A stretch of 64,000 bases of DNA. Source: Bacteroidota bacterium. Its GTDB lineage: Bacteria; Bacteroidota; Bacteroidia; UKL13-3. The notes beneath the pieces were generated by a model. The model saw only the letters and a program-made list of their open reading frames with translations, had not been told where the DNA came from and searched no databases. The stretch covers positions 1 to 64,000 of the forward strand of contig JAAFJM010000007.1 in assembly GCA_013298895.1 (NCBI GenBank). Direction: 5' to 3'. Position numbers and translations under genes: made by a program. Positions within the stretch are counted from its first letter, which is position 1; every line of letters begins with the position of its first letter. Positions 1-64,000 of the stretch are shown here, one piece after another.

Positions 1-3
1 TTA

Positions 4-630
4 TTATTTATAAATCCACATGAGAACAGGTTTAGCACTTGATTTTAACAATGGATCAATTATTTTGAAACTGTTATCGGAAATAGTTGGACATCCCCAA
101 CCTTCTGGAGTTCCATCAGGATAAACCTCTTCGTCTGAAATAACCTCCCACGAATGAAATACAATAAACCGCTTAAACGCATTGCTGTTGGTAGGCTCCA
201 AACCATGTAAAACATATTTTACATGTACTCCCCAATCACTATATGCACGTTCCCCAATTTTATATTTTCCTAATGAAGAGCAGTGGCTTCCATCGGTATT
301 ACTAAATTTAGGATTTTCCTTCGAAAAATCATTATTCCATGGATTATCACCACAGCCATGCCCAACCAAAAAACTATTGACGATGGTATCTTTTTTAAAA
401 TCCCAAACCAAAAACCTTTTCAAACCAGAATGTAAACTCATGTCAATTAAAATACAAAACTCAGTATTGAAATGCTGAGTTTTACAAAACTTAAACGCTA
501 GTTTTGCTTTGGTTTTAGTTTGAATTAGGTTTATAGTTGGGTTTTCAATTACCGAATTTTTTGTTACGGGGTTATTACATCCAATTAAAGATGCCGAAAA
601 CACAAATAGGATGGTGTACAGAAGTCTCAT
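4..630 (-). CDS. L,D-transpeptidase-family lipoprotein (YkuD_2-like)
   Basis: This is a 208-residue predicted lipoprotein. A hydrophobic leader ends in a lipobox (SLIGC, Cys18), so the protein is probably anchored in an envelope membrane. The C-terminal half carries the pattern of the murein L,D-transpeptidase catalytic family: a GHG segment near residue 90, LHGLEPTNSNA near 141-151, and WGCPTIS with the likely catalytic Cys180. Family members cross-link or remodel peptidoglycan through a cysteine acyl-enzyme; the exact substrate here is not known. The domain is compact and nothing is obviously missing. It is transcribed towards the window edge, and the R-M locus on the same strand is separated from it by about 330 bp of non-coding, repeat-bearing DNA. 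Confidence 0.8.
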   Translation of the reverse strand: MRLLYTILFVFSASLIGCNNPVTKNSVIENPTINLIQTKTKAKLAFKFCKTQHFNTEFCILIDMSLHSGLKRFLVWDFKKDTIVNSFLVGHGCGDNPWNNDFSKENPKFSNTDGSHCSSLGKYKIGERAYSDWGVHVKYVLHGLEPTNSNAFKRFIVFHSWEVISDEEVYPDGTPEGWGCPTISDNSFKIIDPLLKSSAKPVLMWIYK

Positions 631-796
631 TAAATAATATCAGTTTTTTAAAAAAGCATTTACCATCTGAACGAAAATTGGCACATAAAAGTATAAAAAA
701 TGATAGCATCCTATTTATAAACACCACAAGCTATGTTTTGAGTAGCTTGTCGGTGTATGATTTAAAGTTATATAAAAATACCAACCTCATGCAAAA

Positions 797-863
797 GCTC
801 CATCGGAGCGAAACTATGGTAACAAAACAAATAAACCCCACCAACTCAAAGCCCCATAGGGGC
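797..863. repeat. Pair of short hairpin repeats in the 631-962 intergenic gap
   Basis: Two small perfect hairpins lie 41 bp apart. The first is GCTCC-atc-GGAGC (797-809) and the second is GCCCC-ata-GGGGC (851-863). Each has a 5-bp stem and a 3-base loop, and each is followed by a 'GA..CT' or 'GAAACT' tract. A related unit with a different but still perfectly paired stem lies at 28469-28481. The rest of the 631-962 gap shows no gene; a weak forward reading frame through it resembles no protein family I recognise. Confidence 0.6.
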
Positions 864-962
864 GATACTTTTTCTTGTTGGTGATGCTTTACTAAACACC
901 ATATGGGCAAAAAGCCAAAGGATTATTGAAATGCTTACCAGCAAGATTCTAGCAAGTTTATT

Positions 963-1979
963 TTATTGTTTCAAAAATTCGTATTCGTAAATTTTAGGAG
1001 TAATTTTTTGAGCCAATACATTTAGTTTTTGGCGTAAGTTGCCAATTAGTTCTGTATATGTTTCGTCTGTGCTTTTTGAGTTCATTCTGCCTTTATCGTT
1101 GCGGCCTTGAAAATACTCTCTAATATCGTACAAGCTAGCATTTACGTTAATATCTTTTTGCGAGTGGTAGTAACGCCAAAGTTCTCTACCTGCATCAAAA
1201 ACATCGGTTGCTTCTTCCGAAAATTGTAAAGCTTGATTGGTGCTGTAACTTGCTAGTTTGGCTTTATTTTCTTGGTTAAATAAACCATCATCTTGTTTTT
1301 CTGATTTTATTTTTCCTTTTATAAAATCAGTCAAAAAGTTACTTTCAAACTTTTCTTTTGCATTTACTTCACTTTCTGTAAAAGGTATCAAATGGTTTGT
1401 GTCTAAATTGCTTTGAATATTATTACTGAAAATAGTAAATGTTAAGCAATCGCTTTGAAATTCAGTATCTGTTTTCCAACCATCATTAGGATATAAAAAT
1501 TGGTCACGGTCATTTAACCAAGTTTCTTGTATAGTATGACGAACAGTATTATAAATACACATTTCTATGATATTTTTTTTTGTAATAATTGTAAATAATT
1601 TTTTCTTAAAATCATTTTCCGTTAAAACGTTTGTAATAAAAACACCTCTGTTGTTTTGCATATCTGTTCCTATCATTCTGAGATATGCTATTCTTTCTCC
1701 TTTTTTATCGTAATAGTTTCTCAACCATTCAATAATGTATCTATCGTTTTTATAAGAGTAAATATTTTTGGTTCCAATAAATTCTGCTTTTGCATTAAAA
1801 ACATCAGCACTTATTTTGTCGAAATCTTCTTTTTTTGCTGTGTCATATATAAAAAATCCGATTGGAAATTTTCCAGTTACATTATCAAAAGTGTCTGCTG
1901 GTGTTAAAAAAATTTTTTCGAGCTTCGCTCGAAAATTTTGGCGGAAATCCTTGAAGTTTGAAGATTGCAAATTTTTCAA
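963..1979 (-). CDS. C-terminal half of a split type IIG-like restriction-modification enzyme
   Basis: This 338-residue frame is the continuation of the methyltransferase gene at 2037-3419. The two are in the same frame and are separated only by a TAA codon at 2037-2039 and 19 sense codons (FLIRLYDEIPTSKIANFSK). It begins after methyltransferase motif IV, so it should hold the rest of the methyltransferase fold (GKFPIGFFIYDTAKK near residues 37-51) and the target-recognition region. The first usable start is a TTG at 1979, inside a 40-bp palindrome, and it may not be a real initiation site. Without the upstream half this protein has no nuclease and no cofactor-binding motif. Its expression is uncertain. 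Confidence 0.6.
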   Translation of the reverse strand: MKNLQSSNFKDFRQNFRAKLEKIFLTPADTFDNVTGKFPIGFFIYDTAKKEDFDKISADVFNAKAEFIGTKNIYSYKNDRYIIEWLRNYYDKKGERIAYLRMIGTDMQNNRGVFITNVLTENDFKKKLFTIITKKNIIEMCIYNTVRHTIQETWLNDRDQFLYPNDGWKTDTEFQSDCLTFTIFSNNIQSNLDTNHLIPFTESEVNAKEKFESNFLTDFIKGKIKSEKQDDGLFNQENKAKLASYSTNQALQFSEEATDVFDAGRELWRYYHSQKDINVNASLYDIREYFQGRNDKGRMNSKSTDETYTELIGNLRQKLNVLAQKITPKIYEYEFLKQ

Positions 1980-2000
1980 CTTTGAAAAATTTGCAATCTT
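1961..2000. repeat. 40-bp near-perfect palindrome inside the R-M gene
   Basis: Positions 1961-1979 and 1982-2000 are exact reverse complements (19-bp arms) around a 2-base centre. The palindrome is read in frame as IANFSKLKNLQS on the minus strand and spans the only plausible restart codon for the downstream half of the split enzyme. A second hairpin lies close by at 1915-1935 (9-bp stem, loop TTC). A transcript here would fold strongly. Confidence 0.85.
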
Positions 2001-2036
2001 GCTGGTAGGGATTTCGTCATATAATCTTATCAGAAA

Positions 2037-3419
2037 TTATGCGAAAAGTTCACGAGCAGCTGTACCAATTTTACTTTGATATTTTTCATATACTTTAGTA
2101 GAATTAGAAACACCAGTTCTATTTTCTCCTGTCCCTCTATTTGTTTTAGCATTCGATGCTTCAGCATATGGTGGATTAATAAACACAACCAATTTTTTGC
2201 GTTTCTCAGGGTCGTTTATAATGTCTTGTAACCCTTGTGGTAGTTTTGAAAAATCATCGTTTAAAAAATCAAATTGAAATACATGGCTTTCTAAAAGGTT
2301 AGCACCATGTTCAATGCGTTCGTGCATTACTTTTACATCGGCTTGGTCTAAGGTGCTTGCCCAAATATTGTATTTGTTAGTAAGGCCTACTAATAGGTTT
2401 CCTGTACCCGAGGCACAATCCCAAATATAATATTCGTCTTGCCAGTTTTCGCCCAATACATCGGTTAAGTATTTTTGCGAAAGTTCAACCCACGGCCTAG
2501 GTGTAAAAAATGCACCTTTACGTTCGCGTATATCTTGAGGCACTAGTAAGTCTCTGCGCTCAATTATATAATCTTGAAACTGTTTAATAGGTGGGCGTTT
2601 ATAGCGTTTCCAAAAGTGCTGATAAACTTCTCTGTTTTTTATGTTAATAGTGGCATCAAACATTTGCTTGATGTTTTCCTTGGCTATGGTATAACCTTGG
2701 TTTTGAAACACCACAAACAAGTTGTCCCTAATAGAAGCATCATCGTCTATTTTTTGCGTGTCTTTATCATCTACAAATAAATCGGCCAAATAAAAATCGC
2801 TGTCTAAAATATTGGCTTTTTTTAGGTCGTCCCAATTTACATCTATTATGGGTTTTACAAATTCGAGCCAACGGATATAAATAGGAATAAAATTATTTTT
2901 ATCTATTTTTATTTTGCTTGCTTCGGTGGCTTTGGCTATGTTATTGGCTATAAAAAATTTTAACTCTTTTTCGTCAGTTTGGTAATCGTAAACGGAGCTA
3001 TTTTTATTAAGGGTAGCTTCTATTCTTTCCCTAATGAGTTTAAATTCCTTTGTATCGTGGTTACTTGGGGTTACGTTCCAGTTAAAGTCGTTAAGGTAAA
3101 ATATATCTTGAATGCTGATGTATGGCACAAAAGCAATTTTTTTAAAATCGAAAGCACCTAGAAAAGCAGGAGGTAAAGTTTTATCGAAGGTGCGGGCTTT
3201 GCCAATGGTTAATACTAGCTGCACAAACATAGTAGCCACATCAAAATTACCAGTTTTAGCTTCTGCCCAAAGTAGCGGTGTTCTGCCAAATAAACTATCT
3301 TGTTTTGGCAATACGGTAAAGTCAATATTTCCTAAAATTTCGGTAGTATCGAAGGCTTTAAACCAATCGGCACCCACCTTATTTTTAAGTTCTTCTTCTC
3401 TAATGTTTTTATATTTCAT
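2037..3419 (-). CDS. N-terminal nuclease/methyltransferase half of a split type IIG-like R-M enzyme
   Basis: The 460-residue product has two recognisable parts. Near the N-terminus, D33 followed by E53-A-K55 fits a PD-(D/E)XK nuclease core. From about residue 302 comes a gamma-type N6-adenine methyltransferase: motif X (GAFFTPRPW), motif I (DCASGTGNL, 334-342) and motif IV NPPY (415-418). The frame then ends abruptly at ELFA-TAA (stop codon 2037-2039). The codons after the stop continue in the same frame as sensible protein, so a CAA-to-TAA change would explain the break. As encoded, the protein keeps nuclease and catalytic motifs but lacks the specificity half. It starts 82 bp downstream of the neighbouring nuclease-like gene, on the same strand. 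Confidence 0.8.
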   Translation of the reverse strand: MKYKNIREEELKNKVGADWFKAFDTTEILGNIDFTVLPKQDSLFGRTPLLWAEAKTGNFDVATMFVQLVLTIGKARTFDKTLPPAFLGAFDFKKIAFVPYISIQDIFYLNDFNWNVTPSNHDTKEFKLIRERIEATLNKNSSVYDYQTDEKELKFFIANNIAKATEASKIKIDKNNFIPIYIRWLEFVKPIIDVNWDDLKKANILDSDFYLADLFVDDKDTQKIDDDASIRDNLFVVFQNQGYTIAKENIKQMFDATINIKNREVYQHFWKRYKRPPIKQFQDYIIERRDLLVPQDIRERKGAFFTPRPWVELSQKYLTDVLGENWQDEYYIWDCASGTGNLLVGLTNKYNIWASTLDQADVKVMHERIEHGANLLESHVFQFDFLNDDFSKLPQGLQDIINDPEKRKKLVVFINPPYAEASNAKTNRGTGENRTGVSNSTKVYEKYQSKIGTAARELFA

Positions 3420-3484
3420 TTACTACTTATACTTAAAACTACTTGATGCCGCAATAATACAAATTAAAGCGTATTTTATGAGGT

Positions 3485-3501
3485 GGGGGTGAGGGGGGGG
3501 G
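3485..3501. repeat. Homopolymeric G tract between the two R-M locus genes
   Basis: Five G (3485-3489) and nine G (3493-3501) sit in the 82-bp gap between the two genes, directly after the stop codon at 3502-3504. A run of nine G/C is conspicuous in DNA this AT-rich. Tracts of this sort are prone to slippage. Here a length change would alter spacing upstream of the methyltransferase gene, not a reading frame. Confidence 0.7.
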
Positions 3502-4437
3502 TTATGCTCTCTTTGTGGGCGAATTAGATTTAGTTGGGGCTTTTTTTAGTTCAAATCCTTTAAACTTATCACCCGTCTGTAACCAAGAAATTTTACTTGG
3601 AATTATGTTCAATGTTCCTAATGTACTATTTACTACTTTTAAGTTTGCTGATTTGGGATTTATCAGATTTTGGATTGGTATTAACCACATACCAGCACAT
3701 TTAAAAGACCTATCAAGTGTAACAACTATCAAATAGTCTGCTGATTTGCCTACCAAATTATTTAGGCGTCTTGTTTCGCTAACCCTTCGTCCGCTCTCGT
3801 AAACTCGCCTTGTTTTAATTTCAAATGTCAATCCGTTTTCGTGTCTTGCATCAATTCCTTTCTCGTTTTTGTTTTCACTTTGATTTAGGTTTAGTTTTCT
3901 GCAAGCATAAAACTCTCCAATGTCACCAACAATGCGTCTGCTGCGTATGATTTCTGATTCTTCTAAGCTGTTATAAGCAACAGCAAATTCATTTATTGCT
4001 GTTTTAGCTTTGGTGGGTATTTTAATTTTTGCTCCATCTATTTGCTCAAAAGTTGAAATTGTCGAAGCGGTAATTTTAAGTTCTCCGTTCTTGATTTTTT
4101 TTGATGGAACAATGATAATTTTTAATGGTGTATAGAGTCTGTCAAAATAAACAATTGCTAAAGTGTCAAACAGGTTATGTTCCAAATCTTTTAAGTTATA
4201 ACTAAAATTGTTTTTAGAAATAACCTTTGCTTTTACTTGATAGCGTTCTCCATTTTCAGAAACTCCGTCAACTGCTTGTGTTACTCTATTTGATTTCTTT
4301 AAGTTGAAATGTTTGCAAACGACATACTCTCCAATTTCACCGGTAAAACTGTCCGTAGCAATAACTCCTAGGTCGAATAACTGGTCGCTTTTGTCTGCAA
4401 AATTGTTAAGTAATTTTTCTTGTTCTTTAGTAAACAT
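3502..4437 (-). CDS. Protein with two tandem PD-(D/E)XK-like domains (DUF6998-like)
   Basis: The 311-residue protein contains the same domain twice. Copy 1 has GEIGEYVVCKHFNL (33-46), D57 and Q67-V-K69. Copy 2 has GDIGEFYACRKLNL (171-184), D196 and E206-I-K208. Each copy therefore shows an acidic residue followed by (E/Q)xK, as expected for the restriction-endonuclease-like fold; only the second has the canonical glutamate. The closest family I can suggest is the DUF6998 type seen beside restriction systems. No methyltransferase or DNA-binding domain is evident. The position just upstream of the split R-M gene, on the same strand, suggests a functional link. Nuclease activity is an inference. 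Confidence 0.6.
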   Translation of the reverse strand: MFTKEQEKLLNNFADKSDQLFDLGVIATDSFTGEIGEYVVCKHFNLKKSNRVTQAVDGVSENGERYQVKAKVISKNNFSYNLKDLEHNLFDTLAIVYFDRLYTPLKIIIVPSKKIKNGELKITASTISTFEQIDGAKIKIPTKAKTAINEFAVAYNSLEESEIIRSRRIVGDIGEFYACRKLNLNQSENKNEKGIDARHENGLTFEIKTRRVYESGRRVSETRRLNNLVGKSADYLIVVTLDRSFKCAGMWLIPIQNLINPKSANLKVVNSTLGTLNIIPSKISWLQTGDKFKGFELKKAPTKSNSPTKRA

Positions 4438-4513
4438 ATTTTCTTTTTTGAGTGTCGTACTAAGTTTGATTGTAACTTGTTTATTGAGGAGGTTTTTTTT
4501 GATACTTCCCCAA

Positions 4514-4547
4514 AAAACAAACCATACCTTTTGGCATGGTTTGTTTT
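4514..4547. terminator. Bidirectional terminator-like hairpin without an adjacent 3' end
   Basis: The 12-base arms AAAACAAACCAT (4514-4525) and ATGGTTTGTTTT (4536-4547) pair perfectly, with A-rich and T-rich flanks. It sits upstream of the start at 4437. No gene ends next to it on either strand, so it may be left over from a lost gene. Confidence 0.6.
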
Positions 4548-5359
4548 ACTTTTCTATATTACAAACATATTTATTACACGCATTAAAACAAGTTAATTTT
4601 AATTTTTATTTAAGCATGCTTGTGTGGCTTTAATTGGTGTTTGGTTTTTGTTTGGCTTTTATAGTAAACAGAAAACAAATGGAACGCGAAGTTCGGAATG
4701 TTGAATGCGGAATTTGAATTCGATTGTAAATGAATAAAAGCAAGTTTATCAAAACCCTGAAAGGGTTTAATTTGAATAGCCACGAATGAAATTCGTGGTA
4801 CAATGAAACATGCAACAAAAGCAACTACGAAGTCGTTGAATAACCGATACGGAATGCGGATTTCGGAATGTAGAATGCGGAATATGAATTCAGTTAAATG
4901 AAGGAAAGTTATAGTATCAAAGTGTTGTTTACGCTTCGTCCGAAAGCTATCGAACTTCGCTCAGCGACCGAACAACGGCAGGCAACTGAATACGAAAGCA
5001 ATGATTATCCCTTGTTAAGGAAGATGCCTTCGGCATGACTGGGCAACAATAAGCAATAGGCAAAGGGCAATAGGCAATAGGCAAAGGGCAATAAGCAAAA
5101 AGTAATAAGCCTTCCAACCATTCAGCCATTCAACAATTCAACAATTAATCAGTTAACCAATTAAACAAAGCCTTTGACAAGCTCAGTGACCGTTAATTAA
5201 TTCCATTTTCGTTGACCATCGTCAATGGTCCATCGTCCATGGTCTATTAAGAATCAAACAAAACTCGCAACTCTTCAACCCGTAACTCAAAAACCAACAT
5301 ACTCTTTTTTACTGACCCACATCATACCTCAATTTCAAACTAAACTATACATTTGAACT
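4548..5359. other. Gene-free stretch filled with short word-like repeats
   Basis: No coding sequence is supported here. The sequence is built from reiterated short words: GGAATGCGGAATnTGAATTC (4690-4720 and 4855-4890), GCAATAGGCAAAGGGCAATA (5049-5097), CAACAATTCAACAATTAATC (about 5130-5150), GACAAGCTCAGTGACCG (5174-5190) and CCATCGTCAATGGTCCATCG (5216-5235). Similar words occur in other gaps of this window and inside menD. The last 20 bp before 5360 are the only candidate leader for the export operon. Confidence 0.6.
4752..4798. repeat. Two-hairpin palindromic repeat unit
   Basis: AAACCCT-gaa-AGGGTTT (4752-4768) is followed 11 bp later by CCACGAAT-gaa-ATTCGTGG (4780-4798; loop 4788-4790). 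Both stems are perfect and both loops read GAA. The second hairpin resembles, on the other strand, the CCGTGGAT hairpin at 28495-28514. Confidence 0.65.
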
Positions 5360-6442
5360 ATGAAAAAATGGGTATTTGCAATAGTTATAGTTTCCGTTTT
5401 CACGGCTTGCAAAAAAAAGGTTGAAAAGATTAAACCAATTCAACAAGATATTACAGAATCGGTATATGCATCGGGTACCATTAAGGCCGAAAACCAATAC
5501 CAAGTTTATGCTGCGGTTAATGGCATTATCAACCAAATAATGGTAACCGAAGGTAGTTTGGTACAATTAAATACGCCTTTATTGTCGGTTCAAAACGAAG
5601 CCTCTAAATTAAATTCAGAAAACGCCAAACTTGCCGCAGGCTTTAACGATTTTAGCGCTAATCAAAGCAAGTTAAACGATTTAAAAAACACCATAGATTT
5701 AACCAAGGCTAAGTTTTTAACCGATTCATCGTTATATGTACGTCAGCAAAATTTATGGAAACAGCAAGTAGGCTCTCAAAACGATTTAGACCAACGCGAA
5801 CTAGCTTTTCAAAACTCCAAAACCACTTATTTATCGGCTTTAATTAAGTACCAAGATTTAAAACGTCAGTTACAGTTTACATCGCAACAGGCGCAAAAAA
5901 ACTTAAGCATTGCCCAAAAGCAATTGAACGATTTTGTGGTTAAAAGCGAAATAGAAGGCAAGGTGTATAGCATTTTAAAAGAAAAAGGCGAAATGGTAAA
6001 TAACCAAACACCCATTGCCATTATTGGGTCGGCCAACGATTTTAAATTGGAGTTGCAAATAGACGAATACGATATTGTAAAGGTGCAATTAGGGCAATTG
6101 GTTTTAATATCGTTAGATAGTTACAAAGGCCAAGTGTATGAGGCTACGGTTAGTAAAATTAACCCCATTATGAACGAAAGAACCAAAACTTTTTTAGTAG
6201 AAGCTAAGTTTACCAAAAAGCCTCAAACATTGTATCCAAACCTTACTGCCGAAGCCAATATTGTAATTCAAACTAAAAAAAATGTAATTACCCTGCCTCG
6301 TAATGTGGTAAGCGATGATGGTTTTGTAACCAATGCCAAAGGCGATAAAATAGCAGTAAAAATTGGTTTGAAAGATTATAAAATGGTTGAAATTTTAAGT
6401 GGTGTTTCAGTAGCTGACGAATTAATAGTACCTGCCAAATAA
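5360..6442 (+). CDS. HlyD/MacA-type periplasmic adaptor lipoprotein
   Basis: The 360-residue protein starts with a lipoprotein signal (VSVFTACKKK). It then shows a barrel-sandwich/lipoyl segment (YQVYAAVNGIINQIMVTEGSLV, about residues 48-70), a Q/N/L-rich coiled-coil hairpin (about 85-200), the second lipoyl half (VKSEIEGKVYSILKEKGEMV) and beta-barrel domains to the end. This is the order of a membrane fusion protein that links an inner-membrane exporter to an outer-membrane channel. Its stop codon overlaps the start of the permease gene (TAATG), and an ATPase follows, so it is the adaptor of an ABC-type efflux system. No TolC-like gene is present in the window. The substrate is unknown. Confidence 0.85.
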   Translation: MKKWVFAIVIVSVFTACKKKVEKIKPIQQDITESVYASGTIKAENQYQVYAAVNGIINQIMVTEGSLVQLNTPLLSVQNEASKLNSENAKLAAGFNDFSANQSKLNDLKNTIDLTKAKFLTDSSLYVRQQNLWKQQVGSQNDLDQRELAFQNSKTTYLSALIKYQDLKRQLQFTSQQAQKNLSIAQKQLNDFVVKSEIEGKVYSILKEKGEMVNNQTPIAIIGSANDFKLELQIDEYDIVKVQLGQLVLISLDSYKGQVYEATVSKINPIMNERTKTFLVEAKFTKKPQTLYPNLTAEANIVIQTKKNVITLPRNVVSDDGFVTNAKGDKIAVKIGLKDYKMVEILSGVSVADELIVPAK

Positions 6443-7701
6443 TGAACATCAAATTACTTTTAACCATAGCCAAATCGCTGTTACTAGCGCGGTGGCGACA
6501 AACATTGGTAGCAGCCATTGGAGTTACTTTTAGCATCACCATGTTTATTACTTTGCTTAGTTTTATGAGCGGCCTTAACGATTTATTGGATGGTTTGATT
6601 TTAAACCGAACGGCTCATATCAAATTGTTTAACGAAATAAAAGCCACCAAAGACCAACCTATTGATTTATCGGATAAATTCAAAAGCAGCTATCATTTTA
6701 TACATTCTATAAAACCAAGTAATGCCAGGCAAGAAATTTATAATAATGGCGCCATTTTAAAAGCATTGAACAGTGATAAAAGGGTAAAAGGCATTGCACC
6801 TAAAATAATTGCGCAAGTGTTTTACAATGTGGGTGCTATTGATATTACAGGCGTTATAAATGGCATAGATGTAGAAGCTGAAAACAAGTTATTTTTCTTT
6901 AACGATTATGTAACTGCGGGCAATTATATTGATTTACTGAATGTGCCCAATAGTATTATTTTAGGTAAAGGAGCAGCCGAAAAAATGTTGGCTAATATTG
7001 GCGATGTAATACAAATTACTACTCCTAAAGGCGACAGAATTCAGTTGAAAGTAGTTGGCTTTTTTCAATCGGGGTTGGTTGAGTTAGATAAAGTTCAAAG
7101 TTATTGCTCGTTAACTACCACTCAGAAATTATTAGGCAAGTCGAGTAATTACATTACCGATATTCAAGTTAAATTGAACGACATGACCACTGCACCTGTA
7201 TTGGCTAAAGAATATGCCAATACTTTTGGAATAGATGCCGAAGATATTCAAACCGCTAATTCACAGTTTGAAACCGGAAGTTCAATAAGAACATTGATTT
7301 CGTATGCAGTAGGAATAACACTTTTAATAGTAGCAGGTTTTGGAATTTACAATATTTTAAACATGATGATTTACGAAAAAATGGATTCTATTGCCATTTT
7401 AAAAGCCACAGGTTTTTCGGGTAAAGATGTAAATACCATATTTGTGGTAATAGCTTTAAGCATTGGCTTTTTTGGTGGTTTGGTAGGGCTTTTGTTCGGT
7501 TTTGGACTGTCGTCAGTCATTGATCAAATTCCGTTTAATACAGCTTCATTACCTACCATTAAAACTTATCCCATTAATTACAATCCTAAGTTTTATACCA
7601 TAGGCATTACTTTTTCGTTAATCACCACCTACTTTGCTGGTTTATTTCCTGCGCGCAAAGCCAGTAAAATAGACCCTGTAGTAATAATAAGAGGAAAATA
7701 A
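6442..7701 (+). CDS. MacB/FtsX-family ABC transporter permease
   Basis: The 419-residue protein has one transmembrane segment near the N-terminus (about 20-45), a large periplasmic MacB-PCD-like domain (about 50-275), and three hydrophobic segments at the C-terminus (about 281-310, 327-360, 385-405). It ends in the typical cytoplasmic tail LFPARKASKIDPVVIIRGK. This is the MacB/LolC topology, in which the periplasmic domain works with an adaptor instead of forming a classical channel. It overlaps the adaptor gene by one base and lies one base before the ATPase gene, so the three are certainly co-transcribed and probably translationally coupled. Confidence 0.85.
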   Translation: MNIKLLLTIAKSLLLARWRQTLVAAIGVTFSITMFITLLSFMSGLNDLLDGLILNRTAHIKLFNEIKATKDQPIDLSDKFKSSYHFIHSIKPSNARQEIYNNGAILKALNSDKRVKGIAPKIIAQVFYNVGAIDITGVINGIDVEAENKLFFFNDYVTAGNYIDLLNVPNSIILGKGAAEKMLANIGDVIQITTPKGDRIQLKVVGFFQSGLVELDKVQSYCSLTTTQKLLGKSSNYITDIQVKLNDMTTAPVLAKEYANTFGIDAEDIQTANSQFETGSSIRTLISYAVGITLLIVAGFGIYNILNMMIYEKMDSIAILKATGFSGKDVNTIFVVIALSIGFFGGLVGLLFGFGLSSVIDQIPFNTASLPTIKTYPINYNPKFYTIGITFSLITTYFAGLFPARKASKIDPVVIIRGK

Positions 7702-7702
7702 C

Positions 7703-8383
7703 ATGAGCCAAATAGTATTACAAGCAAAGGGGATTAACAAAAGTTTTCACGACCCTATTACCATTCAAATTTTAAAAGACATCAACTTTACGGTTAACAA
7801 AGGCGAGTTTGTGTCGGTAATAGGGAAATCAGGTTGTGGCAAGTCCACCTTGCTTTATATTTTATCAACTATGGATACCGATTTTCAGGGCGAGTTATTG
7901 ATAGATGGCGAAAGCACTAGGAATAAAAAAGAAGGTCAGTTGGCTTTGGTGCGCAACGAAAAAATTGGTTTTGTATTTCAGTTTCATTATTTGTTAAACG
8001 AATTTAGTGTGCTGCGCAATGTAATGTTGCCGGGTTTAAAACTAGGCAAATACTCGGAAGAAGAAGTAGAACACAGAGCCATGCAAAAACTGAAGATTTT
8101 AGGCATTGAAAACGAAGCCCACAAAATGGCCAATCAACTTTCGGGCGGACAAAAACAGCGTGTAGCTATAGCCCGCGCTTTGATTAATGATCCATTGATA
8201 ATTATGGGAGATGAACCAACAGGAAATTTGGACAAAAAAAATGGTAAAATTGTATTCGATATTTTTCAAGAACTGGCACAGGAGTTTAAGCAAACACTGT
8301 TAATTGTAACCCACGATAACGAATTTGCCAACAGCACCGACCGCATTATTGAAATGGAAGATGGACGCATTGTTAAATTATGA
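7703..8383 (+). CDS. ABC transporter ATP-binding protein (MacB/LolD type)
   Basis: The 226-residue ATPase has every catalytic motif: Walker [10 protein letters not shown] (41-49), Q-loop Q93, signature LSGGQ (146-150), Walker B LIIMGDE (165-171), the D-loop NLD and the switch histidine in VTHD. The length is that of a stand-alone subunit of the MacB/LolD/FtsE class. As the third gene of the adaptor-permease-ATPase operon it supplies energy for mechanotransmission across the periplasm. No terminator is obvious; the repeat array 8384-8743 begins immediately after the stop codon. Confidence 0.9.
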
Positions 8384-8743
8384 TTTTTGAATTATGAATG
8401 TTGAATTATGAATGCTGGATTATGAATGCTGAATTGCAAATTATAAACTACGAATTATGAATTGCCACATGTTCCGAAAACTTTCGAGAATTAGCCTGTG
8501 GATGAGGTGATGAACAAAGAGTTTTGAATGCTGAATTATAAATGCTGAATGAATTGCCACATGGCTTTAGCCTGTGGATGAAATTATGATTTATGATTTA
8601 TGATTTTTGAATTATGGATTTTGAATGATGAATTATAAATTTTGAATTATGAATGAATTGCCACATGTCTTTAGACTGTGGATTAAATCATGAACTAAGA
8701 ACTAAAAACTAAATCACGCAAGGCGTGAAAAAACTAAAAAAAC
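8384..8743. repeat. Degenerate repeat array with three CCACA/TGTGG hairpins
   Basis: The gap holds no gene. It consists of variants of GAATTATGAATGCTGAATTA interspersed with three hairpins bounded by CCACAT and TGTGG, at about 8464-8501, 8557-8577 and 8661-8681. The second has inner stem GGCT/AGCC and the third GTCT/AGAC, so a G-C pair has become a T-A pair with pairing kept. The first has a longer insert with its own inverted repeat (TTCCGAAAACTTTCGAGAA). The array ends with the word AACTAAGAACTAAAAACTAA, also found at 39605-39640 and 45440-45465 in variant form. Confidence 0.7.
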
Positions 8744-9295
8744 ATGGAAACAATACAAGGAAAAGATTTTTCAAATGGCAAATTATCAAATATGGAATAC
8801 GATTCGGTGCTGTTTGCTGATTGTAATTTCTCTAAAGCCGATTTATCGGGGGTAGCCTTTATTGATTGTACTTTTAAAACTTGCGATATGAGTTTGGTTA
8901 AGGTAAATAATACGGCATTTAACAATGCGCAGTTTATCAATTGTAAGTTGTTAGGCATCGATTTCAGTAGGTGTAAAGACTTTTTATTATCGTTTAATTT
9001 CGATACCTGCACCCTCGATTTTGCTTCGTTTTATCAAAAGAAAATCAAGAAAACCATTTTTAAAGATTGCAGTATAAAAGAAGTTGATTTTAACGAAACC
9101 GATTTAACTGAATCTAGGTTTGTGGAATGCGATTTAACATTGGCCGTTTTCCAACAGAGTATTTTAGAAAAAGTAGATTTTAGAAAAGCTTATAATTATG
9201 GAATTGACCTAGAAGTAAACAAGGTGAAAAATGCCCATTTCGCTTCCTCAGGCTTGTCGGGTTTATTGTTAAAATACCCCATTATTATTGATTGA
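8744..9295 (+). CDS. Pentapeptide-repeat protein
   Basis: The 183-residue protein is made almost entirely of five-residue repeats of the A(D/N)LXX type, for example CNFSKADLSG, CTFKTCDMSL, CKLLGIDFSR, CSIKEVDFNETDLTESRFVECDLT and VDFRKA. Such repeats form a right-handed quadrilateral beta-helix. Members include Qnr/MfpA-like DNA-mimic proteins that bind gyrase, but many others have unknown roles, and nothing here fixes the function. No signal peptide is present, so it is probably cytoplasmic. It stands alone between a repeat array and gpmI. Confidence 0.85.
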   Translation: METIQGKDFSNGKLSNMEYDSVLFADCNFSKADLSGVAFIDCTFKTCDMSLVKVNNTAFNNAQFINCKLLGIDFSRCKDFLLSFNFDTCTLDFASFYQKKIKKTIFKDCSIKEVDFNETDLTESRFVECDLTLAVFQQSILEKVDFRKAYNYGIDLEVNKVKNAHFASSGLSGLLLKYPIIID

Positions 9296-9533
9296 AACAG
9301 CTTTGTTTGAATGAAATTAACTAACTAAAAAATTTTAAAATCAATAGTTAAGATGGAAGTAAATTTGCTTTATACATCAAGTATAAAATTATTTATACAA
9401 TAGGGAGTGAAAAGCAATTTATAACAGATTCTACTAAAATGATTACCAAAATCAACTTTAATATTGGCTTTTAAATAGGAATTTTGTAACAAATATCCTT
9501 GTTCAATCATTAAAATAATAATTAAATTGCAGC

Positions 9534-11084
9534 ATGAATAAGCGCGTTATACTTTTAATTTTAGATGGCTGGGGACAAGGAACCAAATACCCAGGCAATG
9601 CTATTGAATTAGCCAATACTCCAAACTTTGATCATTTAATAAAAACCAATCCGCACTGCTTATTAAAAACCAGTGGCGAATCGGTTGGGTTGCCCGATGG
9701 GCAAATGGGAAACAGCGAAGTAGGTCACATGAATATTGGTGCGGGCAGAGTGGTTTACCAACAATTGGTATTGATTGATAAAATGTTTCGCGAAAATAAA
9801 GTGGCTGAAATTGCTGTATTAAAAAATGCCATTGAATATGCCAAAACCAACCACAAAAAAATTCATTTAATGGGTTTATTAAGCGATGGTGGCGTGCATA
9901 GCAGCTTAAATCATTTAAAAGGATTATGTACTATTTTCAAAGAAGCTAATTTTAGTAATTTTTACTTGCACGCTTTTACAGATGGCCGCGATACTGACCC
10001 CAATAATGGCATCAATTATTTAAAAAATACTTTACAACATTTAGAAAAAACCAATGGAAAATTGGCAAGTGTTATTGGTAGATATTACGCCATGGACCGC
10101 GATAAACGTTGGGAGAGAGTAAAGCTGGCTTACGATTTAATGGTGAATGGAGCTGGCGAAAAAACCAATGATATTTTAGCCACAATTCAGCAAAAGTACG
10201 ATGCAGGCGAAACCGATGAGTTTTTAAAACCATTGGTTTGTGTTGATAAAAATAACAATGCTTTAGCCACAATTAGTCCTGATGATGTAGTAATTTGTTT
10301 CAACTTCAGAACCGATAGAGGTCGCGAAATTACACAAGCTTTAACGCAAGAAGATTTTGCTGAACAGCAAATGAAAAAATTGCCTTTAAAATACATTACG
10401 TTGACTGCTTACGACAAAAACTTTAAAAACGTAGAAGTCATGTTTGCCGATATTGAGTTGAACAATACTTTAGGCGAAGTGTTGGAAACCAATAATAAAA
10501 AGCAAGTGCGCATAGCCGAAACTGAAAAATATCCGCATGTAACTTTCTTTTTTAGTGGCGGACAAGAAAATGAGTTTATTGGTGAAACACGCCACATGGC
10601 ACCATCGCCAAAGGATGTTCCAACCTACGATTTTAAACCTGAAATGAATGCTGAAGGTGTTTGCCAATTTACCTTAGATGAAATAGCCAAAAACGAAGCT
10701 GATTTTATGGTGGTAAATTTTGCAAATCCTGATATGGTGGGACATACAGGTGTGATAAGTGCCGAAATAAAAGCAGTAGAAAAAGTAGATGAATGTTTGG
10801 GACGAATTGTTCCTGAAGGTTTAAAAAATGGATACTCTTTTTTAATAACTGCCGACCATGGAAATGGTGAATTTATGTTGAACGATGATGGCTCGGCCAA
10901 TACAGCACATACCACAAACGAAGTGCCATGCATTTTAGTAGAAACAGAACACACACATCATTTAAATAATGGTAAATTAGCCGATTTAGCCCCAACCGTA
11001 TTAGCATTAATGGGCATAAACCAACCAACAGAAATGGATGGCAAATGCTTGATTAATAGAAATAAAGAAACAGTGGCTTTGTAA
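9534..11084 (+). CDS. gpmI: 2,3-bisphosphoglycerate-independent phosphoglycerate mutase
   Basis: The 516-residue enzyme interconverts 3- and 2-phosphoglycerate in glycolysis and gluconeogenesis, using two Mn ions and a phosphoserine. The N-terminus has the metal site ILDGWGQG (Asp11). Ser61 in GNSEVGHMNIGAGR is the expected nucleophile. The transferase domain (DGRDTDPNNG, RYYAMDRDKRWER) and the C-terminal metal motifs (NFANPDMVGHTG, TADHGNGE, TAHTTNEVP) are intact, and length matches the family. A candidate promoter ending in TTAAATTGC (9522-9530) is so close to the ATG that the transcript may be almost leaderless. The preceding 238-bp gap shows no gene. Confidence 0.96.
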   Translation: MNKRVILLILDGWGQGTKYPGNAIELANTPNFDHLIKTNPHCLLKTSGESVGLPDGQMGNSEVGHMNIGAGRVVYQQLVLIDKMFRENKVAEIAVLKNAIEYAKTNHKKIHLMGLLSDGGVHSSLNHLKGLCTIFKEANFSNFYLHAFTDGRDTDPNNGINYLKNTLQHLEKTNGKLASVIGRYYAMDRDKRWERVKLAYDLMVNGAGEKTNDILATIQQKYDAGETDEFLKPLVCVDKNNNALATISPDDVVICFNFRTDRGREITQALTQEDFAEQQMKKLPLKYITLTAYDKNFKNVEVMFADIELNNTLGEVLETNNKKQVRIAETEKYPHVTFFFSGGQENEFIGETRHMAPSPKDVPTYDFKPEMNAEGVCQFTLDEIAKNEADFMVVNFANPDMVGHTGVISAEIKAVEKVDECLGRIVPEGLKNGYSFLITADHGNGEFMLNDDGSANTAHTTNEVPCILVETEHTHHLNNGKLADLAPTVLALMGINQPTEMDGKCLINRNKETVAL

Positions 11085-11265
11085 GGATTAAATAATTTTT
11101 ATAACTTTTTACTTTAATATAATTGGGTTGACATTAGTGGATGATGTAAAGTTTAATTGTTTGCATATAAGTTAGTATTCTATAAGATTAATTTTTAGGT
11201 TTTTAAATTGGAATAATCGCTAAATTTAGTAGTATTGTTTTTCAATAATTGCATCAAATATCCTA

Positions 11266-12891
11266 ATGATTAAAAAGATTTCCTTTGTATTAGCCATTTG
11301 TGTTTTGCTATTAAACGCTCATGCGCAAGTATTGCCTTTGATTCCCCAACCTAATAAAGTGGAGTTACAAAAAGGTAATTTTACTATTAATAAAAATACG
11401 ATTATTTTTGCCGAAAAAAATTCGGACGAAGCAGCTTATTTGCAGCAATACATTTTAGAAAATTATGGTTTAAAATTGAAGGTTTCCCATAAAATAAAGT
11501 ACGAAACAAATACAATTACTTTTTTAAAAGCAACTGAAAAAGCTTGTGAAAACAACAAAGAAGAATACCAATTAAATGTTGCTACTAACTCAATCAAAAT
11601 ATTTGCAACAACCAATACTGGAATTTTTTATGGTATTCAAACATTGATTCAATTATTACCAATTGATAAAAATGCTGCTCTAACTGTTCCTTCTTTAATT
11701 ATAAACGATGCTCCACGCTACCAATGGCGTGGCATGCATTTAGATTGTAGCCGACATTTTTTCACCAAACAAGAAGTAAAGAAATATATTGATTATTTGG
11801 CCATTTATAAGCTAAATGTATTTCATTGGCATTTGGTAGATGACCAAGGTTGGCGCATTGAAATAAAAAAATACCCATTATTAACCCAAATTGGAAGCAA
11901 ACGCAGCGCTACTTTAATTGGTAAACCCACTTTTGATACCAATGGTAATCCATCGCCTAACGATAAGTATGATAGCACTTTATACCAAGGTTTTTATACC
12001 CAACAAGATGTAAAAGAAATTGTGGCTTATGCCCAAAAACGCCATATTACCGTAGTGCCCGAAATAGAAATGCCAGGCCATTCCTTGGCTGCTTTAGCTG
12101 CTTATCCTCAGTTTGCTTGTAATCCTGGCCCTTTTCAAACTTTCAGCCGTTGGGGTGTTTCCGATGATGTTTATTGTGCAGGAAACGATGAAACATTTAC
12201 TTTTTTAGAAAATATTTTAACTGAAGTAATGAAGTTGTTTCCTAGTAAATACATTCATATTGGTGGCGATGAATGTGTAAAAACCAAATGGAAAGCTTGC
12301 CCCAAATGCCAAAAACGCAAAGCCGATGAACATTTGGAAGATGAAGAAGCATTGCAAAGCTATTTTATTACCAGAATTGAAAAAATGGTGAATGCCAATG
12401 GACGCCAAATTATTGGTTGGGACGAAATTTTAGAAGGTGGCCTTGCGCCAAATGCAGCTGTTATGAGTTGGCGAGGAATTAATGGAGGCATTGCCGCAGC
12501 CAAACAAAAACATTTTGTGGTAATGAGTCCCGGTCGTCCTTGTTATTTCGACCATTACCAAAGCCGTGCTAAAGACAAAGAACCTGTGGCTATTGGTGGT
12601 TTTAATCCGCTCGATTCGGTTTATAATTATAATCCAACACCCGATTCGTTAAATGCCTATGAACAAAAATACATTATGGGTGCTCAAGCCAATGTTTGGA
12701 CAGAATATATTACCACATTTTCACATGTTGAATACATGTCGTTGCCACGAATGAGCGCACTTTCTGAGGTTTTATGGACTAATACCGAAAATAAAAATTA
12801 CCAAAGTTTTATTGATAGACTAAAGCTTCATTCAGCCATTTTAGACAGAATGAAAGCCAATTATGCCAAACACTTTAACACCACCAATTAA
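11266..12891 (+). CDS. Secreted GH20 beta-N-acetylhexosaminidase
   Basis: The 541-residue protein begins with a cleavable signal peptide ending AHA-Q. An N-terminal GH20b domain (about 25-150) precedes the catalytic TIM barrel (YQWRGMHLDCSRHF onward). The catalytic pair Asp335-Glu336 sits in HIGGDECVK. GH20 enzymes remove terminal beta-linked GlcNAc or GalNAc by substrate-assisted catalysis. It is the first gene of a four-gene set with a glycosylasparaginase, CutC and a beta-mannosidase; its stop overlaps the next start (TAATG). This fits cleavage of the chitobiose linkage of N-glycans, though chitin oligomers are also possible substrates. Confidence 0.93.
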   Translation: MIKKISFVLAICVLLLNAHAQVLPLIPQPNKVELQKGNFTINKNTIIFAEKNSDEAAYLQQYILENYGLKLKVSHKIKYETNTITFLKATEKACENNKEEYQLNVATNSIKIFATTNTGIFYGIQTLIQLLPIDKNAALTVPSLIINDAPRYQWRGMHLDCSRHFFTKQEVKKYIDYLAIYKLNVFHWHLVDDQGWRIEIKKYPLLTQIGSKRSATLIGKPTFDTNGNPSPNDKYDSTLYQGFYTQQDVKEIVAYAQKRHITVVPEIEMPGHSLAALAAYPQFACNPGPFQTFSRWGVSDDVYCAGNDETFTFLENILTEVMKLFPSKYIHIGGDECVKTKWKACPKCQKRKADEHLEDEEALQSYFITRIEKMVNANGRQIIGWDEILEGGLAPNAAVMSWRGINGGIAAAKQKHFVVMSPGRPCYFDHYQSRAKDKEPVAIGGFNPLDSVYNYNPTPDSLNAYEQKYIMGAQANVWTEYITTFSHVEYMSLPRMSALSEVLWTNTENKNYQSFIDRLKLHSAILDRMKANYAKHFNTTN

Positions 12892-13877
12892 TGACAGATA
12901 GAAGAAAATTTTTAAAAACATCGGCTTTAGCTTCAGCTGCATTATTGGTAAATGCTTGCAGTACTGATAAACCCAAAGCTAATACCAAAGTAAACAAACC
13001 CATTGTACTTTCTACTTGGCGTTTTGGAATAGAAGCTAACCAAGCTGCTTGGGATATTTTAAGTAAAAACGGTAAAGCTTTAGACGCGGTAGAAGCAGGT
13101 GTTATGGTTCCTGAAGGTGACCCAAAGGAACGCAGTGTTGGTTATGGCGGCAGGCCTGATAGGGATGGTCGCATTACTTTAGATGCTTGCATCATGGATG
13201 AACTTTCAAATATTGGTTCAGTAGCAGGTTTGGAGTTTATAAAACACCCAATTTCAGTAGCTAGGGCTGTTATGGAAAAAACGCCACATGTAATGTTAGT
13301 TGGAGATGGCGCTCTGCAATTTGCGCTTTCGCAAGGTTTTAAAAAAGAAAACCTGATGGTGGAAGAGTCAGAAAAAGAATGGAAAGAGTGGCTAAAAAAA
13401 TCTGAATATAAGCCCATTGCAAATATTGAAAACCATGATACCATTGGCATGATAGCTTTAGATAGTCATGGAAATCTATCAGGTGCTTGTACCACAAGTG
13501 GAATGGCTTTTAAAATGCATGGCCGAGTAGGCGATTCACCTATAATTGGTGCAGGTTTATATGTAGATAATGAAATTGGTGCTGCCACGGCCACAGGTCA
13601 TGGCGAGGAAGTAATCAGAATTGCTGGTTGCCATTTGGTGGTAGAGTTAATGCGCCAAGGAAAAACACCTCAACAAGCTTGCGAAGAAGCTGTGGCTAGG
13701 GTAGTTAAATTAATGGATTTACGTAAAAAGGATTTAAAAGATATTCAAGTTGGTTTTATAGCACTGAATAAAAATGGCGAAACCGGTTCGTATTGCGTGC
13801 AAAGTGGTTTTAACTATGCCGTTTACGATGCCTCAGGAAACCGATTGATAGATGCAGGTTATCATATAAAAGTTTAA
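12891..13877 (+). CDS. N4-(beta-N-acetylglucosaminyl)-L-asparaginase (glycosylasparaginase)
   Basis: The 328-residue Ntn-hydrolase cleaves the GlcNAc-asparagine bond of glycoproteins. The precursor should self-cleave before Thr184 in NHDTIGMIALD, giving the nucleophile of the beta chain. Other family motifs are present: GGRPDRDGRITLDACIMD, TSGMAFKMHGRVGDSPIIGAG and the glycine-rich ATATGHGEEVIR. The N-terminus (DRRKFLKTSALASAALLVNAC) combines a twin-arginine-like motif with a lipobox, which suggests export as a folded lipoprotein. It sits between a hexosaminidase and a beta-mannosidase, overlapping the first by one base. Related flavobacterial enzymes are well characterised. Confidence 0.93.
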   Translation: MTDRRKFLKTSALASAALLVNACSTDKPKANTKVNKPIVLSTWRFGIEANQAAWDILSKNGKALDAVEAGVMVPEGDPKERSVGYGGRPDRDGRITLDACIMDELSNIGSVAGLEFIKHPISVARAVMEKTPHVMLVGDGALQFALSQGFKKENLMVEESEKEWKEWLKKSEYKPIANIENHDTIGMIALDSHGNLSGACTTSGMAFKMHGRVGDSPIIGAGLYVDNEIGAATATGHGEEVIRIAGCHLVVELMRQGKTPQQACEEAVARVVKLMDLRKKDLKDIQVGFIALNKNGETGSYCVQSGFNYAVYDASGNRLIDAGYHIKV

Positions 13878-13887
13878 TAATAGTAAT

Positions 13888-14556
13888 ATGAACAGAAAAC
13901 TGGAAATAGCTTGTTTTAACGCTGAGTCCGCTTTGGTGGCCCAGCAAGCAGGCGCTGATAGAATTGAGTTTTGTGCCAATATGGAAGTAGGTGGCACTAC
14001 TCCTTCGTTAAGCGATTTTTTGACCATAAAATCAAAAACCGATATTCCAGTTTATGTAATGATAAGGCCACGTGGAGGCGATTTTGTTTACTCTAATGCC
14101 CATTTTGAACAAATGCGCAACAGCATTATTCAGTTTAAAAATGCAGGTGCAAATGGTTTTGTATTTGGAATTTTAACTGCAAATGGCGAGGTAGATATTA
14201 ACAGAAATAAACAATTAATTCAGTTAGCCGATGCTGTTCCTTGCACGTTCCATAAAGCTTTTGATGCTGTTTTAAATCCAATTGTTGCTTTGCAACAATT
14301 AATAGCAATTGGTTTTAAAAATGTGCTTACATCAGGTCAGCAACCTACCGCTATGCAAGGTGTTGATTTGTTAAAACAACTCACCAATAATGCTAATAAT
14401 CAAATAAATATAATGATAGGCGGCAGTGTTCGTTCTAACAATATTGCAGAATTAAAGCAAGAAATTCCTTCCAAATGGTTTCATTCATCAGCTATTTTAC
14501 AAGGAAGTGCTGCCGATTATGATGAAGTAAAAAATTTAAAAGCAAAACTAGTTTGA
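13888..14556 (+). CDS. cutC: CutC family TIM-barrel protein
   Basis: The 222-residue protein is a complete CutC: EIACFNAESALVAQQAGADRIEFCANMEVGGTTPS at the start, VYVMIRPRGGDFVYS, TFHKAFDAV, LTSGQQPTA and IMIGGSVRSNNI. The family was named for copper homeostasis, but its reaction is not established. No signal peptide is present, so it is cytoplasmic. Ten bases separate it from the glycosylasparaginase, and its stop overlaps the beta-mannosidase start by four bases. Translation is thus coupled to N-glycan-core enzymes. That context suggests a role in handling a sugar-derived product; this is inference only. Confidence 0.9.
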   Translation: MNRKLEIACFNAESALVAQQAGADRIEFCANMEVGGTTPSLSDFLTIKSKTDIPVYVMIRPRGGDFVYSNAHFEQMRNSIIQFKNAGANGFVFGILTANGEVDINRNKQLIQLADAVPCTFHKAFDAVLNPIVALQQLIAIGFKNVLTSGQQPTAMQGVDLLKQLTNNANNQINIMIGGSVRSNNIAELKQEIPSKWFHSSAILQGSAADYDEVKNLKAKLV

Positions 14557-17072
14557 AAAAAAATTTACTACTACTTTTTATTTATATCTTATTGCCTTTA
14601 CTGGCTTTTAATCAATCATTTGAAAAGAATTTAAGCAAAGAAAAATGGCAGTTTAAAAATGCCAAGGAAACAGAGTGGTTAAAAGCCACCGTTCCAGGAA
14701 CCATACATACCGATTTACTCATTTTAAATAAAATTCCTGACCCGTATTTAGCCAATAACGAAAGTGTTTTACAATATTTAGAAAACGAAAACTGGGATTA
14801 CAGAACCAATATTTTAATTACTAAAGCTGAACTATATAACGAACATATTGATTTACAGTTTGAAGGACTTGATACTTATGCCAAAGTTTTTGTAAACGAT
14901 TCGTTGGTTTTGGAAGCCAATAACATGTTTAGAACTTGGATTATTGACATAAAAAAAGGGTTACACGTAGGCAAAAATACCATTTATATTCAGTTTGAAT
15001 CTGCTGTAAATAAGGCTAAAGCCGAGGCTGCTAAATTGCCTTACACATTGCCTGGCGATGAAAAAGTTTTTGTTCGTAAAGCCCAATATCAGTTTGGTTG
15101 GGATTGGGGCCCGCGTTTTGTTACTTGCGGTATTTGGAAAGATGTAAAGTTGAAATTTTGGAACCAAGCTAAAATCAATAATATTCAGTTTATTCAAAAA
15201 AGTTTAACCAGCACCAAAGCGTTTGTTGAGTTTAAATTGCAAATTAAAAGTTCTTTAGACGATATGTTTCAAATTAAAGTTTTGGATAACAATGCTGTTA
15301 AAGTTTTTGATATGAATGTTAATTTACAAAGTGGTTTAAATTCCATAAAATTAGCAATAGAAATAAAAGACCCCAAACTTTGGTGGACCCATAATTTAGG
15401 AGAACAAAATTTATATAATTATGCTTTTAAATTAACTAATTCCAAACGATTTGTAGATTCAGCAAGTGTTACTTTTGGCTTACGAACCATTGAGTTAATG
15501 CAAGAAAAAGACAGCATTGGTCAATCGTTTTATTTTAAACTAAATGGTGTGCCAATTTTTGCCAAAGGCGCTAATTATATTCCTGAAGATAATTTTTTGC
15601 CACGTGTAAATTTAGCTAAAACCAAAGAGCTAATTAAAAATGCCAAATCCGCTAATATCAATATGCTCAGAGTGTGGGGTGGAGGCGTTTATGCAAGTAA
15701 CGATTTTTATAAATTATGTAATCAAAATGGAATTTTAGTTTGGCAAGATTTTATGTTTGCGTGTGCCATGTATCCTGCCGAAAATGAATTTTTGGCAAAT
15801 GTAAGTGCCGAAATAAACGACCAAATTATAAGGTTACGAAATAATCCGAGTTTAGCTATTTGGTGCGGCAATAACGAAATAGATGAAGGCTGGAAAAATT
15901 GGGGTTGGCAAAAACAGTTTAAATACTCAACGGCCGATTCTGCAAAAATTGCGGAGCAGTACAAAACTTTGTTCGAAATTGTAATTAAAAATGCGGTGTA
16001 TGACTTGGACAATTCAAGGTTTTATTGGCCAAGTTCTCCAAGCATTGGCTGGGGGCGAAAAGAAAGTTTAATCCAAGGTGATGCCCATTATTGGGGAGTT
16101 TGGTGGGGCATGGAGCCATTTAAAATTTACCAAAATAAAGTTGGAAGATTCATGAGCGAGTATGGTTTTCAAGGAATGCCATCAGTTCAAACTTTTAAAA
16201 ATATGGGTGCGTTGCATTTAAAAGAAGGACAAAATGTGTTGGATTCTACTGTTTTAAAAACGCATCAAAAGCACCCAATAGGTTATAAAACCATTCAAAC
16301 TTACATGGAGCGCGATTATTGGGTTCCAAAAACTTTTGAAAACGATGTATACGTTTCTCAATTATTGCAAGCCGAAGGTATAAAAACAGCCATTGAAGCA
16401 CATAGAAGAGCCATGCCATACTGTATGGGCAGTTTGTATTGGCAGTTAAACGATTGTTGGCCTGTTACCTCATGGAGCTCTTTAGATAATAATGGAAATT
16501 GGAAAGCTGCACATTACCAAGTAAAACAATCATTTAATGATGTATTGATTTCATTTCAAGAAAAAGAGGATTCTGTTTTGGTTTATATAGTTTCTGATAA
16601 ACTGTTTGATTTAAAAGGGAATTTAAATTTGAACATTTTTGATTTTGATGGAAAAACTATTTTCAGCGATACCGTTCAAACCATTGTAAAATCAAATACT
16701 AGCAGCATTTATTATTATTTTGATAAAAGTAAATTGAAAGGTGAATTTAACTTTAATAATTTGGTTTTATCTGCTTCTTTTAACGATGAAAACACCAACA
16801 TAAATGCATTGCATTATTTTGTAAAACCAAAGGATTTATTACTCCAAAAACCTACTATTTATTTTAAATATTTAAATAAAAATCAAATAGAAATTTCAAG
16901 TGATAAATTAGCCAAAAATGTGTTTTTAAGAACTGATAACAAATCCTATCAATTTGAAGATAATTACTTCGATTTACTACCAAATGAAAAGAAAATTATT
17001 TATATTTCTGGTAAGTATTCTAAAACAGATTTTTTTAATACATGGGCAAAATCTTTATTCGATGCCAAGTAA
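14553..17072 (+). CDS. Secreted GH2 beta-mannosidase
   Basis: The 839-residue protein has a signal peptide (MKKNLLLLFIYILLPLLAFNQ) and the GH2 order of sugar-binding, immunoglobulin-like and TIM-barrel domains. VPGTIHTDLL near the start and QFGWDWGPRFV are typical of beta-mannosidases. The acid/base Glu442 lies in WCGNNEID and the nucleophile Glu536 in MSEYGFQG. The start is a TTG at 14553, overlapping the cutC stop (TTGA); no ATG gives a signal peptide. The enzyme would release the beta-linked mannose of the N-glycan core, completing the set encoded by the upstream genes. Beta-mannan oligosaccharides are an alternative substrate. Confidence 0.92.
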   Translation: MKKNLLLLFIYILLPLLAFNQSFEKNLSKEKWQFKNAKETEWLKATVPGTIHTDLLILNKIPDPYLANNESVLQYLENENWDYRTNILITKAELYNEHIDLQFEGLDTYAKVFVNDSLVLEANNMFRTWIIDIKKGLHVGKNTIYIQFESAVNKAKAEAAKLPYTLPGDEKVFVRKAQYQFGWDWGPRFVTCGIWKDVKLKFWNQAKINNIQFIQKSLTSTKAFVEFKLQIKSSLDDMFQIKVLDNNAVKVFDMNVNLQSGLNSIKLAIEIKDPKLWWTHNLGEQNLYNYAFKLTNSKRFVDSASVTFGLRTIELMQEKDSIGQSFYFKLNGVPIFAKGANYIPEDNFLPRVNLAKTKELIKNAKSANINMLRVWGGGVYASNDFYKLCNQNGILVWQDFMFACAMYPAENEFLANVSAEINDQIIRLRNNPSLAIWCGNNEIDEGWKNWGWQKQFKYSTADSAKIAEQYKTLFEIVIKNAVYDLDNSRFYWPSSPSIGWGRKESLIQGDAHYWGVWWGMEPFKIYQNKVGRFMSEYGFQGMPSVQTFKNMGALHLKEGQNVLDSTVLKTHQKHPIGYKTIQTYMERDYWVPKTFENDVYVSQLLQAEGIKTAIEAHRRAMPYCMGSLYWQLNDCWPVTSWSSLDNNGNWKAAHYQVKQSFNDVLISFQEKEDSVLVYIVSDKLFDLKGNLNLNIFDFDGKTIFSDTVQTIVKSNTSSIYYYFDKSKLKGEFNFNNLVLSASFNDENTNINALHYFVKPKDLLLQKPTIYFKYLNKNQIEISSDKLAKNVFLRTDNKSYQFEDNYFDLLPNEKKIIYISGKYSKTDFFNTWAKSLFDAK

Positions 17073-17142
17073 ATGAGTTAATTAATAAACATGGCCTAAT
17101 GTTTGAAATAACTTGTTCGGTGCATGTATTTTAAACATTCAC

Positions 17143-17173
17143 TTGAATTAAGCACCTAAATAGCTACTTTTGC
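17143..17173 (+). promoter_or_regulatory. Bacteroidota-type promoter
   Basis: TTG (17143-17145) and TACTTTTGC (17165-17173) are spaced exactly as in the four promoters found in the ribosomal cluster (22 bp between motif starts). The -7 box lies inside an upstream extension of the following reading frame, which supports the ATG at 17203 as the true start. Confidence 0.65.
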
Positions 17174-17202
17174 CCAACTTTAAAAACAAGCAATATTGCT
17201 TT

Positions 17203-17745
17203 ATGTTAAAAAAAATACTTTTTTTTCTTTGTATATTGGCTTTTGCTAACCTAGCTAAAGCTCAAAGAAATAACGATAAACCTTATGTGGCCGATACCAC
17301 CCACTGGAGTAAACCTAAAAAAGCAACTTATTTAGCTTTGGTACCTGGCCTTGGTCAAATTTATAATAAAAAATATTGGAAACTTCCTATTGTTTATGGT
17401 GGTTTTGCGGCTTTAATTTATTCAGTTTCGTTTTACCAAAACGAGTACGATATTGTTCGCCAAGCAGTGTTAGATAAAAAGGCAGGAATACCTATTTCTG
17501 ACCCAACATTACAACCTTTGGATGATGCAAATTTGGTTTCGCTGCGTGATTTTTATAGGGAAAGTAGAGATTTATCGTGGATTGGAATTGGTGGTTTATA
17601 TGCTTTGCAAATTATAGATGCAGCAGTAGATGCGCATTTGCAAGAGTTTGATGTAAGCGAAAACCTAACTTTAAAATGGCATCCTGATTACAGAGTACAA
17701 GCTGGAAGAGCATTTGTTGGTGCCACTCTAAAGTTAGAATTTTAA
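17203..17745 (+). CDS. DUF5683 domain-containing membrane protein
   Basis: From the ATG at 17203 the product is 180 residues: a signal peptide (LKKILFFLCILAFANLAKAQ), then KPKKATYLALVPGLGQIYNKKYWKLPIVYGGFAALIYSV. The LVPGLGQIYN segment and following hydrophobic helix are the hallmark of DUF5683. A second hydrophobic stretch (WIGIGGLYALQIIDAAVDAHL) follows near residue 130. The frame extends 33 bp further upstream, but that part contains the promoter, so the shorter start is preferred. The function of the family is unknown. It ends nine bases from the convergent amylase gene. Confidence 0.8.
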   Translation: MLKKILFFLCILAFANLAKAQRNNDKPYVADTTHWSKPKKATYLALVPGLGQIYNKKYWKLPIVYGGFAALIYSVSFYQNEYDIVRQAVLDKKAGIPISDPTLQPLDDANLVSLRDFYRESRDLSWIGIGGLYALQIIDAAVDAHLQEFDVSENLTLKWHPDYRVQAGRAFVGATLKLEF

Positions 17746-17754
17746 TTTGTAAAT

Positions 17755-19593
17755 TTAGTTTTTTATAAACTTGATGGTATTTCCGCTTTCTGTTTTAATA
17801 AAATAAAGGCCTGCATTTAGTTCTTCAATGTTTAATACATTGTTTTGATGCGCTTTTACCGTTTCTTCCATTTTTAGCTCGCCCAATAAATTGTAAATTT
17901 TTACTTGGTAAGTTTTATTAAGATTTACACCTTGAATATCTATATTTAATTGGCTTTGCGCTGGATTTGGATAGGCTGAAACGCTTGAAACTATATCCAA
18001 TTCTGAAGTAGAAGTACTTCTATCTAACTGAATAATTTTAGTTTCTAAAGATGCTAAGTTGATTCCACTTCCTACATTATCATTTATATTTAAGTATTCT
18101 GTTTTATTATTCAAAATGTCTTTCGATTTAAAACTACCATTAGCCCAGCCTAAAGTATTTAAACTAGTCACCAAATTATTAGTATTTCTTGCAGCCGTGT
18201 TTATCAATACCAAATAATTTTGGTTGTTGTAAGTTCTTATAAATGAAAGAACTGCTGTGTCGGAACATAAAATATTTTGGTATGTTCCAACCGATAAGGC
18301 TGCTGTAGCATTTCTAGTTTGAATTAGTTTTTTGTAATAACTCAATAATGAGTTTGTATCTGCATTCATGAGCTGTACGTTATAGCTTGGGTAGTTTAAG
18401 TTTACGGCATACCAAGGGTTTACAGTACTAAATCCTGCCGCACTTGAGCTACTCCATTGCATAGGAGTTCTAATTCTTTCATCGGGTTTGCTGCCTTTCA
18501 TACCTACTTCTTCACCGTAATATAAATAAGGTGTTCCGGGTAAAGTTAAATAAATAGCAGCGGCTGTTTTTAGTTTATAAATATCGCCACTCATTTCGTC
18601 AAACACTCGGTTTTGGTCGTGATTGGTTAAAAAAGTACTGAATTTATTGAATTGTAAATTGGCTGTGGCGTAGTTAATTTCGGTTCTTAAAGCTTGTGTA
18701 TTGTTGGTTTTCATTACACTTAAAATATTGCTTGCTAAGTCAAATTCAAAGCAATTATCTAACTTGTTATTGTAATTTTTAACAGTACTTGTAGCTGTCC
18801 AAACTTCGCCAACGGTCATAAAATCAGGATTCAATGATTTGCAGTAAGTATTAAAATCGGCCCAAAACTGATACGTTTCTGGTTGGTTCATTAAGTTTCC
18901 ACCATTTTCATATAAATACATAGCAGCATCAAGCCTAAAACCATCTACTTTTATGCTATCAATCCAAAACTTGGCTGCATCAAAAATACTATCTCTAACA
19001 GGTTGATAATTGTAGTTTAAATCGGGCATTTCGCTCCAAAACAAGGCATAATAATTACTGCTATTTTTGGTGTACCACACATCTTGCCCCCAAGGGCCTT
19101 TGTAAGTTGGTCTGGTGCTGTTCCATCTATAAAAATCACGGTAAAATGGGTCATTAGCGGCCGATTTTACAAACCATGGATGTTGGCTTGATGAATGATT
19201 AATTACAAAATCAATAATTACTTTAATACCTCGGCTGTGAGCTTCGGTTATTAAAGTTTTAAAATCGGCTAAGGAGCCATATTGAGGATTCACAGCTTTA
19301 TAATTAGTTACATCATATCCATGGCTGCTTGGCGATGCATTAATGGGCATTAACCAAATTCCTTTTATACCTAAATCAGTTTTGGTGTTCGAATCTCCAT
19401 CATTCAAATAATTTAATTTTGATGTGAGGCCGTTAAAGTCGCCAATGCCATCGGCATTGCTATCAAAATAACTGCGTACAAATATTTCGTAAAAAACAGA
19501 TTGATTCCACCAATTAGTGGCAGGCTGCGCCATTAATATGTTTGGAGCTATTAAAATGAAGGTAATAATAAATTTTTGTAAACTTTTTTTCAT
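17755..19593 (-). CDS. Secreted GH13 alpha-amylase with T9SS type A sorting domain
   Basis: From the ATG at 19593 the protein has 612 residues. After a signal peptide ending MAQ it shows the GH13 barrel: VFYEIFVRSYFDSNADGIGDFNGL, VIIDFVINHSS, nucleophile Asp222 in DGFRLDAAM, acid Glu263 in VGEVWT, and Asp326 in FLTNHDQNRV. The last 75 residues form a T9SS type A domain (YPNPAQSQLNID ... LNAGLYFIKTESGNTIKFIKN), so the enzyme is exported through the type IX system and probably kept on the cell surface. The QSVFYEIFVRSYFDSNADGI start resembles alpha-glucosidase/oligo-glucosidase-type amylases. A nine-codon upstream extension without a signal-peptide rationale was not used. Confidence 0.9.
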   Translation of the reverse strand: MKKSLQKFIITFILIAPNILMAQPATNWWNQSVFYEIFVRSYFDSNADGIGDFNGLTSKLNYLNDGDSNTKTDLGIKGIWLMPINASPSSHGYDVTNYKAVNPQYGSLADFKTLITEAHSRGIKVIIDFVINHSSSQHPWFVKSAANDPFYRDFYRWNSTRPTYKGPWGQDVWYTKNSSNYYALFWSEMPDLNYNYQPVRDSIFDAAKFWIDSIKVDGFRLDAAMYLYENGGNLMNQPETYQFWADFNTYCKSLNPDFMTVGEVWTATSTVKNYNNKLDNCFEFDLASNILSVMKTNNTQALRTEINYATANLQFNKFSTFLTNHDQNRVFDEMSGDIYKLKTAAAIYLTLPGTPYLYYGEEVGMKGSKPDERIRTPMQWSSSSAAGFSTVNPWYAVNLNYPSYNVQLMNADTNSLLSYYKKLIQTRNATAALSVGTYQNILCSDTAVLSFIRTYNNQNYLVLINTAARNTNNLVTSLNTLGWANGSFKSKDILNNKTEYLNINDNVGSGINLASLETKIIQLDRSTSTSELDIVSSVSAYPNPAQSQLNIDIQGVNLNKTYQVKIYNLLGELKMEETVKAHQNNVLNIEELNAGLYFIKTESGNTIKFIKN

Positions 19594-19768
19594 GTTACGA
19601 TAGTAATAAATATAACCCAATTGGCTTTAATTTAAATTATAACAATATGGTAAAATTCTAAATACCATAAAAGTAGTTTGGTTTTTGAATTCAATACAAA
19701 ACTTAATTTTTCCATTTATAAAAATTTACCAATTACATTAAATTCTTTTTTAGCATATTCGCACACTT

Positions 19769-20128
19769 ATGGTTAGTGAAGAATTTGATGAGATAACCAA
19801 GCTTAAATGGTATAAAATAGTATTTGGTTTAAAATCGCAATTTGGCAAAAAGCCTGATATGAACGGTATTTTGTTTTTAATTGGAATAAGAGAATTAGGT
19901 CAAAATAGAGAGTTTGCAAAACATGAAAAAATGGACTTGTTTCATATCGCAACATGTAAATTACTTAGTTATGAAGGCTATTTTAAATACGAATATACCG
20001 ATGAAGAAGGCTGGCCTCATTACGATTTGATAACACAACCTCCATATAAAGACCTATTGTCACAAGAATATTATTTACGAAAGCTTGTAGTTAGATATTT
20101 TGAAGAAAACGATTTGATAAAAGATTAA
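19769..20128 (+). CDS. Conserved hypothetical protein in a cyclophilin operon
   Basis: I do not recognise this 119-residue protein. It has no signal peptide or membrane segment. It is rich in Lys, Glu and aromatic residues and contains the block GWPHYDLITQPPYKDLLSQEYYLRKLVVRYF near the end. An ATATTCGC promoter-like element lies at 19755-19762, just upstream of the ATG. The cyclophilin gene starts seven bases after its stop and a DUF5686 protein follows, so the three probably form an operon. Similar small acidic-basic proteins appear to be common in this phylum, but I cannot name a family. Confidence 0.75.
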   Translation: MVSEEFDEITKLKWYKIVFGLKSQFGKKPDMNGILFLIGIRELGQNREFAKHEKMDLFHIATCKLLSYEGYFKYEYTDEEGWPHYDLITQPPYKDLLSQEYYLRKLVVRYFEENDLIKD

Positions 20129-20135
20129 TTGAACA

Positions 20136-20999
20136 ATGAAAAAGAGCATTTTATTAAGTATTCTATTAGTTTTTGCCATGAAATTAATTGCGCAAAAACC
20201 TGCTAATCCAAATATTAAAGTTAAGCCCAAACCAAGTAAAAAGTTAGAGGAATATGTTAAAATAAGTACTAACTATGGCGATATGTTTTTTGTTTTGTTC
20301 GATAATACACCTAAACATCGTGATAATTTTAAAAAATTGATAAAAATGCACTATTATGATAGTTTGTTATTTCATAGAATTATAAGGGATTTTATGATTC
20401 AAGGTGGTGACCCAAATTCAAAGTTTGCCGATTCTTTAGCAATACTCGGAAATGGAGGCCCTGATTACACCATTCCTGCTGAATTTAGGAATGAAAACGT
20501 TCATATTAAAGGAGCGCTTTGCGCTGCTAGAACAGCAGATGAATTTAATCCAAAAAAAGAATCGAGTGGAAGTCAATTTTACATAGTTCAAGGGCGTAAA
20601 TTTTCTATGTCTGAAATTGAGAATTTGATGAACTCAAGGAATTATAAACGAAAACAAAAAATTTTTAATGACTTTATTTCGAGTGATTCTAGTATTGCTA
20701 ATAAATTAGCAGATTTACAGAAAACTAAGGGTAAAGATGCAATTTTAAAGTATTTAAGTGAATTACAGCCAACTATTGATAAGTCGTATGAAAACAAAGA
20801 GTTTTTATATACTGCTGATCAGGTTTTATTATATAAAGAAAAAGGTGGCACCCCACATTTAGATGATGAATATACGGTTTTTGGTAGGTTAGTTTCAGGT
20901 ATGGATGTGTTGGATAAAATTGCAACTGTATACGCCAATCCACAAACCAACAGACCAATTATTGATATAAGAATGAATATTAGTCTTGTAAAAAGATAA
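20136..20999 (+). CDS. Exported cyclophilin-type peptidyl-prolyl isomerase
   Basis: The 287-residue protein has a signal peptide (LLSILLVFAMKLIAQ) followed by a cyclophilin domain: ISTNYGDMFFVLFDNTPKHRDNF, LLFHRIIRDFMIQGGDPNSK, GGPDYTIPAEF, SGSQFYIVQGR and, at the end, EYTVFGRLVSGMDVLDKIA. A region of about 80 mostly charged residues (from about 165 to 240) interrupts the domain before its last strands, as in other Bacteroidota exported cyclophilins. The enzyme should act on prolines of periplasmic or outer-membrane clients. Its neighbour downstream, an outer-membrane protein 20 bp away, is a plausible client. Confidence 0.88.
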   Translation: MKKSILLSILLVFAMKLIAQKPANPNIKVKPKPSKKLEEYVKISTNYGDMFFVLFDNTPKHRDNFKKLIKMHYYDSLLFHRIIRDFMIQGGDPNSKFADSLAILGNGGPDYTIPAEFRNENVHIKGALCAARTADEFNPKKESSGSQFYIVQGRKFSMSEIENLMNSRNYKRKQKIFNDFISSDSSIANKLADLQKTKGKDAILKYLSELQPTIDKSYENKEFLYTADQVLLYKEKGGTPHLDDEYTVFGRLVSGMDVLDKIATVYANPQTNRPIIDIRMNISLVKR

Positions 21000-21019
21000 T
21001 CTGAAAAAAAAATTGTATT

Positions 21020-23557
21020 TTGAAAAATAACCTGACATTTTTATTTTTATTTGTTTTTTGTGTTGGTGTTTTGGCGCAGCAAAATGATGAGCAAGTTACT
21101 GTAGTTAGTGGTAAAATTATAGATAAACGCAATAAAGAACCTTTACCTTTTGTTACAGTTACCTTTAAAGGCACTCGTATTGGTGTTACAAGCGATTTTG
21201 AAGGGAATTTCAAATTAAAAACATCTTTAAAAGTAGATTCAATTAAAGTAAGTTATGTAGGTTACAAAACTTATTATAAACGTATTAATTATGGTCTAAC
21301 TCAAAATTTAACTATAGAAATGATTGAAGCGAACTCTGAGTTAAAAGCTGTAACTGTTAGAGTTGGAATAAATCCTGCACTTAGAATCATAAATAATGCC
21401 CGAAAAAATAAGGATAAAAATAATCAAGAAAATTTAACTGCTTACCAGTACGATAGTTATAACAAGGTTGACATATCTCTTAATAATATAAGTGATGAAA
21501 TGAAAAATAGAACGGTATTTAAACCAATAAAAGGTTTGTTCGATACTGCTTTTCAAATGAAAAATGAAGATGGAAAATACATTGTTCCATTATTTATTAA
21601 CGAATCATTTAGTCAATTTTACTATAATAAAATTCCTTCAAAAAATAAGGAGGTTATGATAGCAAGCAATACCACCGGAATAGGTGTTGGCGATAAAAGC
21701 TTTATAACTGATTTGATGGGAACAAGCTTACAAAATTTTAATTTTAATAGAAACTTTGTACGTATTTTGGCTAAAGATTTTATTTCGCCATTAAGTAATG
21801 TATGTCATACTTATTATATTTATACCTTGCTCGATTCAACCATTGAAAACGGGAAAAAAAATTACAAACTTCAACTAAACTTAAAAGATGAACAGGACCT
21901 TGGTTTTTTAGGCCATATGTGGATTGAAGAAGGAACATGGGCTTTAACTCGCATTGATGTAGAAATTTCGAAATATGCCAATATCAACTTTATTGATAGG
22001 TTAAAATTACAACAAGAACTAAAGCAAACACCAGCAGGTCCATTTATTCCATATAAAAACAGAATGATAATTGATGTAGCTGAAATGACCAAAAATACTA
22101 GTGGAATCATTGCTAAGTTTTATAATTCTTCTTCTAATATAGTGGTAAATGAGCCTAAAGAATTTTCATTTTACGATAGAATTATTGAACGTGCTGAAGA
22201 AACTGAATTAGAAAAAGATTCGAACTTTTGGAACTGCAAACGCCCCGAAGCATTTACCGCAATTGAACGCAAAATGTATAACATGGTTGATTCAATTAAG
22301 AATTTACCTGCCATTCAAACATATATTGACGTGGTACGAATAGTGGTGGAAGGTTATAAACGTATTGGAGGACTTGATTGGGGGCCATATGTGTTTTTAT
22401 ATGGTTACAATAATGTGGAAGGAAGTAGATTACGCCTTGGCTTTAGAACCAATCAGTTTTTTAGTAGAAAATGGATTTTAAAATCACATTTGGCATTTGG
22501 ATTTAAAGATGAAAGATTTAAATATGGACTGTCGGCTGATTATATAAGCAATAGGCATGATTGGACGGTTTGGAGTGCTAGTTATCGAGATGATTACGAT
22601 GTACTTGGAATAACCAACGATTTTGGTCCGGGAAATAATACTTCCAATGTGTTTCAAGCCATCAGTATTTTTGCCGATGGAATTAGGTTAAACAGAACTC
22701 ACGAGGTTAAATTAGGATTGTTTAAACATTATTCTCGTGATTGGTCGTATAGAATAGGTGCACAGTTTAATATGTTTGATCCATTAGGTGAATTTAGATT
22801 TGCTTATAAAACCAATGAAACCGATGGGGATAGTTTAAAAACATCGTTTAATAATACCCAAGTAAGTACCGAAATAAGATGGGCTTACAAAGAATTATTA
22901 ATAGTAAGAGGAAATGATAGAATTAGAATGGTTCGATCATTATTGCCTGTTTTATCTCTTTCATATACACATGGTTTTAAAGGTGTTTTTGACAGTGATT
23001 TTGAATACAATAAGCTGCAATTTAATTTACAACACCATGCAAATACCAGTGTTTTTGGAACAGCCGATTATTGGTTAACTGTTGGTAAAATATGGGGTGT
23101 TTTGCCTTATCCTTTATTAGATGTGGCGCGTGGTAACCAAGTATTCCTTTATTCCGATTTTAACTATAGTTTGATGAATTTTTATGAGTTTATTAGTGAT
23201 GAATACGCTCATTTTACATACGTACAACATTTTGAAGGATTGTTTTTAAATAGTATTCCTGTGGTTAAAAATTGGAAGTGGCGTAATTTTGCTTTTGTAA
23301 AAGCGGCTTATGGAAACTTAAATAACAGTAATTATAACTTAACGAATGTGCCCAAAACACCTGATGGGCAAATAACCAATAAAATTAATGCGTTTAAAGA
23401 CAATATTCCTTATGTAGAAATTGGTTACGGATTTGAAAATATTTTTAGGATTATTTCCATTAATATGGTGCATAGATTAACCTATTTAGACCAACAACCA
23501 AACCAAGAAAAACCAAGAGCTTGGGGCATCAATCTTGGATTAAGGTTCCAGTTTTAA
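21020..23557 (+). CDS. DUF5686 outer-membrane protein with carboxypeptidase-regulatory-like domain
   Basis: The 845-residue protein has a signal peptide (LFLFVFCVGVLAQ), then a CarboxypepD_reg-like domain (VSGKIIDKRNKEPLPFVTVTFKGTRIGVTSDFEGNFKL, about 27-100). It continues with DUF5686 through to a C-terminal beta-barrel ending RAWGINLGLRFQF, the aromatic terminus of an outer-membrane protein. The architecture recalls TonB-dependent receptors, but no plug domain is visible. The likely start is the TTG at 21020, 20 bp after the cyclophilin stop, because it gives a proper signal peptide. The function of the family is not established; envelope biogenesis or uptake is possible. Confidence 0.85.
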   Translation: MKNNLTFLFLFVFCVGVLAQQNDEQVTVVSGKIIDKRNKEPLPFVTVTFKGTRIGVTSDFEGNFKLKTSLKVDSIKVSYVGYKTYYKRINYGLTQNLTIEMIEANSELKAVTVRVGINPALRIINNARKNKDKNNQENLTAYQYDSYNKVDISLNNISDEMKNRTVFKPIKGLFDTAFQMKNEDGKYIVPLFINESFSQFYYNKIPSKNKEVMIASNTTGIGVGDKSFITDLMGTSLQNFNFNRNFVRILAKDFISPLSNVCHTYYIYTLLDSTIENGKKNYKLQLNLKDEQDLGFLGHMWIEEGTWALTRIDVEISKYANINFIDRLKLQQELKQTPAGPFIPYKNRMIIDVAEMTKNTSGIIAKFYNSSSNIVVNEPKEFSFYDRIIERAEETELEKDSNFWNCKRPEAFTAIERKMYNMVDSIKNLPAIQTYIDVVRIVVEGYKRIGGLDWGPYVFLYGYNNVEGSRLRLGFRTNQFFSRKWILKSHLAFGFKDERFKYGLSADYISNRHDWTVWSASYRDDYDVLGITNDFGPGNNTSNVFQAISIFADGIRLNRTHEVKLGLFKHYSRDWSYRIGAQFNMFDPLGEFRFAYKTNETDGDSLKTSFNNTQVSTEIRWAYKELLIVRGNDRIRMVRSLLPVLSLSYTHGFKGVFDSDFEYNKLQFNLQHHANTSVFGTADYWLTVGKIWGVLPYPLLDVARGNQVFLYSDFNYSLMNFYEFISDEYAHFTYVQHFEGLFLNSIPVVKNWKWRNFAFVKAAYGNLNNSNYNLTNVPKTPDGQITNKINAFKDNIPYVEIGYGFENIFRIISINMVHRLTYLDQQPNQEKPRAWGINLGLRFQF

Positions 23558-23674
23558 TAGATTTCATGATATTATCTCTAAATTAAATGTTGTAGATTTA
23601 TCTGGCGAATTGATTGTTATAATAAGATGGTTGGGAACAGTTGCGGAAAAATAGCAAGTGAAAGTTTAAATTTT

Positions 23675-23950
23675 TTATTCTCTTATCAATGTTACAGTTC
23701 CTTGAATGGCTTTTTTAGATTCATTTTTATTAAATGAATAATTAAAAATAAACGCCTTCAATTATTGATCCGCCATTGTTATTGCTTTGCCCATTCCAAT
23801 TAATGCCATCGTTTTTATAGCCATCACTATTACCTTCAAAAACCTTTGCTCCCCAACGATTAAAAATTTGAATTTCATAGGTGGCTTCTCCATAAATATC
23901 TATGTCAAAAGCATCATTTATTCCACTATGGTTTAGAAACTTACATTTTT
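23675..23950 (-). pseudogene. Remnant of a T9SS type B (gliding-motility-associated) C-terminal domain
   Basis: The 429-bp gap 23558-23986 has no intact gene, but its minus strand encodes SGINDAFDIDIYGEATYE, then IQIFNRWGAKVFEGNSDG, YKNDGINWNGQSNNNGG and SIIEGVYF. After a one-base frameshift it continues NYSFNKNESKKAIQGTVTLI and a stop at 23675-23677. The order 'GIND.F ... Y.I.IFNRWG..VFE ... W.G ... GVYFY ... K..GTVTLI' is that of the CHU_C/T9SS type B sorting domain. No start codon or upstream protein remains, so this is the tail of a lost secreted protein. The remainder of the gap shows nothing recognisable. Confidence 0.75.
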
Positions 23951-23986
23951 ATTAAGGAAAAATGGCAAGCCTAACAAAAGCTATTT

Positions 23987-24937
23987 CTAACCAATTTCAA
24001 TATAAGTAGCACCACCGCCAAATTTTAACGAATCGGCATCTTCAAAATGTTTGGCTAATCGCTTGTTTTTGGTTAAAAAAGTATGGATTTTATTCTTTAA
24101 ATATTGGTTTCCAATGCCATGAACATAAACTATACTTTTCATTTGATGCACGTATGCAGCCTCCAATGTTTTTATAAATACATCCATTTGTACACCAATA
24201 ATATCGTTGGTTTGCGTGGTGTAGCCACGTTCTAATAATTTATCAAAGTGAAGGTCAATAATAGGTTCTGGCTTTTTGCTTAAATCTACTTTTTCAATTA
24301 CAGTTTTTTCTGCAAAATCTTTTTGTTTTAATGCATTTAAATTGAGTGTGTTAAACTCTTCATTAAGCTTAAACATGTAAGACTGTTTTTGTAAAAAGAA
24401 ACAGAACTTTAACGATTGATGAAACTCTTTTGGATTTGATTTAAAAGCTATACTTAAAGGCTTGGAAGGGTTAATATTTATGTCATCCGCTAAAATAAAT
24501 TGAAACAAAAGTGGATTCCATTTTTCGTAATTTTCTAAATTTAGTTTTAAAAAATTCGCGTCCTCTCCACGGCTTAATTTACCGGTTTTGTAAAGATTAT
24601 ACACCTCTTTTTCTTTTTGGTAAACTACATACAATAAAGTATCGCAAGCATTGTTATGTAAAACACCTTCTACTTCATTTTCACCTAATCGGTTATATGC
24701 CCAAAATATGCCTAACGGATTGGTGCTCAACTTAGGTTTTAGTTTGTCTTCAATTTCTTTTTTATCATTATTTGGCTTTACATCGTCAAAATCAATTTTA
24801 ACTACTTCACTTGCCATAACAGGTATTTCAAAATCATCTTCTATAGTTACACCCACCAAGTTTTTTTGTTTAAAACTGGTAACTATACCTTCCATATTTT
24901 CGTTTACAAACTTTACTCTATCGCCTAACTTCAACAT
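23987..24937 (-). CDS. DUF2027 and Smr domain protein
   Basis: The 316-residue protein starts with an SH3-like segment (LGDRVKFVNENMEGIVTSFK) and continues with the DUF2027 core (about 70-200). It ends in a Smr domain: IIDLHFDKL (about 230), then SIVYVHGIGNQYLKNKI and the GGGATYIEIG tail. Smr domains occur in MutS2 and in stand-alone proteins and can nick or bind nucleic acids. Here the catalytic-type HGIG is present where others have HGxG. No signal peptide is present. It ends within about 40 bp of the T9SS type B remnant and starts about 40 bp from a shared terminator. Confidence 0.82.
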   Translation of the reverse strand: MLKLGDRVKFVNENMEGIVTSFKQKNLVGVTIEDDFEIPVMASEVVKIDFDDVKPNNDKKEIEDKLKPKLSTNPLGIFWAYNRLGENEVEGVLHNNACDTLLYVVYQKEKEVYNLYKTGKLSRGEDANFLKLNLENYEKWNPLLFQFILADDININPSKPLSIAFKSNPKEFHQSLKFCFFLQKQSYMFKLNEEFNTLNLNALKQKDFAEKTVIEKVDLSKKPEPIIDLHFDKLLERGYTTQTNDIIGVQMDVFIKTLEAAYVHQMKSIVYVHGIGNQYLKNKIHTFLTKNKRLAKHFEDADSLKFGGGATYIEIG

Positions 24938-24975
24938 TGTTTTATCTTATTTATTTTGCTTTGCAATATTAAACC

Positions 24976-25010
24976 AAAAAGCCGAAGTACTTGCATACAT
25001 TCGGCTTTTT
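24976..25010 (-). terminator. Rho-independent terminator after the Do-type protease gene
   Basis: Arms AAAAAGCCGAA (24976-24986) and TTCGGCTTTTT (25000-25010) form a perfect 11-bp stem with a 13-base loop, 30 bp after the protease stop codon. The A/T flanks would let it work on both strands. Confidence 0.8.
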
Positions 25011-25039
25011 GAATTGAACTAATTTATGTTATCTAATAA

Positions 25040-26500
25040 TTATTTGCCAATTTTTACTGCAAAATAATCTTGCGTTCCATCGGCATTTACCCCTTCTACC
25101 AATACAGCACCTTTTTTACCTTCAAAAGCTGCTTTTACATCGCTTACGGTAGAAACTGGTTTTTTATCAATATTGGTAATCACAAAACCTGCAGGCACTC
25201 CAGCAGCTTTTAAAATACTTTTTCCTCCAATATTTTTTACTTTTATACCATTGGCAATTTTAAGTTTTAATCTTTCATCGCGGGTAAGTGTTTCAAAATC
25301 GGTATCTAAGGCTTTGTTAACCTCAGTTTTTTCAGCAGTTTTTAAAGCAGTTTTACCATCTAAACCTTTTAGTTTTACATCAAAAAGTTTCTCTTTTCCA
25401 TCTCTAATCACCTTGATTTTAACTACATCACCTGGATTTTTCTTGCCTATCATTTCTTGCAATTCAGGAGTAGTTTTGGTTTCTGTTCCATCGGCCGAAA
25501 TAATTACATCATCCGATTTTAAACCAGCATCTTCGGCAGCACTGTTTTCTTTTACATTTCTAACATATACACCTTTTACTTCTTTTAAGCCTAATTTATC
25601 AGCTAAAGCGCCATCAATATCGGTAATTTCAACTCCTAAAACACCACGTTGAACAGTACCATATTTTTGTAAATCATTAATTACTTTGCTCATTAAATTA
25701 CTAGGAATAGCAAAAGCGTAACCTGCATATTGTCCTGTTTCGCTCGCAATTGCAGTATTTATTCCAATTAATTTACCTTCTTGGTTAATTAATGCTCCCC
25801 CGCTATTTCCTGGGTTTACCGCTGCATCGGTTTGTATAAACGATTCAATTGGATACTGTTGTCCGTTTCCTCTGTTAATGTTTAAGTTACGGCCTTTAGC
25901 ACTTACAATACCTGCAGTAACAGTAGATGTAAGGTTAAAAGGATTTCCAACTGCTAAAACCCATTGGCCTACTTTTACCTCATCGCTATTGCCAATTACC
26001 GCAAATGGCAAATTGGTTTCTGTAATACGCAATAAAGCCAAATCAGTATTATTATCTTTTCCTAATAGCTCAGCATCATATTCTCGTTTGTCGTTTAAAA
26101 CTACTTTTATTTTGGTTGCGCCATCTATCACGTGGTTGTTGGTAACAATCAAACCATCTTGCGAAATAATAACTCCACTGCCACTTCCTGCTCTTGGGCC
26201 TTGCTGAGGCATACTAAATCCTCTTCCTCCAAAAAAATCAAATGGATTTATTTCTTGTGTTTCGTTTCTACTTTGTGGTGCGTCAACTATTGTTAAAATG
26301 TGAACTACAGTTGGAGTTGCCAATTCAGCTATTGCCACAAAATCAGGTCTCTGCCCGCCATCTGACAAACTTGCATACCTTGCTAAGTAATTTTGAGAAA
26401 ATTCTGTCGCACTTTGTTTACCTCCAAATAATTTGTTTAAGCCAATTGCAGCCAAGCCTCCAAGGCAAGCTACTGCGAAAATTAATGTGTACTTTTTCAT
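25040..26500 (-). CDS. Do-type (DegP/DegQ/HtrA) periplasmic serine protease
   Basis: The 486-residue protein has an N-terminal hydrophobic anchor or signal (residues 4-24) and a trypsin-like protease domain. The catalytic triad is His123 (VTNNHVIDG), Asp153 (NNTDLALLRI) and Ser233 (NPGNSGGALIN). Two PDZ domains follow, at about 275-370 (GVLGVEITDIDG ... GVYVRNVKENSAAEDAGLKSDDVI) and 400-486. The enzyme degrades or refolds misfolded envelope proteins. It is transcribed alone, with its own terminator at 24976-25010. It has normal length and no missing residue. Confidence 0.93.
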   Translation of the reverse strand: MKKYTLIFAVACLGGLAAIGLNKLFGGKQSATEFSQNYLARYASLSDGGQRPDFVAIAELATPTVVHILTIVDAPQSRNETQEINPFDFFGGRGFSMPQQGPRAGSGSGVIISQDGLIVTNNHVIDGATKIKVVLNDKREYDAELLGKDNNTDLALLRITETNLPFAVIGNSDEVKVGQWVLAVGNPFNLTSTVTAGIVSAKGRNLNINRGNGQQYPIESFIQTDAAVNPGNSGGALINQEGKLIGINTAIASETGQYAGYAFAIPSNLMSKVINDLQKYGTVQRGVLGVEITDIDGALADKLGLKEVKGVYVRNVKENSAAEDAGLKSDDVIISADGTETKTTPELQEMIGKKNPGDVVKIKVIRDGKEKLFDVKLKGLDGKTALKTAEKTEVNKALDTDFETLTRDERLKLKIANGIKVKNIGGKSILKAAGVPAGFVITNIDKKPVSTVSDVKAAFEGKKGAVLVEGVNADGTQDYFAVKIGK

Positions 26501-26721
26501 TTTTCTTTCAATTAAATTTTAGTAGAATTTTATTCATTCAAAAGTTATACCAATTGCGATTGTAAATTATGTTTGATTTTTTAAAAATATATACTTTTTA
26601 AAATCAATATTTGCTTTAAGTTTTAATACATTTATGAAGCAAATTGTTTTTTTATTTCAAAACATGTTTACTTTTTGTTTTAATCCAACATTTTGGTGGA
26701 TGAACGGTAAATAAATAAAAC

Positions 26722-26752
26722 TTGCACCAATCAAAACTTAGTAGAAATTTGC
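26722..26752 (+). promoter_or_regulatory. Bacteroidota-type promoter before the 26767 operon
   Basis: TTG (26722-26724) and GAAATTTGC (26744-26752) match the TTG-N19-TAnnTTTGC pattern with one base off in the -7 box. The ATG follows 14 bp later. Confidence 0.5.
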
Positions 26753-26766
26753 AATTTTAAAAATAA

Positions 26767-27681
26767 ATGCAACACGATAAACATACTTATTATTTCGAAA
26801 AGTATTTGCGCAAAGAAATGTCGCGCAATGAAAAGGATGCGTTTGAAAAAAAATTGAACATTGATGCCACTTTTAAAGCAGATTTTGACAAATATGCCTT
26901 AAACCATGATTCTATTTTAAAAGAAGAATTAGAAGAGTATTATAATGAGGAGATCATTCCAGATAAACCCAAAAATTATTCATGGTTATTGGTTCTTGTT
27001 TCTGTGTTTGGCTTAGCTTTACTAATTGATTTTTATGCCAATCAAAAATATGCAGAAACGCAAAAACAAAATCAAACTTATAAAGAAGAAATTGTTACTA
27101 GGTTTAAAAATGCATTTGTTGAGCCTTTCAAACAAATCAGTTTTAAGAAAAGCGCTAAACAGCTTGATACTATTTACAAACAGCTTACATTTAGTTCGGA
27201 GGAAGCACAAGAAAATGATACCAGCATAGTTCAAACACTTGTTGACTCAAGCTTAATTGAAGAAAAAATTATCGATCAGTTTCAGCAAATAATGCGCGAT
27301 AAAAACTTGGAAAGTAATGTTAAAGATGTTTTTTTGGATGATAGTTTGATGACAGTTGTTGACCTAGAAAAATTCAAAGAAAAGTTTAAAATAATAACAT
27401 ACTCTACAGATAGTGCATTTTCTGATAGCCTTGTTAACAGACTTACTTTGCAATCTTTATCAAAACAAAATAATATAAATAAGCCTTTGTTTGTTGAGTT
27501 CTGGCAATCATTAGTTGGTTTTAATGGTTATCAGTTTACTGGTAAAAAATTGGTACTTTATGGTATTAGAAAACCTTTTGAAATATTTATTTTAAAACAA
27601 AACAACTTGTTTGTATTACATTCAAAATGGGGTGAAACCGCTTTACAAGCCGATAATCAATTACACAAATTTGAAGACTAA
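26767..27681 (+). CDS. Single-pass membrane protein with anti-sigma-like N-terminus
   Basis: The 304-residue protein begins with a soluble helical segment (FEKYLRKEMSRNEKDAFEKKLNIDATFKADF, residues 9-39). This segment is typical of Bacteroidota membrane proteins that resemble anti-sigma factors or TPR membrane proteins. One transmembrane helix follows (YSWLLVLVSVFGLALLIDFYA, about 71-91), then a charged domain of about 200 residues outside. No enzyme motif is visible and I cannot name a function. The dapF start lies inside its last codons, so the two genes are translationally coupled. It has a promoter of its own. Confidence 0.7.
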   Translation: MQHDKHTYYFEKYLRKEMSRNEKDAFEKKLNIDATFKADFDKYALNHDSILKEELEEYYNEEIIPDKPKNYSWLLVLVSVFGLALLIDFYANQKYAETQKQNQTYKEEIVTRFKNAFVEPFKQISFKKSAKQLDTIYKQLTFSSEEAQENDTSIVQTLVDSSLIEEKIIDQFQQIMRDKNLESNVKDVFLDDSLMTVVDLEKFKEKFKIITYSTDSAFSDSLVNRLTLQSLSKQNNINKPLFVEFWQSLVGFNGYQFTGKKLVLYGIRKPFEIFILKQNNLFVLHSKWGETALQADNQLHKFED

Positions 27682-28459
27682 ATTTTATAAATACCAAGGA
27701 ACGGGAAACGATTTTATAATGATTGATGACCGAGCCAAAACTTTTGATGCCAATAATCAGCAACTGATTGAAAACTTATGCGATAGAAGATTTGGAATTG
27801 GTGCTGATGGATTAATTTTATTACAAAACCACCCTTCTGCCGATTTTTATATGCAATATTTTAATAGCGATGGTCGAGAAAGTTCTATGTGCGGCAATGG
27901 TGGCAGATGTATTGCTCAGTTTGCCAAAGATTTAGGTGTAGTAAATGATTTTGCTACTTTTTATGCCATTGATGGCATTCATACTGCTTCGTATCAAAAT
28001 AACTTAGTTAGTCTTCAAATGAAAGATTTAACCCAAATGGAGGTGCGCAATGACCAAGTTTTTGTTTTAAATACAGGCTCGCCTCACTTTGTACAATTTT
28101 TTGAATATGACGTTGATACAATTGATTTGGTCAGTGAAGCAAAAAAAATAAGATATAACAATGAGTTTGCTACCAATGGAATAAATATAAACTTTGTATC
28201 CTTTTACAATAATGAATTAAAAGTTAGAACTTACGAAAGGGGAGTAGAGGATGAAACCTTTAGTTGCGGAACTGGAGTTACAGCCGCAGCAATTGCTTAT
28301 TCAGGTTTTTCAAAAAATACCCAATCAGAAATGGAAGTTAATATTCAAACCAAAGGTGGAAACCTTTCGGTAAGTTATTTGTTCCAAAATAATGCATACC
28401 AACAAGTATTTTTAAAAGGCCCTGCCACATTTGTGTTTGAGGGCGAAATAGAAATTTAA
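27671..28459 (+). CDS. dapF: Diaminopimelate epimerase
   Basis: From a TTG at 27671 the product has 262 residues, the usual DapF size. It converts LL- to meso-diaminopimelate for lysine and peptidoglycan synthesis. The two catalytic cysteines are Cys74 (SSMCGNGGRC) and Cys199 (ETFSCGTGVTAA), and the N-terminal KFYKYQGTGNDFIMIDDR is family-typical. A longer frame reaches back to 27611, but it overlaps the upstream gene by 71 bases and adds residues the family lacks. The TTG overlaps the upstream gene by 11 bases and is preferred. Confidence 0.92.
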   Translation: MKTKFYKYQGTGNDFIMIDDRAKTFDANNQQLIENLCDRRFGIGADGLILLQNHPSADFYMQYFNSDGRESSMCGNGGRCIAQFAKDLGVVNDFATFYAIDGIHTASYQNNLVSLQMKDLTQMEVRNDQVFVLNTGSPHFVQFFEYDVDTIDLVSEAKKIRYNNEFATNGININFVSFYNNELKVRTYERGVEDETFSCGTGVTAAAIAYSGFSKNTQSEMEVNIQTKGGNLSVSYLFQNNAYQQVFLKGPATFVFEGEIEI

Positions 28460-28468
28460 GCAACAAAA

Positions 28469-28556
28469 GAGCCATCGGCTCGAAAATATTGTAACCGTGG
28501 ATTTCAATCCACGGAAAAAGAAAAACAAATGCTAATCGTGGATTTTAATTCACGGG
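28469..28556. repeat. Three consecutive palindromic repeats between dapF and ispG
   Basis: The 116-bp gap is almost entirely hairpins: GAGCC-atc-GGCTC (28469-28481), CCGTGGAT-ttca-ATCCACGG (28495-28514) and an imperfect variant of the latter, CGTGGATT-TT-AATTCACG (28537-28554). The first matches the unit at 797-809 in loop and flank (GAAAnTATnGTAAC) but has a different, still paired stem. They may terminate dapF transcripts, but none has a T run. Confidence 0.7.
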
Positions 28557-28575
28557 AAAAGAAAATTTAATAATA

Positions 28576-30495
28576 ATGACATACCTACGCAGAAAAACAA
28601 GCACAGTAAAAATTGGTGATTTATACATTGGAAGCGATTTTCCAATTATTCCTCAAAGTATGACCACTACCGATACCATGGATACCCAAAAATCGGTGGC
28701 GCAAATTATTAGGATGGTGGATGCAGGTTGTCAATTGGTTAGATTAACTGCTCCAAGTTTAAAAGAAGCTCAGAATTTAGCTGAAATAAAGAAAGAATTG
28801 AAGGCCAAAGGAGTTAAAGTTCCACTGGTGGCTGATATACATTTTACTCCAAATGCTGCTGAATTAGCTGCTCGAATAGTTGAAAAAGTGCGCGTTAATC
28901 CTGGTAATTATGCCGATAAAAAGAAATTCGATATAATTGATTATACCGATGCGGAATACCAAGAGGAAATAGACAGAATTAGAGAAAAGTTTGTTCCTTT
29001 AATTAAAATTTGTAAAGAGTATGGAACTGCTTTGCGTATTGGTACCAATCATGGTTCGTTAAGCGATAGGATTATGAGTCGTTATGGCGATACTGCGCAT
29101 GGAATGGTTGAAAGTGCGATGGAGTTTTTACGAATAGCCGAAGATGAAAATTTTCACAATATTGTGCTTTCCATGAAATCGAGTAACCCGCAAGTAATGG
29201 TTCAGGCTTACCGTTTATTGGTTAAAACCATGGATGGTAATAATATGCACTATCCATTGCATTTAGGTGTAACCGAGGCTGGCGATGGTGATGATGGAAG
29301 AATAAAATCGGCTTTGGGAATAGGCGCATTGTTGGAAGATGGAATTGGTGATACCATTCGTGTTTCGTTAACCGAAGACCCTGAATTTGAAGTGCCAGTG
29401 GCTAAAAAATTAATTGCACGCTATACTCAAATTGAACAAACCAATTATCCGCAGTTAAATTTAAACACAGCTGAAAATAATAATTGGAGTGCTTTTAATT
29501 ACAAACGTAGAGAAACTATCGAAGTTTATAACTTAGGAGCACATCAAGTACCTAGAGTTATTGCTAATTTTAGCAATAATGAAAATTTAACGGCCGAAGA
29601 TTTAAAACCAATTGGTCATATTTATGATGCCCAACTCGATAAATGGCACATGAACGATATTGGAGCTGATTTTATTTACTTAGGAAATAATAAAGCCAAT
29701 TTTATGCTACCAATGGGTTTAAAAGCCGTTTATAACGCTCAAACTTGGAATTTGGTAATTGATAAAACCAATGCATTTCCATTATTTACCTCGGTTGATT
29801 TATTGCAAAGCAATCACTTAAAATCAAATTCAAGTACTCTTAATTTTGTACACTTGCTTGTAAATGAACTTAATGAAGAATTGCTTCAAACGGCCAACCA
29901 AATGAAAAATGTGGTTTTTATTTTGGAATCAAGTTTAGCCAACCCAATGACCGATTTTCGAACAACTTTTTTTAAATTAAACGATTGGAATATAAAAAAT
30001 CCAGTTTTGCTAACTCATAATTACCATGATGAGAGCGATGAAGAGCAATTCATGCTGCATTGTTCAACCGATTTTGGTGCTTTATTAATTGATGGTTTTG
30101 CGGATGGATTGATGTTTAAATCAAATCAAATTAAAACGGAACGCATGAACCAAATAGCATTTGGTATTTTGCAAGCAGCAAGAACGCGTATTTCTAAAAC
30201 CGAATATATAAGTTGCCCAAGCTGTGGTCGTACTTTATTCGATTTACAAGAAACTACAGCCATGATTAGGAAACGAACAGACCATTTAAAAGGAGTGAAA
30301 ATTGCCATTATGGGCTGTATTGTAAATGGTCCAGGCGAAATGGCCGATGCAGATTATGGTTATGTAGGCAGTGGAATTGATAAAATAACTTTATATAAAG
30401 GTAAAGAAGTAGTAAAGCGTAATATTGCTAGCGATAATGCTGTTAATGAGTTAATTGAGTTGATAAAAGAAAATGGTGATTGGGTAGAGTTATAA
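28576..30495 (+). CDS. ispG: 4-hydroxy-3-methylbut-2-enyl diphosphate synthase, long form
   Basis: This 639-residue protein catalyses the penultimate step of the MEP isoprenoid pathway, using a 4Fe-4S cluster. It is the long form with a central insert between the N-terminal TIM barrel (VKIGDLYIGSDFPIIPQSM onward) and the C-terminal cluster domain, as in plants and other Bacteroidota. The cluster ligands are Cys547 and Cys550 (SCPSCGRTL) and Cys581 (GCIVNGPGEMADADYGYVG). It is preceded by a run of hairpin repeats and no clear promoter, so it may depend partly on the dapF transcript. Confidence 0.95.
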   Translation: MTYLRRKTSTVKIGDLYIGSDFPIIPQSMTTTDTMDTQKSVAQIIRMVDAGCQLVRLTAPSLKEAQNLAEIKKELKAKGVKVPLVADIHFTPNAAELAARIVEKVRVNPGNYADKKKFDIIDYTDAEYQEEIDRIREKFVPLIKICKEYGTALRIGTNHGSLSDRIMSRYGDTAHGMVESAMEFLRIAEDENFHNIVLSMKSSNPQVMVQAYRLLVKTMDGNNMHYPLHLGVTEAGDGDDGRIKSALGIGALLEDGIGDTIRVSLTEDPEFEVPVAKKLIARYTQIEQTNYPQLNLNTAENNNWSAFNYKRRETIEVYNLGAHQVPRVIANFSNNENLTAEDLKPIGHIYDAQLDKWHMNDIGADFIYLGNNKANFMLPMGLKAVYNAQTWNLVIDKTNAFPLFTSVDLLQSNHLKSNSSTLNFVHLLVNELNEELLQTANQMKNVVFILESSLANPMTDFRTTFFKLNDWNIKNPVLLTHNYHDESDEEQFMLHCSTDFGALLIDGFADGLMFKSNQIKTERMNQIAFGILQAARTRISKTEYISCPSCGRTLFDLQETTAMIRKRTDHLKGVKIAIMGCIVNGPGEMADADYGYVGSGIDKITLYKGKEVVKRNIASDNAVNELIELIKENGDWVEL

Positions 30496-30630
30496 TGTTA
30501 TTTCTTGAAATGACGTTTAAATGACAAAAATAATCCAACTATCATGATGTTTTTATTGTCTATCCTTTTGTAAGTTATAAATAATAATTATTTTGCCACC
30601 CCAAATAGAAATTAAACAAATAAATATAAA

Positions 30631-31935
30631 ATGAAAAAGTTAATACTTTCTGCTTTTAGCATTGGCCTTACAGTAAGTGCATTTGCTCAACAAAATCTAA
30701 ACCTGAACAATACAGGAATTTTAGATAATTCACCAAGAATTACCACTAAAAACAAAACTACGCTTAATAAAGCTGATAGATCAGAGTGGTACAATCCATT
30801 AGACATTTTAGCTGATGGTAATTTTAAAACTTTTATTGGTTTTATGATGAATGATTCATTAGCGAAATTTGTTGATGATCAAGGAGTCGCCAGCCAAGGA
30901 AGAACATTTCAATCCGTTGCACAAATTATTGATCCTAAGGATGCTGCAATTGAAGTAAATCAAGCATTAGATCCAACAATTAGAATGACTAAGTTTACAA
31001 ATTATGCAGTAGATTCTATCTCTTTCAGATTTTCTTATATCAGAAGAGTAGATTCAACAAATGATAACTTAGGTAATAAAGTTCCTGTTGTAGATACTTT
31101 ATTTATTTACTATTTTACAGGTGCTCAAATTTCTACAACGGCTTCAATTACAGGCTTAACTTCTAAGTTTGGTTACGTTGGTTATGACTTTACAAAAAGA
31201 CGTCCAAGTAATTACACCACAATTGATACAGTATTATTAACTGAAGATTTTAATACTGGTAAACCAAGTTCAACAGGATGGTCATCAGCTGAATTAGGTC
31301 GTAAAGCTCCAGCTGGTTTAACATTTAACTCTAATTCAGGTAACAATAAAAATGGATTAGTAGCTTATGCTTTACAGTTCAAAAATGGAACAACTTACGA
31401 TGATACCTACACATTTGAAGATAGAAGAGATTCAGCTTCAGTTCCAGCAGATACAAAATGGGTAAATTATTTCTGTTACAGAATGGGTTCTAATGAAGGT
31501 TCTCCTTTAACTAGTTCATACTACAATAGTTCATTATTTGTACCTCAACGTTTTTCTTATGCAGTAACAAACGGTTGGACTGGCTGGTACCCAGGTCAAG
31601 GTTTTACCAATGACCAATATTTAGATGCTGGAATTAAATTATCTTCAACTAATTTAAGTGCTAAAGAAGTTCCAAATTCATTTACTTTAGGCGAAGCATA
31701 TCCTAATCCTGCTAGCAATGATGTTACAATTAAATTTAATTTAAAAGCTAACAAAAATGTAAAAGTGAGTTTAATTAACTTATTAGGTCAAGAAGTAATC
31801 AATATTGCTAATGATAATTTTGTTGCTGGATCTAACGAAGTTAAATTTAATGTAGGTAACTTATCGGCTGGTGTATATTTCTACACAATGACAGTTGATG
31901 GTGTTAGACAATCACAAAAAATTATGATTAAATAA
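30631..31935 (+). CDS. Secreted protein with T9SS type A sorting domain
   Basis: The 434-residue protein has a signal peptide (LSAFSIGLTVSAFAQQ) and a C-terminal T9SS type A domain of about 80 residues (FTLGEAYPNPASNDVTIKFNLKAN ... VGNLSAGVYFYTMTVDGVRQ). The roughly 330 residues between them match no enzyme family I recognise. They are rich in Ser, Thr, Asn and Asp and contain aromatic beta-strand-like segments, which suggests a structural or binding surface protein. It has its own terminator, and a promoter-like TTATTTTGC lies at 30588-30596, so it is probably a single-gene unit. Confidence 0.8.
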   Translation: MKKLILSAFSIGLTVSAFAQQNLNLNNTGILDNSPRITTKNKTTLNKADRSEWYNPLDILADGNFKTFIGFMMNDSLAKFVDDQGVASQGRTFQSVAQIIDPKDAAIEVNQALDPTIRMTKFTNYAVDSISFRFSYIRRVDSTNDNLGNKVPVVDTLFIYYFTGAQISTTASITGLTSKFGYVGYDFTKRRPSNYTTIDTVLLTEDFNTGKPSSTGWSSAELGRKAPAGLTFNSNSGNNKNGLVAYALQFKNGTTYDDTYTFEDRRDSASVPADTKWVNYFCYRMGSNEGSPLTSSYYNSSLFVPQRFSYAVTNGWTGWYPGQGFTNDQYLDAGIKLSSTNLSAKEVPNSFTLGEAYPNPASNDVTIKFNLKANKNVKVSLINLLGQEVINIANDNFVAGSNEVKFNVGNLSAGVYFYTMTVDGVRQSQKIMIK

Positions 31936-31957
31936 TTTATTTATTTAATAACATAAG

Positions 31958-31989
31958 AAAAGCCTCATCAGTTTACTGTTGAGGCTTTT
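31958..31989 (+). terminator. Rho-independent terminator after the T9SS protein gene
   Basis: Arms AAAAGCCTCA (31958-31967) and TGAGGCTTTT (31980-31989) form a perfect 10-bp stem with a 12-base loop and a following T run, 22 bp after the stop codon. Confidence 0.85.
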
Positions 31990-32093
31990 TTGTTGCTATA
32001 AGTTATTATTAATATATTTAAAAATCATGATTATATATATTTTGATAATGATTTGGCAAGTATTATTTTGCAAGCAGAAATAAAAATCGACAA

Positions 32094-32810
32094 ATGGGAA
32101 GAGTATTTGAAAAACGTAAACATAAAATGTTTGCTCGTTATGCTAAAATGAGTAGAACTTTTACTAAGATAGGTAAGGAAATCGCCATTGCCATTAAAGC
32201 TGGAAACGGAAACGGTGATCCTGATAGTAACTCTAGATTAAGAGCGGTTATTGCTAATGCAAAAGCCATTAATATGCCAAAAGCTAATATTGATGCTGCC
32301 ATTTCGCGAGCAACAAGTAAACAAGATAAAGATTTTGAAGAAGTAGTTTATGAAGGTAAAGGTCCTCATAATATACCAATGATTATAGAAACCGCCACTG
32401 ATAACCCAACAAGAACTGTTGCTAACTTAAGAAGTTATTTCAATAAAAAAGGTGGGCAATTAATGGTGAGTGGTTCGTTAGATTTTCTTTTTGAGCGTAA
32501 AGGTATTTTTAGAATAAAAAATGATGGAATTAATCTTGATGATTTTGAATTAGAAATGATTGATGCAGGCTTAGAGGAAATTGAGGATGATGGCGAAGGA
32601 CATTTAATTTTATCTGTTGCCTTTACCGATTTCGGAAAAATGCAACATGAATTAGAAGCTCGTAAAATAGAAATTATAAATGCCGAATTACAACGCATTC
32701 CAACACAACCAATGGAATTAAATGAAGAGCAAGAAGCTGAGTTTAATATTTTGTTGGATATTATTGAGGATGATGATGATGTGGTAAAAGTTTACACAAC
32801 ATTAATGTAA
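32094..32810 (+). CDS. YebC/PmpR-family regulatory or translation-associated protein
   Basis: The 238-residue protein is a full-length YebC: MGRVFEKRKHKMFARYAKMSRTFTKIGKEI, ANAKAINMPKANIDAAISRA, YEGKGPHNIPMIIETATDNPTRTVANLRSYFNKKGG, then the acidic C-terminal domain. The usual GHSKW near the N-terminus is replaced by EKRKHK, as in many Bacteroidota members. Family members were described as DNA-binding regulators and more recently linked to ribosomes stalled on proline runs; which applies here is unknown. A TTATTTTGC element about 30 bp upstream is a possible promoter, and a terminator follows at 32836. Confidence 0.9.
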   Translation: MGRVFEKRKHKMFARYAKMSRTFTKIGKEIAIAIKAGNGNGDPDSNSRLRAVIANAKAINMPKANIDAAISRATSKQDKDFEEVVYEGKGPHNIPMIIETATDNPTRTVANLRSYFNKKGGQLMVSGSLDFLFERKGIFRIKNDGINLDDFELEMIDAGLEEIEDDGEGHLILSVAFTDFGKMQHELEARKIEIINAELQRIPTQPMELNEEQEAEFNILLDIIEDDDDVVKVYTTLM

Positions 32811-32835
32811 TTGGTAAAACTAAATTATTAAATTA

Positions 32836-32870
32836 AAAAACCTCCAACCCTTAAAGAATTGGAGGTTTTT
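32836..32870. terminator. Bidirectional terminator between convergent genes
   Basis: Arms AAAAACCTCCAA (32836-32847) and TTGGAGGTTTTT (32859-32870) pair perfectly. It lies between the YebC-family gene (plus) and the deoxyhypusine-synthase-like gene (minus), so it can serve both. Confidence 0.85.
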
Positions 32871-32932
32871 ATTTTTATTGAACCAATTATTCAATTAACC
32901 ACTACACAATACAACTGTTTAATTATTAATGA

Positions 32933-33907
32933 TTACCAGCCTAATATCCAAGCAAACATTAACGGAGCTACAATGGTAGCATCGCTTTCTACAATAAATT
33001 TAGGTGTATGAATGTCTAATTTTCCCCAAGTAATTTTTTCGTTAGGAACCGCTCCTGAGTATGAACCATAAGAAGTTGTTGAATCACTTATTTGGCAGAA
33101 ATAACTCCAAAATGGAATATCTGTCATTTCCATATCTTGGTATAACATAGGTACTACGCAAATTGGAAAATCGCCAGCAATTCCACCACCAATTTGGAAA
33201 AAACCAACTCCTTTGCCACCTGAATTTTCAGGATACCATTTTGCTAACCAAGCCATGTACTCAATACCAGATTTCATGGTGCTTGCTTTCAATTCGCCTT
33301 TTATCACATATGAGGCAAAAATATTTCCCATAGTTGAATCTTCCCAACCTGGAACTACCATAGGTAAATTGCGTTCAGCAGCAGCCAACATCCAAGAGTT
33401 CTTAGGATCTATTTCATAATATTGTTGTAACTCGCCACTCAATAAGATTTTATACATGAATTCATGTGGGAAATAACGTTCGCCTTTTTCTTCTGCATCT
33501 TTCCAAATTTTATGAATGTGTTTTTGTAATCTTCTGAATGCCTCTTCTTCAGGAATACAAGTATCGGTAACACGGTTGTAATGGTTCTCCAATAAATCCC
33601 ATTCTTCTTGCGGACTTAAATCGCGGTAGTTAGGCACACGTTTGTAATGGCTATGTGCTACCAAATTCATAATATCTTCTTCTAAGTTAGCACCAGTACA
33701 GCTAATAATATCCACTTTACCTTGGCGAATCATTTCGGCTAACGATTTTCCTAACTCAGCAGTACTCATGGCTCCAGCAAGCGTTACCATCATTTTTCCA
33801 CCTTCATTTAAATGGGTTTCGTAACCTTTGGCAGCATCCACCAAAGCTGCTGCATTAAAATGTTTATAGTGTGTTTCAATAAAATTTGAAATAGGTCCTT
33901 TAGTCAT
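32933..33907 (-). CDS. Deoxyhypusine synthase-family protein
   Basis: The 324-residue protein aligns by eye with deoxyhypusine synthase: VTLAGAMSTAELGKSLAEMIRQGKVDIISCTGANLEED (41-78), LPMVVPGWEDSTMGN, GGGIAGDFPICVVPML and VPNEKITWGKLD. Lys296 in ITWGK corresponds to the lysine that forms the spermidine-derived enzyme intermediate in eukaryotes. Bacteria lack the eIF5A substrate, so the reaction is probably another aminobutyl transfer, for example polyamine synthesis of the homospermidine synthase type. No polyamine gene is nearby. The gene is monocistronic, with a shared terminator downstream. Confidence 0.88.
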   Translation of the reverse strand: MTKGPISNFIETHYKHFNAAALVDAAKGYETHLNEGGKMMVTLAGAMSTAELGKSLAEMIRQGKVDIISCTGANLEEDIMNLVAHSHYKRVPNYRDLSPQEEWDLLENHYNRVTDTCIPEEEAFRRLQKHIHKIWKDAEEKGERYFPHEFMYKILLSGELQQYYEIDPKNSWMLAAAERNLPMVVPGWEDSTMGNIFASYVIKGELKASTMKSGIEYMAWLAKWYPENSGGKGVGFFQIGGGIAGDFPICVVPMLYQDMEMTDIPFWSYFCQISDSTTSYGSYSGAVPNEKITWGKLDIHTPKFIVESDATIVAPLMFAWILGW

Positions 33908-34038
33908 GTTATTATATTTTAAAAAGTGTGCAAATATAAGCTAGAGTTTTACATTTAAAATTAAGTTTTTTGAGTAAGAGAAAGGTTTATATATTTGATT
34001 GTTAAAATTTAAAATTACGAACTTATTTTTTTTCAATT

Positions 34039-34428
34039 ATGACCAAAACCAGCCCAAATCTAGTTGATTTATACATTGCTGAATTTCCAGCCAATGTGCA
34101 ACAGCAATTACAAATATTGCGGAAAATTATTCTTGAAACGGTTCCAAATGCCGAAGAAATTATAAGTTATAAAATGCCTGCTTACAAGGTACACGAGTGT
34201 TTAGTGTATTTTGCTGGTTATAAAAATCATATAGGCTTTTATCCTACAGGTTCTGGAATTTCAGCTTTTGAACACGAGTTAGGTAATTATAAATACTCGA
34301 AAGGTGCGGTGCAATTTCCAATTGACAAAGAGTTACCCCGCGATTTGATAGTGAGAATGGTAGAATACAGATTGGCATCAGCGATTGCAAAGCATGAAAG
34401 TAAAAAAGTTTTGAAAAAAAATAAATGA
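34039..34428 (+). CDS. DUF1801/YdhG-like protein
   Basis: The 129-residue protein has the YdhG-like alpha/beta domain: VDLYIAEFPANVQQQLQILRKIILETVPNAEEIISYKMPAYK followed by VYFAGYKNHIGFYPTGSGI and ALGxx-like KYSKGAVQFPIDKELP. Proteins of this family are small and cytoplasmic, and one is annotated as an iron chaperone; its biochemical role is uncertain. The gene is complete. It is divergent from the deoxyhypusine-synthase-like gene and upstream of the TIGR02757 gene, with about 90 bp to the next start. Confidence 0.85.
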   Translation: MTKTSPNLVDLYIAEFPANVQQQLQILRKIILETVPNAEEIISYKMPAYKVHECLVYFAGYKNHIGFYPTGSGISAFEHELGNYKYSKGAVQFPIDKELPRDLIVRMVEYRLASAIAKHESKKVLKKNK

Positions 34429-34520
34429 GAAGGTTAAGTTTTATGAGAAAGTTACCCTAAAAAGCTTTAAAAAAATAATTATTTTAGTCTTAATTATAGC
34501 ATATTCGCCTCTCCAAACTA

Positions 34521-35306
34521 ATGTCTCAACACAAAGAATTTTTAAACAAACAAGTCGCTATTTATAATCAAAAAGGGTTTATTGAATTAGATCCTATTTG
34601 CATACCTCATTTATTTACTAAAAAACAAGATATTGAAATTGCAGGATTGTTTGCTGCTGTTTTTGCATGGGGACAACGCAATACAATCATTAATAAATGT
34701 ACTGATTTATTGGCGAGAATGGATAATGCTCCACATCAATTTGTGGTAAATCATGAAGATAAAGATTTGAAAAAATTACTTGGTTTTAAGCATAGAACTT
34801 TTAACGATACTGATTTACTTTATTTCGTTTCGTTTTTAAAATTTTGGTACACCAACCACCAAAGTTTAGAAACAGCCTTTTCAAAACATTTAAAACCAAA
34901 GGATAAAACCATTGAGAATGCTTTGAATGGTTTTAGAGTTTCTTTTTTTTCGTTACCCGATGTCCCTTATCGAACTATGAAGCATATTGCTTCGCCAACA
35001 CAAAACTCCGCTTGCAAAAGACTTTGTATGTATTTAAGGTGGATGGTTAGAAACGATAATAATGGCGTGGATTTTGGCATTTGGCAACACATAAAACCAA
35101 GTCAATTAATGATGCCATTAGACTTACATGTGCAACGAACTGCTCAAAAATTAGGATTACTTAGCCGCACGCAGAGCGACTGGAAAGCCGTTTTGGAATT
35201 AACTGAAAACCTTAGAAAATTTGATAAAAATGATCCTGTAAAATACGATTATGCACTTTTTGGATTGAGCATTATGCCAGATTTTGAAATAGATAAAACT
35301 AGTTAG
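34521..35306 (+). CDS. TIGR02757 (DUF2400) family protein
   Basis: The 261-residue protein matches the TIGR02757 pattern: EIAGLFAAVFAWGQRNTIINKC near residue 40, then SPTQNSACKRLCMYLRWMVRNDNNGVDFGIW and PLDLHVQRTAQKLGLLSR. The C-terminal half resembles a helix-hairpin-helix DNA glycosylase fold, with the conserved D in the PLD motif, but no activity is established for the family. An ATATTCGC promoter-like element (34501-34508) lies just upstream of the ATG. The gene ends two bases from the convergent HD hydrolase gene. Confidence 0.85.
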   Translation: MSQHKEFLNKQVAIYNQKGFIELDPICIPHLFTKKQDIEIAGLFAAVFAWGQRNTIINKCTDLLARMDNAPHQFVVNHEDKDLKKLLGFKHRTFNDTDLLYFVSFLKFWYTNHQSLETAFSKHLKPKDKTIENALNGFRVSFFSLPDVPYRTMKHIASPTQNSACKRLCMYLRWMVRNDNNGVDFGIWQHIKPSQLMMPLDLHVQRTAQKLGLLSRTQSDWKAVLELTENLRKFDKNDPVKYDYALFGLSIMPDFEIDKTS

Positions 35307-35308
35307 TT

Positions 35309-36535
35309 TTACCTTACAAAACACATAAAATATTTGGTAACCAATTTGGTTAATGAATCAATATTGTATTGGTCGCTGGCATCGGCTATATCTTGTACTT
35401 GCCCATTTTTAAATAAAATATTGATATGAAAATTATTGGCGCTGTAGGCTTTATTTTGAACTGAATCGGTATAAACAAAATAGTTAGCGTCTTCCATGGT
35501 AACATCTAAGTTATCGGCTGCCATGAATTTATAACTTTCTACCATGGTTTTTTCAAATGGTGCATTTTGCAACACTACTTTTGGTAATTTTCTGTTGCGT
35601 AACATATTGCACAAAGTGCTTAAAATTTTATCTTTATGATTACACCAAACTTTTATTGAGGTAAATATATCATCATCATCAAGCAAACAATAATTATCAA
35701 AGGCTTCATTGTTTTTATAAAACTCGTCTTTGCCAATTTTATTGTATAAAAAATAATGCAATGCTGGCGTAGCAAACAATGTTTCATTTTGACTAGCCAA
35801 ATACTGCGCACGTTGAATTATTTTAATTAATAATTGTTCGGCAGCAACCACAGTTTTATGCAAGTAAACTTGCCAATACATTAACCTGCGGGCTATTAAA
35901 AATTTTTCGACCGAATAAATGCCTTTTTCTTCAATTACCAACTCATCATTCACCACATTTAGCATATTTATTATCCTGTCATGGCCAATAGAACCTTCTT
36001 GCACACCCGTGTAAAAACTATCTCTGCGCAAGTAATCAAGCCTATCCATATCTAGTTGACTAGAAACTAACTGATGCAAAAATTTCTTTTTGTATTTATT
36101 GGTAAATATTTCAATGGCTGTGGTTAATTTTCCATCAAATTGCTCATTGAGTAATTCCATAAAACGCAATGAAACAGCCTCGTGAGGAACATCTTTTATG
36201 ATTAAACCTTCAAGAGTATGACTAAATGGACCATGCCCCATATCGTGCAATAAAATAGCTGCGCAAACCGATTCTGACTCATGTTGAGTAATTTCGATGC
36301 CTTGGCTTTTTAAAATTTCAACGGCCTGAAAAGTTAAACTCATGGCACCAATTACATGCTGAAAACGTGTGTGTTGTGCACCAGGATAAACCAAATACGA
36401 AAGTCCCAATTGTTTAATTCTTCGTAGACGCTGAAACCACGAGTGTTCTATTAAATCGTAAATAAGTTCAAAAGGTATATTTACAAATCCATATACAGGA
36501 TCGTTAATGATTTTCTTTTTATTGGGTAAATTCAC
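35309..36535 (-). CDS. HD-domain phosphohydrolase (dNTPase-like)
   Basis: The 408-residue protein begins INDPVYGFVNIPFELIYDLIEHSWFQRLRRIKQLG and has the metal ligands of a SAMHD1/dGTPase-type HD domain: His60 (TRFQHVIG), His97-Asp98 (LLHDMGHGPFSHTLEG) and an aspartate in SQLDMDRLDYLRRDS. Family members hydrolyse deoxynucleoside triphosphates or related nucleotides; the substrate here is not known. No other domain is evident. Low-complexity and hairpin repeats occupy the 200 bp upstream of its start. Confidence 0.87.
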   Translation of the reverse strand: MNLPNKKKIINDPVYGFVNIPFELIYDLIEHSWFQRLRRIKQLGLSYLVYPGAQHTRFQHVIGAMSLTFQAVEILKSQGIEITQHESESVCAAILLHDMGHGPFSHTLEGLIIKDVPHEAVSLRFMELLNEQFDGKLTTAIEIFTNKYKKKFLHQLVSSQLDMDRLDYLRRDSFYTGVQEGSIGHDRIINMLNVVNDELVIEEKGIYSVEKFLIARRLMYWQVYLHKTVVAAEQLLIKIIQRAQYLASQNETLFATPALHYFLYNKIGKDEFYKNNEAFDNYCLLDDDDIFTSIKVWCNHKDKILSTLCNMLRNRKLPKVVLQNAPFEKTMVESYKFMAADNLDVTMEDANYFVYTDSVQNKAYSANNFHINILFKNGQVQDIADASDQYNIDSLTKLVTKYFMCFVR

Positions 36536-36540
36536 GTATC

Positions 36541-36710
36541 AAAAATAGGTTTTTTTAAGTTGATTGGTTGATTAAGTTGGTAGATTAGTTGGTTAGATTA
36601 AATAAATTTGTAAGGATTGTTTTATCTAAAGATTAGACAGAAAATTTGATAAGACCGATGTCTTAGTCTCTCGTCATCAAAAATTTGATAGCAGACTAGG
36701 AAGTCTGACA
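36541..36710. repeat. Low-complexity words and two hairpins upstream of the HD hydrolase gene
   Basis: The segment 36556-36600 is made of variants of TTGATTGGTTGATTAAG. After it come TAAGAC-cgat-GTCTTA (36650-36665) and CAGACT-agga-AGTCTG (36692-36707). No gene or promoter consensus was seen in this gap. Confidence 0.5.
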
Positions 36711-36735
36711 TGGCAGAATTATCTGCGGCCTTTTT

Positions 36736-37473
36736 CTAATCGTATATAATATTACAATCAGCGTCAATTGTATTGAATTTTTGATTTATTTTATTCAAGG
36801 TTTTTAAATCTTGTTTTGCTTTTGATATTTTTCCAAGTTTACAAAAAACTCTCGTTCTGTCAATTAAAAGTCCAATGTCTTTTGGCTTAATTTTTAGTGC
36901 TTTATTATAACAATCAAGTGCTTTATCTAAATCCTTTTTTTGAACTAAATAACATGAGGCGAGTTGTTTCAATGCATCAAAGTTAGTACTATTTAATTGC
37001 AACGATTTTTCAAAGTCCAAAATAGCATTGTTGAAGTCTCTTTTCATTAAGTAATTAAATCCTCTATCTAAATAAATGTCGGAATTATTTGGTTGCAATT
37101 TTATTGCTTTATCAAAAAGTGTATCATACGATTTATCAATGAATACTGATAGACGAGCTAAATAATAATAAGCTTCCCAAAAATTTTGAATAGTATCTAG
37201 TTCTATCGCTTTTTTGAAATTTGAAACGATATCGGGATGAATATCTCCAAATGTTCCCTTTTTATAAGCCAATCCTTTGTAGTAATAGGCAATTGCAAAA
37301 GTGCTATCTATATTTATTGCATGATCAAAATACTCTATAGCCGAAATATAGTAACCTTTTTCAAAAACTCGTAACCCATTATTAAACATCAGGTCTCTTT
37401 CAGACTGACCAAATGCAAATGATAAAGTGGAGATTAATAGATTGATTAAAACTTGAAATTTCTTTACTAGCAT
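36736..37473 (-). CDS. Exported tetratricopeptide-repeat protein
   Basis: The 245-residue protein has a signal peptide (INLLISTLSFAFGQ) and about five TPR units. The clearest are YISAIEYFDHAINIDSTFAIAYYYKGLAYKK, SDIYLDRGFNYLMKRDFNNAILDFEKSLQLNSTNFDALKQLASCYL and DLDKALDCYNKALKIKPKDIGLLIDRTRVFCKLG. TPR domains bind partner proteins; nothing in the sequence identifies the partner. The gene stands alone between repeat-bearing gaps. Confidence 0.82.
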   Translation of the reverse strand: MLVKKFQVLINLLISTLSFAFGQSERDLMFNNGLRVFEKGYYISAIEYFDHAINIDSTFAIAYYYKGLAYKKGTFGDIHPDIVSNFKKAIELDTIQNFWEAYYYLARLSVFIDKSYDTLFDKAIKLQPNNSDIYLDRGFNYLMKRDFNNAILDFEKSLQLNSTNFDALKQLASCYLVQKKDLDKALDCYNKALKIKPKDIGLLIDRTRVFCKLGKISKAKQDLKTLNKINQKFNTIDADCNIIYD

Positions 37474-37574
37474 TTATTTCAAAATAAATAAATTTTTGTT
37501 AAAGTAACTGAAATAATTTTTTATTGCATGTGTTCGCATCATTATTGCCAACATCATTTTTATTTGTGCAGCCT

Positions 37575-37660
37575 ATATCAACAAAACCTAAGCGTTCTTC
37601 GCGAAAATCCTTGCTTCCTTTGCGGTTAAACAAAAAAAATCTGTGAAATCAGTGGCTTCT
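37575..37660. repeat. Dispersed-word repeats at the murB 3' side
   Basis: The gap contains CTTCGCGAAAATCCTTGC, TTCCTTTGCGGTTAAAC and AATCTGTGAAATCAGTGGC in series, running up to the murB stop codon. A related word, CTCTGCGAAATTCTGTGTTATCTGCAG, begins at about 38739 upstream of murB. The unit looks repeated throughout intergenic DNA of this genome. Confidence 0.5.
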
Positions 37661-38685
37661 CAAATCACATTCACCTCAGGAACAATGGTTACCCCAAATT
37701 TTTCGAAAACCGATTCTTGAATTTGCATGGCTAATTTCCAAATTTCATTGCCAGTGGCATTGCCATAATTTACCAAAACCAAAGCTTGGTCTTTGTGCGA
37801 GCCTGTGTTTCCAACTACTTTGCCTTTCCAGCCACATTGTTCTATTAACCAACCTGCGGCTAGTTTGGTGTGGGTTTCGCTGGTTTTATAACCGACCAAA
37901 GCAGGGTATTTTTCTTTTAAACTTAAATATTCTTCTGTTGGAACTTCAGGATTTTTAAAAAAACTACCTGCATTTCCCAATACTTTTGGGTTAGGTAATT
38001 TTGACTCGCGGATGGCAATTACGGCTTCGCTTACATCCTGAATGGTAGGATTTTCAATGTTTTTACTTTTCAATACATCTTGTATAGCACCGTACGAAAC
38101 ATTAATTTTAGCTTGCTTAGCCAATTTAAATGTAACCGATGAAATGATGTATTTTCCTTTGGCTTCGTGTTTAAAAATACTTTCGCGGTAGCCAAATTTG
38201 CAATCAGCATTGCTAAAAATTTTAACCTCATTGGTTTCTATGTTGTATGCTTCTATTTCAAAGCAAGTATCTTTAATTTCAACCCCATAAGCACCAATGT
38301 TTTGCATAGGTGCAGCACCCACGCAGCCAGGTATTAACGAAAGGTTTTCAACTCCCGAATAATTATTGGCTACACAATGCATTACAAAGCCATGCCAGGT
38401 TTCGCCCGCCATTGCTTTTAAATACACATATTCGTTATCTTCATTTATTTTTTCAATGCCTTTAATGCTCATTTTTAAAACCAAACCATCAAAATTTTTG
38501 GTTAATAAAATATTGCTTCCACCACCTATAACTAGTGTTTTTCTATTGGCTAAATTGAAATTATCAATAACAAACTTTAAAGTTTCAACTGAATCAATTT
38601 CAATAAAATCAGATGCAGTGGCATCAAGACCAAAAGTATTAAATGGTTTAAGCGAAATATTGAGTTTTAAAATCATTTGGGGCAA
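37660..38685 (-). CDS. murB: UDP-N-acetylmuramate dehydrogenase
   Basis: The 341-residue FAD enzyme reduces UDP-GlcNAc-enolpyruvate to UDP-MurNAc, the second committed step of peptidoglycan synthesis. FAD-binding blocks are present: TLVIGGGSNILL, LIPGCVGAAPMQNIGAYGVEI and DCKFGYRESIFK. The active-site serine lies in LGNAGSFFKNP, and the long C-terminal domain (TKLAAGWLIEQCGWKGKVVGNTGSH) makes it the type I, E. coli-like form. It is on the same strand as menB and menD, but repeat-bearing gaps separate them, so co-transcription is uncertain. Confidence 0.95.
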   Translation of the reverse strand: MPQMILKLNISLKPFNTFGLDATASDFIEIDSVETLKFVIDNFNLANRKTLVIGGGSNILLTKNFDGLVLKMSIKGIEKINEDNEYVYLKAMAGETWHGFVMHCVANNYSGVENLSLIPGCVGAAPMQNIGAYGVEIKDTCFEIEAYNIETNEVKIFSNADCKFGYRESIFKHEAKGKYIISSVTFKLAKQAKINVSYGAIQDVLKSKNIENPTIQDVSEAVIAIRESKLPNPKVLGNAGSFFKNPEVPTEEYLSLKEKYPALVGYKTSETHTKLAAGWLIEQCGWKGKVVGNTGSHKDQALVLVNYGNATGNEIWKLAMQIQESVFEKFGVTIVPEVNVI

Positions 38686-38779
38686 ATAAATGTTTTATTT
38701 TTTTAGGAACAAATTTTACTTAAAAAACGAAACAAAATCTCTGCGAAATTCTGTGTTATCTGCAGGGAAACCTTGAAAA

Positions 38780-39604
38780 TTATGGAAACTTAGGGAATTT
38801 GCTAAAGTCGGGTTTGCGTTTTTCTAAGAACGAATTTTTGCCTTCTTTAGCTTCATCGCTTAAGTAATAAAGTAAAGTAGCGTTTCCTGCTAACTCTTGA
38901 ATACCAGCTTGTCCGTCTAACTCAGCATTAAAACTTGCTTTTATCATACGTAAAGCCACAGGACTTTTTTCAATCATTTTTTTGCACCATTTTATGGTTT
39001 CGTCCTCTAATAATTCCAACGGCACTACTTTATTTACCAAGCCCATATCTAAAGCTTCTTGTGCATTGTATTGATCGCATAAAAACCAAATTTCTCTGGC
39101 TTTCTTTTGGCCAACTACTCTAGCTAAATAACCAGCACCAAATCCACCGTCAAAACTACCTACTTTTGGTCCTGTTTGACCAAATTTAGCATTTTCAGCA
39201 GCTATTGAAATATCGCAAATTACATGCAATACATGTCCGCCACCAATAGCATAACCTGCCACCATAGCAATAACCGGCTTAGGAATTCTGCGGATTTGCA
39301 TTTGTAAATCCAATACATTTAAACGAGGAATTCCATCATCGCCTACATAACCTCCGTGTCCGCGCACACTTTGATCGCCACCACTGCAAAAAGCTTTTCC
39401 GCCTTCGCCAGTTAAAATTACCACGCGAACATCTTGGTTTTGGCGCGCTAATTCCATGGCTTCGCTCATTTCTTGAACGGTAAGTGGGGTAAACGCATTG
39501 TGCACATGCGGACGGTTAATACTAATTTTAGCAATACCTTCGTAGTATTGAAATAAAATTTCCTTGTACTCCTTTAGAGTTGTCCAATTATATTTACTTG
39601 TCAT
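38780..39604 (-). CDS. menB: 1,4-dihydroxy-2-naphthoyl-CoA synthase
   Basis: The 274-residue crotonase-family enzyme closes the second ring of the menaquinone precursor from O-succinylbenzoyl-CoA. Family-specific blocks are [78 protein letters not shown] and [21 protein letters not shown]. The length is normal. menD lies 74 bp upstream on the same strand, with a repeat word between them, so the two form part of a menaquinone operon. The ligase and dehydratase genes of the pathway are not in the window. Confidence 0.95.
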
Positions 39605-39690
39605 ATTTTTTTTAGTTCTTAGTTTTTAGTACTTAGTTAAAAGTTATTTGCCAACAGCTAGAAGCCAGTGGCCAGAAGCTAGCTGCTTAT
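39605..39690. repeat. Two dispersed words between menD and menB, overlapping the menD stop
   Basis: Read on the minus strand, the gap contains GCTTCTGGCCACTGGCTTC-type sequence and AACTAAGTACTAAAAACTAA. The TAG stop of menD (39679-39681) lies inside the first word. The second word recurs exactly at 45441-45465 and in variant form at 8694-8720. Confidence 0.6.
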
Positions 39691-41394
39691 AACCATCTTC
39701 CTAAATGCCTTATAAACCTCCGCACTTTTATTCATATCAAAACTCAGTTCTAATATTTTAGCAGTTTCCGAAGGTTCAAAAAACGAATTTAATGCTTGCT
39801 TTAATTCATTTTGCGAGGTGCAATTTTCGTAAATTAATCCAAAATCGGTAGCTAAATTTTTTGCTTTTAGTGTATGTTTGGTTAAAAAGAATTTATCTAA
39901 TTCGGGCGAACTGCTTGGTCCGTCAATTAAGTTAAAAATTCCCCCTCCATTATTATTTAATAAAATTACGCGCAAATTGTTTGGAATGTAATTATTCCAA
40001 AAAGCATTTCTATCGTAAAAAAATGCCAAATCGCCCGTAATTAAAGTGGTAATTTTATTATTAATTAAAGCTGCGCCCAATGCAGTTGAGGTACAACCAT
40101 CAATTCCGCTTGTGCCTCTGTTACAAAAAACGGTTAAATTTTTATTTGGTAAACCTAAATAACTTACGTAGCGTATAGCAGTGCTGTTAGCAATTTGTAA
40201 TTGACTTTGGTTTGGCAATTGCTCCAAAACAGTATTTACAGCAACCAATTCATTAAATACAGTTTGATTATTTTGGGTAAAATCAGTTACTAGCTGTTTG
40301 GCTTTTGTATTTGTTTCTTGCCAATTATTTAAAAATGAATTTTTGGAAACATATTGTTCAGTAATAAATTTTAGTGGGGTAATATTATCTGTAATTAAAT
40401 AATCGGTAACATTATCATAAGTGTTTACCAAAACATCATCTTGTTGAATTCTAAAATGAAAGGATGGTTTTTGCTTTTTTAGCCAAAGTTTTAATGCTTT
40501 CGACAAAACAGATCCACCCAAGCTTATAATCAAATCAGGTTCTAAAGTTTTTAAAATTTTAGGCGCTGCTTGCGCAATAATCAAATCGTAATGCGAAGCG
40601 GAAGTACTTTCTTGTTGATTTGAAACTACATCTGCTAAAATTACAAAGCCTTTTTGTTCCAAACTTTTTAAAACCGCGGCTAATTCTTGGTCAGGAAAAC
40701 CTTGCCCAACAAGAATAACTTTTGGTTTATTAGAATCACATTTTTGTATAGCATTGATTAATTGAGTAGCATTAAAATCATTATTTTTTATTTCATTATT
40801 GCCTATTGCCTCCCGATGCATCGGGAGCTCATTGCTTATTGCTAAATCTTCGTACAAAGGTTCTATCAAAGGCACATTGATATGCACTGGTCCTTTAACT
40901 GGATGTGTGGATTTTTCTAATAAATTGCCAATTGTCAATTGCCAGTTGCCAGTTGCTAAATTTTGAGAATCAAAATTTAAACTTCCCCTTACATGACTTC
41001 CAAAAACATTCACTTGGTTAATCATTTGTCCATCTTGCTGGTTAAGCAATTCAGCGGGTCTATCAGCTGTTAAAACTACTAAAGGAATTTTTTGATAAAA
41101 TGCTTCGGCTATTGCTGGAAAAAAATTAAGAGCAGCAGTGCCACTGGTACAAATTAAGGCCACAGGTTTTTGCAATTGTTGAGCCATACCAAGGGCAATA
41201 TAGCCAGCACTTCGTTCATCCACAATGGCGTAAGTTTTAATGTTTTTATTACGGTTAAAGGCAAACACCAATGGCGCAGAACGCGAGCCTGGACAAATTA
41301 CTGCATGCTCAATTCCAAAATCGCTGCAAAGTTTAGATAATATAGTTACTTGGTTATTCAAAAGCTTCGCAAAGTAAAGTGTATTTGTAAGCAT
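39679..41394 (-). CDS. menD: SEPHCHC synthase (menaquinone biosynthesis), with repeat-derived inserts
   Basis: The 571-residue ThDP enzyme adds a 2-oxoglutarate-derived unit to isochorismate. Conserved parts are HAVICPGSRSAPL, catalytic Glu60 in VDERSAGYIALG, CTSGTAALNFFPAIAEAFY, LTADRPAELLNQQDGQ, KGPVHINVPLIEPLYE and GNRGTSGIDGCTSTALGAAL-like sequence near the end. The ATG at 41394 is chosen over an upstream TTG. Two inserts look repeat-derived: LATGNWQLTIGNL (about 146-158; DNA 40923-40956) and AISNELPMHREAIGNN (about 185-200; DNA 40796-40842, with an 18-bp palindrome). Both fall next to loops around the HINVPL segment and keep the frame open. Confidence 0.93.
   Translation of the reverse strand: MLTNTLYFAKLLNNQVTILSKLCSDFGIEHAVICPGSRSAPLVFAFNRNKNIKTYAIVDERSAGYIALGMAQQLQKPVALICTSGTAALNFFPAIAEAFYQKIPLVVLTADRPAELLNQQDGQMINQVNVFGSHVRGSLNFDSQNLATGNWQLTIGNLLEKSTHPVKGPVHINVPLIEPLYEDLAISNELPMHREAIGNNEIKNNDFNATQLINAIQKCDSNKPKVILVGQGFPDQELAAVLKSLEQKGFVILADVVSNQQESTSASHYDLIIAQAAPKILKTLEPDLIISLGGSVLSKALKLWLKKQKPSFHFRIQQDDVLVNTYDNVTDYLITDNITPLKFITEQYVSKNSFLNNWQETNTKAKQLVTDFTQNNQTVFNELVAVNTVLEQLPNQSQLQIANSTAIRYVSYLGLPNKNLTVFCNRGTSGIDGCTSTALGAALINNKITTLITGDLAFFYDRNAFWNNYIPNNLRVILLNNNGGGIFNLIDGPSSSPELDKFFLTKHTLKAKNLATDFGLIYENCTSQNELKQALNSFFEPSETAKILELSFDMNKSAEVYKAFRKMVISS
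40810..40827. repeat. 18-bp perfect palindrome inside menD
   Basis: CTCCCGATGCATCGGGAG is flanked by ATTGCCTATTGC on one side and ATTGCTTATTGC on the other. Flanks of this kind belong to the intergenic word at 5049-5097. It is read in frame as LPMHRE. Confidence 0.85.
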
Positions 41395-41444
41395 AATGAA
41401 TGATTTTTGATAATTATTTTTTGTCAATCATTTTATTCAATATA

Positions 41445-41520
41445 AAAATATATTCGCAGCAAAAATTGATACTTTTAATAAATGAAAATACTTTGTGTAG
41501 GCCGTAATTATTGCGAAAAT
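41445..41520 (+). repeat. Left copy of a direct repeat (promoter and 5' end of the 42912 gene)
   Basis: Positions 41445-41510 match 42875-42940 with a single mismatch (41459/42889), and the similarity continues to 41520/42950 with three more differences. The repeat includes the TATATTCGC element and the first codons of the fumarylacetoacetate-hydrolase-family gene. Copies are 1430 bp apart. Confidence 0.9.
41482..41520 (+). pseudogene. Truncated 5' end of the FAH-family gene
   Basis: The frame MKILCVGRNYCENG copies the start of the intact gene at 42912 (MKILCVGRNYSEHA), then runs out of homology and stops at 41569-41571 inside a terminator hairpin. It cannot encode the enzyme. Confidence 0.8.
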
Positions 41521-41535
41521 GGAAATATTTTACAT

Positions 41536-41566
41536 AAAAAGCTGCTCCATTTACGAGCAGCTTTTT
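41536..41566 (-). terminator. Terminator downstream of the outer-membrane-barrel gene
   Basis: AAAAAGCTGCTC (41536-41547) and GAGCAGCTTTTT (41555-41566) form a perfect 12-bp stem with a 7-base loop. It lies 31 bp after the stop codon at 41598 and would also stop transcription entering from the truncated gene copy. Confidence 0.8.
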
Positions 41567-41597
41567 AACAAGTATGTTTTTGTATGTAATTTCTATG

Positions 41598-42269
41598 TTA
41601 GTTGTTTTTACCTAATTTGAATCTGTAAGCTAATTTAAAAGTAGCTATAAAGTTTAAATTGTTAGGCTTATATGTTTGCACATAAAAAGGGTCTGGTTGA
41701 TTTGTTCCATCGCCTTTGAGTTTAGCATTTTCAAAAGGGTAGTAGTTTAAATTTAAATTGATTCCTAGCCCTAAATGTTTAGTAAAAAAAAATTCAATTT
41801 CTGTATTGGGTGAAAAGCCAATTGAGTTATATTCTAATCTAGCTTCAACTGGCTCTGTCAGTGGAGGGGGGCTTCTATAACCAAAAACTGCGGTTTCCCC
41901 GCCCATGTATCTATAACATAGTTTACCTCCTAATGAAATTTTCAATACTTTAAAATATGGAGTATAGGAATATCCAACACTGAAACAACCGAAACTTAAT
42001 GCAATTGTTCCTAAATCTGGATATTTAGGATATTTTAACGCAGAGTTACAATAATCTATGCCTAATTTAATTGAATGCTTATTTTTTATAGTAATTTTAT
42101 AGCCAATAGAATATCCACTTAATGGGCGATTTAATTTACTATGTTGACTTAAGAAGTCAACATAGTTTAAACCCAATTCAATTTGATTTTCTGTCTTTAT
42201 TGACCCATTTCCTTGAGCATTTGTTATTTGATAAATAGAAAATGTAAGCATAAAGAGCAATAATTTCAT
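41598..42269 (-). CDS. Outer-membrane beta-barrel protein
   Basis: The 223-residue protein has a signal peptide (LLLFMLTFSIYQITNAQ) and then alternating amphipathic strands rich in Gly, Tyr, Phe and Leu, such as SGYSIGYKITIKNKHSIKLGIDY, TIALSFGCFSVGYSY and LNFIATFKLAYRFKLG. This suggests an eight-stranded barrel of the outer-membrane protein type. No ligand can be named. The ATG is four bases downstream of the toxin stop codon, so the gene is co-transcribed with the toxin-antitoxin pair. All three lie between the two copies of the 76-bp direct repeat. Confidence 0.7.
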   Translation of the reverse strand: MKLLLFMLTFSIYQITNAQGNGSIKTENQIELGLNYVDFLSQHSKLNRPLSGYSIGYKITIKNKHSIKLGIDYCNSALKYPKYPDLGTIALSFGCFSVGYSYTPYFKVLKISLGGKLCYRYMGGETAVFGYRSPPPLTEPVEARLEYNSIGFSPNTEIEFFFTKHLGLGINLNLNYYPFENAKLKGDGTNQPDPFYVQTYKPNNLNFIATFKLAYRFKLGKNN

Positions 42270-42272
42270 AAC

Positions 42273-42602
42273 TTAATTTTTTACAAATTTAGCATTCTTA
42301 ACCCAACTGCTCGTGATAATATTTACGAAATAAACACCACTAGAAAGATTGGAAATATCAATTCTATCCTCAGAAACAATTTTATAAAAGATGCGAAAAC
42401 TACCAACCTCAATTTCTCTGTAGTTGCTCACCCTAACTTCAGGAATTACTTTACCTGAATTAGGATATTTTTTTAAAATTTGGGTACTATTTTTTATTTT
42501 TAAAATAGTTCTTTTTGCGTATAAAGAACTATCTCGGCTTATAAAATCTTTTATTTCTTTTAAATCAAATAATGCTTGATGTGTCCAATTTATTTGAACC
42601 AT
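42273..42602 (-). CDS. ParE/RelE-type toxin fused to a T9SS sorting-domain tail
   Basis: Residues 1-83 are a typical ParE-like toxin: INWTHQALFDLKEIKDFISRDSSLYAKR, ILKKYPNSGKVIPEVRVSNYREIEVGSFRIFYKIVSEDRIDI. ParE toxins normally finish within about ten residues with a strand of the kind 'ITVHHGARLL'. Here residues 82-109 read DISNLSSGVYFVNIITSSWV and end KFVKN, the pattern of the end of a T9SS type A sorting domain. The gene overlaps the antitoxin by 13 bases, as is usual. The chimera probably lacks the strand needed for a stable toxin, so it may be inactive; that is inference. Confidence 0.75.
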   Translation of the reverse strand: MVQINWTHQALFDLKEIKDFISRDSSLYAKRTILKIKNSTQILKKYPNSGKVIPEVRVSNYREIEVGSFRIFYKIVSEDRIDISNLSSGVYFVNIITSSWVKNAKFVKN

Positions 42603-42772
42603 TCTTCAATATTTTTATCAAGTTCTTCTTCGCTAATTATCTCATTTTTGATTGATTGATTGTTCCCAACATCAATTCTATCAAGTACAATTAATTTTTC
42701 TATTAATTCATCTATTGAAAAATTATCTGAAAAAGTGTTAACCGTTTCTATTACTTTATTTTTAACTAACAT
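42590..42772 (-). CDS. Antitoxin partner of the ParE-type toxin
   Basis: The 60-residue acidic protein (MLVKNKVIETVNTFSDNFSIDELIEKLIVLDRIDVG ... SEEELDKNIEEWFK) is a typical small antitoxin. The N-terminal 'VIETVNTFSDNFSIDELIEKLIVLDRI' block recurs in antitoxins of Bacteroidota ParE/RelE pairs, and the acidic tail would wrap the toxin. No DNA-binding domain is obvious in so short a protein, so autoregulation is unclear. It is the first gene of the minus-strand three-gene unit and overlaps the toxin start. Confidence 0.75.
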   Translation of the reverse strand: MLVKNKVIETVNTFSDNFSIDELIEKLIVLDRIDVGNNQSIKNEIISEEELDKNIEEWFK

Positions 42773-42874
42773 AGTGGTTTTTTGTACAAAAATATTTAAT
42801 TATATGGTTTGTGCAATTTAATAAATCAATTCAATGAAATATTTTCATTTTCAAATTTAGCCAATTGCTTATTT

Positions 42875-42950
42875 AAAATATATTCGCATCAAAAATTGAT
42901 ACTTTTAATAAATGAAAATACTTTGTGTAGGCCGTAATTACAGCGAACAT
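42875..42950 (+). repeat. Right copy of the direct repeat
   Basis: This copy contains TATATTCGC (42879-42887), a 24-bp leader and the start of the intact FAH-family gene. See the left copy at 41445-41520 for the comparison. Confidence 0.9.
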
Positions 42951-43520
42951 GCCAAGGAATTAGGTAATGCTGTTCCTGAAAATCCAGTAATATTTAGTAA
43001 ACCTGATACAGCTTTGCTTAAAAATGGGGAAGCTTTTTATTTACCTAGTTTTAGCAACGATGTACACCATGAGGTAGAATTGGTTATAAAAATTAATAAA
43101 GTAGGTAAAAAAATCCAGGAAAAATTTGCCCGTAATTATTTTTCAGAAATTGGCTTAGGCATCGATTTTACTGCCCGAGATGTGCAGTCAGAACTAAAAG
43201 CAAAAGGTTTACCTTGGGAATTGGCCAAAGCATTTGACGGTTCAGCTCCTATTGGTAATTTTATCAATATTGAAAATATTGATTTAAAAAATATTGATTT
43301 CAGTTTGCAAAAAAATGGTCAAGTGGTGCAAAAAGGAAACACCGCTCAAATGATTTTTTCTTTTGAACAAATTGTAAGTTTTGTATCGCAGTATTTTACT
43401 TTAAAAGTGGGCGATTTAATTTATACAGGCACTCCTGCTGGGGTTAGTCAAGTTAATATTGGCGATAAGCTAGAGGGTTTTATTGGCAATGATTTAATGC
43501 TTACTTGTGATGTAAAATAA
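42912..43520 (+). CDS. Fumarylacetoacetate hydrolase-family protein
   Basis: The 202-residue protein has the FAH-family fold: LCVGRNYSEHAKELGN, PVIFSKPDTALLKNG, VHHEVELVIKI with the metal-binding glutamates, LGIDFTARDVQSELKAKGLPWELAKAFDGSAPIG and GDLIYTGTPAGVSQV. The single-domain length is typical of oxaloacetate decarboxylase, acylpyruvase or oxopent-enedioate isomerase types; the exact reaction cannot be read from sequence. Its promoter and first codons are duplicated 1430 bp upstream. The ancestral arrangement was probably divergent from menD. Confidence 0.88.
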   Translation: MKILCVGRNYSEHAKELGNAVPENPVIFSKPDTALLKNGEAFYLPSFSNDVHHEVELVIKINKVGKKIQEKFARNYFSEIGLGIDFTARDVQSELKAKGLPWELAKAFDGSAPIGNFINIENIDLKNIDFSLQKNGQVVQKGNTAQMIFSFEQIVSFVSQYFTLKVGDLIYTGTPAGVSQVNIGDKLEGFIGNDLMLTCDVK

Positions 43521-43580
43521 ATTTTATTTTTTATTAAATGCTATGTTTTCTATGTATCTATGTGGTTCAATTTATTTTAT

Positions 43581-45377
43581 ATGTTAAAATGGAGATTAAT
43601 TTTATTAATTGTTTTTACGGCTTTAACAATTAAAACAAATGCACAAAATTATCCTCAAAATTATTTCCGTTATCCGCTAGATTCATTGCCAAGTTTGGTT
43701 TCGCCTTTTGGTGGTTTGCGCGATAATCATTTTCATAGTGGAATGGACTTACGTACCAATCAGCGTGAGGGTTTACCTGTATTTGCAAGTGCCGATGGTT
43801 ATGTTTCACGTATCAAAATTCAAAGCATTGGTTACGGAAAAGCCATTTATTTAGATCATCCAAATGGTTACACAACCGTTTACGGACATTTGCAAAAATA
43901 CTCAGGTAAAATTGCGGAGTGGATTCAAAATTATCAGTATAAAAACCAAACTTTTGAGTTTGATTATGTATTTGAAAAACCTATTTTATTGGTAAAAAAG
44001 GGCGATACCATTGGATTAAGTGGCAATAGTGGTGGCAGCTCCGGGCCACATGTTCATTTTGAAATAAGAAACACTAAATCCGAAAAAATTATCAATCCTG
44101 CTTTATTTGGAATTATTCCTTTTGATACCTTAAATCCTATAATAAAAAATGTGTTTGTTTATAATTTTGTTCCTGATGGACTTTTACTAAAACAGGTATT
44201 AAAAATTAATAACCAAAGCATTATTTCAACTAATAATCCCAATCAATTTATTTATAAAAAAGCACTTGAATTGCCAGCCGAAATGTATGGTTTTGGTATT
44301 GAAGCATACGATTATATTCATAATCCTGAAGATGAAAAAGGAATTTATGAATATAGTTTAAAAAATAAAAACAAACTTGCATTTAGACATACCTTGAATC
44401 AATTTGCGTTTGACGAAAGCAAATTCATTAATGCTCACATCGATTATCCTTTTTACAAAGCTGCTAAAACCCGCATTCAAAAATGTTTTATTGATGACGG
44501 AAACGAATTTAGCTCCTATCAATCAAATTCTTTAAAAGGAAAAGTTTTAGTGACAAAAAAAACACGTGATACCTTAGTTTTTGAAATAAAAGATTTTAAT
44601 CAAAACAAATTTATTTTATTGGTTCCAATCGTTGGAGTCGCCTTTAAAATAAATAAAGACAAGCAAGATTACTTAAAATTAGTTAAAGAAAAAAAAGTGT
44701 TTTATCCTTTTAAAAAGAATATTGTTAAAACAGACGAATTTTTGTTTGAATTGGATGCAAAATCAATTTATGATACTGTATTTTGTGATCTTGGTGCATT
44801 AAAACCTATACAAGAACCAGCACTAAGTATAATCTATAGCGTTTACAGCCCTTCAGCTTCCTTTCATAAAGCGGCAAATATTGCTATTAAACCTTTCAGT
44901 GTTTATCTAGAATATCAAAACAAATTACTTTTAGCATATTATTTTAAAGATAGAAAAGATTTTAGAAGTGCTGGTGGTAATTTTGAAAATGGATTTGTAA
45001 GAGGAAAAGCAAGTAACTTTGGGCATTATTTTGTAACAATGGATACCATTGCGCCAACTATAAAACAAGTATTTATAAATACTGAAGAAGCTTTGGGCGA
45101 TAGCCTTCATTTTTATTTTGAAATAAAGGATAATTTTAGCGGAATTGGTAAATATGAAGGTTACCTTAACGGTGAGTGGATTTTATTAGATTTTGATGCT
45201 AAAAGCAATATGCTTACTTATCATTTCGATAAAATTTGGTACAATTTAGTAGCTCAAAATAAGGATAGTAAACTAAAAAATACAGCTATCATAAAACCAG
45301 AAGTACTTATTCGTGTTACTGATAAAAAAGGAAATGTGGCAGAAAAAACTTTTAACATGCCAATTGCTTTTGAATAA
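43581..45377 (+). CDS. M23-family metallopeptidase (murein hydrolase)
   Basis: From the ATG at 43581 the protein has 598 residues. The signal peptide (MLKWRLILLIVFTALTIKTNAQ) precedes a LytM/M23 domain with the zinc and catalytic motifs FHSGMDLRTN, VYGHL and GPHVHFEIRN. The latter 400 residues are beta-rich and resemble no named domain. Such enzymes cut peptidoglycan cross-bridges or act as regulators of amidases. The frame extends upstream to 43560, but that part lies in a dispersed word (CTATGTATCTATGTGGTTCA), so the inner ATG with the clean signal peptide is preferred. Confidence 0.87.
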   Translation: MLKWRLILLIVFTALTIKTNAQNYPQNYFRYPLDSLPSLVSPFGGLRDNHFHSGMDLRTNQREGLPVFASADGYVSRIKIQSIGYGKAIYLDHPNGYTTVYGHLQKYSGKIAEWIQNYQYKNQTFEFDYVFEKPILLVKKGDTIGLSGNSGGSSGPHVHFEIRNTKSEKIINPALFGIIPFDTLNPIIKNVFVYNFVPDGLLLKQVLKINNQSIISTNNPNQFIYKKALELPAEMYGFGIEAYDYIHNPEDEKGIYEYSLKNKNKLAFRHTLNQFAFDESKFINAHIDYPFYKAAKTRIQKCFIDDGNEFSSYQSNSLKGKVLVTKKTRDTLVFEIKDFNQNKFILLVPIVGVAFKINKDKQDYLKLVKEKKVFYPFKKNIVKTDEFLFELDAKSIYDTVFCDLGALKPIQEPALSIIYSVYSPSASFHKAANIAIKPFSVYLEYQNKLLLAYYFKDRKDFRSAGGNFENGFVRGKASNFGHYFVTMDTIAPTIKQVFINTEEALGDSLHFYFEIKDNFSGIGKYEGYLNGEWILLDFDAKSNMLTYHFDKIWYNLVAQNKDSKLKNTAIIKPEVLIRVTDKKGNVAEKTFNMPIAFE

Positions 45378-45470
45378 TAAAATTAATGCTTCGACAAGCT
45401 CAGCAATCAACAGCTAATGCTTTGAAAAGCGCAGCAACTGAGAACTAAGTACTAAAAACTAATAACTTAA
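45378..45470. repeat. Dispersed-word repeats between the M23 and bcp genes
   Basis: The gap carries GCTTCGACAAGCTCAGCAA (45388-45406) and a diverged second copy GCTTTGAAAAGCGCAGCAA (45419-45437), each with a GCTT/AAGC stem, followed by AACTAAGTACTAAAAACTAA. The same words occur at 5167-5190 and 39605-39640. Confidence 0.6.
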
Positions 45471-45473
45471 AAT

Positions 45474-45923
45474 ATGACTAAACTAACAATAGGCGATAAA
45501 GCCCCAACATTTACAAGTACCAACGAAAAAGGAGAAAAGGTTTCATTATCCGATTACAAAGGCAAAAAATTGGTTTTATATTTCTACCCTAAAGACTCAA
45601 CTCCTGGCTGTACTGCCGAAGCTTGTGATTTAAGAGATAATTACCACACTTTTCAAGCCCAAGGTTACGAAATACTTGGCGTTAGCCCCGATACAGAAAA
45701 ATCGCATATAAAGTTTATAGCCAAATATGAACTTCCTTTTAGTTTATTGGCCGATATTGACCACAAAGTAGCTGAAGCTTATGGTGCTTGGGGTGAAAAA
45801 AGTATGTATGGTAAAACTTATATGGGCATTTTGCGCAGTACTTTTGTTATTAATGAAAAAGGAATAATTGAAAAGGTAATAGAAAAGGTAGATACCAAAG
45901 CTCATACTAAACAATTGATTTAA
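45474..45923 (+). CDS. bcp: Thioredoxin-dependent thiol peroxidase (Bcp/PrxQ)
   Basis: The 149-residue peroxiredoxin reduces hydrogen peroxide and organic hydroperoxides. The peroxidatic Cys46 and resolving Cys51 are five residues apart in STPGCTAEACDLRDNY, the signature of the alpha-type PrxQ/Bcp group. KLVLYFYPKDSTPG, GVSPDTEKSHIKFIAKYELPF and LRSTFVINEKGIIEKV are also typical. No signal peptide is present, so it is cytoplasmic. It is transcribed with the flanking genes' orientation but has its own repeat-bearing upstream gap. Confidence 0.95.
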   Translation: MTKLTIGDKAPTFTSTNEKGEKVSLSDYKGKKLVLYFYPKDSTPGCTAEACDLRDNYHTFQAQGYEILGVSPDTEKSHIKFIAKYELPFSLLADIDHKVAEAYGAWGEKSMYGKTYMGILRSTFVINEKGIIEKVIEKVDTKAHTKQLI

Positions 45924-45946
45924 AAATTAATAGTATAAATTTAGGC

Positions 45947-45981
45947 TTATCAAATATTTTGCTTCTAAAAATTTTTGATAA
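45947..45981. terminator. AT-rich hairpin after bcp
   Basis: TTATCAAATATTTT (45947-45960) pairs with AAAATTTTTGATAA (45968-45981) with one mismatch around a 7-base loop. The stem is long but almost without G-C pairs, so its strength as a terminator is doubtful. Confidence 0.4.
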
Positions 45982-46047
45982 AAAGTTTAAATTAATTTGT
46001 AATTGTTAAATTAATTTTTACTTTCACTAAAAATTAACCCACTCAAT

Positions 46048-46413
46048 ATGTCTACCCAATTTATAAACAAAATGAATAAAACCGAGGCTGGTTTTCATAT
46101 ATTAATGATATTATCAAAAGCTGACGGTAAAATAGAAAAAGCAGAAAGCCATGTTTTACTCGATTTTTTAGAGAAAAATTATAAACAACCCATTGATTTA
46201 ATTAAAGAGCAGGCTTTTTTGCTTGCCTTTCCATTAAGTGAATTAATGCCTCATTTTATTGAAACTGCTGAACATTTCTTCAAACTAAGCACCAATAGCG
46301 AAAGAAATAAGCTAATACAATTTGCTATGAAAATTTGCATGGCTGATTCAAAAATGGAAAACCAAGAAAATAAGTTCATTAATACACTATATGATTCGTG
46401 GGGCCTAGAATAA
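46048..46413 (+). CDS. TerB-like protein
   Basis: The 121-residue helical protein resembles the TerB/tellurite-resistance helical domain: AGFHILMILSKADGKIEKAESHVLLDFLEKNY, then a second helical repeat KLIQFAMKICMADSKMENQENKFINTLYDSWGL. The paired 'ADGKIE' and 'ADSKMEN' acidic segments are the expected metal-binding positions. The cellular role is unknown; no other ter genes are nearby. It is separated from the ribosomal cluster by a terminator. Confidence 0.75.
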   Translation: MSTQFINKMNKTEAGFHILMILSKADGKIEKAESHVLLDFLEKNYKQPIDLIKEQAFLLAFPLSELMPHFIETAEHFFKLSTNSERNKLIQFAMKICMADSKMENQENKFINTLYDSWGLE

Positions 46414-46437
46414 TTTTTTATTAATTTAAGAAACAAG

Positions 46438-46463
46438 AACCGCAGTTTAAATTGTGGTTTTTT
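46438..46463 (+). terminator. Terminator between the TerB-like gene and the ribosomal cluster
   Basis: AACCGCA (46438-46444) pairs with TGTGGTT (46453-46459), with one G-T pair, and is followed by a run of T. Confidence 0.65.
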
Positions 46464-46526
46464 TATGCAATTTTTTTGTTATTGACTGTTTTTCAAAACA
46501 AAATAAAAAAAAACTCACAATAAAAC

Positions 46527-46557
46527 TTGTATTAGTAAATAAGATAATTATATTTGC
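46527..46557 (+). promoter_or_regulatory. Distal promoter of the ribosomal supercluster (P1)
   Basis: TTG (46527-46529) and TATATTTGC (46549-46557) are a perfect match to the phylum's promoter consensus with the same spacing as elsewhere in the window. The transcript would carry a leader of about 180 bases with two possible hairpins, GGGA/TCCC (46571-46582) and AGCGG/CCGCT (46584-46625). Confidence 0.75.
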
Positions 46558-46674
46558 ACCCCCTTTAAACGGGAAAAGTCCCAAGCGGCATTGTCTGATG
46601 GTTAGTTTTTTCAATTCAACCCGCTCAGCAAAATAGTATTTTAGCTCTTTATTAAAATATTTTTTGTTGCGCAT

Positions 46675-46705
46675 TTGTTTTGCAAGATTATTCATCTACC
46701 TTTGC
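46675..46705 (+). promoter_or_regulatory. Proximal promoter of the ribosomal supercluster (P2)
   Basis: TTG (46675-46677) and TACCTTTGC (46697-46705) match the consensus perfectly. The start of transcription should lie about 30 bases before the rpsL ATG. Confidence 0.75.
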
Positions 46706-46741
46706 AGCCCCTAAAAAAGAGGTTATAAGAATTTAATTAAT

Positions 46742-47158
46742 ATGCCAACTATACAACAGCTTATTAGAAAAGGTCGTACCGATGTGGTTTTTAAAAGTAA
46801 ATCACCAGCACTTGACAATTGTCCTCAACGCAGAGGTGTTTGTACTCGTGTTTACACTACTACGCCAAAGAAACCAAATTCAGCAATGCGTAAAGTAGCT
46901 CGTGTTCGTTTAACTAACGGTAACGAGGTAAATGCTTACATTCCTGGAGAAGGTCACAATTTACAAGAACACTCTATCGTATTAGTACGTGGTGGTCGTG
47001 TTAAAGATTTACCGGGTGTAAGATATCACATTGTTCGTGGTGCATTAGATACTGCGGGTGTTGAAGGTAGAACACAACAACGCTCTAAATATGGAACTAA
47101 ACGTCCTAAACCAGGAGCAGCTCCTGCAGCAGACGCTAAAGGCAAAAAGAAAAAATAA
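46742..47158 (+). CDS. rpsL: 30S ribosomal protein S12
   Basis: The 138-residue protein sits at the decoding centre of the 30S subunit. [20 protein letters not shown] and [21 protein letters not shown] are intact, and the lysines where streptomycin-resistance changes arise have the sensitive form. The C-terminus carries a short Pro/Ala/Lys extension ([15 protein letters not shown]) beyond the E. coli end. It is the first gene of the str-S10-spc-alpha cluster, with two promoters upstream. Confidence 0.97.
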
Positions 47159-47186
47159 TTTAGAAGCCCAAAAGCAATAGATTACA

Positions 47187-47657
47187 ATGAGAAAATCAAA
47201 ACCTAAAAAACGCATTTTAACACCTGATCCTAAGTTCAACGATACTTTGGTTACAAGGTTTGTAAATAATATGATGTGGAATGGTAAGAAAAATACTTCT
47301 TACGCAATATTCTACGAAGCATTAGATAAAGTAGAGGCTAAACTTCAAGAACGTGGTATCGATGTTTGGAAAAAAGCATTAAACAACGTTATGCCTTCAG
47401 TAGAGGTAAAAGCAAGAAGAGTTGGAGGTTCAACTTTCCAAATTCCAATTGAAGTTCCTGCTGATAGAAAAGTAGCTGTTGGTATGAAATGGTTAATTTT
47501 ATATAGCCGCAGACGTAGCGAAAAATCTATGTCAGATAAATTGGCTGCTGAAATTATTGCCGCTTCTAAAAACGAAGGTGCTTCAGTTAAGAAAAGAGAA
47601 GACACGCATAAAATGGCTGATGCTAATAAAGCGTTCTCTCATTTTAAATTATCATAA
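47187..47657 (+). CDS. rpsG: 30S ribosomal protein S7
   Basis: The 156-residue protein nucleates assembly of the 30S head and binds the 3' domain of 16S rRNA. MRKSKPKKRILTPDPKFND, VKARRVGGSTFQIPIEVPADRK and KREDTHKMADANKAFSHFKL are the conserved blocks. It lies 28 bp after rpsL and 23 bp before fusA. In E. coli S7 represses the str operon; no equivalent site is obvious in the short rpsL-rpsG gap here. Confidence 0.97.
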   Translation: MRKSKPKKRILTPDPKFNDTLVTRFVNNMMWNGKKNTSYAIFYEALDKVEAKLQERGIDVWKKALNNVMPSVEVKARRVGGSTFQIPIEVPADRKVAVGMKWLILYSRRRSEKSMSDKLAAEIIAASKNEGASVKKREDTHKMADANKAFSHFKLS

Positions 47658-47680
47658 TAAATAAAAAAGAGTAAAATAAA

Positions 47681-49777
47681 ATGTCTCGCGACCTAAAACT
47701 AACAAGAAACATAGGAATTGCAGCTCATATTGATGCAGGTAAAACTACAACAACTGAGCGTATATTATACTATTCTGGTGTTAACCATAAAATTGGTGAA
47801 GTACATGATGGTGCTTCTACAATGGACTGGATGGTACAAGAAGCTGAACGTGGTATAACAATCACTTCTGCTGCAACTACTGTGCCTTGGGCATACAGAG
47901 GTAATAAATACCAAATCAATATTATTGACACCCCTGGTCACGTTGATTTTACCGTTGAGGTAAATCGTTCATTACGTGTATTAGATGGTTTAGTTTTCTT
48001 ATTTAGTGCTGTTGATGGTGTTGAGCCTCAATCAGAAACTAATTGGAGATTAGCTAACAATTACAACGTAGCTCGTTTAGGCTTCGTTAATAAAATGGAC
48101 CGCTCTGGTGCTGATTTCTTAAACGTTGTTAAACAAGTTAAAGAAATGTTAGGTAGCAATGCAGTTCCTTTACAATTACCAATAGGTGCTGAAGATAGTT
48201 TCAAGGGTGTAGTTGATTTAATCAACTTCCGTGGAATGATCTGGAACGAGCACGATAAAGGTATGACTTTCCAAGAAATTCCGATTCCAGAAGAAATGAT
48301 GGAAGAGTCTCTAATGTGGAGAGAAAAATTATTGGAAGCTGTTTCAGAATACGATGATAAGCTAATGGAGAAATTCTTTGAAGATCCTACTAGCATATCA
48401 GAAAGAGAAATTTTAGATGCTTTACGTGCAGCAGTTATTGATATGAAGATAGTTCCAATGTTATGTGGTTCTTCTTTCAAAAATAAAGGCGTTCAAACCA
48501 TGTTAGACTTAGTAATGGAATTATTACCTAGTCCTATGGATAAGCAAAGCGTTACAGGTATAAATCCTGATACAAATGAAGAGGTAAAACGTAAACCTTC
48601 ATATGATGAACCTTTTGCAGCTTTAGCATTTAAAATTGCTACAGATCCATTTGTTGGTCGTTTAGCATTCATGCGTGCATACTCTGGAAAATTAGATGCT
48701 GGTTCTTATGTTTTAAATACTCGTAGTGGTAACAAAGAGCGTATATCTCGTATCTTCCAAATGCATGCTAATAAGCAAAACCCTATTGATAGCTTAGGTG
48801 CAGGAGATATTGGAGCTGCTGTTGGTTTTAAAGATATAAAAACTGGTGATACTTTGTGTGATGAAAAACACCCAATTGTATTAGAGTCTATGGATTTCCC
48901 TGAACCAGTTATTGGTTTGGCGGTTGAGCCTAAAACTCAAGCCGATTCAGATAAATTAGGTATGGCTTTGGCTAAATTAGCAGAAGAGGATCCTACATTT
49001 AAAGTAAAAACTGACGAAGAGACTGGCCAAACTGTAATCTCTGGAATGGGTGAATTACATTTGGAAATCATCGTAGATCGCTTAAGACGTGAGTTTAAAG
49101 TAGAAGTTAATCAAGGTGCTCCACAAGTATCTTACAAAGAAACTATTACAGTACCTGTTACACACAGAGAAAGCTATAAAAAGCAATCAGGTGGTAGAGG
49201 TAAATTTGCAGATATTCAATTCGAATTAATACCTGGCGATCCAGATAAAGTTGGTTTAGAATTTGTAAATGAGATTGTTGGTGGAGCTATTCCAAAAGAA
49301 TTTATCCCTTCAGTTGAAAAGGGATTCAAAGGTGCAATGAACAATGGAGTTTTAGCTGGATACGCTGTTGAAAGTTTAAAAGTTCGTTTATTTGATGGTT
49401 CATTCCACGCAGTAGATTCGGATTCATTATCATTTGAATTAGCAGCTAGAATGGGCTTCAAAGAAGCATCAAGAAAAGCTAAACCAGTTCTATTAGAACC
49501 TATTATGAAATTAGAGGTACTAACCCCTGAAGAAAATATGGGTGATGTTATTGGTGATTTAAATAGAAGACGTGGACAATTAGAAGGAATGGATAGCAGA
49601 GCTGGTTCTCAAGTGGTAAAAGCTAAAGTACCTTTAGCAGAGATGTTTGGATACGTTACCCAATTAAGAACTTTGTCTTCAGGAAGAGCTACTTCTACAA
49701 TGGAATTCAGTCATTACACTGAAGCCCCTAGAAATGTTCAAGAAGAAATATTAGCAAAAATTAACGGAAAAGCATAA
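47681..49777 (+). CDS. fusA: Elongation factor G
   Basis: The 698-residue GTPase drives ribosomal translocation. G1 is AHIDAGKTT (15-23), G3 DTPGHVDF, G4 NKMD; the switch I block [13 protein letters not shown] is intact. Domains II to V follow, including [18 protein letters not shown] and [16 protein letters not shown]. Length and motifs fit the housekeeping factor, not a fusidic-acid-resistance or mitochondrial-type paralogue. It is placed between rpsG and rpsJ, without a tuf gene, which is the usual order in this phylum. Confidence 0.97.
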
Positions 49778-49788
49778 GCTTAATAATA

Positions 49789-50097
49789 ATGGTGAGCCAA
49801 AAAATAAGAATTAAGTTAAAAAGTTTCGATTACAATCTAGTTGACAAGTCAGCAGAAAAAATCGTTAAGACTGTAAAAAGCACTGGTGCTATTGTTAGTG
49901 GTCCAATTCCACTTCCAACACAAAAGAAAATTTATACAGTATTACGTTCGCCACACGTAAATAAAAAGGCAAGAGAGCAGTTTCAATTGTGTTCTTACAA
50001 AAGAATTTTAGACATATATAGCAGTACTGCAAAAACTGTAGATGCTCTTATGAAACTTGAATTGCCAAGTGGTGTTGATGTTGAAATTAAAGTTTGA
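49789..50097 (+). CDS. rpsJ: 30S ribosomal protein S10
   Basis: The 102-residue protein of the 30S head also serves as NusE in antitermination complexes. [25 protein letters not shown] and [28 protein letters not shown] are conserved. It begins 11 bp after fusA, so there is no separate S10 promoter and the str and S10 operons are joined here. Confidence 0.96.
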
Positions 50098-50131
50098 TCA
50101 ATTAATTAAAAGAATTTAGACAGATAAGATT

Positions 50132-50749
50132 ATGTCAGGATTGATAGGTAGAAAAATAGGAATGACTAGCATCTTCAACCAAGATGGCAAGCAAATAGCT
50201 TGTACAGTGATTGAAGTTGGTCCAAATGTTGTTACTCAGGTTAAAACTGTTGAAACAGATGGATACAGTGCTATTCAACTAGCGTATGGTGAAGCAAGAG
50301 AAAAAAATACACCCGCTGCGTTAAAAGGTATATTCAAAAAAGCTAATACAACTCCAAAAAGAAAGTTAGTTGAGTTTAAAGGATTTGAAACTCCTTTAAA
50401 TTTAGGTGATGTTTTGATGGCTGATTTGTTTGAAGCAGGAGAGTTTGTAGATGTGGTTGGAACTTCAAAAGGAAAAGGTTTTCAAGGTGTTGTTAAACGC
50501 CACGGTTTTGGTGGTGTTGGTATGGCTACACACGGTCAGCATGATCGTCAAAGAGCTCCAGGTTCAATTGGTGCATCTTCAGATCCTTCAAAAGTATTCA
50601 AAGGAATGAGAATGGCTGGTAGAATGGGTGGTAATAGAGTGAAGAAAACCAATCTTCAAATTTTAAAAGTGTTGAAAGATCAGAATCTTTTGGTAATTAA
50701 AGGATCTATTCCTGGTGCTAAAGGTTCATTTATATTATTGGAGAAATAA
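50132..50749 (+). CDS. rplC: 50S ribosomal protein L3
   Basis: The 205-residue protein reaches the peptidyl-transferase centre of the 50S subunit. [20 protein letters not shown] at the start, [19 protein letters not shown] and [34 protein letters not shown] (the extended loop) identify it. The glutamine of the [13 protein letters not shown] segment is the site of methylation in E. coli. rplD starts four bases after its stop. Confidence 0.96.
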
Positions 50750-50753
50750 GCAG

Positions 50754-51389
50754 ATGGAATTAGCAATATTAAATACACAAGGTGCTGATACTGGCCGCAA
50801 AGTGGTTCTTAGCAAAGAAGTTTTTGGAATTGAACCTAATGACCATGCTATATACTTAGACGTTAAACAATTTTTAGCTAACCAACGCCAAGGTACTCAC
50901 TCTTCATTAGAGCGTAGTATGGTGAGCGGTTCTACTAAAAAGTTACATCGTCAAAAAGGTACTGGTGGATCTCGTAAGGGTAGTATAAAATCTGGAACTA
51001 GAGTAGGTGGTGCTCGTATATTTGGACCACAACCTAGAAACTATAGTTTCAAGTTAAATAAGAAATTAAAACAATTAGCTAGAATGTCAGCTTTTGCTTA
51101 CAAAGCTAAAAATAATAACATTGTTGTTTTAGAGAATTTCGTTTTTGATTCTGCTAAAACTAAGAATTATGTTAACGTTTTAAATAATCTAAAGTTAAAT
51201 AATGCTAAAACATTATTAGTAATGGCGGATTATAATGATTTCATTTACAAATCTAGTCGCAATTTATCGAAAGCTAAAGTTGTAACAGTAGGTGATGTAA
51301 ATACTTATGAAATTTTGGATGCTCAAAATGTAATTTTAGTAGAAAATTCGTTAGGAGCTATTGATAACCTTTTTAATAAAAATAAGTAA
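50754..51389 (+). CDS. rplD: 50S ribosomal protein L4
   Basis: The 211-residue protein contacts 23S rRNA and lines the exit tunnel. Its extended loop is intact: RSMVSGSTKKLHRQKGTGGSRKGSIKSGTRVGGARIFGPQPRNYSFKLNKKLK. The ATG at 50754 is chosen because the frame upstream only overlaps the end of rplC. In E. coli L4 autoregulates the S10 operon; no such leader is recognisable here. Its stop overlaps the rplW start (TAATG). Confidence 0.96.
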   Translation: MELAILNTQGADTGRKVVLSKEVFGIEPNDHAIYLDVKQFLANQRQGTHSSLERSMVSGSTKKLHRQKGTGGSRKGSIKSGTRVGGARIFGPQPRNYSFKLNKKLKQLARMSAFAYKAKNNNIVVLENFVFDSAKTKNYVNVLNNLKLNNAKTLLVMADYNDFIYKSSRNLSKAKVVTVGDVNTYEILDAQNVILVENSLGAIDNLFNKNK

Positions 51390-51679
51390 TGAGTATACTT
51401 AAAAAGCCACTTATCACTGAAAAGTTCAGTCGTCTTAGCGAAAAATTGAATCAATTTGCTTTTATTGTAGAAAAAAAAGCAACTAAACCTGAAATTATTA
51501 GCGAGATTGAAAAAATTTACAGCGTAAATGTAACTGGTATCAGTACAATGGTTTATGCCGGTAAAAATAAAACTAGATCTACTAAAAGAGGTCAATTCTC
51601 TGGCAGAAGAACAGCTTTCAAAAAAGCTATTGTTACACTTAAAGAAGATCAAAAAATTGACTTCTTCCAAAACGTTTAG
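51389..51679 (+). CDS. rplW: 50S ribosomal protein L23
   Basis: The 96-residue protein sits at the tunnel exit, where trigger factor and SRP dock. [50 protein letters not shown] and the [25 protein letters not shown] block match the family. It overlaps rplD by one base. Confidence 0.95.
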
Positions 51680-51687
51680 TAAACAAA

Positions 51688-52509
51688 ATGGGAATTAGAA
51701 AATTTAACCCGATAACGCCAGGCACACGTTTTAAGTCTGCTAATACTTTTGAGGAATTAACCGCCTCAAGTCCAGAAAAGTCTTTAACTGTATCGTTAAT
51801 GAAATCTGGTGGTAGAAATAACACTGGTAAAATGACCATTCGCTACGTTGGTGGTGGGCATAAAAGAAAATATAGATTAGTTGATTTTAAAAGAACTAAA
51901 CAAGGTGAAGCTACTGTTTTAACAATTGAGTACGATCCAAATCGTTCAGCTCGTATTGCTTTAATTCAATATGCTGATGGTGAAAAAAGTTACATTTTAT
52001 CTCCTAAAAACCTTCAGGTTGGTCAGATAGTTCAAAGTGGTGCTGGTGCTCCACCAGAAATTGGTAACACCTTACCATTATCTGAAATTCCATTGGGTTC
52101 TTTAATTCATAATATTGAAATGTTACCAGGTAGAGGTGGAAAATTAGTCCGCTCTGCAGGTTCATTTGCACAATTATTGAATAGAGATGGTCGCTATGCA
52201 ATTATTAAGTTAGCATCAGGTGAAACTCGTATGATTTTAGTTGCTTGTTCAGCAACTATCGGTCAGGTTTCAAACCCAGATCATAACTTGGAAAGAAAAG
52301 GTAAAGCTGGTGCAAATAGATGGAGAGGTGTTAGACCACGTACTCGTCCGGTTGCAATGAATCCAGTTGATCATCCGATGGGTGGTGGTGAAGGTAGAGC
52401 TTCAGGAGGTCATCCTCGTTCTCGTAACGGTATGAAATCAAAAGGTTACAAAACCCGCACACCTAAAAAATATTCAAATAGATTTATCATCGAAAAGCGT
52501 AAGAAGTAA
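51688..52509 (+). CDS. rplB: 50S ribosomal protein L2
   Basis: The 273-residue protein is needed for subunit association and peptidyl transfer. The catalytic-region histidine lies in [45 protein letters not shown] and [13 protein letters not shown] at the end are conserved. It starts eight bases after rplW. Confidence 0.97.
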
Positions 52510-52515
52510 TAGAAT

Positions 52516-52782
52516 ATGGCTCGTTCACTAAAAAAAGGTCCTTTCATTGATTTCAAACTTGAAAAAAAGGTTGATGCTATGAATGAGGCAAAGAAAAAAT
52601 CTGTAATTAAAACTTGGAGTCGCAGATCAATGATATCTCCAGAATTTGTAGGACATACATTTGCTGTTCATAATGGCAATAAATTTATACCTGTTTATGT
52701 TACTGAAAATATGGTTGGTCATAAGCTAGGTGAATTTGCTCCTACACGTACATTTAAATCACATCCAGTTAAGAAAGATTAA
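52516..52782 (+). CDS. rpsS: 30S ribosomal protein S19
   Basis: The 88-residue protein of the 30S head binds 16S rRNA with S13. [71 protein letters not shown] are conserved. It starts six bases after rplB and ends two bases before rplV. Confidence 0.97.
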
Positions 52783-52784
52783 TA

Positions 52785-53180
52785 ATGGAAGCAGTAGCAA
52801 AATTAAATAATTGTCCTACTTCACCTCGTAAAATGAGGTTAGTTGTAGATTTGATTCGTGGTAAAAGAGTTGAAGAAGCCTTCAATACTTTACGTTTCAA
52901 TAATAAAAAAGAAAGTGCTCACCGCGTTGAAAAATTATTACGCAGTGCAATAGCAAATTGGGAACAAAAAAACGAAGGTTCACGTGCTGAAAACAACGAA
53001 TTATATGTAAAAACTATTTTTGTTGATGGTGGTGCAATGATGAAACGTGTTTTACCTGCTCCTCAAGGACGTGCACATAGAATCCGTAAACGTTCTAATC
53101 ATGTAACTTTAATAGTTGATAGCATGGTTGCTAATAATTCAGTAGAAACAACAAACGATAAAGAAAATTCTAAAGTATAA
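52785..53180 (+). CDS. rplV: 50S ribosomal protein L22
   Basis: The 131-residue protein lines the exit tunnel. The N-terminal [26 protein letters not shown] and the tunnel hairpin [32 protein letters not shown] are intact. A 20-residue acidic/Asn-rich tail ([18 protein letters not shown]) extends beyond the usual end. Its stop overlaps the rpsC start by one base. Confidence 0.96.
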
Positions 53181-53956
53181 TGGGACAAAAGGTAAATCCG
53201 ATAGCATTACGTTTAGGCATAATCAGAGGCTGGGAAAGCAATTGGTTTGGTGGTAAAAATTTTGCCGAAAAATTAATTGAGGATGAGAAAATTAGAAAAT
53301 ACTTACGTGCTCGTATAGTAAAAGCAGGTATGTCTAAAATAGTTATTGAGCGTACAATTAAACGTATCATCATTACTATTCACACCTCACGTCCAGGTAT
53401 TATAATTGGGAAAGGTGGAACCGAGGTTGATAAAATCAAGGAAGAAATCAAAAAATTAACTAAAAAAGACGTTGCAATCAATATATTTGAAATCAAGCGT
53501 CCTGAGTTAGATGCGGTTCTTGTTGGAGAGCAAATTGCTAGCCAAATTGAAGCTCGCGTTTCATACAAAAGAGCTTTAAAAGGTGCTATTTCAAACACCA
53601 TGAAAATGGGTGCTGATGGTATAAAAGTTACAATCAGTGGTCGTTTAGGTGGAGCAGAAATGGCTCGTTCTGAATCTTATAAAGAAGGAAGAACTCCATT
53701 ACATACCTTACGTTCTGATATTGACTACACAATTGCTGAGGCTTTAACTGTGTATGGTAAAATCGGTATTAAAGTATGGATTTGCAAAGGTGAGATTTAT
53801 GGAAAAAGAGATTTATCTCCTAACCAAGGTGTAGCTGAAGCAAAAGGCCAAAACCAACGTCCTGATCGCAGAGGTGATAGAAGAGATGACAGAAGAGATA
53901 GTCGTGGTGGAGCTGGTAGAGGTGGCGATAGAAAGCCAAAAAGAGAAAAAAAATAA
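53180..53956 (+). CDS. rpsC: 30S ribosomal protein S3
   Basis: The 258-residue protein forms the mRNA entry site. The KH domain has [20 protein letters not shown], and the C-terminal domain ends [30 protein letters not shown]. After about residue 212 there is an unusual low-complexity tail with [20 protein letters not shown], rich in Arg, Asp and Gly. Tails of this kind are frequent in the phylum but variable; the function is unknown. Confidence 0.96.
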
Positions 53957-53991
53957 ATTAGTTTTATCAATAATATTAAATAACTGTAAAA

Positions 53992-54414
53992 ATGTTACAG
54001 CCCAAAAAAACAAAATTTAGGAAACAACAAAAAGGTAAAGTAAAAGGTAATGCTTCTAGAGGTTTTACCGTTGCCTTTGGTTCGTTTGGATTAAAAGCAC
54101 TTGATACTTGCTTCTTAACTTCTAAGCAAATTGAAGCTGCTCGTGTTGCTTTAAATCGCTTCATGAAAAGAGAAGGTCAGGTTTGGATTAGAGTTTTCCC
54201 TGATAAACCGATGACTAGAAAACCAGCAGAGGTTCGTATGGGTAAAGGTAAAGGAGCTCCTGAATTTTGGGTAGCTGTTTGTAAGCCTGGTACAATTATA
54301 TTTGAAGCAGAAGGTGTTCCAGTGGAAACAGCAAGAGAAGCAATGCGCTTAGCTGCTCAAAAGTTACCTGTAATCACCAAATTTATTGTTAAACCAGATT
54401 ATAACGGAAACTAG
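53992..54414 (+). CDS. rplP: 50S ribosomal protein L16
   Basis: The 140-residue protein stabilises tRNA in the 50S A and P sites. It begins [21 protein letters not shown] and contains [41 protein letters not shown]. The arginine of the [15 protein letters not shown] block is hydroxylated in E. coli. It follows rpsC by 35 bp and is two bases before rpmC. Confidence 0.96.
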
Positions 54415-54416
54415 TT

Positions 54417-54614
54417 ATGAATAATAAAGAAATTAAAGAATTATCGGAAAAAGAATTGAATATTGCTTTAAAGGAAGAGCGTTTGAATTTTTCAAAACTA
54501 TCTCTACAAAATGCAGTTTCACCTATCGAAAATCCAAGATTGATAAACGAAAGCAAAAAAACTATTGCACGAATTCTTACTGAAAAGAAAGCTCGTCAGT
54601 TAGCTACTGCTTAA
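54417..54614 (+). CDS. rpmC: 50S ribosomal protein L29
   Basis: The 65-residue helical hairpin protein lies near the tunnel exit. IKELSEKELNIALKEERLNFSKLSLQNAVSPIENPRLINESKKTIARILTE fits the family's two-helix pattern and length. It is placed between rplP and rpsQ as expected. Confidence 0.93.
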   Translation: MNNKEIKELSEKELNIALKEERLNFSKLSLQNAVSPIENPRLINESKKTIARILTEKKARQLATA

Positions 54615-54629
54615 TTATACTGTAACAAA

Positions 54630-54899
54630 ATGGAAATAACAGCAGAGAATAGAAATTCACGTAAGGTTATTATTGGGAAAGTAGTAAGCAACAAAATGCA
54701 AAAAACAATTGTTGTTTCTGTAGAGCGTAAAGTAATGCACCCAAAATACGGGAAGTTCATAAAAATGACTTCTACTTTTAAAGCTCACGATGAGAAAAAT
54801 GAAAGTAGCATGAACGATATCGTTAAATTAATGGAAACAAGACCATTAAGTAAAGATAAACGTTGGAGATTAGTAGAAATAGTAGAAAAAGCTAAATAA
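54630..54899 (+). CDS. rpsQ: 30S ribosomal protein S17
   Basis: The 89-residue OB-fold protein binds the 5' domain of 16S r[48 protein letters not shown] and [29 protein letters not shown] are conserved. It ends four bases before rplN. Confidence 0.95.
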
Positions 54900-54903
54900 T
54901 AAA

Positions 54904-55272
54904 ATGATACAACAGGAATCAAGACTAAAAGTAGCCGATAATAGTGGAGCTCGCGAGGTATTATGTATCCGAGTTCTTGGTGGTACTGGAAGAAGATATG
55001 CTTCTGTAGGTGATAAAATTGTAGTTACAGTTAAGTCAGCTTTACCTTCAGGGGGAGTTAAAAAAGGTGCAGTTTCTAAAGCTGTTGTTGTTAGAACCAA
55101 AAAGGAAGTTCGTAGAGCTGACGGTTCTTACATTCGTTTTGACGATAATTCATGTGTGTTATTAAATGCGCAAGATGAACCTCGTGCTACTCGTATATTT
55201 GGCCCAGTTGCACGTGAGTTAAGAGAAAAACAATTCATGAAAATTGTTTCATTAGCACCGGAGGTATTATAA
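54904..55272 (+). CDS. rplN: 50S ribosomal protein L14
   Basis: The 122-residue protein forms part of the intersubunit bridge and binds the silencing factor Rsf[83 protein letters not shown] is family-typical over its whole length. Confidence 0.97.
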
Positions 55273-55274
55273 TC

Positions 55275-55613
55275 ATGGAAAAAAACGTAAACAACAAGAT
55301 AAAGTTACGTATCAAGAAAGATGATCGCGTAAAAGTTATTGCTGGTGATGATAAAGGTAAAACTGGAAAAGTTTTAGAAATTATTACTGCAAAAAATAAA
55401 GCTATAGTTGAAGGTATTAACATTGTTAGCCGTCACACAAAGCCTAATGCACAAAATCAACAAGGTGGTATCATTAAAAAAGAAGCACCTATCAGTATAA
55501 GTAATTTAGCTGTTTTAGATAATAATGGTGTTGCTTCAAAAATCGGTCGTAAGAAAGATGCTGAAGGAAAAACTGTTAGATTTTCAAAAAAATCGCAAGA
55601 TATAATTAATTAA
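55275..55613 (+). CDS. rplX: 50S ribosomal protein L24
   Basis: The 112-residue assembly-initiator protein has the KOW motif [23 protein letters not shown] near the N-terminus and [38 protein letters not shown]. It starts two bases after rplN and ends four bases before rplE. Confidence 0.95.
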
Positions 55614-55617
55614 GAAC

Positions 55618-56181
55618 ATGACAACAACATACGTTCCTAGATTAAAACAAGACTATGATGCCAAGGTAAAACCTGCCATGATAGAGAAGTTTGGATATAA
55701 AAATGTAATGCAAGTACCAAAATTGGTTAAAATTTGTTTAAACCAAGGTGTAGGTGCTGCAGTATCAGATAAAAAAATAGTTGATCAAGCACTACTTGAA
55801 ATGACTTCTATAGCAGGTCAAAAAGCTGTTGGTACTAAATCTAAAAAGGATATTTCAAATTTTAAATTACGTAAAAACATTCCTATTGGAGCTCGCGTAA
55901 CATTAAGAGGTGTAAAAATGTACGAATTTTTAGATAGATTAATTTCAGTTTCTTTACCACGTGTTAGAGATTTCGCTGGATTAAATGAAAAAGGTTTTGA
56001 TAGCCGCGGTAATTATACAATGGGTATCACTGAGCAAATCATTTTTCCGGAAATAGTAATTGAAAAAGTTACTAGAATTAATGGTATGGATATCACTTTT
56101 GTTACTACTGCTGCAACAGATGAAGAATGTCTTTCTTTATTGAAAGAATTTGGTTTACCTTTCAAAAATCAAAATAAATAA
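55618..56181 (+). CDS. rplE: 50S ribosomal protein L5
   Basis: The 187-residue protein binds 5S rRNA in the central protuberance. [71 protein letters not shown] is conserved over its length. It starts four bases after rplX and ends seven bases before rpsN. Confidence 0.97.
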
Positions 56182-56188
56182 TTAACAA

Positions 56189-56458
56189 ATGGCTAAAGAA
56201 TCAGTTAAAGCTCGTCAACGCAAAAGAGAAAAATTAAATGCTCAATTTGCAGACAAACGTAAGGCTCTTAAAGAAGCTGGTGATTATGTAGGTTTACAAA
56301 AGTTACCTAGAAATTCATCACCTGTGCGCTTACACAATAGATGTAAATTAACAGGTAGACCAAAAGGTTACATGAGTGATTTCGGTATTTGCCGTAATCA
56401 ATTCCGTGAACTTGCTTCTATGGGTAAAATACCAGGTGTTACTAAGGCTTCTTGGTAA
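56189..56458 (+). CDS. rpsN: 30S ribosomal protein S14, zinc-free form
   Basis: The 89-residue long-form S14 ends [21 protein letters not shown]. Only isolated cysteines are present (NRCKLTGRP and FGICRNQ), so the CxxC...CxxC zinc site of the short form is absent, as in the E. coli-type protein. After it the cluster is interrupted by 120 bp containing a promoter. Confidence 0.96.
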
Positions 56459-56470
56459 TTTAAAATAAAT

Positions 56471-56501
56471 TTGCTAAAGGTGTATAAATAATTATATTTG
56501 C
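56471..56501 (+). promoter_or_regulatory. Internal promoter upstream of rpsH
   Basis: TTG (56471-56473) and TATATTTGC (56493-56501) are a perfect consensus match, in the only sizeable gap of the S10-spc region. The -7 box and following ACCCC are identical to those of the distal rpsL promoter. The leader contains a hairpin at 56529-56560. Confidence 0.75.
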
Positions 56502-56528
56502 ACCCCTTTATAAAATATAAACAACTTA

Positions 56529-56560
56529 GTTAGTAAGAGTGCCCTTGGCTTACTGCTAAC
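56529..56560 (+). promoter_or_regulatory. Hairpin in the rpsH leader
   Basis: GTTAGTAAG (56529-56537) can pair with CTTA (56549-56552) and CTAAC (56556-56560) around a three-base bulge, and GCC/GGC offers an alternative inner pairing. A bulged helix ahead of rpsH is a plausible binding site for a ribosomal protein such as S8; there is no direct evidence for this. Confidence 0.4.
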
Positions 56561-56578
56561 AAGTAAAATAAAAACATA

Positions 56579-56977
56579 ATGACAGATCCAATATCAGATT
56601 ACTTAACAAGGTTGCGTAATGCTATCAAAGCAAATCATCGCATCGTAGAAATTCCTGCGTCAAACTTGAAGAAAGAAATTACAAGAGTTCTTTTCGAAAA
56701 AGGTTACATCTTAAATTATAAATTTGAGGACGTAGTAAATCATCAAGGTTCAATAAAAATTGCCTTAAAATATCATCCTATTACAAAAGCATCTGCTATA
56801 AAAAAACTAGACCGCGTTAGTCGCCCTGGTTTAAGAAGGTATGCAGGTATTGAAAGTATGCCTAGAGTTATCAATGGTTTAGGTATCGCTGTACTTACAA
56901 CTTCAAAAGGTGTAATGACTGATAAAGAAGCTAGAAAACTTAATGTTGGTGGCGAAGTTTTATGTTATATTTATTAA
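56579..56977 (+). CDS. rpsH: 30S ribosomal protein S8
   Basis: The 132-residue protein binds the central domain of 16S rRNA. MTDPISDYLTRLRNAIKANH at the start and LKYHPITKASAIKKLDRVSRPGLRRYAGIESMPRVINGLGIAVLTTSKGVMTDKEARKLNVGGEVLCYIY are conserved. It is the first gene after the internal promoter, so this part of the cluster can be expressed on its own. In E. coli S8 is the repressor of the spc operon. Confidence 0.97.
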   Translation: MTDPISDYLTRLRNAIKANHRIVEIPASNLKKEITRVLFEKGYILNYKFEDVVNHQGSIKIALKYHPITKASAIKKLDRVSRPGLRRYAGIESMPRVINGLGIAVLTTSKGVMTDKEARKLNVGGEVLCYIY

Positions 56978-56996
56978 TTAATAGGAGAACAATTTC

Positions 56997-57551
56997 ATGT
57001 CACGTATAGGAAAAGCCCCAATAAAATTGCCAGCTGGTGTTGATTTTAAAATTAGCAACAGCAATTTAGTAACTGTTAAAGGTCCTAAAGGCGAGTTACA
57101 TCAACAAGTTGATGCGGATATTACAATTACTCTTAACGAAGGTGAGATTTTGGTTTCAAGACCAACAGATCACAAGAGACATAGAGCTTTGCATGGTCTT
57201 TACAGATCATTAATAAATAATATGATTGTAGGTGTTACTCAAGGTTACACCAAAAAGCAAGAATTAGTAGGTGTTGGTTACAAAGCAACAAATGAAGGAA
57301 ATATTCTTGATTTAATCTTAGGTTTTTCGCATCATATTTATTTTGAAGTTCCAAAAGAAATTACTGTGAAGACAGAAACTGAAAAAGGTAAAAACCCAAT
57401 CATTACCTTAGAAAGTGCCGATAAACAATTGATTGGTCAAGTAGCTGCTAAAATTCGTTCATTACGTTCTCCTGAGCCTTATAAAGGTAAAGGTATCAAG
57501 TTTGTTGGTGAAGTTCTAAGAAGAAAAGCGGGTAAAACAGCATCTAAATAA
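56997..57551 (+). CDS. rplF: 50S ribosomal protein L6
   Basis: The 184-residue two-domain protein lies near the sarcin-ricin loop. [20 protein letters not shown] at the start, [16 protein letters not shown] and [28 protein letters not shown] at the end are conserved. An AGGAG sequence (56983-56987) nine bases before the ATG is a rare Shine-Dalgarno-like site in this window. Confidence 0.96.
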
Positions 57552-57559
57552 TAAAAGTT

Positions 57560-57907
57560 ATGGCAACCAAAAAAGAATTACGCAGATCTAGAATAAAAAG
57601 AGGAATTCGTGGCCGTATTAAAGGTACTCCTGTTAAACCACGTTTATCTGTATTCCGTAGCAATAAAGCTATATATGCTCAAATTATTGATGACGTGGCA
57701 GGAAAGACTTTAGTGTCTTCTTCTTCACGTTCAATTACTGAGAAAGTTTGTAAAGTAGAATTATCTGTTATAGTAGGTAAAGAAATAGCACAAAAGGCAA
57801 TATCATCTGGCATTACCGAAGTGGTTTTTGATAGAAATGGTTATTTATACCATGGTCGTATCAAAAGTTTAGCTGAAGGTGCTCGCGAAGGAGGTTTAAA
57901 GTTTTAA
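57560..57907 (+). CDS. rplR: 50S ribosomal protein L18
   Basis: The 115-residue protein binds 5S rRNA with L5. [49 protein letters not shown] and [28 protein letters not shown] are family-typical. It follows rplF by eight bases. Confidence 0.96.
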
Positions 57908-57960
57908 ATTGCTTTTATCATTTTATGTTGTTATCAGCATAAAGTAAAACAATAAATATT

Positions 57961-58497
57961 ATGTCTACAGAAAATATAAAAAGAGTAAAATCAAGCGACA
58001 TAGAGCTTAAAGAAAGAGTAGTTGCAATAAACCGTGTAGCAAAAGTTACAAAAGGTGGACGTACTTTTAGCTTTTCAGCTTTAGTTGTAGTGGGAGATGG
58101 AAATGGTGTTATTGGTTACGGTTTAGGTAAAGCTAACGAAGTAACTGATTCTATCAGTAAAGGAGTAGAAGACGCTAAAAAGAATTTAATGAAAGTTCCA
58201 GTTCTTAAAGGTACTATACCTCATGAGCAACTTGGAAAATATGGTGGAGGAAGAGTTTTTCTTAAGCCTGCTGCGCACGGAACTGGTGTAATTGCTGGTG
58301 GAGCTATGCGTGCAGTTTTAGAAAGTGCTGGGGTTACAGACGTATTGGCTAAATCTAAAGGATCATCAAATCCGCACAATGTTGTTAAAGCTACTGTTGA
58401 TGCTTTGTTAAATATGCGTGATGCTTATACTATTGCAAATACTCGTGGTATATCGATGAAAAAAGTTTTTAATGGAGGAGAAGTGAATAATGGCTAA
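57961..58497 (+). CDS. rpsE: 30S ribosomal protein S5
   Basis: The 178-residue protein acts in decoding fidelity and mRNA unwinding. [47 protein letters not shown] and [39 protein letters not shown] are conserved. Its last eight bases overlap rpmD, and a GGAGGAG run near 58474 precedes that start, so S5 and L30 are translationally coupled. Confidence 0.97.
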
Positions 58498-58669
58498 GGT
58501 TAAAATTACATACGTAAAAAGCATCATTGACAGACCTGAAGGTCAAAAGCGTACTATTAAAGCTTTAGGGTTTTCAAAATTAAATCAATCTCGTGAGGTT
58601 GAAGGAACTCCTGCTGTATTAGGTATGATCAATAAAGTTGCTCATTTATTAAAAGTTGAAAACATTTAA
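58490..58669 (+). CDS. rpmD: 50S ribosomal protein L30
   Basis: The 59-residue protein reads [38 protein letters not shown] and then a short tail ending [13 protein letters not shown]. The Q..T...LG..K.......... pattern is that of L30. It overlaps the end of rpsE by eight bases and precedes rplO by 12 bases, the standard position. Confidence 0.95.
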
Positions 58670-58681
58670 AAATATTAATTA

Positions 58682-59131
58682 ATGAATTTACATAATTTAA
58701 AACCAGCAGCTGGTTCAGTTCATAAAGAAGGTAAAAGAGTAGGTAGAGGTGAAGGTAGTGGAAAAGGTGGAACTGCTGCACGTGGTAATAAAGGTGCCGG
58801 TTCTAGAAGTGGTACTAGCACTAAGCGTGGTTTTGAAGGTGGTCAAATGCCTTTATACAGACGTTTACCAAAGATTGGTTTCAAAAGCTTGAATAGAGTT
58901 GAATACGTTGGTATCAATTTAGATAAATTACAAATCATTGCTACAGAAAAAGGATTGAAATCAATTGATTTTGATGTTTTGGTGGCAAATGGTATTGTAA
59001 GTAAAAATCACCTTGTGAAAATATTAGGAAGAGGAGATATTAGCGTTGCTGTTGAGGTTAAAGCACATGCTTTTTCTGCTTCGGCTCAAAAAGCTATCGA
59101 GGCAGTTGGAGGTTCTATAGTAAAAATCTAA
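58682..59131 (+). CDS. rplO: 50S ribosomal protein L15
   Basis: The 149-residue protein has the glycine/arginine-rich N-terminal extension (VGRGEGSGKGGTAARGNKGAGSRSGTSTKRGFEGGQMPLYRRLPKIGF) that threads into 23S rRNA, followed by a globular C-terminal domain. It ends six bases before secY. Confidence 0.96.
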   Translation: MNLHNLKPAAGSVHKEGKRVGRGEGSGKGGTAARGNKGAGSRSGTSTKRGFEGGQMPLYRRLPKIGFKSLNRVEYVGINLDKLQIIATEKGLKSIDFDVLVANGIVSKNHLVKILGRGDISVAVEVKAHAFSASAQKAIEAVGGSIVKI

Positions 59132-59137
59132 TAACGA

Positions 59138-60481
59138 ATGAAAAAACTATTTGATACATTAAAGAACATTTGGAGAATTGATGATTTAAGATTTAAACTT
59201 CAAATCACGTTTTGGTTATTACTAGTATACAGAATTGGTAGCTATGTAACTTTACCTGGAATTGATCCAAATCTGTTAGATACTAAGCAGGCAGATGGTG
59301 GTTTATTTGGTATCATTAATATGTTTGCTGGTGGCGCTTTTGGCCGAGCTTCTATTTTTGCTCTTGGCATAATGCCATATATTAGCGCATCAATTGTTGT
59401 TCAGTTATTATCTTTAGCATTACCTTCATTTCAAAGAATGCAGAAGGAGGGTGAAGATGGTAGAAGGAAAATTAATCAAATTACCCGTTATTTAACCATA
59501 GCTATTACTGTTGTACAGTCTTATGGTTTTATAATTAATTTGAAAAACACAAACCCTTCGGCTATTATCTCTGCTGATGTTGTGTCTGATTTTATGTTTA
59601 CTTTTAGTTCTATGATTATTTTAACTGCAAGTACAATGTTTGTAATGTGGTTAGGTGAAAGAATAACAGATAAGGGTATAGGTAATGGTATTTCTTTAAT
59701 AATTATGATAGGAATTATCGCTCGTTTACCAATAGCTTTCTGGGACGAATTCAACTTTAAATTGTCAACTGGTGGTGGTGGATTGGTTATTTTTGTAATA
59801 GAGCTTGCTGCTTTATTCGCTGTAATCATGATAACTATTTTATTAGTACAAGGTACAAGAAGAATTCCTGTTCAATATGCTAAAAGAATAGTTGGAAATA
59901 GGCAGTTTGGTGGAGTTAGACAATATATTCCATTAAAAATTAATGCGGCTGGTGTTATGCCAATTATTTTTGCTCAAGCATTGATGTTTATCCCAGGTTA
60001 TATTGCGCAGTTTGTTTCAAATGTAGAAGCAAATAGTTTTCTATCTTCTTTTGCCAACCCTTTATCGTTCGCATATAATATGACTTTTGGTTTATTAATT
60101 GTATTGTTTACGTATTTTTATACGGCAATTTCGGTGAATGCTAATCAAATTTCTGATGATATGAAAAAGAATAATGGTTTCATACCAGGTATTAAACCAG
60201 GTAAATCTACTGCTGATTTTATTGATAATGTTATGAGCAGAATTACTTTACCTGGAGCGATTTTCTTAGCTTTTGTTGCAGTTTTACCTTCTTTTGCAGG
60301 CGCGTTTAACATAAATAGCCAATTTGCACAGTTTTATGGAGGAACATCATTATTAATTTTAGTAGGTGTTGTTTTAGATACCTTACAACAAATAGAAAGT
60401 CATTTATTAATGCGTCAATATGATGGATTAATGAAAAGTGGAAAAATTAAAGGCAGAAGTGGAAGTAATACAGCGGCTTAA
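59138..60481 (+). CDS. secY: Preprotein translocase subunit SecY
   Basis: The 447-residue protein is the ten-helix channel of the Sec translocon, through which signal-peptide proteins of this window would pass. LLLVYRIGSYVTLPGIDPNLL (helix 1), FAGGAFGRASIFALGIMPYISASIVVQLL (plug and helix 2), ISLIIMIGIIARLP and the cytoplasmic C4-C5 loop RRIPVQYAKRIVGNRQFGG are present. It is placed between rplO and infA, as usual. Confidence 0.97.
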   Translation: MKKLFDTLKNIWRIDDLRFKLQITFWLLLVYRIGSYVTLPGIDPNLLDTKQADGGLFGIINMFAGGAFGRASIFALGIMPYISASIVVQLLSLALPSFQRMQKEGEDGRRKINQITRYLTIAITVVQSYGFIINLKNTNPSAIISADVVSDFMFTFSSMIILTASTMFVMWLGERITDKGIGNGISLIIMIGIIARLPIAFWDEFNFKLSTGGGGLVIFVIELAALFAVIMITILLVQGTRRIPVQYAKRIVGNRQFGGVRQYIPLKINAAGVMPIIFAQALMFIPGYIAQFVSNVEANSFLSSFANPLSFAYNMTFGLLIVLFTYFYTAISVNANQISDDMKKNNGFIPGIKPGKSTADFIDNVMSRITLPGAIFLAFVAVLPSFAGAFNINSQFAQFYGGTSLLILVGVVLDTLQQIESHLLMRQYDGLMKSGKIKGRSGSNTAA

Positions 60482-60488
60482 TTAGTTG

Positions 60489-60519
60489 TTGATTAATAAA
60501 AAAAAAATATTATTTTCGC
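60489..60519 (+). promoter_or_regulatory. Internal promoter upstream of infA
   Basis: TTG (60489-60491) and TATTTTCGC (60511-60519) have consensus spacing, with TTCGC in place of TTTGC. The infA ATG follows 14 bp later, so the transcript leader is very short. The promoter fills the 52-bp secY-infA gap. Confidence 0.6.
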
Positions 60520-60533
60520 AACCCCAATTAAAA

Positions 60534-60752
60534 ATGTCAAAACAATCAGTTATAAAACAAGACGGTATTATTGTTGAAGCCTTAAGTAATGCAATGTTTA
60601 GAGTTCAGTTGGAAAATGGACATCAAATAATTGCTCATATTTCTGGTAAGATGAGAATGCATTATATCAAAATTTTACCTGGTGACAAAATTGCATGTGA
60701 AATGAGTCCATACGATTTGACAAAAGGAAGAATTATTTATAGATACAAATAA
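60534..60752 (+). CDS. infA: Translation initiation factor IF-1
   Basis: The 72-residue OB-fold factor occupies the 30S A site during initiation. [71 protein letters not shown] spans the full family length. The ATG at 60534 is used because the upstream part of the frame is the promoter region and gives residues absent from the family. Confidence 0.96.
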
Positions 60753-60769
60753 AAAAATAAATAGAAGAA

Positions 60770-60886
60770 ATGAAAGTAAGAGCTTCTGTAAAGAAACGCA
60801 GCGAGGATTGTGTAATTGTAAAACGTAAAGGTAGAGTTTACGTAATTAACAAAAAGAACCCAAAGTTTAAACAACGTCAAGGATAA
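60770..60886 (+). CDS. rpmJ: 50S ribosomal protein L36, zinc-free form
   Basis: The 38-residue protein reads [31 protein letters not shown] and KFKQRQG. The zinc ligands of the usual C+ form (two CxxC cysteines, a third cysteine and a histidine) are reduced to one cysteine, so this is a zinc-independent variant. It lies 17 bp after infA and nine bases before rpsM. Confidence 0.95.
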
Positions 60887-60895
60887 TAATATAAT

Positions 60896-61273
60896 ATGGC
60901 TCGTATATCAGGTATAGATTTACCAAAAAATAAAAGAGGTGAAATAGGTTTAACCTATATTTACGGAATAGGGCGTTCAACCGCTACGTTAATATTAAAT
61001 ACTAATAATATTGATGTAAATAAAAAGGTTAGTGAGTGGAGTGATGACGAATTAAGTGCTATTCGTAAACACATCACTGATTTTGTAACTGTTGAGGGTG
61101 AGTTAAGATCAGAAAAACAATTAAATATTAAACGTTTATTAGATATTGGTTGTTATCGTGGTCTTCGTCATCGTAAAGGATTACCTGTTCGTGGTCAAAG
61201 AACTAAAACCAATTCACGTACCAGAAAAGGTAAACGTAAAACGGTAGCAGGTAAAAAGAAAGTTACTAAATAA
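60896..61273 (+). CDS. rpsM: 30S ribosomal protein S13
   Basis: The 125-residue protein contacts tRNA and the 50S subunit at the head. [29 protein letters not shown] with its helix-hairpin-helix, and [34 protein letters not shown] at the basic C-terminus, are conserved. Confidence 0.97.
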
Positions 61274-61294
61274 TAAATAGCATAAAAAAGAATA

Positions 61295-61687
61295 ATGGCT
61301 ACAAATAATAAAAAAGTTAGTAAAAAAAGAGTTGTTGTAATTGACACGCATGGTCAAGCTCACATTAAAGCTTCTTTTAATAATATAATTATCTCTATTA
61401 CCAATGCAACTGGTCAGGTTGTATCTTGGGGTTCTGCCGGTAAAATGGGATTTAGAGGTTCTAAGAAAAATACTCCATATGCTGCTCAAACTGCTGCTTC
61501 AGAATGTGCTAAAGTTGCTGTAGATGCTGGTATGAAAAAAATTGATGTTTTTGTTAAGGGACCAGGAAGTGGAAGAGAAAGCGCTATCCGCACTTTACAA
61601 GCTAGTGGTTTAGAAGTTTTATCTATAAAAGATATTACTCCACTACCTCACAACGGTTGTCGTCCTCCAAAAAGCAGAAGAGTATAA
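61295..61687 (+). CDS. rpsK: 30S ribosomal protein S11
   Basis: The 130-residue platform protein has [47 protein letters not shown] and the C-terminal [17 protein letters not shown]. It lies 21 bp after rpsM and 21 bp before rpsD. Confidence 0.97.
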
Positions 61688-61708
61688 TCATTTAAATAAG
61701 AATACAAA

Positions 61709-62320
61709 ATGGCAAGATATATAGGTCCAAAAACCAAAATAGCAAGACGCTTTAAAGATCCGATTTTTGGAAGCGACAAATATTACGAAAAACGTAGTAC
61801 TGTTCCTCCTGGACAACACGGTAATGCTAGAAGAAGAACAAAACAAACTGAGTATGCTATTCAGTTAGGTGAAAAACAAAAAGTAAAATATACATATGGC
61901 GTTTTAGAGCGTCAGTTTTATAAAATTTTTGAAGAAGCTGTTAGACGTAAAGGTGTAACTGGCGAGAACTTGATTAAATTCTTAGAAGCTCGTTTGGATA
62001 ATACTGTTTATCGTTTAGGATTGGCTCCAACTAGAGCAGCTGCTCGTCAATTGGTTGGCCATAGACATATTACAGTAAATGGTAAAGTTGTTAATATTTC
62101 TTCTTATACTTTAAGACCAGGTGATATTGTAGCAGTTAGAGAAAAATCAAAATCAGTAGAGGTTATAGTTAACAGCCTAGCTAATTCTAATGTTAAACGT
62201 TTCAATTGGTTATCATGGGATTCTTCATCACTTACTGGTACTTTCCTTTCTTTACCTGAGCGTGATCAAGTTCCTGAAAACATCAAAGAACAATTAATAG
62301 TAGAGTTATACTCTAAATAA
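61709..62320 (+). CDS. rpsD: 30S ribosomal protein S4
   Basis: The 203-residue primary rRNA-binding protein starts [21 protein letters not shown]. It has [38 protein letters not shown] and an S4 RNA-binding domain with [39 protein letters not shown]. The N-terminal zinc cysteines of the C+ form are absent. It is the first step of the alpha operon part, ahead of rpoA. Confidence 0.97.
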
Positions 62321-62344
62321 TAATTTAAAAAAAGAATATTATAA

Positions 62345-63337
62345 ATGGCAATACTTGCTTTTCAAAAGCCTGACAAGGTTATCATGCATAAAGATACTGA
62401 CTTTTTTGGTCAGTTCGAATTCCGTCCTCTTGAAAAAGGATACGGAGTTACTATTGGTAACTCTTTAAGAAGAATTTTATTGTCTTCACTTGAAGGTTAC
62501 GCAATTACTTCCGTAAAAATAACTGGTGTAGATCATGAGTTTTCAACAGTTAAGGGTGTAATTGAAGATGTAACTGAAATAGTTCTTAATCTAAAACGTG
62601 TGCGTTTCAAACGTACAATGGATGGGGTTGATAACGAAAAAATTTATATTAACATTAAAGGTCAAGAGCAATTTACTGCTGGCGATATTGCAAAGCATAC
62701 TAACGCTTACAAAATACTTAACCCCGAGTTGGTAATTTGTAATATGGAAAGTTTTGTTCATTTGGAAGTTGAACTTGTTGTAGAAAAAGGTCGTGGATAT
62801 TTGCCTGCTGATGAGAACCGTACTAAGGACTCTATTGTTGGTGTAATTCCAATAGACGCTGTTTTTACTCCAATCATAAATGTTAAATTTTTAGTTGAGG
62901 ATTACCGTGTTGAACAAAAAACCGATTACGAAAAGTTAAATATTGAAATCAGTACTGATGGTTCAATTCATCCTGAAGAAGCTTTAAAAGAAGCTGCTAA
63001 AATATTAATTCAGCACTTTATGTTATTCAGTGACGAATTAATTACTTTGGATACTCAAGTAAAAGAAGTTCCACAGGAAGTAGATGAGAATTTACTACAT
63101 GTTCGCAAAATTCTTAAAACTCCTTTATCTGATTTGGATTTATCTGTTCGTGCCTATAATTGTTTAAAAGCAGCTGATATTAAATCGTTATCTGAATTGG
63201 TTAGTTTTGATATAGCTGACTTATTAAAATTCAGAAATTTTGGTAAGAAATCACTTTCAGAGTTAGAAGAGCTTGTTCGCGACAAAGGTTTAACCTTTGG
63301 GATGGATGTTGCTAAATTTAAATTAAACGAAGACTAG
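62345..63337 (+). CDS. rpoA: RNA polymerase alpha subunit
   Basis: The 330-residue protein dimerises to seed polymerase assembly. The N-terminal domain has [30 protein letters not shown] linker follows near residue 235, and the C-terminal domain is intact ([52 protein letters not shown]), which binds activators and UP elements. It lies between rpsD and rplQ. Confidence 0.97.
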
Positions 63338-63367
63338 TCGTAATAGTACGATATAAAAAAAAATATA

Positions 63368-63841
63368 ATGAGACACGGAAACAAACTTAATCATTTAGGT
63401 AGAACTGCACCTCACAGAAAAGCAATGTTAGCCAATATGGCTTCTTCATTGATTTTGCATAAAAGAATTACAACTACTTTAGCTAAAGCTAAGGCGCTAA
63501 GATTATTTGCTGAGCCTTTAATTACCAAATCAAAGACAGACTCTACACATAGCCGAAGAACTGTTTTTTCTTATTTAAAGCAAGCAGAAGCAGTTAAAGA
63601 ATTATTTGGACCTGTAGCTGCTAAGGTAGCTGATAGACCAGGTGGATATTTAAGAATTTTAAAGTTGATGAATCGTCAAGGTGATAATGCTGAAATGGCA
63701 ATTATTGAATTAGTTGACTTTAATGAGGCCATGCTTTCTATGAAAGCGGCTAAATCTACTGCTAAGAAAACGAGACGTGGAAGAGCTCCTAAGAAGGAAG
63801 AAGTAGCTACTACTGAGGTTGGTACAGAAACTGCAGAATAA
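63368..63841 (+). CDS. rplQ: 50S ribosomal protein L17
   Basis: The 157-residue protein starts [45 protein letters not shown] and has [27 protein letters not shown]. The C-terminus carries a Lys/Glu/Thr-rich tail of about 35 residues beyond the usual end. It is the last gene of the supercluster. Confidence 0.97.
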
Positions 63842-63858
63842 TTTTATAAATTTATTAG

Positions 63859-63896
63859 AAACTCCGATTATCTATTGATAGTCGGAGTTTTTTTTG
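63859..63896 (+). terminator. Terminator of the ribosomal supercluster
   Basis: AAACTCCGA (63859-63867) pairs with TCGGAGTTT (63882-63890), extended inside by ATC/GAT, and is followed by a run of T, 18 bp after the rplQ stop codon. Confidence 0.85.
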
Positions 63897-63947
63897 CTTA
63901 AATTTCTTTTTATCATTTCTTTTATACTTCTTTGTATTTCATTTATT

Positions 63948-64000
63948 ATGTTAAATACCACACTTTTATTTATTACCTCATTTATTATTGTCCTTTTTGG
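63948..64000 (+). CDS. Possible start of a membrane protein, cut by the window edge
   Basis: An ATG at 63948 opens a frame reading MLNTTLLFITSFIIVLF to the window end without a stop codon. The residues are strongly hydrophobic, as in a transmembrane segment. No promoter is evident in the preceding 50 bp, and so short a piece cannot be confirmed. Confidence 0.25.
   Translation, partial: MLNTTLLFITSFIIVLF

Follow-up and report, generated by a model that had tools for sequence, protein, structure and literature searches.

The window analysed here, a stretch of 64,000 nucleotides from a Bacteroidota bacterium, carries on its minus strand an open reading frame for MenD, an enzyme of vitamin K synthesis, the product of which matches TPP_enzyme_N and TPP_enzyme_M_2. 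Two segments of this frame are written in degenerate seven-nucleotide words, and words of the same kind form arrays in the intergenic spacers of the window. The features are as follows.

5047..5109, no strand assigned: intergenic CAATAGG heptamer array, of the word family of the second menD segment
8584..8654, no strand assigned: intergenic AATTATG-type array, from the period-7 scan
39605..39681, no strand assigned: menD-menB spacer with solo arrays of TTAGTAC-type and CTGGC-type words
39679..41427, minus strand: menD, open reading frame of 582 amino acids, host of both segments
40796..40842, minus strand: second segment, GCAATAA GCAATGA, palindrome, GCAATAG GCAATAA in the menD sense; residues about 185-200
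40810..40827, no strand assigned: perfect 18-bp palindrome CTCCCGATGCATCGGGAG of the TCCCGAT-N-ATCGGGA family, with AATT in its place in the relative G006
40923..40956, minus strand: first segment, about 4.6 in-frame heptamers, CAACTGG CAACTGG CAATTGA CAATTGG CAATTT in the menD sense; residues about 147-158
45436..45472, no strand assigned: intergenic AACTAAGTACTAA-type array, from the period-7 scan

The first segment reads AATTGCCAATTGTCAATTGCCAGTTGCCAGTTGC on the plus strand (40923-40956) and encodes the peptide ATGNWQLTIGNL. Its period-7 score of 21 is the highest within menD, and was reached in 7 of 20,000 synonymous-codon randomisations and in none of 20,000 codon-order shuffles. The second segment consists of ATTGCCTATTGC (40798-40809), the palindrome (40810-40827) and ATTGCTTATTGC (40831-40842); because the palindrome breaks up the repeat, this segment is weak on period 7 alone (438 and 142 per 20,000 in the synonymous and codon-order randomisations, respectively). 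A second genome of the same genus (G003), with a MenD of 94% identity, carries a repeat block identical to that of the studied genome (G000) in both segments, which makes an assembly error unlikely. In a model of MenD derived from a 44-sequence alignment (mean pLDDT 87.8), the second segment falls in a predicted disordered stretch, with pLDDT below 50 at residues 186-189 and 191-204, and the first lies partly on a predicted helix (151-161); the surface loops expected in the first-pass annotation are consistent with the second segment and only in part with the first. The stop codon of menD falls within the first word of the menD-menB spacer, and the words of this spacer differ in other species.

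It had also been proposed that the two segments are insertions, and their lengths speak against this. Between its conserved anchors, the first segment spans 40 residues here, 35-40 across the genus and 41 in G018, whereas, of 21 other relatives that lack an array there, 20 have 39-44 residues and one has 35; nor is it longer than the solved MenD chains in three alignments. The second is 6-7 residues longer than in array-free members of the genus and within the range of relatives (34-50 residues, two rows of this comparison being unusable). Simple insertion into menD was rejected on these anchor-to-anchor lengths, and on the aligned sequences the segments are to be read as replacements rather than net insertions.

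The words themselves vary between species. Among 42 distinct MenD genes with the anchors located, the period-7 score of the first segment is 17-24 in the six listed sequences of the genus that bear an array; it is 12 in G018 and 7 in G005, and does not exceed 6 in any of the other 34. Its word is CAATTGG in G000, G003 and G002, TTCGAAT in G006 and G009, and ACTTCGC in G004, G001 and G008: three different words with a nearly constant array length of 32-34 nt. The GCAATNN words of the second segment are found with the palindrome in G000 and G003 and without it in G006, G009 has a looser array, and in the MenD alignment the array is absent in G005, G004, G001 and G008. By a hand count, this pattern requires at least two to three changes on the trees. 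The flanks are conserved while the words vary. The segments are lineage-specific, as had been anticipated: sister species use different words at the same codons, and none of the aligned repeat-free homologues has the same residues.

The heptamers of menD belong to a vocabulary found throughout the genome. The pattern TTGCNNNTTGCNNNTTGC, in which TTGCNNN is repeated three times in tandem, occurs 65 times in the studied genome, compared with once for the backwards pattern. The initial observation that the menD segments are in frame and built from the intergenic 7-bp words of this genome is confirmed. In 251 kb from three genomes of the genus, 27 period-7 arrays with a score of at least 13 were found, and none after one Markov randomisation per sequence; at the same cut-off, period 8 gave nine real arrays against one, and periods 5, 9, 10, 11 and 13 gave 0-2. 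A survey of 484 kb of the studied genome, 90% of which is within open reading frames, found 41 arrays: 20 intergenic, 7 at the edges of reading frames and 14 inside them, of which two are in a doubtful frame of 95 amino acids and one or two, being N-terminal, possibly precede the true start. Their units are degenerate, 7 nt long and in tandem, and make up several mostly intergenic word families, as in the short tandemly repeated (STRR) heptanucleotides of cyanobacteria. Intergenic arrays on the sampled contigs of the studied genome (n=26) have a density of 0.84 per kb in spacers between co-oriented genes, compared with 0.33 in convergent and 0.40 in divergent spacers. Per 100 kb sampled, array density is 5.9-9.4 in six genomes of the genus and 1.7 in G005.

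The sharing of words was compared for 98 arrays from seven genomes of the genus. A run of 12 nt or more is common to 6.5% of 1361 non-orthologous pairs from the same genome, 4.5% of 3270 pairs from different genomes and 0.4% of 1500 pairs with one array backwards. Since sharing is similar within and between genomes, the vocabulary is genus-wide, and species-specific copying between arrays was rejected as the main force. A rule that all words are near-palindromic was considered by eye and dropped.

Palindromes of the class TCCCGATN(0-8)ATCGGGA are found at 11 sites in the studied genome and at 6-32 sites in each of 10 genomes of the genus, with none for the backwards pattern. The TCCCGAT-N-ATCGGGA palindromes lie amid heptamers in MenD (G000, G003), MetRS (G006) and MetH (G007). 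In the DNA examined there are 31 distinct palindromes, 16% of which lie no more than 40 nt from a strong array (background 1.3%); with so few near strong arrays, the palindrome was rejected as the main element. In three comparisons, a 16-nt palindrome (TCCCGAT-NN-ATCGGGA) occupies a position that holds 4 nt in a relative (AATT, AATT and ATTT), a net difference of +12 nt; the sites are window 40810-40827, metH of G007 (L312) and a third, apparently non-coding site (L239 compared with L254).

In-frame arrays are not confined to MenD. The MetRS gene was located in eight of 10 genomes of the genus, and all eight have an array between the motifs SATKE and DWW, with period-7 scores of 12-30. The words in MetRS, CysRS and CzcA were named by eye, and the MetRS arrays were scored as well: MetRS has CAACTGG and GCCAGAA in G000 and G003, ACTTCGA with a palindrome in G006, ACTTCGC in G001 and G008, and CCATGGA in G004, G005 and G009. 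Outside the genus, 3 of 22 sequences score as high (G010 with TTCGAAA, G011 with GCCAAGA, and G039 with a score of 15), and the other 19 score 2-8. CysRS has TCAACNN words in three of nine genomes of the genus, with a non-repeat stretch of equal length in the other six, and CzcA has a repeat-bearing loop in 4 of 14 aligned sequences. The reading orientation is GCAA in MenD and MetRS, and TTGC in CzcA. Differences in the length of coding arrays between species (e.g., 9 or 12 nt) are not multiples of the unit.

A member of another genus with a single-contig genome (G029) has 6 arrays in 400 kb, one of them within MetH. The prediction that relatives would have arrays at this MetH site held in part when applied to 30 further loci: the score is 16 in G014, 21 in G016 (ATCAAACACCAAACATCAAACT) and 8-10 in five members of the genus; G007 has TTCGAA words around a palindrome, and all other loci, including G005 and G006 of the genus, score 2-6. 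Some arrays, judged by eye, encode N-termini resembling signal peptides. When read in the TTGC orientation, heptamers of the studied genome encode hydrophobic peptides of the LPIAYC type, located much as signal peptides would be (C1:101308, C1:149962 and C9:48008-48065).

An association that the first-pass annotation did not foresee is that matched inverted arrays surround genes of the PF05635 (S23) family. Matches to PF05635 total 271 in the relatives, in 52 of 56 genomes, and there are 11 in the studied genome; the S23 genes inspected in detail are found between protein genes or where a gene is split. Of the first 29 loci taken, which included two non-S23 reading frames, 11 have arrays on both flanks, compared with 3 of 416 reading frames of the studied genome. 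A set of 116 S23 reading frames (113 distinct) was then compared with controls; this set is not random, since its members are mostly among the better-scoring of the 271 matches and were located with an HMM built from a few of the set, and one member, from G018, is a fragment of a gene with a broken frame. A period-7 score of at least 11 is found upstream of 43%, downstream of 39% and on both sides of 33 of the 116, as compared with both sides of 4 of 856 ordinary reading frames and 13 of 86 neighbours of S23 loci. In 59 of 116, at least three 9-mers are common to the upstream flank and the inverted downstream flank; the corresponding values are 20 of 116 for direct and 4 of 116 for backwards flanks, and 2.8% of 689 for flanks of other loci. 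Matched inverted words occur at 83 of 856 ordinary reading frames, which come from five genomes of the genus, whereas the S23 frames come from many and had their starts set by different rules, and at 13 of the 86 neighbours, which come closest of the controls in origin and yet share flanks with the S23 genes. About half of the S23 genes thus lie between matched inverted repeats, as in an intervening sequence (IVS) with an S23 frame; 57 of 116 lack matched inverted words, and 45 of 116 lack both these and two-sided arrays. The median duplex energy is -54.6 for flanks of the same element (n=113) and -39.8 for flanks of different elements (n=339).

The word follows the protein. In 6141 non-orthologous pairs of S23 genes, words are shared by about 9% of pairs below 50% protein identity, 23% at 50-60%, 44% at 60-75% and three of six above that; for the 117 pairs of at least 55% identity the value is 43.6%, against 9.1% (0 of 5000 permutations). 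One subfamily (L394, L403, L412, L413, L364, L396 and L399) occurs in several host families with GCAATTG/TTGGCA-type words as in MenD; no more than one or two of the flanks listed lack these words, and long words are not common to all pairs.

The words of the solo arrays overlap with those of the S23 flanks. For the first MenD segment, 22 of 24 10-mers occur in S23 flanks, compared with 6 backwards, and for the ACTTCGC word of G001, in MenD and in MetRS, 0 of 25 10-mers each occur in the S23 flanks examined. The fraction of 10-mers in the S23 vocabulary is 0.43-0.56 for all arrays, 0.21-0.26 backwards and 0.19 for random DNA. Three S23 elements, at czcA-tolC, lie beside tested arrays and are part of the vocabulary, which renders the TolC and CzcA rows trivial; with these set aside, in-gene arrays total 151 of 419, against 45 backwards. 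There is no clean correlation between the number of arrays and of S23 genes: array-poor G005 has four S23 matches, and the TTGC-rich G001 and G004 have five and four. In MenD itself there is no S23 reading frame within the segments, since menD is a single open frame with no room for one, and no S23 gene lies inside menD in any genome examined. In G018 the menD-menB spacer is 643 nt long and holds an S23-like gene with a broken frame, close to AGTTCAC-type words; the spacers shown for genomes of the genus hold arrays only.

Two further loci have S23 genes where a gene is split. CzcA and TolC are a single reading frame of 1456 amino acids in G005 (contig C4, L271), and open frames of 1444-1484 amino acids, candidate fusions, are frequent among the matches in relatives. 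The junction is occupied by an S23 gene, with CAATTGC arrays, in G000 (C9:46843-51873, L147), G003 and G006; there the end of czcA is encoded by heptamers (KRNRQ-stop in G000 and G003, AISNMQ-stop in G006), as is the N-terminus of tolC by repeats (FANCQLPIVVCLLLIANCQFVFAQQ in G000). In G009 (C14, L270), the junction has a PDDEXK_3 gene (PF13366) near CGCAGATT/ATCTGCGGG words, and the N-terminus of tolC is built from words of these types.

MetH is whole in G037 (1227 amino acids) and G036 (1268 amino acids), and is elsewhere split at a single place (20 loci, L461-L480, two of which gave no match; the first half was not seen in G008, G014 and G010). The gap holds an S23 gene with CTGGC words in G000, G001 and G005, an S23 gene with ATAGACC-type words in G006, G011, G024 and G043, and a PDDEXK_3-like gene, identified by resemblance only, with other words in G003, G004 and G018; G013 has a reading frame of 187 amino acids, and the gap is empty in G047 and G022. 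Short ACAGAG / ATCTGCG repeats stand beside the PDDEXK_3-type genes, in the metH spacers of G003, G004 and G018 and at tolC of G009 (L270), and may represent a separate counterpart to the S23 heptamers. The genes may have been split at these junctions before the elements arrived.

The association extends to other phyla. An approximate S23 probe matched 26 plasmid records, of which 20 are cyanobacterial. Matched inverted words (e.g., AGTAGGG, GGGAACA and GGGTGTA) flank the S23 gene in 9 of 15 of these cyanobacterial plasmid loci, compared with 9 of 210 comparisons between loci. The flanks of four of the 15 loci (L451, L452, L454 and L458) are nearly the same, so that these four do not count as independent. 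Some of these plasmid S23 genes (L446, L448, L456 and L459) lie between annotated ribonucleotide reductase subunits or in CRISPR operons (cas6-cas4 twice, cas10-cmr3).

With barely more confidence than doubt, we read the MenD segments as in-frame solo arrays that correspond in type to the inverted ends of tiny elements carrying a PF05635 gene. Each element would comprise one gene for a four-helix-bundle protein of the S23/IVS type, with an array before it and an inverted array after it; elements would occupy intergenic places and domain junctions, and each protein subfamily would tend to have its own heptamer word. Solo arrays would be scattered through the genome, surviving in coding DNA only as stop-free in-frame words in tolerant places such as linkers, surface loops or helices, signal peptides and gene ends, where repeated rewriting would give different peptides at the same site in sister species. 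The association with S23 genes, the orientation of the words and their coupling to the protein are observed; beyond this, the elements may be mobile, and the word may be read by the S23 protein or form an RNA stem cut by RNase III, as in the IVSs of 23S rRNA. The weakest step is the descent of the MenD arrays from the ends of S23 elements, with the two segments presumably tolerated in a linker and a surface helix. Against the element-end reading, the MenD arrays are direct and not inverted pairs, and 6 of 15 plasmid loci and 57 of 116 S23 reading frames have no matched inverted words. The test for arrays on both sides is weakened by the neighbouring reading frames, 13 of 86 of which have them and which share flanks with S23 genes, and the similar sharing within and between genomes (6.5% and 4.5%) does not support recent copying from an element of the same genome.

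Alternatively, the arrays could be STRR-like satellites born locally by slippage, which turn over by gain, loss and homogenisation of units, are kept in tolerant regions and have no causal link to S23. A heptamer excess reported in several phyla (PMC4679880), the similar array length with the three words of the first segment (32-34 nt) and the recurrent exchange of one heptamer class for another in Nostoc trnL P6b (excerpts of PMC4476775) are in line with such an origin, which nevertheless seems on the unlikely side: length differences of 9 or 12 nt between coding arrays are not unit multiples, the vocabulary is common to unrelated loci and species (4.5-6.5%, compared with 0.4% in the control), and the inverted words and the link from protein to word are left unexplained. 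Rather improbable is a homing model, where S23 elements enter existing arrays or array-rich places, so that arrays are targets and not ends. It would explain why S23 genes and solo arrays occur in the same places (the menD-menB spacer and the metH split) and why neighbours of S23 genes are also array-rich (13 of 86). However, insertion into a single array would give direct flanks, and inverted flanks prevail (59 against 20 of 116); moreover, the word follows the S23 protein at unrelated sites.

It is very improbable that mobility resides in the palindrome, with the heptamers as its surroundings, in the manner of the Rickettsia palindromic elements to which the first-pass annotation likened the segments. 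Palindromes do lie amid heptamers in MenD, MetRS and MetH, and occupy 16 nt where a relative has 4 nt in three comparisons, but the first segment has neither a palindrome nor a net insertion, and only 16% of the 31 palindromes are within 40 nt of a strong array. Chance, assembly error or selection of these residues for MenD function is scarcely credible: the weakness of the second segment alone on period 7 would fit, whereas G000 and G003 agree exactly, the words vary between conserved flanks, and an array lies within MetH of the single-contig genome G029.

A wider generalisation is offered tentatively, as something we would sooner doubt than assert. The heptanucleotide repeats of Bacteroidota and cyanobacteria could be the termini of tiny selfish elements that make up one widespread class, of the S23/four-helix-bundle type and with PDDEXK_3 analogues that have words of their own. 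The word would be an address that goes with the protein; landing at junctions and linkers would break up multidomain genes, provide them with stop codons and new signal peptides, and leave behind in-frame arrays by which loops of essential enzymes are continually rewritten. Two long-standing puzzles, the repeats of both phyla and the function of the S23 'ribosomal' proteins, would then come together in one element with a protein-to-word code, small elements would divide fused genes, and the MenD, MetRS, CysRS and MetH segments, together with signal peptides, would evolve by replacement of repeats and not by point mutation. The data suggest that S23-type elements keep rewriting bits of ordinary proteins.

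A Rickettsia palindromic element is one palindromic element of fixed type, present as a net in-frame insertion relative to orthologues. The arrays described here resemble it in being repeats in frame within housekeeping genes; they differ in that the unit is a degenerate heptamer, that segments are replaced and not inserted, that the word changes between species and that the first segment has no palindrome. The first-pass annotation knew of no equivalent in the phylum; TAACTGA heptamers, including one set of two inside a purC gene, are nonetheless described in five Bacteroidetes in MacGregor 2015 (PMC4679880). Like the STRR/TAACTGA heptamers as presented there, the words of this genus are tandem, 7 nt long, mainly intergenic and sometimes within reading frames; unlike them, so far as that text goes, they stand in frame in core enzymes, where the word at given codons depends on the species, and are inverted around S23 genes. 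Among the top matches listed in a literature search on the repeats themselves, none describes heptamer arrays that take each other's place in frame in Bacteroidota enzymes. In the 23S rRNA IVS of Coxiella, three tandem heptamers, strain-variable in number, precede the S23p reading frame (excerpts of PMC4990558). The elements proposed here share with it an S23p frame within inverted repeats and tandem heptamers upstream, and differ from what those excerpts describe in that each genome has many of them, located between ordinary genes or at the junctions of split ones, with words that differ by subfamily. In the P6b stem-loop of the Nostoc trnL intron, heptamers are of class I (TDNGATT) or class II (NNTGAGT), and one class has repeatedly taken the place of the other (PMC4476775); as in MenD, one degenerate heptamer class is exchanged for another at a single tolerant site, an RNA stem-loop in Nostoc and protein-coding sequence in MenD.
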